Shown piece after piece: positions 1-39,916 of a stretch of DNA of 39,916 nt; the stretch's first letter is position 1; every line of letters starts with the position of its first letter. The stretch spans positions 1 to 39,916 of the forward strand of contig NZ_OBEN01000012.1 of NCBI RefSeq assembly GCF_900215655.1, written 5' to 3'. Position numbers and translations under genes: made by a program. Source of the DNA: Hydrogenobacter hydrogenophilus. Lineage in GTDB: Bacteria > Aquificota > Aquificia > Aquificales > Aquificaceae. The notes beneath the pieces were generated by a model. That model was not told where the DNA came from. It did not search any database and was given only the letters and a program-made list of their open reading frames with translations.

Positions 1-51
1 CTATGAACTTTACGATCTGTTTGTGTTTTTTGTTTCTCATTCTAATATTAT

Positions 52-75
52 CTCCCCATTGTGGGGAGCTTTTTT
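52..75 (+). terminator. Rho-independent terminator of an upstream gene
   Basis: A perfect 6-bp stem (CTCCCC at 52-57, GGGGAG at 63-68) with a 5-nt loop is followed by CT and a run of T. The T-run is only on the plus-strand side, so it terminates a plus-strand gene lying before the window. It is the only convincing intrinsic terminator I see here. Confidence 0.85.
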
Positions 76-110
76 GCTATTTTTTAAACAGTCTCAGTTC
101 TTTTTGGTTT

Positions 111-116
111 TATAAT
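111..116 (+). promoter_or_regulatory. -10 box of the helicase gene, leaderless arrangement
   Basis: A consensus TATAAT lies 7 nt before the ATG at 124, so transcription would begin at or within a base or two of the start codon. No Shine-Dalgarno is present and no clear -35 TTGACA is seen at the expected distance. Confidence 0.65.
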
Positions 117-123
117 AGCTATT

Positions 124-2079
124 ATGCTAAATCCGTCTCAGGAGAAAGCGGTAAAACACTTTGGTAAGCCTCTTCTTATAGTAGCTGGGGCTGGTTCTGG
201 AAAGACAAAAACTCTTGCTTACAAGTTGGAATATCTGGTCGGTCAAAGGTGCATAAGGCAGGACAGGGTGTTGGTGCTCACCTTTACCAACAAGTCCGCA
301 AGAGAGATAAAGGAGAGGATACTTAAAATCACGGATGAGGATATACCGTGGGCGGGAACTTTTCACTCTTTTGCTCTAAAGCTTTTGAAACAGGACGGGT
401 ACAGGATAGGTATTTCTCCTTCTTTTGGAATACTTGATGAAGAAGACAGGAAGAAGCTCCTCAAAAGCATACTAAAGCAGATGGGTATAGAAAAGGAGTA
501 TCTTTATAAGGTTGAAAACTACATATTTTCAAGGTGCGAAGACCTCAAACCTCCCAAAGATGGTTTGCTTGAAGAAGTTTATCAGGCATACAGAGAGGCA
601 TTAAAATCCGCTAATCTGTTGGACTTTTCCCAGATGTTATTGGGAGCTTACGAACTTCTAAAGGATCACTCTCGCAGATGGAGAGACTTTTTTGACTTTA
701 TCATGGTAGATGAGTTTCAGGATACTAACACGGTGCAGTATGAGATACTAAAACTTCTTGCCAAGGAAAACATTTGTGTTGTAGGAGACCCTAATCAGTG
801 TATATATGAGTGGAGATACGCAAGACCTGACAACTTGTTTAAGTTTAAGGAAGACTTTGATCCTGATGTGATAAAGCTTGAGTATAACTACCGTTCGGGA
901 AAGTACATAATATATGTTGCCAATGCAGTTTTGTCTGCTTCAAGAGCCAAGTGGAAGGATATAGTTCCAGAGCTAAAAGCGGTAAGAGATAGCAAAGAGA
1001 AACCTGTGGTTAGGCGTTTTTCCAATGAGCTTGAAGAGTCCGCATGGGTAGCTCAGGAGATAAAAAGGCTACTTAGTAGGTTTAACCCTTCTGACATAGC
1101 CATACTTGTAAGAACGGGCTATCTTACCGATACTTTTGAAAGGGCTCTTTTCAACGCGGGAGTGCCTTACAAAACTGTAGGAACTGTCAGGTTCTTTGAA
1201 AGGGCGGAAGTAAAGGATGCTTTGGCTTTCCTTAGAATTGCAGTAAATCCATCAGACGAGCTTTCTTTCAAGAGGTGCTTAGAAGTTGCAAGGACAGGGA
1301 TAGGAAGCAAGTCTTTTGAGAAGATAAGACGCTACTATCAAGGAGATTGGTTATTGGCAGGTGTCAAAGCTCTAAAAGACTTGAGTGATGAGCAAAAACA
1401 CAGACTTTACAAACTGATAACAGAGCTATCAAAACTTATGAAAAGTACGGATAACTACCCTACCGCTCTTAAGGAGCTCTTAAAAAGCGTGGATTACGAA
1501 GAGCACATGCACGCAAGGTATCAAAAGGATTACCAAGAGAGAAAAGAGAATCTGGAAGAGTTTTTGAGATTTCTTGAGGAGAAAAAAAGGGAGGGCTCAA
1601 CTCTTTCTGAAGTACTTCAGGAGGTAAGTCTTATCAGTCAAGAGGAGGAAGGTTCATCTGCGGTAAGCATTATGACTATACACGCCAGCAAAGGACTTGA
1701 ATTTTCTGTAGTCTTTCTGCCAAGACTTGAAGAGGGTATACTTCCCCACGAAAAGAGCACAAAAGACATTCAGGAACTTGAGGAAGAAAGAAGACTCTTT
1801 TATGTTGCCATCACGAGAGCAAAAGACATGCTCTACATGACCTACACCAAGGAAAAGGCTAAAAAACCCAGCAGATTCTTGTCAGACATACCCAAGGAGT
1901 TTTTAGACCTGTCTGCTTATAAAGTGCCTAAACCTATGCACGGCATAAAGGTAGGAGATACAGTAATGCACAGAATATTCGGTAAAGGCAGGGTGTTAGC
2001 CTTGGAAGATGAAAGGGCTAAGGTAGATTTTGGTGATAAGGTAAAAACCATACATATAGCTTTCTTGGAGGTGGTTTAG
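124..2079 (+). CDS. UvrD/PcrA-family superfamily 1 DNA helicase
   Basis: ATP-dependent 3'-5' DNA helicase for repair and replication restart in the cytoplasm. All SF1A motifs are readable: Walker A GAGSGKT at residues 22-28, motif Ia LTFTNKSA, GTFHSFA, motif II VDEFQDT, motif III VGDPNQCIYEWR, motif IV LEYNYRSG, motif V TIHASKGLEF and motif VI FYVAITRAKD. The C-terminus (GDTVMHRIFGKGRVLAL...) resembles the PcrA/UvrD tail that contacts RNA polymerase. At 651 residues it is shorter than typical PcrA (a little over 700). The start follows a TATAAT box by 7 nt. Its stop overlaps the stop of the convergent RNA ligase gene by 4 nt. I cannot separate UvrD, PcrA and Rep from sequence alone, so no symbol is given. 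Confidence 0.93.
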   Translation: MLNPSQEKAVKHFGKPLLIVAGAGSGKTKTLAYKLEYLVGQRCIRQDRVLVLTFTNKSAREIKERILKITDEDIPWAGTFHSFALKLLKQDGYRIGISPSFGILDEEDRKKLLKSILKQMGIEKEYLYKVENYIFSRCEDLKPPKDGLLEEVYQAYREALKSANLLDFSQMLLGAYELLKDHSRRWRDFFDFIMVDEFQDTNTVQYEILKLLAKENICVVGDPNQCIYEWRYARPDNLFKFKEDFDPDVIKLEYNYRSGKYIIYVANAVLSASRAKWKDIVPELKAVRDSKEKPVVRRFSNELEESAWVAQEIKRLLSRFNPSDIAILVRTGYLTDTFERALFNAGVPYKTVGTVRFFERAEVKDALAFLRIAVNPSDELSFKRCLEVARTGIGSKSFEKIRRYYQGDWLLAGVKALKDLSDEQKHRLYKLITELSKLMKSTDNYPTALKELLKSVDYEEHMHARYQKDYQERKENLEEFLRFLEEKKREGSTLSEVLQEVSLISQEEEGSSAVSIMTIHASKGLEFSVVFLPRLEEGILPHEKSTKDIQELEEERRLFYVAITRAKDMLYMTYTKEKAKKPSRFLSDIPKEFLDLSAYKVPKPMHGIKVGDTVMHRIFGKGRVLALEDERAKVDFGDKVKTIHIAFLEVV

Positions 2080-3173
2080 TCTATTACAGAACCACCTTTG
2101 AGGATATGACCCAAAAGGCCTGTCATGTTGAGGAAAACCTTTTCAAACTCAAGGACATAGTATTTACCTTCTTTTTCCAAAGACCTTTCGTTTACCTGAA
2201 TGTGTGCGGATGCGTGCTTTATCTGTTCAAGAAAGATAAGAGCGTTTTCTTTTTTGTTAAACCTGCATCTGAAAGTCCTATAGACTTTACCCTCCGATCT
2301 TACCATTTGGCACGCTTTAAATATGCCCTCTAAAAAGGCTTTGCCCACCTCTGTATAAAGACTCTCATCTGCTTTTAGCCCCTCCTCTTCTATGAAAAGA
2401 GCAAGTCTTAGAAGTCTGTTGGTATAGTAATCTGCAGGCAGGCCTAACATGTTTAGTGATGTGATCCTTATGTCGTTAATGTTGGCATAACTGGTTATGT
2501 ACTTTACCCTTTTGTCGCGCTGTGAGTCTTCTTTAAACACAACCCCTTCCCTCTTTTCATCGTTGAGCTTTATCAAAATACGCTTTATGTCATCTACACG
2601 GGACAGTTCAAACCTTCCGAATAACTCCACATGTGGTAGGTTGTACTTCTCTATAAGCTTGAGTTTCTCCCTGTAAGGTAAAAAGCCCTGCTCCCCCTTT
2701 TTCATGATGTCAAACACAAAAAACCTAATGTCTTCTTCAATATAAGGTGGAGACTCTTCCACATAAGGGTTTTCTGGACCTGCTACCTCTGCGCATAGCA
2801 CAAGATCCGGGTTTTCTTCAAAAAACGCAGGGTTTATAAAGTCTTTTACCCTATCTGTTGTAAAGGCACATATGTAACCTCCCCTTGTTAAGGCATATAC
2901 TTCACCATTATGGAAGAAGATTCTTGTGTTGTATCCATCCACCTTTTCCTCAACCCAAACGGGCGCGTTGAACTGCTCTAAAAGTCCGGAAGATAGCTGG
3001 AATATCCTTCCTATGTGTGGATAGCCCCAGACTACAAAATCTTTAAAGATAGCTGTGCCCCTTGGCACATCTTTAAAGTCGTCTACAAATCTGAGATACT
3101 CTATTTCTTTGAAAACTTCCGTTCTGACCTTATTTTTCTTTAAAGCTTCCTTGACAACATCTACTTGTATCAT
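2076..3173 (-). CDS. ATP-dependent RNA ligase, archaeal Pab1020/Rnl3 type
   Basis: Nucleotidyltransferase that seals or circularises RNA with a 5'-phosphate. The motif I lysine is K77 in EKVDGYN; motif III-like FFVFDIMKKG, motif IV EGVVFKEDS and motif V RVKYITS follow in order. The C-terminal third is helical and unlike DNA ligases or T4 Rnl1, which fits the Pab1020 (Rnl3) homodimeric family best known from archaea and also found in Aquificales. I place the start at the ATG at 3173 (365 aa); a TTG at 3179 in the same frame is possible. A TATAAT at 3185-3190 on this strand lies 11 nt before the ATG. It is transcribed divergently from gspG. The in vivo substrate is unknown. Confidence 0.85.
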   Translation of the reverse strand: MIQVDVVKEALKKNKVRTEVFKEIEYLRFVDDFKDVPRGTAIFKDFVVWGYPHIGRIFQLSSGLLEQFNAPVWVEEKVDGYNTRIFFHNGEVYALTRGGYICAFTTDRVKDFINPAFFEENPDLVLCAEVAGPENPYVEESPPYIEEDIRFFVFDIMKKGEQGFLPYREKLKLIEKYNLPHVELFGRFELSRVDDIKRILIKLNDEKREGVVFKEDSQRDKRVKYITSYANINDIRITSLNMLGLPADYYTNRLLRLALFIEEEGLKADESLYTEVGKAFLEGIFKACQMVRSEGKVYRTFRCRFNKKENALIFLEQIKHASAHIQVNERSLEKEGKYYVLEFEKVFLNMTGLLGHILKGGSVID

Positions 3174-3184
3174 TAACAAATTTC

Positions 3185-3210
3185 ATTATAGCAGAGTAAA
3201 GGTTTATAAT
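3185..3210. promoter_or_regulatory. Back-to-back -10 boxes of RNA ligase (-) and gspG (+)
   Basis: The 45-bp divergent gap holds TATAAT on the minus strand (3190-3185) and TATAAT on the plus strand (3205-3210). They lie 11 nt and 8 nt before their respective ATGs. Neither gene has a Shine-Dalgarno, so both transcripts would be leaderless or nearly so. Confidence 0.6.
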
Positions 3211-3218
3211 GTTTATTC

Positions 3219-3650
3219 ATGAGAAGAGGTTTTACACTCATAGAAATACTTATAGTAGTTATAATTATAGGACTTCTTGCTGCGTTGGTGGCTCCAAGGC
3301 TTGTGGGTAAACTTACCGAATCAAAAGAAAAAATAGCTAAACAGCAAATAGCTATGCTTTCAACAGCGGTTGAACTCTTCAGAGCTGATGTAGGTAGATA
3401 CCCAACAACTCAGGAAGGCTTGGAAGCGCTAATAAAAAAACCGGAGAGTGTCCCAGATAACCTCTGGAAAGGTCCGTATGTGAAGGGCAATAAGCTACCT
3501 TTGGACCCTTGGGGAAATCCCTACCACTACTTTGGTCCGGAGGATCCAAAAACTAAAGAAAAGGGCGTAGATTACCTCATCATGTCTTACGGCTCTGACG
3601 GTAAAGAAGGTGGAGAAGGAGAAGCCAAAGACATATCCAACGCAGACTAA
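3219..3650 (+). CDS. gspG: Type II secretion major pseudopilin GspG
   Basis: Major pseudopilin of a type II secretion system, assembled at the inner membrane after prepilin-peptidase cleavage. The N-terminus MRRG|FTLIEIL gives the classic cleavage site with Glu at mature position 5, then a long hydrophobic helix. The globular part carries the GspG signature: GRYPTTQEGLEALI, WKGPYVKG, LPLDPWGNPY and the C-terminal Ca-binding type YGSDGKEGGEGE...DI. The length (143 aa) is normal. It stands alone, with no other gsp genes in the window. A glycosyltransferase follows after 3 nt. A TATAAT 8 nt before the ATG suggests a leaderless mRNA. Confidence 0.93.
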   Translation: MRRGFTLIEILIVVIIIGLLAALVAPRLVGKLTESKEKIAKQQIAMLSTAVELFRADVGRYPTTQEGLEALIKKPESVPDNLWKGPYVKGNKLPLDPWGNPYHYFGPEDPKTKEKGVDYLIMSYGSDGKEGGEGEAKDISNAD

Positions 3651-3653
3651 TTT

Positions 3654-4757
3654 ATGAAGCTTTTTATAAACGCAACTCACTTTTACGAACATCCCAGTGG
3701 TTTGGGTGTGTACACAAAAAACTTAGTTCGTGCTTTATTAAGTATTCATGATCAAATAAAAGTTTTCACTGGAAACCCAGATATAGGATGCTCAAACCAA
3801 CAATTGGTAATAACACCTAAGTGGTTAAATCCAAGGAAGGGAACCATTGGCCACATTCTTCGCATACTGTGGGAGAACAGCTATCTATGGATTCAGACAT
3901 TAAGAGAAAGGCCTCACATACTTTTTTCTACAGTTCATGAAGGTGTTGCACTACCTTTAGTGCATACCAAACAAGTAATAACACTACACGATACTATTGC
4001 TCTCAAGTTTCCCCAGTACTTTAAAAGACTGAAATACTACTTTACCCACTTTTTACCGCTGGTAATAAAAAATTCCCAAGCTATTGTGTGCGTTTCTGAA
4101 AACACAAAAAAAGACCTGCTTGATTACTACAAACTCAACGATAAACCAGTATATGTAGTGTACCCAGGCTATGACAGAGATGTCTTTTTCCCAAGATATG
4201 GGTCTGTGTTTACAAAAAGGTTTGGAAAGTACTTTCTCTTTGTAGGAGACATGAGGCCACACAAAAACCTTGAAAGACTTATAAAGGCTGTAAATGAGCT
4301 AAGATGTGAAAACTTCAAACTCTTAATAGTTGGGAAGAAGGATATGCGCTTCTATCCAGCTCTCTGGAAGATGGTAAGAGGGTATAAACTAGAGGAAAAA
4401 GTTCTTTTTTTAGACTATGTGCCTCTTGAAGATTTGCCTTACCTTTACTCAGGCGCAGAAGCTTTTGTATTTCCTTCTCTTTATGAGGGTTTTGGTTTGC
4501 CACTGATTGAAGCTATGGCGTGTGGTTGTCCCGTGATAGCTTCTGACATACCTCCACTTAGAGAGGTATGTGATCAAAGTGCCTATTATGTAGACCCTTA
4601 CGATACTCATAGTGTAGCGTGTGCTCTTTACCAATTGCTCACAAACAATTCACTAAAAAGAAGGCTCCGCATGTTGGGGCTCTGGCGCGCAAAATACTTC
4701 TCTTGGGAGAAGTCTGCAAGACAGCATATGAGTATATTTGAGGAGCTTATGGCTTAA
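3654..4757 (+). CDS. GT4-family glycosyltransferase
   Basis: Retaining glycosyltransferase of family GT4 (GT-B fold), probably acting in lipopolysaccharide or exopolysaccharide assembly on the cytoplasmic face. The N-terminal acceptor domain has the Gly-rich loop [14 protein letters not shown]. The C-terminal donor domain has [15 protein letters not shown] and the EX7E motif in [15 protein letters not shown], followed by [14 protein letters not shown]. The length (367 aa) is typical. It begins 3 nt after gspG without a visible Shine-Dalgarno, so the two are probably cotranscribed. Donor and acceptor sugars cannot be told. Its stop overlaps the convergent carB stop by 4 nt. Confidence 0.88.
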
Positions 4758-6427
4758 TCTTCGTCAAGAAGCTCTTCTCCCTCTATAGTGTAATAGGGCC
4801 TTTCGTAGGTGGAGTAGTAGTAGGGAGTGTACGCAAAGAACTCTCCGGCGCATGTATCCACACCCTTAAAGGCAGGTATTATGCGCGCTGTGTTTCTTAT
4901 GTTTCTTATTTCTTCTTCGCTCATACTTTTAAGCAGAGCTATCTCCACATCAGAGTATCCTAACTCTTTTGCTTTCCTCAGGGTCTCTTGGTCAAGTGGG
5001 GATTCCCTTAGTGTGTTTTCAAAGTCTACTATTTCTTTTATGTTGTGTAAGAACCATCTGTCTATCTTGGTGTATTCATAGACTTGTTCTACCGAATAGC
5101 CTCTTCTGAAAGCGCTGGCTATGTACCATACTCTGTCTGGATTAGGTGTCCTAAGGTGCTTAATGAGTGTGTCCTGAGGAACATGGTCAAAAGATGGGCG
5201 CAGAAGCCCATAGGCATCTATCTCAAGGCTTCTTATGGCTTTCATAAAGGCTTCTTTGAAAGTCCTACCTATTGCCATAACCTCACCTACAGACTTCATC
5301 ATAGTGGTAAGAGTTCTGTCCGTTTGTGGAAACTTAGCAAAGTCAAAGCGTGGGATCTTTACCACTACATAGTCTATGGAAGGTTCAAAGGATGCAGGTG
5401 TGTCCTTTGTTATATCGTTTTTTAGCTCGTCAAGGGTGTATCCCACCGCTAACTTGGCTGCCACCTTTGCAATAGGGAAACCCGTAGCTTTTGAAGCCAA
5501 GGCGGAAGACCTTGAAACCCTTGGGTTCATCTCTATAACGTAGAAGTCCCCATTTTCTGGGTTTACAGCAAACTGGATGTTAGAACCTCCCGTATCCACA
5601 CCCACCTCTCTCATGATCTCTATACAAGCATCTCTCAGGATCTGATACTCTTTGTCTGTGAGGGTTTGAGCAGGTGCTACCGTTATGGAGTCTCCTGTAT
5701 GCACGCCCATGGGATCAAAGTTCTCTATAGAACAGACTATTATCACATTATCTTTTGAGTCTCTTATGACTTCAAACTCGTACTCCTTCCAACCTATTAG
5801 GGACTTGTCTATGAGAACCTGATGTATGGGTGATGTGCCGAGTGCCAGCTTGAGCTTCTCTTTGAATTCCTCTATGTTATAGGCTATAGACCCACCTGTG
5901 CCACCAAGGGTGAATGCAGGTCTTAGTATGGCAGGAAAACCTATGTCCTTTATAGCGGTGAGTCCTTCTTCTACAGAAGACACTACAGCACTTTCTGGAA
6001 CTTTGAGCCCTATTTTTTGCATGGACCTTCTGAAGAGCTCTCTGTCCTCACCCTTCTTTATGGCACTGTAGCTGGCACCAATTAGCTCCACAGAGTATTT
6101 TTCCAAAATGCCCTTCTCGTAGAGTTCTACCGCCAAGTTTAAAGCGGTCTGCCCACCAAGTGTGGGAAGAAGAGCGTCTGGTCTTTCCCTTCTTATTATT
6201 TCCTCAAGGACATCTACCGTGAGGGGTTCTATGTAGGTCCTGTCTGCTACGCTTGGGTCTGTCATTATGGTAGCTGGGTTTGAGTTGACAAGCACTATAC
6301 TGTAGCCTTCCTCTTTGAGAGCTTTACAAGCTTGAGTTCCCGAGTAATCAAACTCTGCAGCCTGACCTATCACTATGGGACCCGAGCCTATGATGAGGAT
6401 TTTCTTAATGTCTGTGCGCTTTGGCAT
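4754..6427 (-). CDS. carB: Carbamoyl-phosphate synthetase large subunit, N-terminal half (split gene)
   Basis: Makes carboxy-phosphate and carbamate from bicarbonate, ammonia and ATP, the first half of carbamoyl phosphate synthesis for pyrimidines and arginine. The start ([26 protein letters not shown]) and the ATP-grasp core ([65 protein letters not shown]) are intact. The protein ends right after the oligomerisation domain and linker ([20 protein letters not shown]). At 557 aa it is about half of the usual ~1070. This is not degradation: the same split into two genes is known in Aquifex and some methanogens. The partner half is not in the window. The ATG is preceded by a TATAAT at 10 nt, shared in a palindrome with the ppa promoter. 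Confidence 0.95.
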
Positions 6428-6437
6428 TAAAGCTTAT

Positions 6438-6445
6438 ATTATAAT
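6438..6445. promoter_or_regulatory. Bidirectional -10 element, carB (-) / ppa (+)
   Basis: The palindrome ATTATAAT contains TATAAT on the plus strand (6440-6445) and on the minus strand (6443-6438), sharing four base pairs. The plus side leads to a Shine-Dalgarno (AGGAGGTG at 6452-6459) and the ppa ATG. The minus side reaches the carB ATG in 10 nt with no Shine-Dalgarno. Confidence 0.6.
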
Positions 6446-6466
6446 CTTTTTTCAGGAGGTGAAGGC

Positions 6467-6991
6467 ATGAAGAACATACCACCCGGTAAAAACCCCCCAG
6501 AAGATATATACGTAGTTGTGGAAATACCCCAAGACAGTCCCATTAAGTACGAGCTTGATAAAGAAACCTCTACCATTTTTGTGGATAGATTTCTCTATAC
6601 CGCTATGCACTATCCTTTCAATTATGGCTTTATACCTCAGACACTTGCAGATGATGGTGATCCTGTAGATGTGCTTGTCATCTCAAGGTATCCTGTCATT
6701 CCCGGAAGTGTAATAAGGTGTAGACCAATAGGTGGCTTGGAGATGAGGGACGAAGAGGGTATAGATACAAAGCTTTTGGCAGTTCCTCACTCAAAGGTGG
6801 ACCCCACATACGATCATATTAAGTCCGTTGATGACCTACCCAAGGCATTACTTGACAAGATAAAGCACTTTTTTGAACATTACAAAGAGTTAGAACCAGG
6901 CAAATGGGTAAAGGTAGAAGGTTTCAAGGGCGTACAGTTTGCCATAGAGGAGATAAAGAAGGGTATAGAAAACTACAAAAAGACTTCATGA
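6467..6991 (+). CDS. ppa: Inorganic pyrophosphatase, family I
   Basis: Soluble cytoplasmic enzyme that hydrolyses pyrophosphate to two phosphates, pulling biosynthetic reactions forward. The family I signature [12 protein letters not shown], with its metal-binding aspartates, is present, preceded by [14 protein letters not shown] and followed by [19 protein letters not shown] and [20 protein letters not shown]. The length (174 aa) matches bacterial enzymes. A strong AGGAGGTG lies 8 nt before the ATG. The stop overlaps the next start in ATGA, so it heads the ppa-kdsD-dxr-peptide-binding-protein operon. Confidence 0.96.
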
Positions 6992-7953
6992 GTTTCGATA
7001 TACTCACAGAAGCCAAAAAGGTTTTTGACACAGAGATTCAGGAACTCATAAGGTTGAAAGAGAACCTTGATGAGAGCTTTGTTAAGGCAGTAGAAATTCT
7101 TCTATCTTGCGAAGGAAAAGTCATTACCACTGGTGTGGGTAAATCTGGACACATAGCGCAAAAGATAGCCTCTACCCTTTCAAGTACCGGTACTCCTGCG
7201 CACTTTCTGCACCCTTCTGAAGCCCTACACGGTGACCTTGGTGTTATAGATTACAGGGATGTCCTTTTGGCTATATCAAACAGCGGAGAATCTCCCGAAG
7301 TGATATCCCTAATACCCTACGTGAAGCTTCTAAAGGTGCCCATCATAGCTATAACCAACAGAAAAGACTCCACCCTTGCTAAGTATGCGGATGTACATAT
7401 ATTTTTAAATGTAAAGAAGGAAGCTTGTCCTCTTGAGCTTGCGCCCACGAGCTCCTCTACCGCATCTTTGCTTGTGGGTGATGCCCTTGCCATGGTTCTT
7501 CTTCAGCTAAGAGGTTTTACTAAGGAAGATTTTGCCCTCAGGCATCCTGCAGGAAGTCTTGGCAGACGCTTAAAAGTAGTCAGAGAGCTCTACCATACGG
7601 GAGATGAAGTTCCTATAGTTTATGAAGAGACACCCATGACAGATGTGATCATAGAAATGACCAGTAAAGGCTTTGGTGCTACTGCGGTGATAGACAAAAG
7701 TGGAAAGCTAGTAGGAATAATAACAGACGGAGACCTCAGAAGGTTTGTAAAAAACGGTGGAGACTTCAACACTGCCAAGGCAGGAGATGTTATGACAAAA
7801 ACTCCAAAAACTGCAAAGGCTAACGAACTTGCAGCAGAAGCTCTAAAGAGAATGGAAGATCATAAAATAACCGTGTTGATAGTTATAGATGATGAAGGTA
7901 AACCAGAAGGTATAATACATATGCACGATATACTCAAAGCTGGTGTTTTATGA
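6988..7953 (+). CDS. kdsD: Arabinose-5-phosphate isomerase (KpsF/GutQ family)
   Basis: Interconverts ribulose 5-phosphate and arabinose 5-phosphate, the entry step of Kdo synthesis for lipopolysaccharide. It has an N-terminal SIS domain ([62 protein letters not shown]) and two C-terminal CBS domains ([11 protein letters not shown]...[25 protein letters not shown]...[14 protein letters not shown]). I set the start at the ATG at 6988, which overlaps the ppa stop as ATGA and gives 321 aa, the family length. An ATG at 6904 in the same frame would run through ppa and adds no homologous residues. The 3' end overlaps dxr as ATGA. Confidence 0.93.
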
Positions 7954-9083
7954 GAAAGTTGGGTGTGCTTGGTTCTACAGGTTCAGTAGGAAGCCAGACT
8001 CTTGATATTGTAAGAGCCTACAGAGAGGAGTTTCATCTTGTAGGCATAGTTGCCAAAAAAGCCTCTGAAAAACTCCTTAAGCAGGCAATAGAGTTTAAAC
8101 CTCATTATGTAGTATCCTACGAAGAGCCTTCCAAAGATTGGTTAAACAGCCTTCCCAAAGAGACCACTTACATAAAGGGTCAGGATGGTCTCATAGAAGT
8201 CATATCCGCATCAGACTTTTTGATGAATGCCATATCGGGAATAGACGGCATAATTCCCACTTACGAAATACTCAGAAGAAATAAACGGCTTTTGGCTTCT
8301 AATAAAGAATCTATAGTTTGTCTTGGTGATCTTATTAGAGAAAAGAGGGATTTGGTAGTGCCCGTGGACAGCGAACATAACGCCCTCTTTCAGCTTCTTT
8401 CTTTTGTAAGCGCAGAAGATTTAAGAAAGGTATACCTTACTGCTTCTGGTGGACCCTTTAGGGAAAGATCACTCCAAGACTTGGAAAAGGCAACAGTTGA
8501 TGAAGCCCTAAACCATCCAAGGTGGAAAATGGGTGCTAAGATAACCGTTGATTCTGCAACGCTTATGAATAAAGGTATGGAGATAATAGAAGCTATAAAC
8601 CTTTTTGACCTTTCTGTTGATAGCATAGATGTGCTTATACATCCTCAAAGCGTAGTTCACGGTATAGTGGAGCTAAAAGACGGTAGTTTCTTGTTTCATG
8701 TGTCCCAAACAGATATGAAAATACCAATTATGCATGCACTCTTTTATCCAGATAGAAAAGACTATCCTTTTGAAAGGAAGAGCCTGCTTGACCTCTCACC
8801 CATTAGCTTTGAACAAGTTGACAGAGAGAAGTTTAGGGCACTCCACCTGTGCAAGTGGTCTGCTCAGATGGGAGGTGCATACATTCCCGCTCTGGTAGGT
8901 GCAGACCAAGCTGCGGTAGAGATGTTTCTTGAGGGACACATAAAGTTCTTAGACATAGTGCGCATAGTAGAAGATGTGCTCAGTATGCTAAGCCTGCCAG
9001 AACCTCAGAACATAGAGCAGGTTTTAAACACAATAAATTGGGCTTATCAAAAGGGTAAAGAGGTTTCTTTAAAGTATGCGTGA
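7950..9083 (+). CDS. dxr: 1-deoxy-D-xylulose 5-phosphate reductoisomerase
   Basis: Second step of the MEP isoprenoid pathway: NADPH-dependent conversion of DXP to MEP. The NADPH-binding [14 protein letters not shown] lies near residue 8; the substrate and metal site is [49 protein letters not shown] and [12 protein letters not shown]. The length (377 aa) is normal. It overlaps kdsD by 4 nt and the next gene by 8 nt, so it is translationally coupled on both sides. Pyrophosphate is a product of later MEP and Kdo steps, which may explain grouping with ppa (inference). Confidence 0.97.
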
Positions 9084-10818
9084 TGTGATCTTGGCAATAG
9101 CTCTTATATTGTTAACTTTTTTACCTTTCTACATGTCTTCTTCTCCTTCATCGGGCAGTGTAAGTTTTGTAAGATTAGACCCTTCAAAATTTGAGCCCAT
9201 TCAAGGAAAGGAAGGTGGTACTTTGCATTTTATACTAAGTGGAGACCCTAAAACGCTTAATCCAGTAATGGCTCAAGAGAGCACATCTACAGCGGTTATA
9301 GACTATTTGTTTACAGGGCTTACAAAGACAGACATAAAGACCATGAGGGTGCTACCAGACCTTGCAAAAGGTTGGGAGGAGAAAGACTCAGGCAGACGCT
9401 ATATTTTCCATTTGCGCGAAGGTGTAAGATGGAGCGATGGTGTTGAGCTAACCGCTGATGATGTAGTCTTTACTTACAGAGATGTTTATCTCAACAAAGA
9501 CATACCTAACTCCACTGCAGATATGTTGAGGGGTATCATAAAAACTGATAAAGACGCACAGAGCTTTGTTAGGAAGATAGACAGGTACACTGTGGAGTTT
9601 AACATTCCCAAACCCTTTGCTCCCTTTCTTCAAGTCCTTAGCGCTCCCATCCTTCCCAAACATAAATTAGAGAAGTACGTAAAGGAAGGAAGCTTTCCCA
9701 CCGCTTGGAATGTAGATACAGACCCAAAGGAAATAGTGGGTACAGGACCTTATGTGATAAAGAGGTATGTCAAAGGGCAATTTGTTGAGTACTCTGCAAA
9801 CCCCTACTATTACGAGAAAGACCGCGAAGGTAGAAAACTTCCTTACATAAAAAGTATGATAGGTATAATAGTGCAGGATCCAGACACTGCCCTGCTTAGG
9901 TTTTCAGCAGGAGATGCAGATTACATAGGTGTTAGACCCCAAGACCTTCTTTTTATGTCCCGGCTTAGATCCATAACCCTTTATGACCTTGGTCCCACAC
10001 CATCCACCACCTTCCTCGTATTCAACCAAAACCCAAGAGCTAAGATACCTCCCTATAAACTAAGATGGTTCCAAAACAGAGTTTTCAGGCAAGCTATATC
10101 TCATGCCATAGACAGAGAAGGCATATGTTATCTTGTTTACAACGGACTTGCGGAACCTCTTTACACACCCATAACACCTGCCAACAGACCTTATTATGAC
10201 GAAGGGTATTACCCTAAGTATAACTACGATCTTAAACTTGCAAGAGAAATGTTGGAAAGTATAGGGTTCAAAGATAGGGATAAGGACGGTATTCTTGAGG
10301 ATCCCCAAGGTCATAAGCTTGAAATAGTTTTGCTTACCAATGCAGGAAACAAGGAAAGAGAAACCATAGGCAACATTATAAAAGAGGATCTTGAAAAGAT
10401 AGGTGTAAAGGTCATATTCAGACCTATAGATTTTAACAGCTTAGTCTCAAGACTGTCATCACCACCTTATGAATGGGAAGCGGTGATTATAGGGCTTACG
10501 GGTTCTATAGACCCTTACTTTGGTAGGAATGTGTGGCATTCCTCTGGAACCCTTCACATGTGGAACCCAAGACAGAAAAACCCTCAAACCCAATGGGAAA
10601 AACAGGTAGATGAGCTTTTTGACAAAGGCGCACAAGAATTAGACTTTGCAAAAAGAGTAGATATATACAAAAAAGCCTTCCTGATAATAACCCAAGAGCA
10701 ACCCATGATATTCATAGCGGTGCCCAAAAGCATGTTAGCGGTCTACACCAACAGGTTTGACAACTTCTTCCCTACCGTATGGGGATGGTACAAAAGCGAG
10801 ACACTATTTATCAAGTAA
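9076..10818 (+). CDS. ABC-type peptide/nickel transporter substrate-binding protein (SBP family 5)
   Basis: Periplasmic solute-binding protein of the DppA/OppA/NikA class. The family core is clear: GGTLHFILSGDPKTLNPVMA, LAKGWEEKDSGRRYIFHLREGVRWSDG with LTADDVVFTY, the ...EIVGTGPYVIKRYVKGQ... region and FRQAISHAIDREGI. The N-terminus has a hydrophobic segment (about residues 4-20) but no lipobox cysteine, so it is either a membrane-anchored or a Sec-cleaved form rather than a lipoprotein. No ABC permease or ATPase gene is nearby, so it is an orphan. It overlaps dxr by 8 nt and its stop overlaps the convergent gene by 8 nt. The ligand cannot be predicted. Confidence 0.88.
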   Translation: MRDVILAIALILLTFLPFYMSSSPSSGSVSFVRLDPSKFEPIQGKEGGTLHFILSGDPKTLNPVMAQESTSTAVIDYLFTGLTKTDIKTMRVLPDLAKGWEEKDSGRRYIFHLREGVRWSDGVELTADDVVFTYRDVYLNKDIPNSTADMLRGIIKTDKDAQSFVRKIDRYTVEFNIPKPFAPFLQVLSAPILPKHKLEKYVKEGSFPTAWNVDTDPKEIVGTGPYVIKRYVKGQFVEYSANPYYYEKDREGRKLPYIKSMIGIIVQDPDTALLRFSAGDADYIGVRPQDLLFMSRLRSITLYDLGPTPSTTFLVFNQNPRAKIPPYKLRWFQNRVFRQAISHAIDREGICYLVYNGLAEPLYTPITPANRPYYDEGYYPKYNYDLKLAREMLESIGFKDRDKDGILEDPQGHKLEIVLLTNAGNKERETIGNIIKEDLEKIGVKVIFRPIDFNSLVSRLSSPPYEWEAVIIGLTGSIDPYFGRNVWHSSGTLHMWNPRQKNPQTQWEKQVDELFDKGAQELDFAKRVDIYKKAFLIITQEQPMIFIAVPKSMLAVYTNRFDNFFPTVWGWYKSETLFIK

Positions 10819-12082
10819 TGAGCTCTCTTAACCTTTCACGAAGTGCCTTGGAAGTCTCTTGTCTTATTATGTCAGCCAAGTTTATCGCAGAAAGCTGTTT
10901 TTCCACCTGTTCCCTTATGACTCTCTCAATCAGTGAATTTATAGACATTTCGCGCACCGCACTTATGAACGCATTTTCTATAAGCTTTTCAGATAGCACA
11001 TCCTTTAAGTGATCTTTGAGCATTTTCTCTATATATTCCACCTTTATCTGAGGAACCGGAGTTTTTTCAGGAAGAGGCTCTAAAACCATCTCCTTTTCGG
11101 CTTCGAAGGGCAACTGTGAGGGAATCTCGGAAGTTTTTTCAAGAGAAGGCTCTAAAACTGTCTCTTTCTCTGATTCTGAAGGCAACTCTAAAGAAAAGCT
11201 CTCCAGCATAGGTTTTTCTGACTTTTGCTCCTTGAAAAGCTCATCTAAAAGCCCTATGACCTCATTGGACACTTCCTGCGCGGGAACTTCCTCTTTTAAA
11301 AGTTCCCTTACTTTTTCTATGGCTTTTGCAATCTCTGCTTCTCTTGAGAAGGCGTACTTGTTGGGAAGGTTTATTCTGTCCACATCTATGGTAAAAAGGT
11401 CATCTATGAGGAGTATATAGTGTTTCTGTGCGAGTTCTTCCTTCTGAGACATCTCCATAAGAGTCTTCTGGGCTATCATACCTGAGATGGTATCAAAAAC
11501 TACAATGTCCGCTTCTCTTGCTTTTTCTACAGCTTCTTTTACATTTTTGACAATTGCTATTTCACAGTCCGTACCGAGCGCTGTCTTTATAGTGTCTATG
11601 ATAGTACTGTCAAAGGAAACTATCAGCACCCTCTTTTTCTTAGCTTCTGACGTGTAAGAAGCGGTTTCTTCCTGCTGCTTATGCTGCTCAAAAGATGGCA
11701 TTTCTATCTCTAACTCTGGAACGTGAAAGGTGGTTTCTATCTCCTGCGCATGCTCTTCTGAAAGTGCATCCTTTATCTTGCTTATTGCCTCTTCTCTGGG
11801 TAGTTTTACTTTCTTTTTAACTATTATGTTGTTCATGTCAACGGGAAAAAGGTCATCAACGAGCACTATATACTTGGCATCTTTGAACTTACTCTGATAC
11901 ATTTTGTTAATGTCTTCCTCTGAAATGGAACCAGAAATAGCATCGTAGATGATCACATCTGCACTTTGGACTGTGTTTACCGCTTCCTCTCCATTCTTTA
12001 CATCTATCACCTCGTACTCTTTGAGAGCTTCTTTTATACCTTTCACTAGGCTTTTGTCAAAGGATACCACAAGTACTTTCAT
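10811..12082 (-). CDS. Tandem pseudo-receiver protein with acidic repeat linker and helical C-terminus
   Basis: Not assigned to a named family. Residues 1-105 and about 145-255 are two related receiver-like domains: both start V-L-(I/V)-V-S-F-D, have a hydrophobic strand ending in an Asp followed by (A/T)ISG, and share a (V/I)DDLF..D motif. The acidic pair expected after the first strand of a true receiver is reduced to one Asp, so phosphorylation is doubtful. A Pro/Glu-rich linker at about residues 275-345 contains a 24-residue duplication. The last 75 residues are predicted amphipathic helix and end in RERLRELIT. It overlaps the upstream two-TM gene by 4 nt (ATGA) and is the last gene of the tldE operon. 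A scaffold or polarity role like FrzS-type pseudo-receivers is conceivable but unproven. Confidence 0.6.
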   Translation of the reverse strand: MKVLVVSFDKSLVKGIKEALKEYEVIDVKNGEEAVNTVQSADVIIYDAISGSISEEDINKMYQSKFKDAKYIVLVDDLFPVDMNNIIVKKKVKLPREEAISKIKDALSEEHAQEIETTFHVPELEIEMPSFEQHKQQEETASYTSEAKKKRVLIVSFDSTIIDTIKTALGTDCEIAIVKNVKEAVEKAREADIVVFDTISGMIAQKTLMEMSQKEELAQKHYILLIDDLFTIDVDRINLPNKYAFSREAEIAKAIEKVRELLKEEVPAQEVSNEVIGLLDELFKEQKSEKPMLESFSLELPSESEKETVLEPSLEKTSEIPSQLPFEAEKEMVLEPLPEKTPVPQIKVEYIEKMLKDHLKDVLSEKLIENAFISAVREMSINSLIERVIREQVEKQLSAINLADIIRQETSKALRERLRELIT

Positions 12083-12675
12083 GCTTTACCCCCATACTTT
12101 TTAAGTATATCATCAAGGATCCCTTTGGCTTTTTCTACACTTTCCTCAGGTATGATCTTGCTTGTGGACAGTGTCAACCTCAGGGCTTTAATGTAATTGA
12201 CAAATTTATCATCTGTGGTTTTGACCACCTGTTTTTCTTCAACAGTATATAGCAGGAACATTCCCATCGCAAAAACTAAAAAGCCAGATATGAGCATACC
12301 AAAGGCGTATGGATTTTCTATAAAAAAGTACATATACTCACCTATTGTAGGATTTTTTGCGTAAAGGTACACTTCGTTGCCCTTTTTGTCCTTGTAAATT
12401 TCAGAAGAGTACATGTTTTCGTCAAAGAGTTTAAGCACATTATCTGTGGTGATTACCTTTCCACTCTGTGTTTTTAGTATGATGGCGGAGTATTCGGGAT
12501 GTGCTGGCTTTGAAAGGGTATTACCACTATAAAGATCAAGGATAAAGCTTGCCACATTTTTGTTCATCTTCTCCTGTCTTGCTTTAATGTAAAGCTCAAA
12601 GGAGGTAATACATCCCAAAAGTATAAGAAAAATGCCTAACAAACATAAACCAGTCCCGGAAAGCTTTTTCTTCAT
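12079..12675 (-). CDS. Two-TM membrane protein with periplasmic domain, unknown function
   Basis: I do not recognise the family. The 198-residue protein has a TM segment at about 8-30, roughly 90 periplasmic residues (ILKTQSGKVITTDNVLKL..., sensor-like in size), a second TM segment at about 121-145 and a 50-residue cytoplasmic tail with a charged helix. The topology resembles a small sensor or receptor without an output domain. Its stop overlaps the ATG of the tandem pseudo-receiver gene (ATGA), and its own ATG overlaps the tldE stop (TAATG). It could deliver a signal to, or anchor, the downstream pseudo-receiver protein (inference from position only). Confidence 0.6.
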   Translation of the reverse strand: MKKKLSGTGLCLLGIFLILLGCITSFELYIKARQEKMNKNVASFILDLYSGNTLSKPAHPEYSAIILKTQSGKVITTDNVLKLFDENMYSSEIYKDKKGNEVYLYAKNPTIGEYMYFFIENPYAFGMLISGFLVFAMGMFLLYTVEEKQVVKTTDDKFVNYIKALRLTLSTSKIIPEESVEKAKGILDDILKKYGGKA

Positions 12676-13988
12676 TATCCACTCACCGTAAGTTTCTCTA
12701 TTAGCAAAGAAGGAGAACCCACATTTGCATAAAAAATCAGATCACTGCCTACACCTACCACCCCTTCCCACAACTGAAGCACATTACCACTTAAAGTGAC
12801 TCCCCTCACGCTCTTCTCCTTTTTCCCTCTCTTATAAATTATACCAGATGCACCTAAAGAGAAGTCTCCAGAGACTGGGTCCACCGTGTGCAGTCCCATA
12901 AGGTCAAGTATAAGAAATACCTCATCAAAAGAGCTAACAAGCTCGTCTATGTCTGCATCTCCACTCTCTATGTAAAAATTGGTTATCCCGCACGAAGGTA
13001 AGCTTTTGAAACTCTCTCTAATAGAATTACCCGTAGGTTCTGTCTTCAACTTATTTGCAGTGTAAAGGCTGTGAAAGAAACCTTTGAATATGCCTCTATC
13101 TACAAGCACCTTTCTTCTAGTGCGTATACCTTCCGCATCAAAGGGAAAGCTCAGAAAACCATCCTTCATACTACCGTCATCAATTATGCTCAGACGCTCA
13201 GATGAAATCTTCTCTCCTACCCTATCTTTAAGAAGGGTCTTGTTTTTCAGCAGGGACTCACCTGAGAACATACTGCTAAAAGCCTCAAGTAGCATAGCAG
13301 ATGCAGAGCGAAACAGAACTACTGGCATCACCTTAGTTTCGTAAGGCTTGGGATTTAGCAAAGACACAGCCTTAAACACCACCTCCTGAACCATTCCATC
13401 AAGATCCAGATCCTTGAACCTTCTTGCTCCTCTAAAGTCATAAGATATGGACGCATCACCTTTATCTTCCGCAAGAGCGGATATGGAGGATGTGTAAAAG
13501 GTAGTCTTGTAGTGATACTCCAGACCGCAGGAATTGTAGCAGTAGACCTCTACTTCTTTCTCTTTGATACCTACCTTTCTCACACCTTTTATTCTACTAT
13601 CTAAAAGCTTTGCCTTCTTCTCCAAAGAAACAACAAGGTCTATCTTGTCCTGTATGGGAAGATCAAGAAGTTCGTACGGAAGGGGCTCTTCTCTGGGCTT
13701 TTGGCAGTAGAAGGAAAAACCATCATCCTGTGGAGTAAGCTGGCATATCTCCATAGCTTTTTCTACACAGTCCCTTATTGCTTCCTCTTTCAGATGTGTG
13801 GTGTAAGCAAAGCCTATCCTGTTATCCCATAGCACCCTGATGCCAAGTCCAGCATCCGTGGATTTAGATAGACTTTCAAGCTTTTCATCCGAGACCTCTA
13901 TGGACTCCTTTTTTGAAGTTTCCAGATAAATCTCGTATTCAAAAGGAGGTTTTACATACTTAGAGACCATGCTTCTTATGTCTTCCAT
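12675..13988 (-). CDS. TldD/PmbA family protein, TldE (PmbA) subgroup
   Basis: TldD-TldE is a heterodimeric metalloprotease that degrades unfolded peptides and processes some modified peptides. This protein has the PmbA layout: N-terminal FEYEIYLETSKKESIEVSDEKLESL and GLGIRVLWDNRIGFAYTT, then a C-terminal domain with SFPFDAEGIRTRRKVLVDRGIF, GNSIRESFKSLPSCGITNFYIESG, TVDPVSGDFSLGASGIIYKRGK and NVLQLWEGVVGVGSD. The HExxxH zinc motif of TldD is absent, which is normal for the TldE subunit. No tldD is in the window. The start is uncertain among an ATG at 13988, an ATG at 13994 and a GTG at 14006. It is the first gene of a three-gene operon with unusual partners. Confidence 0.85.
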   Translation of the reverse strand: MEDIRSMVSKYVKPPFEYEIYLETSKKESIEVSDEKLESLSKSTDAGLGIRVLWDNRIGFAYTTHLKEEAIRDCVEKAMEICQLTPQDDGFSFYCQKPREEPLPYELLDLPIQDKIDLVVSLEKKAKLLDSRIKGVRKVGIKEKEVEVYCYNSCGLEYHYKTTFYTSSISALAEDKGDASISYDFRGARRFKDLDLDGMVQEVVFKAVSLLNPKPYETKVMPVVLFRSASAMLLEAFSSMFSGESLLKNKTLLKDRVGEKISSERLSIIDDGSMKDGFLSFPFDAEGIRTRRKVLVDRGIFKGFFHSLYTANKLKTEPTGNSIRESFKSLPSCGITNFYIESGDADIDELVSSFDEVFLILDLMGLHTVDPVSGDFSLGASGIIYKRGKKEKSVRGVTLSGNVLQLWEGVVGVGSDLIFYANVGSPSLLIEKLTVSG

Positions 13989-14044
13989 AAACATAGATTT
14001 TAACACTGTATTGTATTAAAATTCACTATGGGAGGTGCTAAAAA

Positions 14045-14482
14045 ATGCTACCTACTGAACTTGTGGATCTGATGAACAAGCTGGGTGTTTTTCCCTGTGT
14101 GCTTGGAACCACAGATAAAGAAGGAAACATTCATATGACTTTCATAACATGGGTTTATCCTAAAAGCGAGAGAATTTTGCGCTTTGCTCTGAGTTCTGAC
14201 TCAAAAAGTGCAAAGAACCTCAAGGAGACAAAAAGAGCATGCTTTATGTTTTTCTTACCTGAAAAAGCCCTTGCGTGCTATGGCAGTGTACAGATGATCC
14301 TCGAAAGTATAGAGGAAATAAAGTTTCCCGTTTCTGTGTTTGAGATGCACATAGATAGGGTTGAGAACAGTCTGTTTCCGGGTGCTACCATCACAGGCAT
14401 TATACCCTTTGCACACACAGGCGATTTGGAAAAGATGGCAGAGCTTGACGGTATAGTTCTTGAGGCAATGCGAAGTGCATGA
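14045..14482 (+). CDS. Pyridoxamine 5'-phosphate oxidase-like FMN split-barrel protein
   Basis: A small flavin-binding split-barrel protein of the PNPOx-like class. Residues 18-60 (PCVLGTTDKEGNIHMTFITWVYPKSE...RFALSSDSKSAKNLKET) form the strand pair and the S-x-K-x-x-N-L loop typical of the family, followed by RACFMFF and a central strand region with YGSVQMI. At 145 aa it lacks the C-terminal part of true PdxH, so pyridoxal phosphate synthesis is unlikely. The real substrate is unknown. GGGAGGTG lies just before the start. Its stop overlaps the next ATG (ATGA). Confidence 0.72.
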   Translation: MLPTELVDLMNKLGVFPCVLGTTDKEGNIHMTFITWVYPKSERILRFALSSDSKSAKNLKETKRACFMFFLPEKALACYGSVQMILESIEEIKFPVSVFEMHIDRVENSLFPGATITGIIPFAHTGDLEKMAELDGIVLEAMRSA

Positions 14483-15858
14483 GACTTATTATCCTTCTTC
14501 TTGCAGGAGCTATTTTATCTCTCCTTCCTAACTTAAACACTTACGAGTTTAGAAACGAGGAGGCTCTGAGATTAACAGTAGCCTACGAAATGTTTAAAAA
14601 CTCAAATTATGCACAACCTTACCTTTTGGGAGAGCCTTATTACAACAAGCCACCTCTTTTTAACTGGCTAATAGTGTTATGCTCATATTTCTTAGGTTGG
14701 AGTGAGCTCACCGGAAGGGCTGTAAGTATTACCTTTCTAGTGCTATGCCTTCTTCTTTTGGTAGCTTTTACCCAATACCTTTTCAGAAACTTAGAGCTGT
14801 CCTTACTTTCCGCATTGGTGTTTTTAACCTCTGGAAATGTGCTTTTCTTTTACGGATACCTTGCAGAGATAGATATAACCTTTACCTTTTTTGTCTTTTC
14901 CCTTATGGTATGCGCTTACATGTGGTCTCAAAAAGACAGTATATTTTGGGCTTTTGCCACAGGCTTTTTGACAGGTCTGAGTTTTCTTATTAAAGGCTTC
15001 CCTGCTTACGCTTTCTACGGGCTAACCTTGTTAGCTCTAAGTGTATACAAAAGAGACACAAGCTTACTCTTTGGCAGGAAAGCCTTTCTTGCACATGCTA
15101 CTAGCTTTGTTTTACCTACTTTCTGGATCGTAAATACTCATGATCCACTACTTTACCTAAAAAACCTCCTTTATGAGAGCTTAAGCAGGGTAAAGGAAAG
15201 GGATTTTTCAAGAGTGCATCACCTGATTACCTTTCCCATACTTACCTTTAAGGACACACTTCCCAACAGCTTGCTCTTCCTAATAGCTCTATACCTGCTT
15301 CTAAGACAGAAGGAGCTTAAGTTTCCTCCTCAGATAAGGGTTATGTTTATCATGTTCTTTGTAAATTACCTTCCCTATCTTTTTTCTAACTCCGCAGGTA
15401 GGTATGTTTTACCCCTTTATCCTCTGCTCGCGGTGATGTCTTCTTACTATATATACAGTGCACTGGAGAAGGGAAATTACAAGAGGATCTTTTATGTATC
15501 CATATTGCTTACAATAATCCTCAGAGCTCTTTATGGCTCTGTCTTTTTTCCCTACTACAACGAGAGGGAAAGCTCCAGAAAGAGTATAGCCATGAAGATG
15601 ATAAAGGCTATGGATCTAAAAAAACCTGTGCGTTGTGAATGCCCGCAGGAGCTATCCGTTTGTCTTTATGTGAGCCTTGCCAAAAACGAACCTCTCAAAA
15701 AGAATCTTCCTGACGCTGTGTACTCCATAAGCTGTGGTGATGAAAGAAAGGGTAAAGCCCTCATAAGCTTTGATGTGAATAGATCTTATCAGATAAAGCT
15801 CTTATATTTTAAGTCTTTGCCCCTTCTTTTGCTCTCCACCTTAGGTACTCTTCTATAA
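14479..15858 (+). CDS. GT39/ArnT-like polyprenyl-linked glycosyltransferase
   Basis: Polytopic inner-membrane glycosyltransferase that uses a lipid-linked sugar donor, of the PMT/ArnT (GT39/GT83) class. The first periplasmic loop has the hallmark acidic motif ([21 protein letters not shown]) followed by [12 protein letters not shown]. About ten hydrophobic segments follow to near residue 350, then a short soluble tail. ArnT adds aminoarabinose to lipid A; which acceptor is used here is unknown. The 3' end runs 50 nt into the convergent prfB, so its last 17 residues are encoded opposite the RF2 C-terminus. It is coupled by 4 nt to the flavin protein upstream. Confidence 0.82.
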
Positions 15859-16918
15859 AGGCATCTATATCTCCGTCCATAACCGCCTCTACATTTCCCA
15901 CTTCTAAGCCTGTCCTCAAGTCCTTTACCATCTGGTAAGGTTGGAACACATAAGACCTTATTTGATAACCCCAACCTATATCCGTCTTTTCCCCTTCAAG
16001 AGCTTTTTTCTTTTCCTCAAGCTTTTGAAGCTCAAGCTGGTAAAGTTTAGCCTTTAAGAGTTCAAGAGCCTTTAGTCTGTTTTGAAACTGGGATCTCTCC
16101 TGCTGACAGGAAACCACTATACCAGTAGGTATGTGTCTTATCCGTACTGCTGTATCCGTTTTGTTTACATACTGACCCCCAGCACCGCTTGCTCTGAAGG
16201 TTTCCATCTCTATGTCCTCTTCCCTTATCTCTATGTTTATACTTTCGTCTATTTGTGGTACTACTGATACAGAGGCAAAGGAAGTGTGCCTTCTTGCGTT
16301 AGCATCAAAAGGAGATATCCTAACGAGCCTGTGAACACCGCTCTCCCCTTTGAGATATCCGTAAGCGTAAGGTCCTTTTATTAGAATAGTAGCGCTCTTT
16401 ATACCCGCAATATCGTCAGGGTTTATGTCTATAACCTCCACCTCATAGCCGTGTTTTTCTGCCCATCTTCTGTACATTCTTAGAAGCATGCTTGCCCAAT
16501 CGCAAGCCTCTGTACCCCCTGCTCCTGCTTGTACAGTAAGGTATGCATTCTTTTTGTCCATCTCTTCAGAAAGGAAAGTCTTTATCTCAAGCTCTCTAAT
16601 GGTTTTTTCTACTGACTGGATCTCTTCTGCTATCATGGAAAGAGCTTCTAAATCGTCCTCTTTTGTCTCTTTTAAAAGTTCCTCAGCACCTTCTAAGGAA
16701 CTTCTTATCCTTTCAAACTCCTTTATGGTCTCTTCAAGCCACTTTCTTCTTTGGGTTAGCTCCTTTGCCCTTTCTTGATCTTCCCAAAAGTCTGGCATGG
16801 ACATACTAATGTCTATTTTTTTTAGTTCCTCCTTCATGGAGTTTATGTCCATAGTTTGCTGTATATCAAGGAACTTTTCTTTTAGCTCTTCAATCCTGTT
16901 TTTTACTTCTGCAAGCAT
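15809..16918 (-). CDS. prfB: Peptide chain release factor 2
   Basis: Recognises UGA and UAA stop codons and triggers peptide release on the ribosome. The anticodon-mimicking tripeptide is SPF ([11 protein letters not shown]), which marks RF2 rather than RF1 (PAT). The catalytic GGQ is in [18 protein letters not shown]. The length (369 aa) is normal. The whole protein is encoded in one frame from the ATG at 16918, so the programmed +1 frameshift at an early UGA, used for autoregulation in many bacteria, is absent. TATTTT lies 7 nt and TATTAT 10 nt before the ATG, with no Shine-Dalgarno. Confidence 0.97.
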
Positions 16919-16988
16919 AATATATAAAATAATACGCCGAGTGAGAAGTTAGACACACATTTCTCTGCTGAGCGTATAGTGGTCTTAT

Positions 16989-16994
16989 TATAAT
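16989..16994 (+). promoter_or_regulatory. -10 box of the short-chain dehydrogenase gene, leaderless arrangement
   Basis: TATAAT lies 6 nt before the ATG at 17001, with no Shine-Dalgarno. The divergent prfB promoter is about 60 bp away on the other strand; the rest of this 82-bp gap shows nothing I can name. Confidence 0.6.
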
Positions 16995-17000
16995 AACCTG

Positions 17001-17675
17001 ATGAGGGTAGTGATCACGGGAGGAAGCAGAGGCATAGGGAAGGCTCTTGTAGAGAAATTTGTAAAAGAGGGACATATGGTATGCACATGTTCAAGAAGTG
17101 AGGAGAGTCTAAAGACCCTATGGGAAGAGTTGGGACGCACAGACAGGTTAATGTTCAAAGGGTGTGATGTAGGCAACAGATTTTCCGCTAAGGAGTTTAT
17201 AAGTTTTTGTAAAGATAGGATGCAAGAGTTTCATGTTCTTATAAACAATGCGGGCATTCTTGGACTGAGGCAAAGTATAGAAAACTACCCAGAAGATGTG
17301 TGGGAGGAGGTTATAAGAGTGAACCTAAACGGTGTGTTTTACATAACCAAGTACGCTATACCTTTTATGAAAGACGGAGGTGTGATAATAAACCTCTCCT
17401 CAGGTGCAGGTAAAAAGCCAGCACCTTACTGGGGAGCTTATGCGGTTTCTAAGTTCGGTATAGAAGGTTTTTCCCTTTTGTTGGCTGAAGAGCTAAAGCA
17501 CAGAGACATAAGAGTGTATGCCTTCAATCCAGGTGCTACGAGAACAAAGATGCGAGCTGATGCTTATCCTTATGAAGACCCAAACACTCTTAAACCACCG
17601 GAAAAAGTAGCGGATTTTATTATAAAGCTTGTAAACCTACGCCCACCCTCTGGCTCTATCGATTTTTATGAGTAG
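17001..17675 (+). CDS. Short-chain dehydrogenase/reductase (classical SDR)
   Basis: NAD(P)-dependent oxidoreductase with a Rossmann fold. The cofactor loop TGGSRGIG is at residues 7-14, the structural NNAG follows at about 90, the catalytic Ser is in INLSSGAGK and the catalytic Tyr-x3-Lys is in YAVSK. At 224 aa it is slightly short and ends in GSIDFYE, where its last 12 codons overlap the convergent membrane protein gene by 39 nt. It is monocistronic by position. The substrate is unknown; 3-oxoacyl reductase-like and sugar or alcohol reductases share these motifs. Confidence 0.88.
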   Translation: MRVVITGGSRGIGKALVEKFVKEGHMVCTCSRSEESLKTLWEELGRTDRLMFKGCDVGNRFSAKEFISFCKDRMQEFHVLINNAGILGLRQSIENYPEDVWEEVIRVNLNGVFYITKYAIPFMKDGGVIINLSSGAGKKPAPYWGAYAVSKFGIEGFSLLLAEELKHRDIRVYAFNPGATRTKMRADAYPYEDPNTLKPPEKVADFIIKLVNLRPPSGSIDFYE

Positions 17676-18275
17676 AAAACCTACTCCCTGTAGTACAGAG
17701 CCCAAGATAAAACTTAAAGAGCCTACAAAAAGGGTAGCATCAAACCAAAACTTCATGGGATAAACGCGCAACAACATATCGTCATCTTTGAAGCGCCAAG
17801 AATAGGGATCAAACACATAATTATGAAAAGTGGTAAAGAGCCAGTCGTAATTTATTAGGGATATTAAAAATATAATCAGCACTAACCCTTGAGTTATTCC
17901 GCCAGATATTATAAGTACCTGCCCTATGTTCCTTTTACTGCCTAAGGACAATGTTAAAAACAGCCACAGAACTCCAAGAACATAAAGAGTAGGGAACAGA
18001 AAAGATAGAAGCTCTTTTACATCTTCCATGTGCTTGATCTCTCTTTCCCCAAAAAATCCACTTCTTTTGAAGTCTTTCATACCTTCGTCCGAAAGAACTG
18101 CTCTGAGTCCTAACTTGGCGATCCGAAGTCTTACCTCATTACTAAGCCCCCACCTATCTTCTGGAAAGTCTTTCTTGGAATACTCCCAACGAACAAAAAA
18201 CTCTGTAAAGGCTAACCTAACAGAGAGCAATACGGTAAGTACCGGTAGCGTAAGAATAGCCAGCAGTTTCCTCAT
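17637..18275 (-). CDS. DUF1461 (TIGR01906-type) integral membrane protein
   Basis: A four-TM protein of unknown function. There is an N-terminal TM (about 4-24), a long extracytoplasmic segment with D-R-W-G-L-S and a helical middle, then TMs at about 90-108, 118-142 and 180-203. The loop before the last TM (DWLFTTFHNYVFDPYSWRF ... MLLRVYPMKFWFDA) matches the conserved FH...F...W......YP..F pattern of DUF1461. Its ATG overlaps the stop of the upstream thioredoxin-like gene (TAATG), so the two form a small operon. A link to disulfide chemistry or envelope stress is an inference from this pairing. Confidence 0.72.
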   Translation of the reverse strand: MRKLLAILTLPVLTVLLSVRLAFTEFFVRWEYSKKDFPEDRWGLSNEVRLRIAKLGLRAVLSDEGMKDFKRSGFFGEREIKHMEDVKELLSFLFPTLYVLGVLWLFLTLSLGSKRNIGQVLIISGGITQGLVLIIFLISLINYDWLFTTFHNYVFDPYSWRFKDDDMLLRVYPMKFWFDATLFVGSLSFILGSVLQGVGFLLIKIDRARGWA

Positions 18276-18769
18276 TAAAAACCCAATTCCGTCAGCAGAT
18301 TTGGGTTATATCCTTCTATCACTTTATAGTTTTTCAGGACTATGTTGTAGGGAGTTGACTGAACACCAAGATTTTGGGCTATCTTTATGTGTTCGTAAAC
18401 CAAACTGCACTCCTTTACCTTGGGCGGTTTGCCGTCAAACTTACCCGAGAGCACCTCATCAAGGGCTTTTAACCTGTTCTTACTGCACGCTATGTAAAAA
18501 GCTTTAGGATAACTCTCGGGAAATTTTTTAAAAGGTAGCAAAAATACATAAATTTTTAATTTGTGAAGATAAGGTCTTAGTTCTCTCCACTCTTGCCTAC
18601 AGTGGGGACAATCCGGATTTATAAAGGTAATGAGCTTTTTACTTCCACTTCCTACAATGACAGCTTTATTCAGCGGTATTTCTTTCACCTGCTCTTTAAC
18701 AAACTCAGAATATAGGTCTGCAGAAAACACAGGCACTAAGAGTAAAACTATCAAGGCAAAGACTAACAT
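18275..18769 (-). CDS. Periplasmic thioredoxin-fold protein with CPHC motif (DsbC/G-like catalytic domain)
   Basis: A thiol-disulfide oxidoreductase predicted to be exported. A signal peptide occupies about residues 1-17 (ends VFSA). The active site is FINPDCPHCRQEW, with the cis-proline in STPYNIV. Two further cysteines (ACSK, KECS) could form a structural disulfide. The DsbC/DsbG dimerisation domain is missing: only about 30 residues precede the thioredoxin fold. TAAAAT lies 7 nt before the ATG and there is no Shine-Dalgarno. It is followed by the DUF1461 gene with a 1-nt overlap. Confidence 0.85.
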   Translation of the reverse strand: MLVFALIVLLLVPVFSADLYSEFVKEQVKEIPLNKAVIVGSGSKKLITFINPDCPHCRQEWRELRPYLHKLKIYVFLLPFKKFPESYPKAFYIACSKNRLKALDEVLSGKFDGKPPKVKECSLVYEHIKIAQNLGVQSTPYNIVLKNYKVIEGYNPNLLTELGF

Positions 18770-18852
18770 AAAATTAATTTTAACACCCTTTAAGCTTTTT
18801 TACCCTATTTAAAGCTTGAAAGATGACACAAAAGGCATATTTATTTTATTCT

Positions 18853-19362
18853 ATGACAAGGGAGATACTGAAGTTTCCACACCCAGCCTTAAAAACACCT
18901 ACCAAGAAGGTGGATATTATAGACAGAGAACTGCACGAGCTTATAAAAGATATGTTTGAGACCATGTACCACGCGGAAGGTGTTGGTCTTGCTGCCAACC
19001 AGATAGGTGTAGATCTGAGTGTTATGGTCATAGACACATCAAAAAAGGAGGGAAGTCCCCCAATAAAAGCGGTACTCATAAACCCAGAGATACTATCCAC
19101 GGAGGGGCAGATCAAATACAGAGAAGGTTGCTTATCTTTTCCGGGATTGGTGGTAGAAGTAAGCAGGTACAGTAAAGTTAAGGTAAAGGCTCTTGACCTT
19201 ACAGGAGAGGAAAAGATATACGAATTTGAAGGATTTCCAGCTATAGTGTTTCAGCACGAAATGGACCACCTGAATGGTATAACCTTTATAGATAGAGTCA
19301 GTGGTGTGAAAAAGCGCCTGGCTCTTGACAAATATGCCAAGCTACAAAAAGAAAGAGTATAA
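18853..19362 (+). CDS. def: Peptide deformylase
   Basis: Removes the formyl group from N-terminal formylmethionine of nascent proteins. The three family motifs are present: GVGLAANQIG (GxGLAAxQ), EGCLSFPG (EGCLS) and the metal-binding HEMDHLNG (HExxH). I chose the ATG at 18853 (169 aa) because MTREILKFPHPALKTP matches the usual deformylase N-terminus; an in-frame ATG at 18823 would add ten residues. Upstream lies an inverted repeat AAGCTTT/AAAGCTT (18792-18817). The gene is followed closely by the SpoVG-like gene and a tRNA. Confidence 0.95.
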   Translation: MTREILKFPHPALKTPTKKVDIIDRELHELIKDMFETMYHAEGVGLAANQIGVDLSVMVIDTSKKEGSPPIKAVLINPEILSTEGQIKYREGCLSFPGLVVEVSRYSKVKVKALDLTGEEKIYEFEGFPAIVFQHEMDHLNGITFIDRVSGVKKRLALDKYAKLQKERV

Positions 19363-19369
19363 AGAACTT

Positions 19370-19636
19370 ATGAATGTCCAAGTAGTAAAGTTCTATCCCT
19401 TTGAAACATCCTTGAAAAAACCCAGACTTTTGGGTTATGCAGATGTAGAATTAAACGGACTTATAGTGCTCAGAAACATAAAGCTTTTTGAGAGCAAGTA
19501 CGGGGGATACTTTATACAACTTCCCGAAATACAAAAAGACGGGAAAAGCTATGCCATAATAGATATAAAGTCAAGAGAACTTCTTGAGAGCATAAGGAGG
19601 GTCATAGTAGACTACTATAAAGAAAACTTCTTGTAA
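19370..19636 (+). CDS. SpoVG-like small protein
   Basis: Resembles SpoVG, a small RNA/DNA-binding regulator first known from sporulating Firmicutes. The order of conserved elements fits: V-x-x-V-K-F-Y-P at the start, a DVELNGLIVLRNIKLFE strand pair, YGGYFIQLPE (compare the G-x-F-V-A-M-P stretch) and a C-terminal helix ESIRRVIVDYYKENF. I take the ATG at 19370 (88 aa, the family size), with TATAAA 6 nt before it. A longer in-frame start at 19325 would lie inside def. The stop codon is immediately followed by the first base of a tRNA gene. The assignment is by pattern only. Confidence 0.65.
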   Translation: MNVQVVKFYPFETSLKKPRLLGYADVELNGLIVLRNIKLFESKYGGYFIQLPEIQKDGKSYAIIDIKSRELLESIRRVIVDYYKENFL

Positions 19637-19713
19637 GTGCCCTTAGCTCAGATGGACAGAGCGTGGGTTTCCGAAGCCCAAGGTCGGGGGTTCAAGTCCC
19701 CCAGGGCACGCCA
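19637..19713 (+). tRNA. tRNA-Arg (anticodon CCG)
   Basis: A full cloverleaf is readable: acceptor GTGCCCT/AGGGCAC, D-stem GCTC/GAGC, anticodon stem TGGGT/GCCCA (one G-T pair) with loop TTCCGAA giving CCG, and T-arm GGGGG-TTCAAGT-CCCCC. A discriminator G and an encoded CCA (19711-19713) follow. The 5' end directly abuts the stop codon of the SpoVG-like gene, so it is probably released from a def-spoVG-tRNA transcript by RNase P. Confidence 0.95.
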
Positions 19714-19722
19714 AAAAGAGCT

Positions 19723-20727
19723 CTAAGGACTCACCAATTTACCTGCATAAATGGCAGACGAAAAAGAAGTTCCTACAACTTTGCCTACGGGTGTATGTAT
19801 ATCTTTATACTCTTCCATCGCCTTTGCTTTTCTGCAGATCCTTTCAGGAAAGCAAGGTTTTCCCGCTACAGATAGCACTTCTTCAAGCCTTGCAGGAAAA
19901 GGAAGCTCCTCTGAGGGAACATTTCCCACAGGCGCCACAAAAACAAAACCTTTTAAAGACATGCCCTTTATTATAAAGGCAACTATTCTGTCTTCCCTAT
20001 CAGTGCCAAAGGACATGTTAACAACCCTTATTCCCCTTCTGAATACATCCAAGAGAGCCTTTGATATACTCCAGCCGTCGCAAACATTTTCCGAACATAC
20101 CCTATAAAGAGCCACCTTTGCACCTTTCTGCTTGTGTACCAAAAAGGCAACTGCAGTTCCGTGTTTTTCTGCCTTGTAGTTATCTTTTCTTAGGTTCTTC
20201 ACAAAAAAGACAGCATCTTGGAGCTTACTCTCATCTGCGCCCGTGTCTAATACCGCAACAACACTAAGGGATGCCTCCTGCTTTGTTGATGAGCCAAAAG
20301 CTTCTGATACATCTCCGTAAAGCTCGTACAGGTAGTTAGGTTCAAGAATCAGCACTCTGTCCTTTAGCTTTTCCTCCAACTTTTGGCTTTCCTCTTCCCA
20401 TCTTATGAGAGAGAGCGTATAGCCCTCAAAGACTTCCCTATCTATCACCTGTAAATCTGGTGGTAGCTTTGCGGTGTGAAGAGCTATAAACTCAAAAGGC
20501 ACAAAAGCCATTCTCGGAGGTTTTGAAGGTTTTGAAAAAACCGCTTTTGTGATGAAAAGCAGTAGGCTTGCTCCAACTAATCCAACAAGAACAGCACCTA
20601 GCCCAGAACTGCCTCCCCCTTGAGGTGGCTGAGGTTGTGGCTTTGGCTCACCTGGAATAGGTACAACTATTGTCTGGGCATGTAGGATGGAAAAAGCTAC
20701 CAGCAAAGCGAGTATCTTCCTGCCCAT
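19723..20727 (-). CDS. Membrane-anchored compact subtilisin-like (S8) serine protease
   Basis: A subtilase with all catalytic residues: Asp161 in VAVLDTGAD, His189 in EKHGTAVAFL, oxyanion Asn269 in VAPVGNVPSE and Ser321 in GTSFSSAIYAG. RVVNMSFG matches the strand before the oxyanion loop. The N-terminus has a signal-like segment (to about residue 17), a Pro/Gln-rich stretch (24-37) and a Gly-rich TM segment (43-60). The protein ends only 13 residues after the catalytic Ser, where most subtilases continue through another helix and strands. TAAGAT is 7 nt before the ATG. It ends 9 bp from the convergent tRNA-Arg. Topology of the protease domain is uncertain because there are two hydrophobic segments. 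Confidence 0.82.
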   Translation of the reverse strand: MGRKILALLVAFSILHAQTIVVPIPGEPKPQPQPPQGGGSSGLGAVLVGLVGASLLLFITKAVFSKPSKPPRMAFVPFEFIALHTAKLPPDLQVIDREVFEGYTLSLIRWEEESQKLEEKLKDRVLILEPNYLYELYGDVSEAFGSSTKQEASLSVVAVLDTGADESKLQDAVFFVKNLRKDNYKAEKHGTAVAFLVHKQKGAKVALYRVCSENVCDGWSISKALLDVFRRGIRVVNMSFGTDREDRIVAFIIKGMSLKGFVFVAPVGNVPSEELPFPARLEEVLSVAGKPCFPERICRKAKAMEEYKDIHTPVGKVVGTSFSSAIYAGKLVSP

Positions 20728-20759
20728 GTCAAGGATCTTAACACACCCAGGAAAAAAGC

Positions 20760-20765
20760 TATAAT
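20760..20765 (+). promoter_or_regulatory. -10 box of rtcB, near-leaderless
   Basis: TATAAT ends 9 nt before the rtcB ATG and no Shine-Dalgarno follows, so a leader of only about 2 nt is expected. The divergent subtilase start is 48 bp away. Confidence 0.55.
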
Positions 20766-20774
20766 TTTTAAGTT

Positions 20775-22217
20775 ATGGGTCTAAAAGAAGCGCTTGTTCG
20801 CCTTTCTGATTATGTTTATGTGTTGAAAGAAAACACTATAATAGGTCAAAGGGTTCCCGTTTACTTCTATATAAGCGACAGGCTTTTTGAACACCTTGAA
20901 GAGGATGCCATAAGACAAGCAGCTAACGCTGGTACCCTTCCAGGCGTTGAAAAAGCTATATATGTGATGCCAGATGTACATGTAGGCTATGGTTTTCCTG
21001 TAGGTGGGGTTATGGCGGTAAACACACAAACAGGCATCATAAGCCCTGGGTCTATAGGATACGACATAAACTGTGGTGTTAGACTAATAGCTACAAATCT
21101 TTCAGAGGAAAGAATACTTCCCATAAGGCAGGAGCTAATGCAAGAGATATTAAACAAAGTACCAGCAGGTGTTGGTTCAAGAGGAAGGTTAAAACTATCA
21201 AAAGAACAACTTAAAGAGGTTGCTATAAAAGGTGCAAGGTGGGCAGTGGAATACGGTTTTGGTTTTGAGGAGGACCTTATGCACATAGAAAGTTCAGGAA
21301 CACTTCCTGATGCAGATCCGGATAAAGTATCAAACTTTGCATATGAGAGAGGCTCTGAAGAATTAGGAACAGTAGGTTCAGGAAATCACTTTGTTGAAAT
21401 ACAGGCGGTTGATGAGATATACGACGAAAATACCGCACAAAAGCTCGGCATTAGCATAGGACAAGTGATGATTATGGTACACTCTGGTTCAAGGGGATTT
21501 GGACACCAGGTGTGCGTAGATTACCTAAAAGTTGCAAAGGACGCTTTAGATAAGTATAAAATACACATACCAGATATGCAACTCGCGTGCATGCCCTTTA
21601 GATCAGAAGAAGGACAGAACTACTTTAAAGCCATGAACTGTGCAGCAAACTACGCCTTTGCCAACAGGCAGATACTGGGTTTTATCACCGCTGACACTTT
21701 AAGGAGGTTTCTTGGTATATCGTGGGAAGAGTTAGGCTACAGAGTAGTGTATGACCTTGCCCATAACATAGGAAAGGTAGAGAGGTATAAAATTGACGGT
21801 GAAGAGAAGGAGCTTTTAGTACACAGAAAAGGTGCAACAAGAGCCTTCCCTCCTTACAATCCAGATGTACCACCGGCTTACAGGGATGTAGGTCAACCTG
21901 TGCTTATACCCGGTGATATAGGCAGGTATTCTTTTCTTCTTGTGGGTGCGCCCAAGAGTATGGAAATAAGTTTTGGAAGTGCGTGCCACGGCGCTGGTCG
22001 GCTGATGTCTAGAACAAAAGCCAAGGAATATGCAAGAAAAGAGGGTATAGAGAAAGTACTTAGCGGTCTTGTGGTGGTTGCAAGGGGAAAAGGTACCATT
22101 ATGGAAGAGATACCTCAGGCGTACAAGGATGTGACAGAGGTAGTTAAAGTTGTAGACGCTCTTGGAATAGCAAAGCTCGTAGCAAGACTAAAACCCCTTG
22201 GGACTTTAAAAGGTTGA
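20775..22217 (+). CDS. rtcB: RNA-splicing ligase RtcB
   Basis: GTP- and Mn-dependent ligase that joins RNA 3'-phosphate (or 2',3'-cyclic phosphate) and 5'-OH ends, used in RNA repair or tRNA splicing. Diagnostic motifs are DVHVGYGFPVGGVMA, GSIGYDINCGVRL (metal-binding Asp and Cys), GSGNHFVEIQ, MVHSGSRGFGHQV, DLAHNIGKVE, VHRKGATRAFPP and the guanylylated-His region GSACHGAGR. The length (480 aa) is full and no intein interrupts it. It is not accompanied by rtcA or archease here. Together with the Rnl3-type ligase at 2.1-3.2 kb it gives this genome two mechanistically different RNA ligases. Confidence 0.96.
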   Translation: MGLKEALVRLSDYVYVLKENTIIGQRVPVYFYISDRLFEHLEEDAIRQAANAGTLPGVEKAIYVMPDVHVGYGFPVGGVMAVNTQTGIISPGSIGYDINCGVRLIATNLSEERILPIRQELMQEILNKVPAGVGSRGRLKLSKEQLKEVAIKGARWAVEYGFGFEEDLMHIESSGTLPDADPDKVSNFAYERGSEELGTVGSGNHFVEIQAVDEIYDENTAQKLGISIGQVMIMVHSGSRGFGHQVCVDYLKVAKDALDKYKIHIPDMQLACMPFRSEEGQNYFKAMNCAANYAFANRQILGFITADTLRRFLGISWEELGYRVVYDLAHNIGKVERYKIDGEEKELLVHRKGATRAFPPYNPDVPPAYRDVGQPVLIPGDIGRYSFLLVGAPKSMEISFGSACHGAGRLMSRTKAKEYARKEGIEKVLSGLVVVARGKGTIMEEIPQAYKDVTEVVKVVDALGIAKLVARLKPLGTLKG

Positions 22218-22226
22218 TAGGTGTAT

Positions 22227-22232
22227 TATAAT
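22227..22232 (+). promoter_or_regulatory. -10 box upstream of rpsA
   Basis: TATAAT is followed 10 nt later by a Shine-Dalgarno (TGGAGGAA) and the ATG at 22253, a conventional leadered layout. Confidence 0.55.
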
Positions 22233-22252
22233 ATAACCTTCTGGAGGAACTT

Positions 22253-23839
22253 ATGGGCGAATTTGAAAGACTACTTGAGAAAAGTCTTGAAGAAGCAAAA
22301 GAGATAAGGAGGGGAGAAGTAATACCTTGTAAGGTTATAAAGGTGGACGATAGAAATGTATATGTGGACATAGGCTACAAAGTGGAAGGAATAATTCCAA
22401 GGGAAGAACTTCCTGATGTAAAGGAAGGAGATCAGATAAAAGCAGTGGTGATAAAAATAGCGAGGGGAGGCTCGCCCATACTTTCCTACAAGAAGTACAT
22501 AGAGGAGAAGTATGTATACTTTTTGCGCTCCGCTTACGAGAAGGGAAGGTTCTTAACAGGAAAAGTTAAAGAAAAGACCCAAGAAGGTTATACGGTGGAT
22601 ATAAATGGCATTAGTGCCTTTATGCCCTATAACGAAGCTGGTAGAAGGATTAAGGAAGGTTCAAGAGTAGTGGTAAAGATAATAGAATTTCAAAACACAA
22701 AGGAAGGTATAAAACTGAAGGTATCTCAGAAAGCCTACTTGGCACAGCAAGAAAAGCGCAAAAAGGAAAGGCTTTTGGAAAAACTAAAAGTTGGTGATGT
22801 AGTGGAAGGCAAAGTGATAAAAATAGACCCAGAAAAAGGCATAACCTTATTGGTTCAAGGAGTTCTAAGAGCGTTCCTTCCAAAGGAAGAGCTCTCGTGG
22901 GGTAGAGATAAAAATCCTTACAACTATGCGGAAATAGACGAAAAACTAAGGGTGAAGGTAAAGCGCATACCCAAAGATGGCGAGTTCATATTTGTGAGCT
23001 TAAGAGAAATGAAGGAAAACCCTTGGGAAAAGATAAAGGATAAGATAAACAAGGGAGATACCGTATCTGGTAAAGTAGTAGAAATATCAGAAAGAGGGTT
23101 GGTGGTAGAAGTACAAGAAGGTGTAGAAGGTTTTGTACCCAAGGAAGAGATATCTTACGACGGTGAGGTAAATTACAAGAAAGGTTCGGAAGTAAAGGCA
23201 AAGGTATTGGAATTTGAACCTGCAAAGAAAAGGTTGATCCTTAGCATAAAGAGAGCTTTGCCAAAACCTTGGGAGGAGTTTTTCAAGAAACACCCCACAG
23301 GTAGTAAGGTAATAGGTACTGTGGAACGAATAGAGGGTGCAAAAGCTATAGTAGACTTAGGAGGTGGAGTAAAGGGTGTAATACACAGAAGTGATCTGTC
23401 TTGGGTAAGGCCTGGCAGGATAGAGGAGGTACTCAAAGTTGGTGAGCAAAAGGAGTTTGCAGTCCTTGCCATAGAAGGCAGGTTTATAAAGCTTGGACTA
23501 AAACAGTTAACGCCTAATCCTTGGGACCTTATAAAGCAAAGGTACCAAGTAGGACAAAAAGTAATCCTAAGGGTAAAGTCCGCTCACCCTTTTGGTGTTT
23601 TTCTTGAGTTTCCAGAAGGCTTAGACGGTCTTTTGCCCCTTTCTGAGATACCAAAAGGTACTGAGATAAAAGAAGGCTCAGAGGTAGAGGTTAAGATACT
23701 TGAAATATCTCCAGAGGATGGAAGAATAACGCTGACCATGAAAGAAGATAAAGAGGAGAAAAAGGAGGAGGTCATCACCACATCTTCTGAGAGTGGTTTT
23801 ACCTTGGGAGACATACTTAAAAAGAAGATGAAACTATAA
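22253..23839 (+). CDS. rpsA: 30S ribosomal protein S1
   Basis: Binds mRNA at the 30S platform and unwinds it for initiation. Six S1 (OB-fold) repeats can be followed, each about 70-80 residues and typically carrying a V-x-G-x-V...G-x-x-G-(F/I)-(L/I/V)-P pattern; the last four are bounded by NPW/KPW sequences. The length is 528 aa. A good GGAGGAA precedes the ATG. Its stop overlaps the ATG of the IHF/HU-like gene (TAATG), the same neighbour order as rpsA-ihfB in many proteobacteria. Confidence 0.93.
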   Translation: MGEFERLLEKSLEEAKEIRRGEVIPCKVIKVDDRNVYVDIGYKVEGIIPREELPDVKEGDQIKAVVIKIARGGSPILSYKKYIEEKYVYFLRSAYEKGRFLTGKVKEKTQEGYTVDINGISAFMPYNEAGRRIKEGSRVVVKIIEFQNTKEGIKLKVSQKAYLAQQEKRKKERLLEKLKVGDVVEGKVIKIDPEKGITLLVQGVLRAFLPKEELSWGRDKNPYNYAEIDEKLRVKVKRIPKDGEFIFVSLREMKENPWEKIKDKINKGDTVSGKVVEISERGLVVEVQEGVEGFVPKEEISYDGEVNYKKGSEVKAKVLEFEPAKKRLILSIKRALPKPWEEFFKKHPTGSKVIGTVERIEGAKAIVDLGGGVKGVIHRSDLSWVRPGRIEEVLKVGEQKEFAVLAIEGRFIKLGLKQLTPNPWDLIKQRYQVGQKVILRVKSAHPFGVFLEFPEGLDGLLPLSEIPKGTEIKEGSEVEVKILEISPEDGRITLTMKEDKEEKKEEVITTSSESGFTLGDILKKKMKL

Positions 23840-24135
23840 TGGCAAAAAAAAGCATAGTAGACCAAATCTGGAAAGAGGGTAGTGTTTCAAAAAAAACTCT
23901 CTACAGTATGCTCAATTATGTGTTTGATCTTATAAGCAAAGCTCTTCAAGAGGGACAAGAGGTTAAGATTTCCAGTTTTGGAACTTTCAAAGTTAGACAA
24001 ACCAAAGATAGAAAAGGGAGAAACCCAAGAACTGGTGAGATGAAAGTCATAAAGGCTAAAAGAACAGTACAGTTTAAGGCAAGCAAAAAGCTGACCGTAA
24101 GGTTGAACATGCTGGTTAAAAAGTGTAAAATTTAG
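23839..24135 (+). CDS. IHF/HU family DNA-binding protein
   Basis: A small nucleoid protein that bends DNA as a dimer. The HU/IHF core VKISSFGTFKVRQTKDRKGRNPRTGE is present, with the intercalating-loop motif GRNPRTGE, followed by KAKRTVQFKASKKL. The length (98 aa) is between HU and IHF subunits, and the extended C-terminus is IHF-like. It starts within the rpsA stop codon (TAATG) and is translationally coupled. tRNA-Pro begins 9 nt after the stop. I cannot decide between IHF-alpha, IHF-beta and HU. Confidence 0.9.
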   Translation: MAKKSIVDQIWKEGSVSKKTLYSMLNYVFDLISKALQEGQEVKISSFGTFKVRQTKDRKGRNPRTGEMKVIKAKRTVQFKASKKLTVRLNMLVKKCKI

Positions 24136-24144
24136 TTTAAGCAA

Positions 24145-24217
24145 CGGGGTGTGGCGCAGGTGGAAGCGCGCTGGCATGGGGGGCCAGAGGTCACGGGTTC
24201 AAGTCCCGTCACCCCGA
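24145..24217 (+). tRNA. tRNA-Pro (anticodon GGG)
   Basis: Cloverleaf: acceptor CGGGGTG/CACCCCG, D-stem GCGC/GCGC, anticodon stem CTGGC/GCCAG with loop ATGGGGG giving anticodon GGG (24178-24180), T-arm ACGGG-TTCAAGT-CCCGT, discriminator A. The CCA end is not encoded (the next bases are TTT), in contrast to tRNA-Arg in this window. Confidence 0.94.
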
Positions 24218-24225
24218 TTTTGTGG

Positions 24226-24231
24226 TATAAT
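24226..24231 (+). promoter_or_regulatory. -10 box upstream of rpmI
   Basis: TATAAT starts 8 nt after the tRNA-Pro 3' end; a Shine-Dalgarno AGGAGG (24239-24244) and the ATG at 24252 follow. rpmI can therefore be transcribed independently of the rpsA-ihf-tRNA transcript. Confidence 0.55.
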
Positions 24232-24251
24232 GCGTATCAGGAGGCAAACTC

Positions 24252-24452
24252 ATGGCAAAGGTGAAGATGAAGACTAACAGATCCGCAAAGAAGAGGTTTA
24301 AGATAACCGCAAAGGGTAAAATAAAGAGGTGGCGTGCAGGTGGTTCTCACTACAACACTAAAAAAGCAAAGGACAGAAAGAGAAGGCTCAGGAAACCCAC
24401 CCTTGTGAGTAGTGGCTGGGAAGATAAGGTAAGGGGGCTTTTGAAGGAATAA
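24252..24452 (+). CDS. rpmI: 50S ribosomal protein L35
   Basis: Small basic ribosomal protein of the large subunit. The sequence KMKTNRSAKKRFKITAKGKIKR and the central SHYNTKK.KDRKRRLRK are typical, and the length (66 aa) is exact for the family. A strong AGGAGG lies 7 nt before the ATG. The usual partner rplT (L20) does not follow; the next gene is htpX, with its own promoter region. Confidence 0.97.
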   Translation: MAKVKMKTNRSAKKRFKITAKGKIKRWRAGGSHYNTKKAKDRKRRLRKPTLVSSGWEDKVRGLLKE

Positions 24453-24467
24453 ACTCTTGAAATAAGG

Positions 24468-24505
24468 ACTCTAAAGGAATAATTTATTTCTTATACTCTA
24501 AAGGA
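24468..24505 (+). repeat. 11-bp direct repeat in the htpX promoter region
   Basis: ACTCTAAAGGA occurs at 24468-24478 and 24495-24505, 27 bp apart. The second copy overlaps a TATACT -10-like box (24492-24497) and lies just before the htpX Shine-Dalgarno (GGAGG at 24514-24518). It may be a regulator site or a duplicated leader element; no family of regulator can be assigned. Confidence 0.55.
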
Positions 24506-24525
24506 TATCTCGTGGAGGAAATAGT

Positions 24526-25395
24526 ATGGGTTATATGATAAGGACGGTTATACTTTTGGGTGTTCTAACAGGCCTTTTCCTTTTTGTGGGACATCTGATA
24601 GGTGGCAAAACAGGTATGACAATAGCTCTTATACTTGCAGGTATTATGAACTTTATAGCCTATTGGTTTTCTGACAAGATAGTTCTGTCCATGTACGGCG
24701 CTAGGGAAATAAGCTACGAAGAAGCACCATGGCTTCACAGAATAGTGGAAGAGCTATCACAGAAGGCTAATATTCCTAAACCGCGCATCTATCTTGTTCC
24801 CATGGAGCAACCTAATGCTTTTGCCACAGGAAGAGGTCCAGGACACTCTGCGGTTGCGGTAACATCAGGTATACTGCACCTTTTGGATGAGGACGAGCTA
24901 AGAGGTGTCTTAGCGCACGAGATTGGTCATATAAAAAACAGGGATGTCTTGGTTGCTACCATGGCAGCAACTATAGCGGGTGCCATATCCTATCTAATAA
25001 ACATGTTCCAGTGGATGCTACTTTTTGGAGGAGGCAGGGATGAGGAAGACAGGGGAGGATGGGCAGGATTGGTAGGTAGCCTTTTACTTATCATCCTGAC
25101 ACCTATTATAGCCATGATCATACAGATGGCTATATCAAGGTCAAGGGAGTATTTGGCAGACGAAACGGGTGCCAAGATAAGCGGTGATCCTCTTGCTCTT
25201 GCGAGAGCTCTTGAGAAAATACACAACTATGTTTATCAAATTCCTGCAGAAGTCAATCAAGGCACAGCTCATCTTTTCATAGAAAATCCCTTGTCTGGTG
25301 AAGGTATATGGGAGCTCTTCTCCACACACCCATCAACGGAAAAGAGAATAGAAAGGCTCAAAGAGCTCGCCAGAAAGATGGGAGTTTATGCGTGA
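24526..25395 (+). CDS. htpX: HtpX-type M48 membrane metalloprotease
   Basis: Zinc protease of the inner membrane involved in quality control of membrane proteins under heat or envelope stress. The zinc motif HEIGH is in VLAHEIGHIKNRD, with a third ligand Glu in SREYLADE. Paired TMs lie at the N-terminus (about 5-45), and two more hydrophobic stretches at about 150-170 and 185-205. AFATGRGPGHSAVAVTSGIL is the family signature. The length (289 aa) is normal. GTGGAGG precedes the start, and an 11-bp direct repeat sits in the 73-bp promoter region. Its last 10 nt overlap the convergent TSUP gene. Confidence 0.95.
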   Translation: MGYMIRTVILLGVLTGLFLFVGHLIGGKTGMTIALILAGIMNFIAYWFSDKIVLSMYGAREISYEEAPWLHRIVEELSQKANIPKPRIYLVPMEQPNAFATGRGPGHSAVAVTSGILHLLDEDELRGVLAHEIGHIKNRDVLVATMAATIAGAISYLINMFQWMLLFGGGRDEEDRGGWAGLVGSLLLIILTPIIAMIIQMAISRSREYLADETGAKISGDPLALARALEKIHNYVYQIPAEVNQGTAHLFIENPLSGEGIWELFSTHPSTEKRIERLKELARKMGVYA

Positions 25396-26138
25396 TAAGA
25401 GTTTAGGAAGAAGAAAAGGGAAAGCAAAAACCCCCACAGTACTACAAACAGTTTGACTTTTTTTCTATCAAATCTTAGGGATAACCTTGCACCCGCATAA
25501 CCACCCAACGCGAAACCTAACATCATCAAAAAAGCATAAGACCACAACACATGCCCGCTAAAGAGGAAGTATACAGAAGCTATGCCGTTTATAGTCATAC
25601 CTAATATATTCTTTATACCGTTGGCTATGTGTATGTCTGCTATTCCCACCATTCCTAAAGATGCGAGCATAATTATCCCTATACCTGCACCAAAGTATCC
25701 ACCATACAGGGCTGTAAGAAACTGGGCGATAAACACCAAAGGATAGGATCTGCCTTTTAGGTGAACCTTTGTCCATGTGATAAGCTTTTCGTTGAGCATC
25801 AATAAGATGGTTGCAAAAAGTATGAGAAAGGGTATGAGTATTCTAAAAGTGTTTGAGGATGTTTTTACAAGAAGGTATGCGCCAGCAAAGCCTCCCAATA
25901 TGGATGGTATGAGTAGCGCTTTTAAATGTTCTTTACCTTTCTTTACATGATCCCTAAAACCTAAAGCGGAAAAAAGACTTCCCGTCCAAAGGGATACTGT
26001 ATTGGTTATGTTGGCTGAGATGGGATCTGTTCCAAGCCATACAAGCACAGGGAAAGTAATAAGAGTCCCACCTCCTGCCACAGCATTGGTAGCACCAGCA
26101 AGAAAAGATGCCACAAGCACCACTAAAAACTCTGTCAT
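25386..26138 (-). CDS. TSUP (TauE/SafE) family membrane permease
   Basis: An inner-membrane anion transporter of the TauE/SafE class, whose characterised members move sulfite, sulfoacetate or related sulfur compounds. The 250-residue protein shows about seven or eight hydrophobic segments and the two half-repeats of the family: FLAGATNAVAGGGTLITFPVL in the first half and TALYGGYFGAGIGIIMLASL in the second. It is the last gene of the five-gene redox operon and overlaps the nitroreductase by ATGA. In that context it may export an acidic product or a sulfur compound (inference). Confidence 0.88.
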   Translation of the reverse strand: MTEFLVVLVASFLAGATNAVAGGGTLITFPVLVWLGTDPISANITNTVSLWTGSLFSALGFRDHVKKGKEHLKALLIPSILGGFAGAYLLVKTSSNTFRILIPFLILFATILLMLNEKLITWTKVHLKGRSYPLVFIAQFLTALYGGYFGAGIGIIMLASLGMVGIADIHIANGIKNILGMTINGIASVYFLFSGHVLWSYAFLMMLGFALGGYAGARLSLRFDRKKVKLFVVLWGFLLSLFFFLNSYHA

Positions 26139-26755
26139 ACTATCCTGCCAAACTCCTCAAACTTAAATCTGTAAGCTCTTGGAAGAAGTTTTTTTGTTGG
26201 GTCCTTGTAGCCTATAGCGAGGATCATGGGAACTATTTTTTCCTTGTCTATGTTTAGAAATTCCTTTAGAAGAGTCTCATCGAATCCTTCCATGGGGTGA
26301 GTTTCAAGTCCGTAAGCCCTTGCCACTATCATAATAGTCATACCAAAAAGTGCAGTATCCCTTATGGCTTTCCTCTTTGCTTTTTCCTTATCTTTCCAAC
26401 CTTCTAATATCCTCTCTCTGAGGGTATCCCTGTTTTCTGCAGGTATGTAGCCTAAGTCTATCCAGCTATCTAACACCCTATCCACATGTTCAAAGCCCGC
26501 TTTAGTATTGGCGATAAGCACTATGTTAGCGGACGCATCTTCTACCTTCTGCTGTCCGTAGCATATCTCTTTGAGCTGTTTTTTCTTTTCTTTATCTTTA
26601 ACAACTATGACTTCCCAAGGTTGTAGGTTGTATCCAGAAGGAGCAGTTGCGGATATCTCAAGTATTTCTTTTATTGTTTCGTCAGGTATATCTCTTGTAG
26701 GGTCAAAGAAAGTTATAGACCTTCTTTCCGTTATAAGTTTTAGGCATTCCTTCAT
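26135..26755 (-). CDS. Nitroreductase-family FMN oxidoreductase
   Basis: FMN- and NAD(P)H-dependent enzyme reducing nitro compounds, quinones or flavins. The N-terminus has the FMN phosphate-binding RRSITFFDP and the conserved SGYNLQPWEVIVV. The C-terminal part has GLETHPMEGFDE and a glycine in the IGYKDP motif, also typical. The length is 206 aa. AAGGAGG lies 9 nt before the ATG, and it is 22 bp downstream of the molybdopterin subunit gene. It belongs to the operon led by the ene reductase. Exact substrate unknown. Confidence 0.88.
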   Translation of the reverse strand: MKECLKLITERRSITFFDPTRDIPDETIKEILEISATAPSGYNLQPWEVIVVKDKEKKKQLKEICYGQQKVEDASANIVLIANTKAGFEHVDRVLDSWIDLGYIPAENRDTLRERILEGWKDKEKAKRKAIRDTALFGMTIMIVARAYGLETHPMEGFDETLLKEFLNIDKEKIVPMILAIGYKDPTKKLLPRAYRFKFEEFGRIV

Positions 26756-26777
26756 ATCAAAAAACCTCCTTGAGAAT

Positions 26778-28895
26778 TTACAGAAGTGATTTTATAACTT
26801 CTGGCGCCATTGGTAGGTTGTTTATTTGTATGCCATAACCCCAGAGCAGAGCGTTTGCAACAGCAGGAGCCACGGGTGGAAGTGCGGGTTCTCCTACGCC
26901 ACCCATAGGTCCATCACTTTTTACAATGTGAACCTCTACCTGAGGTGCTTCCGCCATGGTAAGTATGGGATAGGTGTCAAAGTTAAGACTGCTGGGTCCA
27001 TTCTTAGAAAAGCTCACTTTTTCCTTTAAGGTAGCGCTAAGACCCATTATAACAGCACTTTCTACCTGAGAAACAAGAAGGTCTGGATGTACTACTAAGG
27101 GTCCTATATCTATGGCACATACTACGCGATGAACCTTTATCTCTCCTGTGTTTTTATTTAGGGATACTTCCACCACCTGCGCCACATGACTGCCAAAAGA
27201 GTAGTGGTAAGCAAGACCCATAGCCTCTCCGTACATTGGTCTTTTGCCCCAACCTGCTTTTTCTGCCACCACCTCTATGACCTTCTTAGCTCTCTCATGG
27301 TTTTTTAAAAGCTCTAACCTTAACTCCACTGGGTCCCTTTTTCCTAAATGCGCAAGCCTGTCTATGAATGTTTCTAAAGTGAAAGCGTTGTGAGTGCTAC
27401 CAACAGATCTCCAGAACCAAACAGGAATAGGAAGGTCCACCTTTACGAACTCCACATGCACATGAGGAATTTCATAAAACATGTTCTCTATACCTTCTAC
27501 CGCTGCCCTGTCCACCCTTGAGGGTCTTCCTGCCCATTCAAAAACCGCTGGGACCGCTATTTTGTGATAAAGAGCGACTACTCTTCCTTTTTCGTCCAAC
27601 GCTCCTTCTAAATGCGTTGCGTTCATAGGTCTGTACCAACCAGACTTTACATCATCTTCCCTTGTGTAGATGAGCTTTACCGGTTTTTTGAGTTTTTTAG
27701 ATATCTCAAGGGCTTCTTTTACAAACTCTACATTGGACTTTCTGCCAAAACCTCCACCTAAGTAAGTGGTGTAGACCTCAATCTTATCCTCTGGCAACCC
27801 TGTGATGCTCTTAGCAGTCTGTAATGTCCATGTTTGAGCCTGAACAGGAGCGTATACTGTGCATCTGTCTTCCTTTACATCCACAACGCACGCCATAGGC
27901 TCCATGGTCGCATGGTAAAGGTACGGAAGCAAGTACACTGCAGAGATTTTTCTTTTAGTGTTCTCAAGTAATAAAGTAGGGTTTCCATCTTTTCTTGCCA
28001 CTACTCCTTTCTTCTTTAGCATATCAAGGTAATACTGACTTAACCTTTCGTCGTCAAAGCCTTCTAACGGACTTTTTGTCCATTCTACTTTTAGCTTTTC
28101 TCTCCCTTTTAGTGCACCTTCTACTGTTTTGGCACACACCGCAACACCACTTGATATGGTAAAAACATCCAGAAGGTCTTTTATCTGACGAGCTTGTGAG
28201 TCATCCACGCTTTTTACCTTTGCACCAAAGTATGGAGGTCTTTCAACAACCGCATAAACCATGTCTTTTAATCTAACATCTATACCGAATATAGCTTTAC
28301 CTTCAACTTTTTCTTGGGTGTCTATACGCGGGACACCTTTGCCTATGTATATAAACTCGGAAGGTTCTTTTAACCTCACTTGTGTAGGTATGGGAAGTTT
28401 TAATGCCTTCTCCCAAAGCTCACCATAACTTACTTTTTTGTTTGCATAGCTTACATAACCCATCCGTGCTTGCAGTTTTTCTTTTGGTACTTTCCACTCG
28501 CGCGATGCACTCTCTAAGATCATCTCCTTCACAGATGCACCAAGGAGTCTTAAGAATTCGTACATATTTCTTACGCTGGTGCTTCCGCCTGTGAGCTGTG
28601 ATCCCATCTTTTTGTCTATGTAAACATCCCTTGCGGGTGCTGATTTTACTATAACCCTATCCCAAGGAAAGTCCAGCTCATCAGCTACTATCATGGACAA
28701 ACCCGTATAAACGCCTTGTCCCATCTCTGACTTGTTCACCAAAAGCATAAGATAATTATCTTTCGTTATGCTTGCCCACAAGTGAGGTTTAATTTGTGGG
28801 TTTTCGGAAGCTTTCACAAGCTTAAATCCTTCAGGCAAAAGGACAAGACCCAAACCTAAACCGCCGAGCTTTATAAGGTCCCTTCTGGTAATCAT
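26778..28895 (-). CDS. Molybdopterin-binding hydroxylase large subunit with Tat signal (isoquinoline 1-oxidoreductase beta-like)
   Basis: Large, molybdenum cofactor-binding subunit of a xanthine oxidase-family hydroxylase. The N-terminus MITRRDLIKLGGLGLGL is a twin-arginine signal, implying export of the folded, cofactor-loaded complex. Family motifs include GGSTSVRNMYEFLR, LLPYLYHATMEPMACVV, YLGGGFGRKS, PVWFWRSVGSTHNAFT and GGVGEPALPPVAPAVANAL, where the Glu matches the catalytic base. I start at the ATG at 28895 (705 aa), which overlaps the small-subunit stop as ATGA after a GGAGG; the frame is open 22 codons further upstream but only across the small-subunit gene. No FAD subunit is encoded nearby, as in IorAB-type enzymes that pass electrons to a periplasmic or membrane acceptor. 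Substrate unknown. Confidence 0.9.
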   Translation of the reverse strand: MITRRDLIKLGGLGLGLVLLPEGFKLVKASENPQIKPHLWASITKDNYLMLLVNKSEMGQGVYTGLSMIVADELDFPWDRVIVKSAPARDVYIDKKMGSQLTGGSTSVRNMYEFLRLLGASVKEMILESASREWKVPKEKLQARMGYVSYANKKVSYGELWEKALKLPIPTQVRLKEPSEFIYIGKGVPRIDTQEKVEGKAIFGIDVRLKDMVYAVVERPPYFGAKVKSVDDSQARQIKDLLDVFTISSGVAVCAKTVEGALKGREKLKVEWTKSPLEGFDDERLSQYYLDMLKKKGVVARKDGNPTLLLENTKRKISAVYLLPYLYHATMEPMACVVDVKEDRCTVYAPVQAQTWTLQTAKSITGLPEDKIEVYTTYLGGGFGRKSNVEFVKEALEISKKLKKPVKLIYTREDDVKSGWYRPMNATHLEGALDEKGRVVALYHKIAVPAVFEWAGRPSRVDRAAVEGIENMFYEIPHVHVEFVKVDLPIPVWFWRSVGSTHNAFTLETFIDRLAHLGKRDPVELRLELLKNHERAKKVIEVVAEKAGWGKRPMYGEAMGLAYHYSFGSHVAQVVEVSLNKNTGEIKVHRVVCAIDIGPLVVHPDLLVSQVESAVIMGLSATLKEKVSFSKNGPSSLNFDTYPILTMAEAPQVEVHIVKSDGPMGGVGEPALPPVAPAVANALLWGYGIQINNLPMAPEVIKSLL

Positions 28896-29350
28896 GCTTT
28901 TACCTCCATGAGCTTTTGTGCCCTTTGAATGGCTTTTAGTATCCTTCCGTAAGTTCCACACCTACAGAGGTGAGAGGACATAACGGAGATGATCTCTTCT
29001 TTGCTTGCTCTTGGGTTTTTATTAAGGAGCGCATAAGCTTCAACTATCTGTCCCGGCTGGCAATAACCACACTGTGGTACATCAAGTTCTATCCATGCAC
29101 GCTTTACTGGGTGATAAGATGGAATGCCTTCTATGGTGATAATCCTCTTTCCTTTTACTGAACCAACAGGAGTTATGCAAGAGCGTGTAGGATTCTCTTC
29201 CACGAGGACGGTACAAGCACCGCATATACCCTTTCCGCATCCAAACTTGGTGCCAGTAAGGCCTATGTGTTCCCTTATTACCCAAAGGAGAGGTGTATCC
29301 TCCTCTACATCTACCTTGTAGTGCCTTCCGTTTAGATAAAGCTCAACCAT
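28892..29350 (-). CDS. 2Fe-2S small subunit of the molybdopterin hydroxylase (isoquinoline 1-oxidoreductase alpha-like)
   Basis: Electron-transfer subunit with two [2Fe-2S] clusters. The plant-ferredoxin-like cluster is bound by GCGKGICGACTV plus a later Cys (RSCITP), and the second cluster by CGYCQPG and HLCRCGTY. The length (152 aa) is normal. It has no signal peptide and presumably rides out with the Tat signal of the large subunit. AAGGAGGTG precedes the ATG, 11 bp after the ene reductase gene. Its stop overlaps the large-subunit start (ATGA). Confidence 0.93.
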   Translation of the reverse strand: MVELYLNGRHYKVDVEEDTPLLWVIREHIGLTGTKFGCGKGICGACTVLVEENPTRSCITPVGSVKGKRIITIEGIPSYHPVKRAWIELDVPQCGYCQPGQIVEAYALLNKNPRASKEEIISVMSSHLCRCGTYGRILKAIQRAQKLMEVKA

Positions 29351-29361
29351 ACTTCACCTCC

Positions 29362-30417
29362 TTAAAGCCATGCTCTTATATACTGTCTTGGTACTTCAGG
29401 CTTTAGTCCTTTACTTTTTGCCCACCTCATAGGTAGATAAGGGTCTCTCAAAAACTCTCGTGCAATGGCAACAAGGTCTGCCCTTGAGTTTCCTATTATT
29501 TCTTCTGCTTGTTCGTAGGTGGTTATGAGTCCTACGCTCATGGTTTTTATGCCTACCTCCTTTTTTATTCTTTCTGCATAAGGTACTTGAAAACCTGCAT
29601 AAGCATTAACTTTTTCTTCTTCAACTATACCACCCGAAGAGCAGTCTATAACATCACAACCCTCTTCTTTTAGTGCTCTTGCCAGATGGATGCTATCTTC
29701 TAATGTCCAACCACCTTCTACGTAGTCAACGCAGGAGAGTCTCACAAAAAGTGGCATACTGTCGGGAATGGCTTTTCTTACTGATCGTACCACTTCTATT
29801 AAAAACCTCTCCCGGTTTTCCAAACTATCACCGTAGTTATCAGTTCTTTTGTTAGAGATGGGAGATAGAAACTCGTGAAGGAGGTATCCGTGCGCAGAAT
29901 GGATCTCTATTACATCAAAGCCCGCATCAACCGCTCTCTTTGCTGCATTAACAAAAGCTTTCTGAACTTCTTGTATGTCTTCTTGCTTCATTTCCTTAGG
30001 AACAAGCCAGTCTTTTCCGTAAGGGATTGGACTGGGTGCTATTGCATGCTTTGAGCCTTTTAATTTTTTCTTCTCTCTTTCCCAAGGTGCGTAGTCTTCT
30101 GCTTTTCTTCCAGCGTGAGCCAGCTGTATGCCCACCTTAGCACCAAAAGAGTGGCAAAAATCCACAATCCTCTTTAGGCCTTCGATGTGTTCGTCCTTCC
30201 ATATACCAAGGTCCAACGGAGAGATCCTTCCTCTTGGTTCTACAGCGGTAGCTTCGGTGAATATAAGGCCTGCACCACCCACCGCCCTTGAACCCAAATG
30301 AACCAGATGCCAATCGTTAGCAAAACCATCTTCTGAAGAGTACATACACATAGGAGAGACCACCAACCTGTTTTTTAAGGTGATTCCACGAATTTTAAGG
30401 CTTGAAAATACAGTCAT
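29362..30417 (-). CDS. Old yellow enzyme family ene reductase, YqjM type
   Basis: NAD(P)H-dependent flavin enzyme that reduces activated C=C bonds (enones, maleimides, quinone-like electrophiles). It has the YqjM-class features: SPMCMYSS with the regulatory Cys and Tyr near the N-terminus, FND-type DWHLVHLGSRAVGGAGLI, QLAHAGRK, EIHSAHGYLLHEFLSPISNKRTDNYG with the substrate-binding His pair, and VAIAREFLRDPYLPMRWA. I take the ATG at 30417 (351 aa); a TTG at 30438 lies upstream of the -10 box. It is the first gene of a five-gene operon and is divergent from the HxlR regulator. Confidence 0.92.
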   Translation of the reverse strand: MTVFSSLKIRGITLKNRLVVSPMCMYSSEDGFANDWHLVHLGSRAVGGAGLIFTEATAVEPRGRISPLDLGIWKDEHIEGLKRIVDFCHSFGAKVGIQLAHAGRKAEDYAPWEREKKKLKGSKHAIAPSPIPYGKDWLVPKEMKQEDIQEVQKAFVNAAKRAVDAGFDVIEIHSAHGYLLHEFLSPISNKRTDNYGDSLENRERFLIEVVRSVRKAIPDSMPLFVRLSCVDYVEGGWTLEDSIHLARALKEEGCDVIDCSSGGIVEEEKVNAYAGFQVPYAERIKKEVGIKTMSVGLITTYEQAEEIIGNSRADLVAIAREFLRDPYLPMRWAKSKGLKPEVPRQYIRAWL

Positions 30418-30424
30418 AACCAAT

Positions 30425-30452
30425 ATTCTACCAAACAAGGATTTTCTGTCAA
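30425..30452 (-). promoter_or_regulatory. Promoter of the ene reductase operon
   Basis: On the minus strand a perfect TTGACA (30452-30447) is separated by 16 bp from TAGAAT (30430-30425), which ends 7 nt before the ATG at 30417. It is the only promoter in the window with a clear consensus -35. No Shine-Dalgarno lies before the ATG, so the mRNA should be leaderless. Confidence 0.65.
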
Positions 30453-30480
30453 GTACTTACAGTTTTGTGATATACTTACA
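30451..30480. promoter_or_regulatory. Candidate HxlR operator between the ene reductase operon and hxlR
   Basis: TACTTACA occurs at 30454-30461 and again at 30473-30480 (19 bp apart), and AAGTACTT at 30451-30458 is a perfect palindrome. The left copy touches the -35 of the ene reductase promoter and the right copy overlaps a TATACT box (30471-30476) usable by hxlR. TACT/TTAC-type half-sites are typical of DUF24/HxlR regulators such as YodB and CatR. Binding is inferred, not shown. Confidence 0.45.
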
Positions 30481-30504
30481 AAAAAGAAACTAAAGGAGGT
30501 GCTA

Positions 30505-30852
30505 ATGAAAGAATGTCCCATAGAGCTAACATTAAATGTCATAGGTGGCAAGTGGAAGTTTCTTATCATAAAAGAGCTTATGGCTGGACCCAAAAGGTTC
30601 TCACAGCTTCAAAAATCTATAAAAGGCATAACTCAAAGAATGCTAACTAAACAACTCAGAGAGCTAGAGCGTGATGGTATAGTAAACAGAATACTTTACC
30701 CTCAAGTTCCACCAAAAGTAGAGTATACCTTAACACCTGTGGGCAAAGAGCTTAAAAGCGTGCTATCAGCTTTACACAGTTGGGGACTTCTGTATATGCA
30801 AGAAAATGGGCAGGGGGTAAGCTCGGGTTGTGAAACCGAGTGGCTCAAATAA
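30505..30852 (+). CDS. HxlR/DUF24-family transcriptional regulator
   Basis: A winged-helix regulator of the HxlR class, whose studied members (HxlR, YodB, CatR, HypR) sense aldehydes, quinones or disulfide stress. CPIELTLNVIGGKWKFLIIKEL carries the conserved N-terminal Cys (residue 4) used for redox sensing in relatives. GPKRFSQLQKSIKGITQRMLTKQLRELERDGIVNR is the recognition helix and wing, followed by VEYTLTPVGKEL. I start at the ATG at 30505 (115 aa) after AAGGAGG at 30493-30499. It is divergent from the five-gene redox operon and probably controls it and itself. Its stop abuts the convergent small secreted protein gene with no gap. Confidence 0.92.
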   Translation: MKECPIELTLNVIGGKWKFLIIKELMAGPKRFSQLQKSIKGITQRMLTKQLRELERDGIVNRILYPQVPPKVEYTLTPVGKELKSVLSALHSWGLLYMQENGQGVSSGCETEWLK

Positions 30853-31098
30853 TTAATCGTCCCAATCTTTCCAGTGCTTCCAGTGTTTGTGCTTGTGAAT
30901 GATGATTACCCTTTCCACCGGAACATAGTAAACGGGAGGAGGATAATATGGGCGGTAGACTACAGGCCTTTCTACATAAACTATCCTTTCTGGGCAGTAA
31001 TGAGGGGCACCTAAATTTACACCTAAGGAGAAGAAAACTCTGTCGTGCGCCAAAGATACACCTGAAACCAAAAGAAAAGCTACAATTAGCTTTCTCAT
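30853..31098 (-). CDS. Small secreted Tyr/Pro- and His/Lys/Trp-rich protein
   Basis: An 81-residue protein I cannot assign to a family. A clean signal peptide (MRKLIVAFLLVSGVSLA) is followed by about 63 mature residues: a single Cys, a Pro/Tyr-rich centre (RPYYPPPVYYVP) and a tail IIIHKHKHWKHWKDWDD with alternating His and Trp. The tail could bind a metal or associate with the cell envelope. AGGAGGT lies 7 nt before the ATG, which supports it as a real gene. It ends directly against the hxlR stop and is divergent from the biotin carboxylase gene. Confidence 0.65.
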   Translation of the reverse strand: MRKLIVAFLLVSGVSLAHDRVFFSLGVNLGAPHYCPERIVYVERPVVYRPYYPPPVYYVPVERVIIIHKHKHWKHWKDWDD

Positions 31099-31160
31099 GG
31101 TAATACCTCCTATTCTTAAATTTAGCGCTGTTTTTATGAACCAAAAATGAAAATAAAGTG

Positions 31161-31166
31161 TATTAT
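31161..31166 (+). promoter_or_regulatory. -10 box of the biotin carboxylase gene, near-leaderless
   Basis: TATTAT ends 9 nt before the ATG at 31176 and no Shine-Dalgarno intervenes. A GTG at 31158 in the same frame lies upstream of this box and is therefore unlikely to be the start. Confidence 0.5.
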
Positions 31167-31175
31167 TTTAAAGAT

Positions 31176-32603
31176 ATGTTTAAGAAAGTCTTGATAGCAA
31201 ACAGGGGTGAAGTGGCTCTCAGGATCATAAGGGCTTGTAAAGAGTTAGGCATAAAAACTGTTGCTATTTACTCAGAAGCGGATGCAAGATCCCTTTATGT
31301 AAAGAAGGCAGACGAGTCTTACCTAATACCTGGGGATCCCATATGGGCTTATTTGGATTATGTGAGAATAGTGGACCTTGCCAAATCTGTAGGGGCTGAT
31401 GCCATACATCCCGGTTATGGTTTTCTTGCAGAAAATGCTGAGTTTGCAAAGTTCTGCCAAAAGAGGGGTATAACTTTTATAGGTCCTAAACCAGAACACA
31501 TAGAGATCTTTGGGGATAAGGTTAAAGCTAAAAGCATGATGAAAAAGCTTGGTATTCCTACTGTTCCTGGTGTAGATGAACCCTTAAAAGACCCTGCGGA
31601 TGCACTACACTACGCTAAGGAGATAGGCTTTCCCGTCATACTAAAATCCGCATACGGTGGAGGGGGTAGAGGTATGAGAGTGGTAAAAAGCCAGGAGGAA
31701 CTGCCCAAACTTTTTGAGTCCGCTTACAGGGAAGCAGAAACCTTCTTTGGCAAAGGGGATCTCTTTATAGAAAAGTACTTGGAAAATCCCAAGCACATAG
31801 AGGTTCAGATTATAGGAGACAAATACGGCAATGTGGTACATCTTGGAGAGAGGGACTGCTCTATACAAAGAAAGCACCAGAAGATTATTGAGATCACGCC
31901 GTGTCCCGTTTTACCAAAAGATATAAGAAGTAAAATGCTTGGACTTAGTGTGCGTGCCATGATGCAGGTGGGATACGAGAGTGCAGGTACTCTTGAGTTT
32001 CTCGTAGACCTTCAGAAGGGAGAGTTTTACTTCATAGAAATGAACACAAGACTACAGGTGGAGCATACCATAACGGAAATGGTCTCAGGCATTGACATAG
32101 TAGAACACATGATAAGGGTCGCTTACGGAGAACCTCTACCCTTTACTCAAAGTGATATAACTTTTAGAGGATACGCTATAGAGTTCAGGATAAATGCAGA
32201 AGACCCCAAAAGAAACTTTGCACCGGCACCTGGGAAGATCACCGCATATTACTCACCGGGAGGTCCAGGCGTCAGAATGGATGCGGGCGTTTATAAGGAC
32301 TTTGTCATTCCACCTTATTACGATTCCATGATAGCCAAACTGAGCGTGTGGGCTCTCACATGGGATAGGGTTATAGCAAGAGCAAAGAGAGCCATAGATG
32401 AGTTCATAGTAAGGGGTGTCCCTACTAACATACCCCTACACAGAGAAATAATAAGAGATGAGGACTTCATAAAAGGATACTTTGGCATAAAGTTTCTTGA
32501 AGAGAAGCTCCCCACATACGATTTTGAGATAGAAGATCAGAAAAATCCTGAAGACATAACCTTAGCCATATCCGCCGCTATAGCTTCTTATTATGGACTG
32601 TAA
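31176..32603 (+). CDS. Biotin carboxylase subunit (pyruvate/2-oxoglutarate/acetyl-CoA carboxylase type)
   Basis: ATP-dependent carboxylation of biotin on a carrier protein. The biotin carboxylase domain is complete: KKVLIANRGEVALRIIRACKELG, AIHPGYGFLAENAEFA, ATP-grasp SAYGGGGRGMRVV, HLGERDCSIQRKHQKIIE, FIEMNTRLQVEHTITEMVSG and a C-terminal INAEDP...FAPAPGKI. The length (475 aa) is that of a stand-alone subunit. The C-terminal AISAAIASYYGL resembles the PycA/CfiB subunits of Aquificales, where 2-oxoglutarate carboxylase works in the reductive TCA cycle. No carboxyltransferase or BCCP gene is adjacent, so pyruvate, 2-oxoglutarate and acetyl-CoA versions cannot be separated. It overlaps the convergent lipoprotein gene by 13 nt. 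Confidence 0.9.
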   Translation: MFKKVLIANRGEVALRIIRACKELGIKTVAIYSEADARSLYVKKADESYLIPGDPIWAYLDYVRIVDLAKSVGADAIHPGYGFLAENAEFAKFCQKRGITFIGPKPEHIEIFGDKVKAKSMMKKLGIPTVPGVDEPLKDPADALHYAKEIGFPVILKSAYGGGGRGMRVVKSQEELPKLFESAYREAETFFGKGDLFIEKYLENPKHIEVQIIGDKYGNVVHLGERDCSIQRKHQKIIEITPCPVLPKDIRSKMLGLSVRAMMQVGYESAGTLEFLVDLQKGEFYFIEMNTRLQVEHTITEMVSGIDIVEHMIRVAYGEPLPFTQSDITFRGYAIEFRINAEDPKRNFAPAPGKITAYYSPGGPGVRMDAGVYKDFVIPPYYDSMIAKLSVWALTWDRVIARAKRAIDEFIVRGVPTNIPLHREIIRDEDFIKGYFGIKFLEEKLPTYDFEIEDQKNPEDITLAISAAIASYYGL

Positions 32604-33340
32604 GCGATGCTCACCCCAGGGCTTTCAAAGCCTAGCTTATTTTTCACTTTAACCGTATAAGTGGTCTTCTCTTCTGGTAGATTATCTTCGTACATGTAAG
32701 CCTCTGTACTTCCTACCTTTTTACCGTTTTTGTATATGACAAACTCACTGAAAAGCTCATCAGGAGTGTAGGACCAAAAGATGTATATTTTGCCAGACAC
32801 TACCTGATATTCAAGCCTTTGAACATCTTTTATGGGTGGTGCAGGTTTGGAAGCTATGCAAAACTCGTAAGGTTGGCTCTCCTGCCCTTCCACCACACCC
32901 GTTATAGCGTAGCATCTTTTATAGTAATCCTTGCCTATCTTATACTCTCCTTTGAACTCCACTCCCTCTGAAAGTCTTACACTACCATCCAATACGGGAT
33001 AAAGCCTGTAGGAAGGAAAGCCTTCCGCTCTTATGAGAACACTCTCTTGGTCCTCCCTAATATAAACTGCCGGTTTTGTTTCTACGGCTCTCTTGACGCA
33101 GAACTTTTCGGTGCGTCCTCCGAGTCTTTTCACCTTAAAGCAAAAGGCAGAACTCTGTTCTTTTACAAACCACTCTCCTGATTTTTCAAAGCCTTCTACC
33201 TGGATCTCACCTTGCAAAGACTGCACATAAACCTTACTTCCTATTCTTTTTACTTCCACTACGGGCTCTGGTAGTGGCTGAGGATTAGTCTTTACACCAC
33301 ACGAAAGGAGAAGTAAAGGAAGTAAGAAAAGGTATAGCAT
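32591..33340 (-). CDS. Putative lipoprotein with fibronectin type III-like domains
   Basis: A predicted envelope lipoprotein. The signal peptide MLYLFLLPLLLLSC has a lipobox with Cys14. The mature N-terminus is Pro-rich (GVKTNPQPLPEP). The rest is all-beta, with a final domain at about residues 160-249 (PAPPIKDVQRLEYQVVSGKI, FWSYTPDELFSEFVIYKNGKKVG, ...TYTVKVKNKLGFESPGVSIAY) that reads like an FnIII module. Several Cys pairs in the middle may form disulfides. Function unknown. It lies 9 bp downstream of the rhodanese gene on the same strand, so they are likely cotranscribed. Confidence 0.72.
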   Translation of the reverse strand: MLYLFLLPLLLLSCGVKTNPQPLPEPVVEVKRIGSKVYVQSLQGEIQVEGFEKSGEWFVKEQSSAFCFKVKRLGGRTEKFCVKRAVETKPAVYIREDQESVLIRAEGFPSYRLYPVLDGSVRLSEGVEFKGEYKIGKDYYKRCYAITGVVEGQESQPYEFCIASKPAPPIKDVQRLEYQVVSGKIYIFWSYTPDELFSEFVIYKNGKKVGSTEAYMYEDNLPEEKTTYTVKVKNKLGFESPGVSIAYSP

Positions 33341-33349
33341 TTAAACATA

Positions 33350-33667
33350 TTAACCCATACCGCTTTCCTTCTCATAGGGCCAAAGCAGAATACCTCCTGC
33401 CAAGTTGTAAGCCTCATAACCCATGTGTCTTAAAAAGTAGGTAGCGAAAGCACTTCTTTCACCACTTCTGCAATAAACTATGTACTTTTTGTCCTTAGGA
33501 AGGTCTTTATAAGCGTAGCGAAGTTCGTCTAAAGGTATGAGCTTAGAGTTGGGTATTCTGATCTGCACGTGTTCTTGAGGTGTTCTTACATCAAGCAGTA
33601 CAACATCTTTATCTTCTTGTAGCATTCTCTTTGCCTCTTCGTAAGAAACTTCCGGAACCTGAAACAT
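33350..33667 (-). CDS. Single-domain rhodanese-like sulfurtransferase
   Basis: A small cytoplasmic rhodanese carrying sulfane sulfur as a persulfide. VVLLDVRTPQEHVQIRIPNSKLIPLDEL and the active-site loop YCRSGERSAFA (catalytic Cys) are typical, followed by LRHMGYEAYNLAGGILLW. The length (105 aa) is that of a lone domain such as GlpE or PspE. TAGGAGG precedes the ATG and a TATAAT lies at 33694-33689 on this strand. It is the first gene before the lipoprotein and divergent from ctaA. The physiological acceptor is unknown. Confidence 0.92.
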   Translation of the reverse strand: MFQVPEVSYEEAKRMLQEDKDVVLLDVRTPQEHVQIRIPNSKLIPLDELRYAYKDLPKDKKYIVYCRSGERSAFATYFLRHMGYEAYNLAGGILLWPYEKESGMG

Positions 33668-33688
33668 GCCAAACCTCCTACAAATATT

Positions 33689-33753
33689 ATTATATACAAA
33701 AATTCTTATAAACTGTATTTATTGTTCTAACCTTTATAAAAGCATCTTATAAT
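33689..33753. promoter_or_regulatory. Divergent promoters of rhodanese (-) and ctaA (+)
   Basis: The AT-rich 106-bp gap contains TATAAT on the minus strand (33694-33689) serving rhodanese and TATAAT on the plus strand (33748-33753) serving ctaA. Both genes have a Shine-Dalgarno downstream (AGGAGG and GGAGGAG), so both have conventional leaders. Confidence 0.55.
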
Positions 33754-33773
33754 ATCCTTATGGAGGAGCTAAA

Positions 33774-34631
33774 ATGCAAAGAGTTCTGCTCATCCTTGCA
33801 ATAGTATTTACTTACGTAGTTATGGTATGGGGAGGGATGGTCAGATCGTCAGATTCGGGGCTTGCCTGTCCCAGCTGGCCTTTGTGTTATGGGAACTTTG
33901 AACCTCCCAAGGATACCGCAGCGAAACTTGAGATGGGACACAGGACAGTGAGTAGTCTTGCTGGCATGTTTACCTTGCTGAGCTTTTTATATGTATGGAG
34001 GAGAAACAAAGGCACTCCAAGACTTACTTCTGGCTTAGCTCTACTTTTTACCTTCAGTGCAGCGTTCACTGGTATGAAGATGATAAAAGGTGAAACACCT
34101 CATCTTAAGTATATTTCCCACATGCTTTTAGAATCCATGCACATATACGAATCCATGATAATACTAGGTTTTTTGGTGCTTACCTACAGGCTTATTTACA
34201 AAGAAGGCCATCAAGAAGGTATACCCTTATATGCTTACGTGTTTGCCCTTGCTACTATGATAACTGGTGTGCTGGTAAGGTATACAGCTTCTGGTGAAGC
34301 TTGCGGACACGAATGGCCTACATGCAACGGAAGCCTTATACCAGAATTTACCAATTGGAAAGTGACTCTTCAGTTCATACACAGAAACTTAGCTTATATC
34401 ACGTGGCTTGCCTTTTTACTCGCCCTTGTGTCCAACTTTAACAGAACTACCCTTTTAGCTTTTGCCTTCATAAACTTACAGTTCTTGTTTGCCATATCTA
34501 TGGTACTCACAGGGTTTTTCCTACCCTTGAGCTTTATGGACACAGCTATGGGATTTTTCCTGTTTGCTTGGCTAACTTACCATGTGCAAGTTAAACCTAC
34601 AATAAATACAAAGGTTAGAGAGGCATGGTAG
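33774..34631 (+). CDS. ctaA: Heme A synthase (COX15/CtaA family)
   Basis: Inner-membrane enzyme that oxidises the C8 methyl of heme O to give heme A for aa3/ba3-type oxidases. Eight hydrophobic segments are seen in two similar halves. Each half has an extracytoplasmic cysteine pair (SGLACPSWPLCYG and SGEACGHEWPTCNG), as in Bacillus-type CtaA. Heme-ligand histidines are plausible in EMGHRTVSSLAG, ESMHIYES and FIHRNLAYITW. The length (285 aa) is normal. TATAAT and GGAGGAG lie upstream. It overlaps ctaB by 7 nt. Confidence 0.92.
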   Translation: MQRVLLILAIVFTYVVMVWGGMVRSSDSGLACPSWPLCYGNFEPPKDTAAKLEMGHRTVSSLAGMFTLLSFLYVWRRNKGTPRLTSGLALLFTFSAAFTGMKMIKGETPHLKYISHMLLESMHIYESMIILGFLVLTYRLIYKEGHQEGIPLYAYVFALATMITGVLVRYTASGEACGHEWPTCNGSLIPEFTNWKVTLQFIHRNLAYITWLAFLLALVSNFNRTTLLAFAFINLQFLFAISMVLTGFFLPLSFMDTAMGFFLFAWLTYHVQVKPTINTKVREAW

Positions 34632-35506
34632 TGAAAACAGTGGTAGCCTACAGAAACTTAATTAGGGATTATATCCTCCTTACAAAGCCTGGTATAGTGG
34701 TGCTTGTGCTCATCACCTGTTTGACAGGTATGTATCTTGCGGCAAAGGGCTTCCCAAGTCCCTGGCTCGTTTTTTGGTGTTTACTGGGTACTGGGCTTGC
34801 GTCTGCCGGCTCAGCGGTTCTCAATCAGTTCTTTGACAGGGACATAGATGCTATTATGTCAAGGACAAAGAGCAGGCCTCTACCTTCTGGAAGCGTTAGC
34901 CCTCTGAGTGCCCTTATCTTTGGTTCCATTCTTCTTATTACATCTTTTTACATAATGGCTGTTTTTATAAATCCTGTTGCTACTTTCTTTACCCTAACCG
35001 CATCTTTTTTCTATGTAGTGGTTTACACGCTGGCTCTTAAAAGGAGAAGTCCTTTGGCTACCGAGATAGGTGGCATTTCTGGTGCTCTCCCTCCTGTTAT
35101 AGGTTATACCGCAGTTACTGGGAAGCTTAGCATAGAACCTCTTATACTCTTTTTAATAATGTTTGTGTGGCAACCTCCCCACTTCTGGGTGCTTGCAGTA
35201 AAGTACGCCGAAGATTACAAGAAGGCTGGAGTGCCCACTCTCCCTGTCGTGAAAGGTATATTCCAGACAAAAGTAAGGACACTCTTTTATACCGCAATGC
35301 TGTTTCCTCTAAGCCTGCTACCTGCACTTTATGGTATGGCAGGTAAGGTCTACTTTTTTACCGCTTTTGTTCTTAGCTTTATATACCTCATCTTAACGCT
35401 GAGATTTTTCTTCTCTAAGAGTTCTAAGGGTATGTTTCTCTTCTTTTACTCTATAATTTACCTTGCTCTTCTTTTCTCCATGATGGTTTTTGACATGACA
35501 AGGTGA
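34625..35506 (+). CDS. ctaB: Protoheme IX farnesyltransferase (heme O synthase)
   Basis: UbiA-family prenyltransferase that farnesylates protoheme to heme O. The first Asp-rich motif is NQFFDRDIDAIMSRTKSRPLPSG; the second region has YAEDYKKAGVPTLPVVKG after WQPPHFWVLA. About eight to nine TM segments cover the 293 residues. The start lies inside the last codons of ctaA (7-nt overlap), so translation is coupled. A heme-copper-oxidase-like gene follows after 4 nt. Confidence 0.95.
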   Translation: MVVKTVVAYRNLIRDYILLTKPGIVVLVLITCLTGMYLAAKGFPSPWLVFWCLLGTGLASAGSAVLNQFFDRDIDAIMSRTKSRPLPSGSVSPLSALIFGSILLITSFYIMAVFINPVATFFTLTASFFYVVVYTLALKRRSPLATEIGGISGALPPVIGYTAVTGKLSIEPLILFLIMFVWQPPHFWVLAVKYAEDYKKAGVPTLPVVKGIFQTKVRTLFYTAMLFPLSLLPALYGMAGKVYFFTAFVLSFIYLILTLRFFFSKSSKGMFLFFYSIIYLALLFSMMVFDMTR

Positions 35507-35510
35507 AGAC

Positions 35511-36782
35511 ATGGATAAAAAGTGGTTTCTTCTTTCAATAGTTTCCTTAGGTCTGGGTGGTTTTCTTGCCTTTGTAGTAGCCATGGCAAGGACCCCGGGT
35601 GTGTATAAGTATTTTCCGCCTGGATATTTCTATTACGCTCTCATAGGACATGTGGACCTTGCTATAGTAATATTCCTTTTGTCTTTCACCATACTCATCT
35701 GGAGCAGGACATACAAAAAGGATCTCAAATTAGCTTTTTACCTGTCTTCTTTGGGTTTTGTAGGTGTGGCTTTATCTGCCTTTCTTGGAAAAGGCATTGC
35801 GGTATCCAACAACTACTTACCTACTATAGTGCATCCCCTTTTTCTGAGTGGGATAGCTCTTTACTTTTTGGGTTTTACCCTTTACGCTCTTTATGTTTCA
35901 AAAGAGGCTTTGCTTACTTTGTTTTCCAAAGATCCCACTAAAAACTCTGTGGCTACGAGCGTTGTACTTGGTCTTCTCATGATGTTTGCAGTGATACCCT
36001 CTTACCTGCGGGCTGGTGATCCTTCTGATACTTACATATTTTACGAAAGACTCTTTTGGGCACCTGGACACATACACCAGTTTCTAAACGGTGCTGTACT
36101 TCTTTATGCTTGGTATTACCTCCTTCGTCTGCTGGGAAAAGAAAAAGAATTGGGTTTTTTGAGATTCGTAAACCTCTCCTTTTTGTTCTTTTCCTTCCTT
36201 ATGCTCTTGGTACCAGTCTTTTACTCAGACCCCATATCAAGAGATGCCAAGATATTTACAGAGATCAGTTATGCCATAGGTCTTGGTATTCCTATGTTCT
36301 TTCACGCTTTTAACGTAGTAAAAGACATGAAGTTAGACTGGAAAAACCCCTTTTCTTCAGCTCTTTTACTTTCCCTTTGTCTTTACTTCCTTGGGGTGCT
36401 CATAGCCTACGCAGGTATAAAGGCTGACCTGAGAGTCCCGGCTCACTATCATGGAACTGTAACGAGCCTCACTTTGGCTTTAATGGCTATATCTTACAGA
36501 CTTGTGCAGGAGTATGGTTACACTAAAAAGCTAAATGCTTTGACAAAGTTTCAGCCTTATCTTTACGGTTTAGGCATGATAATGTTTATACTGGGCCTTT
36601 ACTTTGCAGGGAGGGAAGGAGCACCCAGAAAGACTTACGGTACAGGCTACACTCAGGACCCTACTGTGCTGTTTTCCTTGATGGTAATGGGTTTGGGAAC
36701 TATGATGGCAGTCATAGGTGGTGTGCTGTTTGTCCTTTACATTTTAAAGCAAGTAGTGTCGTACCATGAAGATAAAGGATGA
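35511..36782 (+). CDS. Heme-copper oxidase subunit I-like polytopic membrane protein, unknown function
   Basis: A 423-residue protein with about twelve hydrophobic segments. It is not a standard CoxA, CcoN or NorB, but several helix-embedded histidines recall that superfamily: His47 (YYALIGHVDLAIVIF), His108 (PTIVHPLFLSG), a His187/His189 pair (WAPGHIHQFLNGAVLLYAW) and PAHYHGTVTSLTLALMAISYR near residue 312. It follows ctaB by 4 nt and is followed by a 37-residue one-TM protein, so it is cotranscribed with heme A synthesis. It could be a divergent oxidase subunit, a heme-handling assembly factor or a NorB-like remnant. The superfamily assignment is inference; a full set of metal ligands is not demonstrated. 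Confidence 0.65.
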   Translation: MDKKWFLLSIVSLGLGGFLAFVVAMARTPGVYKYFPPGYFYYALIGHVDLAIVIFLLSFTILIWSRTYKKDLKLAFYLSSLGFVGVALSAFLGKGIAVSNNYLPTIVHPLFLSGIALYFLGFTLYALYVSKEALLTLFSKDPTKNSVATSVVLGLLMMFAVIPSYLRAGDPSDTYIFYERLFWAPGHIHQFLNGAVLLYAWYYLLRLLGKEKELGFLRFVNLSFLFFSFLMLLVPVFYSDPISRDAKIFTEISYAIGLGIPMFFHAFNVVKDMKLDWKNPFSSALLLSLCLYFLGVLIAYAGIKADLRVPAHYHGTVTSLTLALMAISYRLVQEYGYTKKLNALTKFQPYLYGLGMIMFILGLYFAGREGAPRKTYGTGYTQDPTVLFSLMVMGLGTMMAVIGGVLFVLYILKQVVSYHEDKG

Positions 36783-36879
36783 TAAAGCTATAGCAGTTGC
36801 CATATCCCTCTTTGCAATAGTACTCATAACTTACTTTATCACCATAATAATAGCTTATGTGATTGCTAATCATCGTTGA
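36766..36879 (+). CDS. 37-residue single-TM protein
   Basis: A very small frame (MKIKDDKAIAVAISLFAI... ending IIAYVIANHR) with a charged N-terminus, one hydrophobic helix of about 25 residues and a basic end. It begins 17 nt before the stop of the oxidase-like gene and its own end overlaps tadA by 10 nt. Its size and layout resemble the single-TM subunit IIa of ba3-type oxidases described in Thermus and Aquifex. This is inferred from shape and position; it could also be chance. Confidence 0.5.
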   Translation: MKIKDDKAIAVAISLFAIVLITYFITIIIAYVIANHR

Positions 36880-37322
36880 TCTCTCAAATTTTTAAAAAAC
36901 TTCTTTATCAGTTCCTGCGCCTCTTGAACTGGCAGATACTCCCACCTTACTCTATGATTGAATCTTGTGTCGTCAAAAAGATTGTATAAACTCATCACAC
37001 CCCCGTGCTTATAATCCTGTGCTAGAAAGATAACCCTTTCTACCCTCCTGAGTATCATGGCATAGCTACACATTACACAGGGTTCAAGGCTAACATACAC
37101 ATGGCATCCATAAAGGTACTTCTCACCAAGATGCTCAGATACAACGTTAAGGGCTAACATCTCCGCATGGGCTGTTGGGTCTTTTAGCTTTTCAACACAG
37201 TTATGAGCCTGTGCTATTACCTCATTATCTTTTACCACTACGCAACCTACTGGAACCTCTCCTAAGTGGTAAGCTTTTCTGGCTTGCTCAAGGCAGAGCT
37301 CAATAAAGTATTCTTGAGACAT
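36870..37322 (-). CDS. tadA: tRNA-specific adenosine deaminase
   Basis: Zinc-dependent deaminase converting A34 to inosine in tRNA-Arg(ACG). The cytidine/deoxycytidylate deaminase motifs are HAEMLAL (zinc His and proton-shuttle Glu) and PCVMCSYAMI (two zinc Cys). VPVGCVVVKDNEVIAQAHN is the usual start region and HRVRWEYL lies near the C-terminus. The length (150 aa) is normal. TACATT is 7 nt before the ATG with no Shine-Dalgarno. It is divergent from the 71-residue gene. Confidence 0.92.
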   Translation of the reverse strand: MSQEYFIELCLEQARKAYHLGEVPVGCVVVKDNEVIAQAHNCVEKLKDPTAHAEMLALNVVSEHLGEKYLYGCHVYVSLEPCVMCSYAMILRRVERVIFLAQDYKHGGVMSLYNLFDDTRFNHRVRWEYLPVQEAQELIKKFFKNLRDQR

Positions 37323-37397
37323 GTTATTAAATGTACCTTAGATCATGGTAAAGGAGAAGCCTTGAGCTATAACTTCATAGACAAGGAGGTAGGTAAT

Positions 37398-37613
37398 ATG
37401 AAGAGAGTATACACTAAGGAAGAGCTTGTAAGAAAAAATATTTACATGCAGGGCTCTAAAGAGATCCCTGATAGCATAGAGGTGGGCGAGGAATTAATAG
37501 TGGTGAAAAAAGGACAGCACAGCCTTGAGATTCCTGTAAATTCCATGCGCGGAAAAGCTATTTTAGACAGACTTTCCTATAAGGGAGAGCTAACACAGGA
37601 GATATACTTATAA
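37398..37613 (+). CDS. 71-residue conserved-looking small protein, unknown
   Basis: Not recognised. The protein begins MKRVYTKEELVRKNIYMQGSK and continues with a beta-rich part (EVGEELIVVKKGQHSLEIPVN) and a short helix. It is cytoplasmic, with no TM or Cys. The start at 37398 is decided by AAGGAGGT at 37383-37390; the frame is open back to 37266 but that part lies opposite tadA. It ends 3 nt before lipA, so the two are probably cotranscribed. Confidence 0.65.
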   Translation: MKRVYTKEELVRKNIYMQGSKEIPDSIEVGEELIVVKKGQHSLEIPVNSMRGKAILDRLSYKGELTQEIYL

Positions 37614-37616
37614 CTT

Positions 37617-38444
37617 ATGAACAAACCCAGGTTATTGCTATCAGAAACACACGCTGTTAAGAAACTGTTAAGGGACCTCAGGCTCAATACCGTGTGTGAA
37701 GAGTCCCGTTGTCCAAATATTTCTGAATGTTTTGGCTCAGGGACAGCTACCTTTATGATACTTGGAGATATATGTACGCGTGGATGCACCTTTTGCAATG
37801 TGTCCAAGGGCAAACCTAAAGGTATTGACGAGCAAGAACCCTACAGACTTCTTGATGCTGTAAAGAAGCTGGGACTCAAATATGTAGTCATCACTTCTGT
37901 AACCAGAGATGACCTTCCTGATGGAGGTGCAGAGCATTTTGCCAAGTGTGTAAGCATACTAAAAAAAGGCATAAAAGATATAAAGGTAGAGGTATTAGTA
38001 CCTGACTTTAAAGGTTCTGAGGAGGCGCTAAGAAAGGTTCTTTCTTCTGGACCTGATGTATTAAACCACAATGTGGAAACAGTGCCAAGACTCTACAGAG
38101 CTGTTAGGAAAGGAGCAAGCTACAAAAGGAGTCTTTACATATTAAAGAAGAGCAAGGAGCTTTTCCCTCACATAAGGACTAAGTCTGCCATCGTCTTAGG
38201 TTTTGGCGAGACAAAAGAAGAGGTGGTTTCCGTGATGCAGGATCTCAGAAATGTAGAGTGTGATTTTCTTACCATAGGACAGTATTATCAACCATCTTTT
38301 AAACATCATCCAACGGTTAAATATTACACATACGAGGAGTTTGAGGAGCTAAGGCGGATAGCTCTGTCCATGGGATTTAAGTATGTAGCCAGTGGTCCAA
38401 ATGTGAGAAGCTCTTACAAAGCCTTTGAATCTGTAAGTATCTGA
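37617..38444 (+). CDS. lipA: Lipoyl synthase
   Basis: Radical SAM enzyme that inserts two sulfurs into octanoyl chains on E2 and GcvH proteins. It carries both clusters: the auxiliary [12 protein letters not shown] and the radical [13 protein letters not shown]. The sequence continues with [47 protein letters not shown] and [10 protein letters not shown], all LipA hallmarks. At 275 aa it is slightly compact because the N-terminal extension before the first Cys motif is short. It follows the 71-residue gene by 3 nt and overlaps convergent manC by 31 nt. Confidence 0.96.
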
Positions 38445-39799
38445 TCATCCTCTCCAAGATACTCACCAACACGCACCTCTATAAGTTCAGCGGGAATAAA
38501 CCCTGTATTTTTTATGGAATAAGCCTGAGCTTTACCTATAAAGAAATTTTCACCCGTGCTGGCATACCTTTCGCTGTCCTTTAGCCTAAAAAGGAGTGTT
38601 CCTTTTAGAACCATCCAAGTTCTTGTGCTGTGCATGTGCATGTAAGGTCCCATCTGTCTGTTTGGGTAAATGGTGAGTTTGTATATCTTGTAGGCTTCCC
38701 CTTCGTCAAGAAGAAGCCTTTTGCCCCATCTTTCGTGCACTTCCACATGGTACTTAGCTTCCCTCCTTCCCATTTTTTTTAGCACACTTACCAAGTCCTT
38801 TACTTTGTGCGACATATCTCTTTTTATAACAAGCAGTGCATCTCTCTCTTCCACTACCGCTACATCTTTAACTCCTACAAGAGCTAAGAGCCTTTCCACA
38901 CTATATGCCAAGGTGTTTTCTGTATCCATACACAAAGTGTTGCCCACGCATACATTACCGTTATTATCTGTGGGAAGCACCCTGTAGAGCCCTTCAAAAG
39001 AACCTATATCGCTCCACTCCACATCCATGGGTATTACTGCCCCCCTCTTTGTTTTCTCCATCTCTATGTAGTCAAAGGCTATCTCTGGAAGTTTTGAGTA
39101 GTTTTCCATAGTATAGTGGAAGCCCTTTTGTGCCCATTGCCAAAGTTCAGGTGCGTTTGTTTTGAATTCTTCAAGCCCTACTTTTAAAGTGAAAGCAAAG
39201 TTGCCCGAGTTCCACATGTAAGAGCCTTCCTTTAAAAAATCCTGTGCCATCTTATAAGAAGGTTTCTCCACAAAGCAGTCTATCCTATACGCGCTCAAGT
39301 CATCTTCTGATAAGAGGGTCTCTCCCAGTTTTATGTACCCAAAGTTTGGGTCTGGATAAGAGGGCTTTATGCCAAAGGCTACTACATAGCCCATCTTGGC
39401 TAATTTTTCACCAAAGCTAAGATACTGCGCATACCTTTCTTCTGGTTTTACATAGTGGTCTGACGGTATAACCAGCAAAACCTCATCTTCTTTTGCTGAA
39501 AGTTTCTCAAGAGCAAACAACATCCCAAGAAGTATGGTCGGTCCAGTATTTTTCTTTTCTGGCTCTAATATAAGAGAATAGCCTTCGTAAGGATAAAGGT
39601 CATTCCTAACATGATACTCGTACTCCTCAGATGTAGCAACTATTATATCTTTATGATCCACAAGCCTTAAAAGTCTTTCGTAGGTAATGTGTAGGAAAGA
39701 TTTATCCCCCAATATTTTGAGAAATTGCTTAGGATAGGTTTCCCTTGATAGGGGCCAGAGCCTCGTGCCACTGCCACCTGCCATTATAAGCGCTTTCAT
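38414..39799 (-). CDS. manC: Mannose-1-phosphate guanylyltransferase with C-terminal cupin (ManC/CpsB type)
   Basis: Makes GDP-mannose for polysaccharide. The nucleotidyltransferase domain (about 1-340) has [43 protein letters not shown] and [15 protein letters not shown]. The C-terminal cupin (about 350-455) corresponds to the phosphomannose isomerase part of bifunctional enzymes, but its usual PGQxLSLQxHxHRxEHW is changed to a [22 protein letters not shown] form, so isomerase activity is uncertain. The length is 461 aa. TATAAT is 8 nt before the ATG (leaderless). It is divergent from a queD-like gene and convergent with lipA. Confidence 0.9.
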
Positions 39800-39803
39800 G
39801 CGT

Positions 39804-39813
39804 TATAATTATA
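39804..39813. promoter_or_regulatory. Bidirectional palindromic -10 element, manC (-) / queD-like (+)
   Basis: TATAATTATA is a perfect 10-bp palindrome giving TATAAT on the plus strand (39804-39809) and on the minus strand (39813-39808). The minus side reaches the manC ATG in 8 nt. The plus side points at the queD-like gene. Confidence 0.55.
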
Positions 39814-39833
39814 CGACGCCGTGGACTCTTGTA

Positions 39834-39916
39834 GTGAAGAGAAAGTTCAACGCTGCTCACTTTCTGACGGATTATCATGGCTCTCCAGAACCTCTGCACG
39901 GACACACTTGGGAGGT
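39834..39916 (+). CDS. QueD / 6-pyruvoyl-tetrahydropterin synthase-like protein, 5' part
   Basis: Only the first 27 codons are in the window. The frame reads KRKFNAAHFLTDYHG, then a short stretch and LHGHTWE. The FxAAH and HGHTW motifs supply zinc-binding histidines of 6-carboxytetrahydropterin synthase (QueD, queuosine pathway) and pyruvoyl-tetrahydropterin synthase. No ATG is available; a GTG at 39834 is the likeliest start, although the frame is open further back (TWT-like residues precede it). It is cut by the window end. Confidence 0.7.
   Translation, partial: MKRKFNAAHFLTDYHGSPEPLHGHTWE

Follow-up and report, generated by a model that had tools for sequence, protein, structure and literature searches.

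In Hydrogenobacter hydrogenophilus, four genes for redox proteins and one for a permease lie in a row, transcribed away from a gene for an HxlR-type regulator. What kind of compound would such a set of genes deal with, and does the set answer to the regulator as one unit? We examined these questions in a window, the whole 39,916-nt stretch of DNA analysed (contig NZ_OBEN01000012.1, positions 1 to 39,916 of the forward strand). The source genome belongs to the Aquificaceae, measures 1.6 Mb and is 99.99% complete.

Gene organization of the locus

25386-26138, minus strand: TSUP (TauE/SafE) permease (Pfam TauE domain, 133.7 bits)
26135-26755, minus strand: nitroreductase-family flavoenzyme, NTR (Pfam Nitroreductase, 108.5 bits)
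26778-28895, minus strand: molybdenum-binding subunit, MoL, with twin-arginine signal MITRRDLIKLGG (MoCoBD_1/2)
28892-29350, minus strand: [2Fe-2S] subunit of the molybdenum enzyme, FeS (Fer2 and Fer2_2)
29362-30417, minus strand: ene reductase, OYE, a NamA/YqjM-type Old Yellow Enzyme (NCBIfam NamA equivalog model, 441.7 bits, cut-off 431)
30505-30852, plus strand: HxlR/DUF24-family regulator, Cys4 in MKECPIE (Pfam HxlR, 121.2 bits, cut-off 20.8)

The initial annotation described five close-packed minus-strand genes divergent from HxlR, and the coordinates, strands and spacing all matched this description. ATGA overlaps join TSUP to NTR and MoL to FeS, gaps of 22 bp and 11 bp separate NTR from MoL and FeS from OYE, and 87 bp lie between OYE and the divergent hxlR. 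The start of MoL is the ATG at 28895; the ORF list gives a longer frame with a GTG start, which merely extends the gene upstream. Profile matches in Pfam and NCBIfam also agreed with the families that had been assigned to all six genes. Compared with the nearest relative, all six are under purifying selection (dN/dS 0.04-0.13). The nearest named relative for the locus is Hydrogenobacter sp. RSWP5, whose molybdenum subunit is 90% identical.

The best solved relatives of the regulator were B. subtilis HxlR, YtcD and YybR/HypR. It scored 120.2 bits against the C. jejuni RrpB equivalog model (NCBIfam NF047364), which has a cut-off of 175 bits. The conserved N-terminal cysteine noted earlier held up: a Cys-Pro pair was invariant in 21 of 21 HxlR proteins compared and includes Cys4 of the window protein. 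In DUF24 regulators the N-terminal cysteine senses quinones, HOCl and diamide, and nitroreductases and azoreductases are under their control (PMC6943732). RrpA and RrpB likewise use a cysteine switch, controlling MdaB and NfrA (PMC8765430).

OYE matched the Thermus chromate reductase 3hf3 (E = 5e-119). NTR, whose best solved relative was B. subtilis YdfN (3bem), reached no NCBIfam equivalog cut-off for a named nitroreductase subfamily (best 76.8 of 152 bits) and can be assigned to the superfamily only. YdfN is also known as MhqN, of the B. subtilis quinone resistance genes mhqNOP. Both the OYE and the nitroreductase folds take many substrates.

Beyond hxlR, at 30853-31098 on the minus strand, lies a gene for a small secreted-looking protein rich in His, Tyr and Pro, without a Pfam family. 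Its homologues in Thermocrinis-like genomes immediately precede FeS-MoL, and those in other genomes lie close to the cluster, so this protein may belong to the system.

A conserved site in the divergent intergenic region

30425-30452, minus strand: operon promoter TTGACA-16-TAGAAT with extended -10 (11/12 matches, a consensus match only)
30448-30479, plus strand: conserved putative operator GTCAAGWACNNNCNNNNNNNNNWTATACTWWC, 32 bp, between the divergent genes (61-genome pattern search)
30471-30476, plus strand: TATACT, putative extended -10 of hxlR (TGATATACT), kept in all operator sites
30476-30489, no strand: imperfect dyad TTAC-N6-GAAA, centre 30482.5, overlapping the hxlR -10 (dyad scan)

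The operon promoter was the best match between 25200 and 31200, and the only strong promoter that we found in the operon, placed before OYE. The upstream regions of the HxlR genes have GTCAAGWAC...TATACT in common, and TCAA is always separated from TATACT by the same distance, 22 nt. The GTCAAGWAC element is the complement of the operon -35, and the 32-bp site thus covers the operon -35 as well as the -10 of the regulator. Because promoters facing apart require no fixed distance, the constant spacing makes a protein-binding site likely.

We searched 61 genomes for the operator pattern, allowing at most two mismatches, and obtained 24 matches; the reversed pattern gave none. Fifteen had no or one mismatch, of which 14 precede HxlR and one, in G005, precedes CDGSH and a small membrane protein. 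This G005 site is 142 kb from the HxlR gene of that genome and stands before genes of the same set. Among the matches with two mismatches, two more precede HxlR. The seven others (G017:C13:57505, G010:C168:1787, G015:C20:2808, G022:C237:19995, G048:C1:149882, G059:C14:11703 and G007:C1:397662) may be chance matches or further members of the regulon. Since the pattern was written from a subset of the matched regions, most matches are in-sample; the five out-of-sample ones are in G024, G007, G014 and G021 and at the distant G005 site. The source genome has a single site, at 30448-30479. With this conserved shared promoter and putative operator, the HxlR control proposed for the operon gained support from sequence.

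In the dyad scan of 13 sites, TTAC-N6-GWAA at 30482.5 was the best dyad of the region (P = 0.011, column permutation), and a second pair of half-sites, centred at 30463.5, did not stand out. Together with the conserved site, the dyad points indirectly to binding of the shared promoter by HxlR. The operator of B. subtilis CatR is TTAC-N5-GTAA.

In L062, L063, L064, L030, L031, L034 and L147, hxlR starts only about 6-8 nt past TATACT, which suggests a leaderless mRNA; the window hxlR, unlike these, has an AGGAGG site. In G007 (L189, L010), HxlR is in fragments and MoL carries an in-frame stop, with the operator retained. This is possibly joint decay, or it possibly reflects assembly errors.

Conservation and re-assortment in relatives

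The initial annotation would have been refuted by a cluster unique to one strain and scrambled in relatives, and this was only half the case: the exact order was kept in the nearest relatives, but the gene content was re-assorted in other genera. In RSWP5, the order HxlR, OYE, FeS, MoL, NTR, TSUP and both flanks are identical to those in the window. Two genomes of the same genus (G003, G004) have an aldo/keto reductase (AKR) and a 4HBT thioesterase inserted between MoL and NTR, and G056, of another family, retains HxlR-OYE-FeS-MoL-AKR. The cluster lacks OYE in G014, G021, G033 and the Aquificaceae MAGs L030 and L034; HxlR there comes after MoL but is oriented the other way, and next comes a block ending in NQO-NTR-TSUP. 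These five clusters also contain varying combinations of WrbA, DJ-1, 4HBT, CDGSH and methyltransferase genes. Many Aquificaceae have FeS-MoL with no HxlR beside it, and Thermocrinis-like genomes have FeS-MoL-NTR without HxlR. The gene set is thus conserved in close relatives and re-assorted further out, where other genera retain the regulator but change its partners. As the arrangement is found again in relatives, it is not due to chance.

HxlR loci without MoL have similar neighbours: WrbA-DJ-1-NQO in G005; OYE-WrbA and CDGSH-methyltransferase in G035; alcohol dehydrogenase-OYE and LigB-like-NQO-methyltransferase in G009; CDGSH with a LigB-like fragment in G018; and NQO-methyltransferase at the second HxlR copy of G004. 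Across the relatives, the partners of HxlR include OYE, WrbA, MdaB-like quinone reductase, DJ-1, AKR, CDGSH, LigB-like proteins and nitroreductase, with domains verified in Pfam. Together these proteins make up equipment for coping with quinones, enones and reactive aldehydes, and the electrophile, quinone and aldehyde theme first suggested for the window finds backing in the neighbours of HxlR. Operator-type HxlR and OYE genes adjoin in 7/7 genomes having both. HxlR lacks the operator in G013, G020, G026 and G032, and HxlR and OYE are far apart or on separate contigs there.

The route first proposed, a single line from reduction inside the cell through oxidation outside to export, was not supported by this comparison: the enzymes were swapped, lost and relocated independently, and FeS-MoL and NTR-TSUP were found without HxlR in several genomes.

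We rejected two further ideas. The MoL-linked HxlR proteins do not form a single clade, the label requiring three changes on the tree. A sulfur-trafficking role for the small genes of the relatives was abandoned in view of their Pfam domains (CDGSH, 4HBT, DJ-1, flavodoxin-fold and methyltransferase).

Two loci are worth recording on their own. In G001 (L021, L053; G001:C33, ~16.0-17.5 kb), a natural deletion that starts within the small upstream protein has removed HxlR, OYE, FeS and all but 34 residues of MoL, which remain as a scar ahead of an intact NTR-TSUP. L031 (RFFP01000017.1), a contig labelled Acidobacteria, has an Aquificaceae-like cluster with the operator and a flanking gene common to Aquificaceae loci; this may result from mis-binning or transfer.

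The molybdenum enzyme, its predicted export and its maturation

MoL and FeS have the hallmarks of the XO family: molybdenum-binding domains, two [2Fe-2S] domains, and the GGGFGR and GxGEP motifs. Enzymes of this family hydroxylate heterocycles as well as aldehydes. Almost the whole of MoL aligned with 8gy3_C (E = 2.3e-69), which is the large subunit of the Gluconobacter membrane-bound aldehyde dehydrogenase, and FeS matched the small subunit of that enzyme (8gy3_B, E = 1.7e-46). The predicted MoL model (pLDDT 83.8, pTM 0.85) fitted 8gy3_C best (TM 0.85), followed by E. coli PaoC (TM 0.65). By sequence and by the fold of this model, the Gluconobacter enzyme is the nearest solved relative. No FAD subunit is encoded in the operon, and neither the ORFs of the operon nor the neighbouring ones include a cytochrome c subunit.

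Export of the molybdenum enzyme had been proposed earlier, and the proposal is strengthened by twin arginines (R4, R5) invariant in 21 MoL homologues and by TatC in the source genome (238.7 bits). FeS has no signal sequence of its own and would therefore be exported together with MoL, as in PaoABC, where signal-less subunits are co-exported by Tat (PMC4273604).

The maturation of this enzyme raises a puzzle. Molybdenum enzymes of the XO family usually require a chaperone of the XdhC family (PMC2997495). The source genome has no XdhC, nor do 17 of the 20 MoL-bearing genomes. It is present only in G003, G004 and G055, adjoining a separate CO-dehydrogenase-like enzyme, and the best MocA-type matches adjoin these same XdhC genes. 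Our search for MocA in the source genome found only MobA and more distant nucleotidyltransferases, and no candidate stood out in most MoL-bearing genomes. MocA is less securely absent than XdhC, because none of the relatives and just one of 14 control genomes passed the strict cut-off. With XdhC missing and no MocA standing out in most MoL genomes, the maturation of the molybdenum enzyme is unexplained, and the activity of MoL cannot be assumed given the lack of XdhC in the genome. Either MoL has a different maturation route or it is inactive, and the purifying selection on the gene speaks against inactivity.

The MobA (molybdenum cofactor guanylyltransferase) at L191:3296-4093 (G000:C8, ~10.3-11.1 kb) has a C-terminal CopZ/HMA-type metal-binding domain, an unusual fusion that links molybdenum cofactor and metal handling.

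A proposed thiol-controlled electrophile response and its alternatives

We consider that the locus is probably an inducible operon for defence against reactive electrophiles, under thiol-based control by HxlR, which has also acquired an exported aldehyde dehydrogenase as one of its enzymes. The gene set, its conservation, the shared conserved site, the Tat motif and the fold supply the sequence basis of this reading. HxlR, presumably as a dimer, would occupy the divergent promoter region that both sides share (30448-30489), covering the operon -35 and its own -10. It would most likely repress both promoters and be released by thiol modification, as related DUF24 repressors are (PMC6943732). 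We infer repression rather than activation here, as we do the inducer and, in the steps below, the substrates, the electron acceptor and the TSUP cargo. Activation is possible, as HypR (PMC6943732) and RrpA (PMC8765430) act positively. Quinones, enals and other thiol-reactive aldehydes or oxidants would modify the N-terminal cysteine, so that HxlR is released and the genes on either side are expressed. Within the cytoplasm, OYE would remove activated C=C bonds, and the NTR flavoenzyme would reduce quinones or enones by two electrons. FeS-MoL would fold there, leave jointly via Tat and, in the periplasm, oxidise aldehydes to acids with transfer of electrons to the respiratory chain. TSUP might transport an anion, either a product or a sulfur compound.

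The genes might instead form a pathway for one aromatic or N-heterocyclic compound, with MoL hydroxylating the ring like isoquinoline 1-oxidoreductase, OYE and NTR processing the product and HxlR sensing the substrate. The XO superfamily includes quinoline and 4-hydroxybenzoyl-CoA enzymes, and LigB-like proteins occur near HxlR in some relatives. However, the neighbours of HxlR are swapped between genera, unlike those of a fixed pathway, the aldehyde dehydrogenase is the nearest fold by the wide margin given above, and the window has no ring-catabolic genes; we regard this pathway as unlikely. Allicin and polysulfanes also act on DUF24 regulators (PMC6943732), and TSUP and NTR, besides sharing an ATGA overlap, stay paired in two genera, in one case (G027) at a place apart from MoL. 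Both points would suit a sulfur-stress operon, in which polysulfide or sulfite from sulfur oxidation modifies the HxlR thiol, TSUP exports sulfite or a related anion, and the flavoenzymes are general reductants. Yet most operator-bearing units have no TSUP beside HxlR, none of the clusters examined has a sulfur-oxidation gene, and OYE and the aldehyde dehydrogenase would be left unexplained. This is the least probable of the alternatives.

HxlR might also control OYE only, next to a separate, constitutive respiratory unit for aldehyde oxidation made up of FeS-MoL-NTR-TSUP. Each half does occur alone: FeS-MoL-NTR(-TSUP) lacks HxlR and OYE in Thermocrinis-like genomes and L033, and HxlR units lack MoL in G009, G018 and G035. 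In G014, G021 and G033, however, HxlR and the operator are clustered with FeS-MoL and NTR in a quite different order, which implies that this association has been kept or re-made. The 11-bp and ATGA junctions, and the sole strong promoter found lying ahead of OYE, also speak against two modules, and we find the division quite improbable.

Under the electrophile-defence reading, a mostly chemolithoautotrophic lineage of thermophiles, the hot-spring Aquificaceae, would have a defined electrophile regulon that has a candidate operator of its own and counts an exported molybdenum aldehyde dehydrogenase among its enzymes. Such regulons would be re-assembled from exchangeable enzymes around a single switch. 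More tentatively, and with some doubt, we suggest a two-compartment response, in which a thiol-sensing HxlR would control both reductases in the cytoplasm and an FAD-free molybdenum aldehyde dehydrogenase that is exported by Tat and matures without XdhC or MocA. The apparent lack of both factors would make XO-family maturation outside the textbook route open to direct test. What is most useful in the finding is the operator that the units have in common and the lack of the maturation factors.

Comparison with known systems

We found no described system with the same gene set in the open-access literature. The closest are the DUF24/HxlR redox regulons (B. subtilis YodB, CatR, HypR and HxlR; C. 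jejuni RrpA-mdaB and RrpB-nfrA), which share the HxlR-type winged helix and the N-terminal cysteine. Their targets are likewise quinone reductases, nitroreductase-family proteins and flavin reductases, and they are autoregulatory and often divergent (PMC6943732, PMC8765430). The RrpA/RrpB repeats (TATCAT, TTATAA) differ from the operator described here, and the present operon adds the molybdenum aldehyde-dehydrogenase-like enzyme and the TSUP permease.

Although both subunits of the Gluconobacter enzyme 8gy3 align with MoL and FeS over nearly their full length and give the best fold match, the identity is only 26%, and the operon here has no gene for a cytochrome subunit. E. coli PaoABC is, like FeS-MoL, an exported molybdenum enzyme of the XO family thought to act on aldehydes. 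Its signal is on the FeS subunit PaoA, whereas here it is on the molybdenum subunit; moreover, there is neither an FAD subunit nor a PaoD/XdhC chaperone here. The B. subtilis mhqNOP genes are regulated by the MarR-type MhqR, whereas the regulator here is of the HxlR type.
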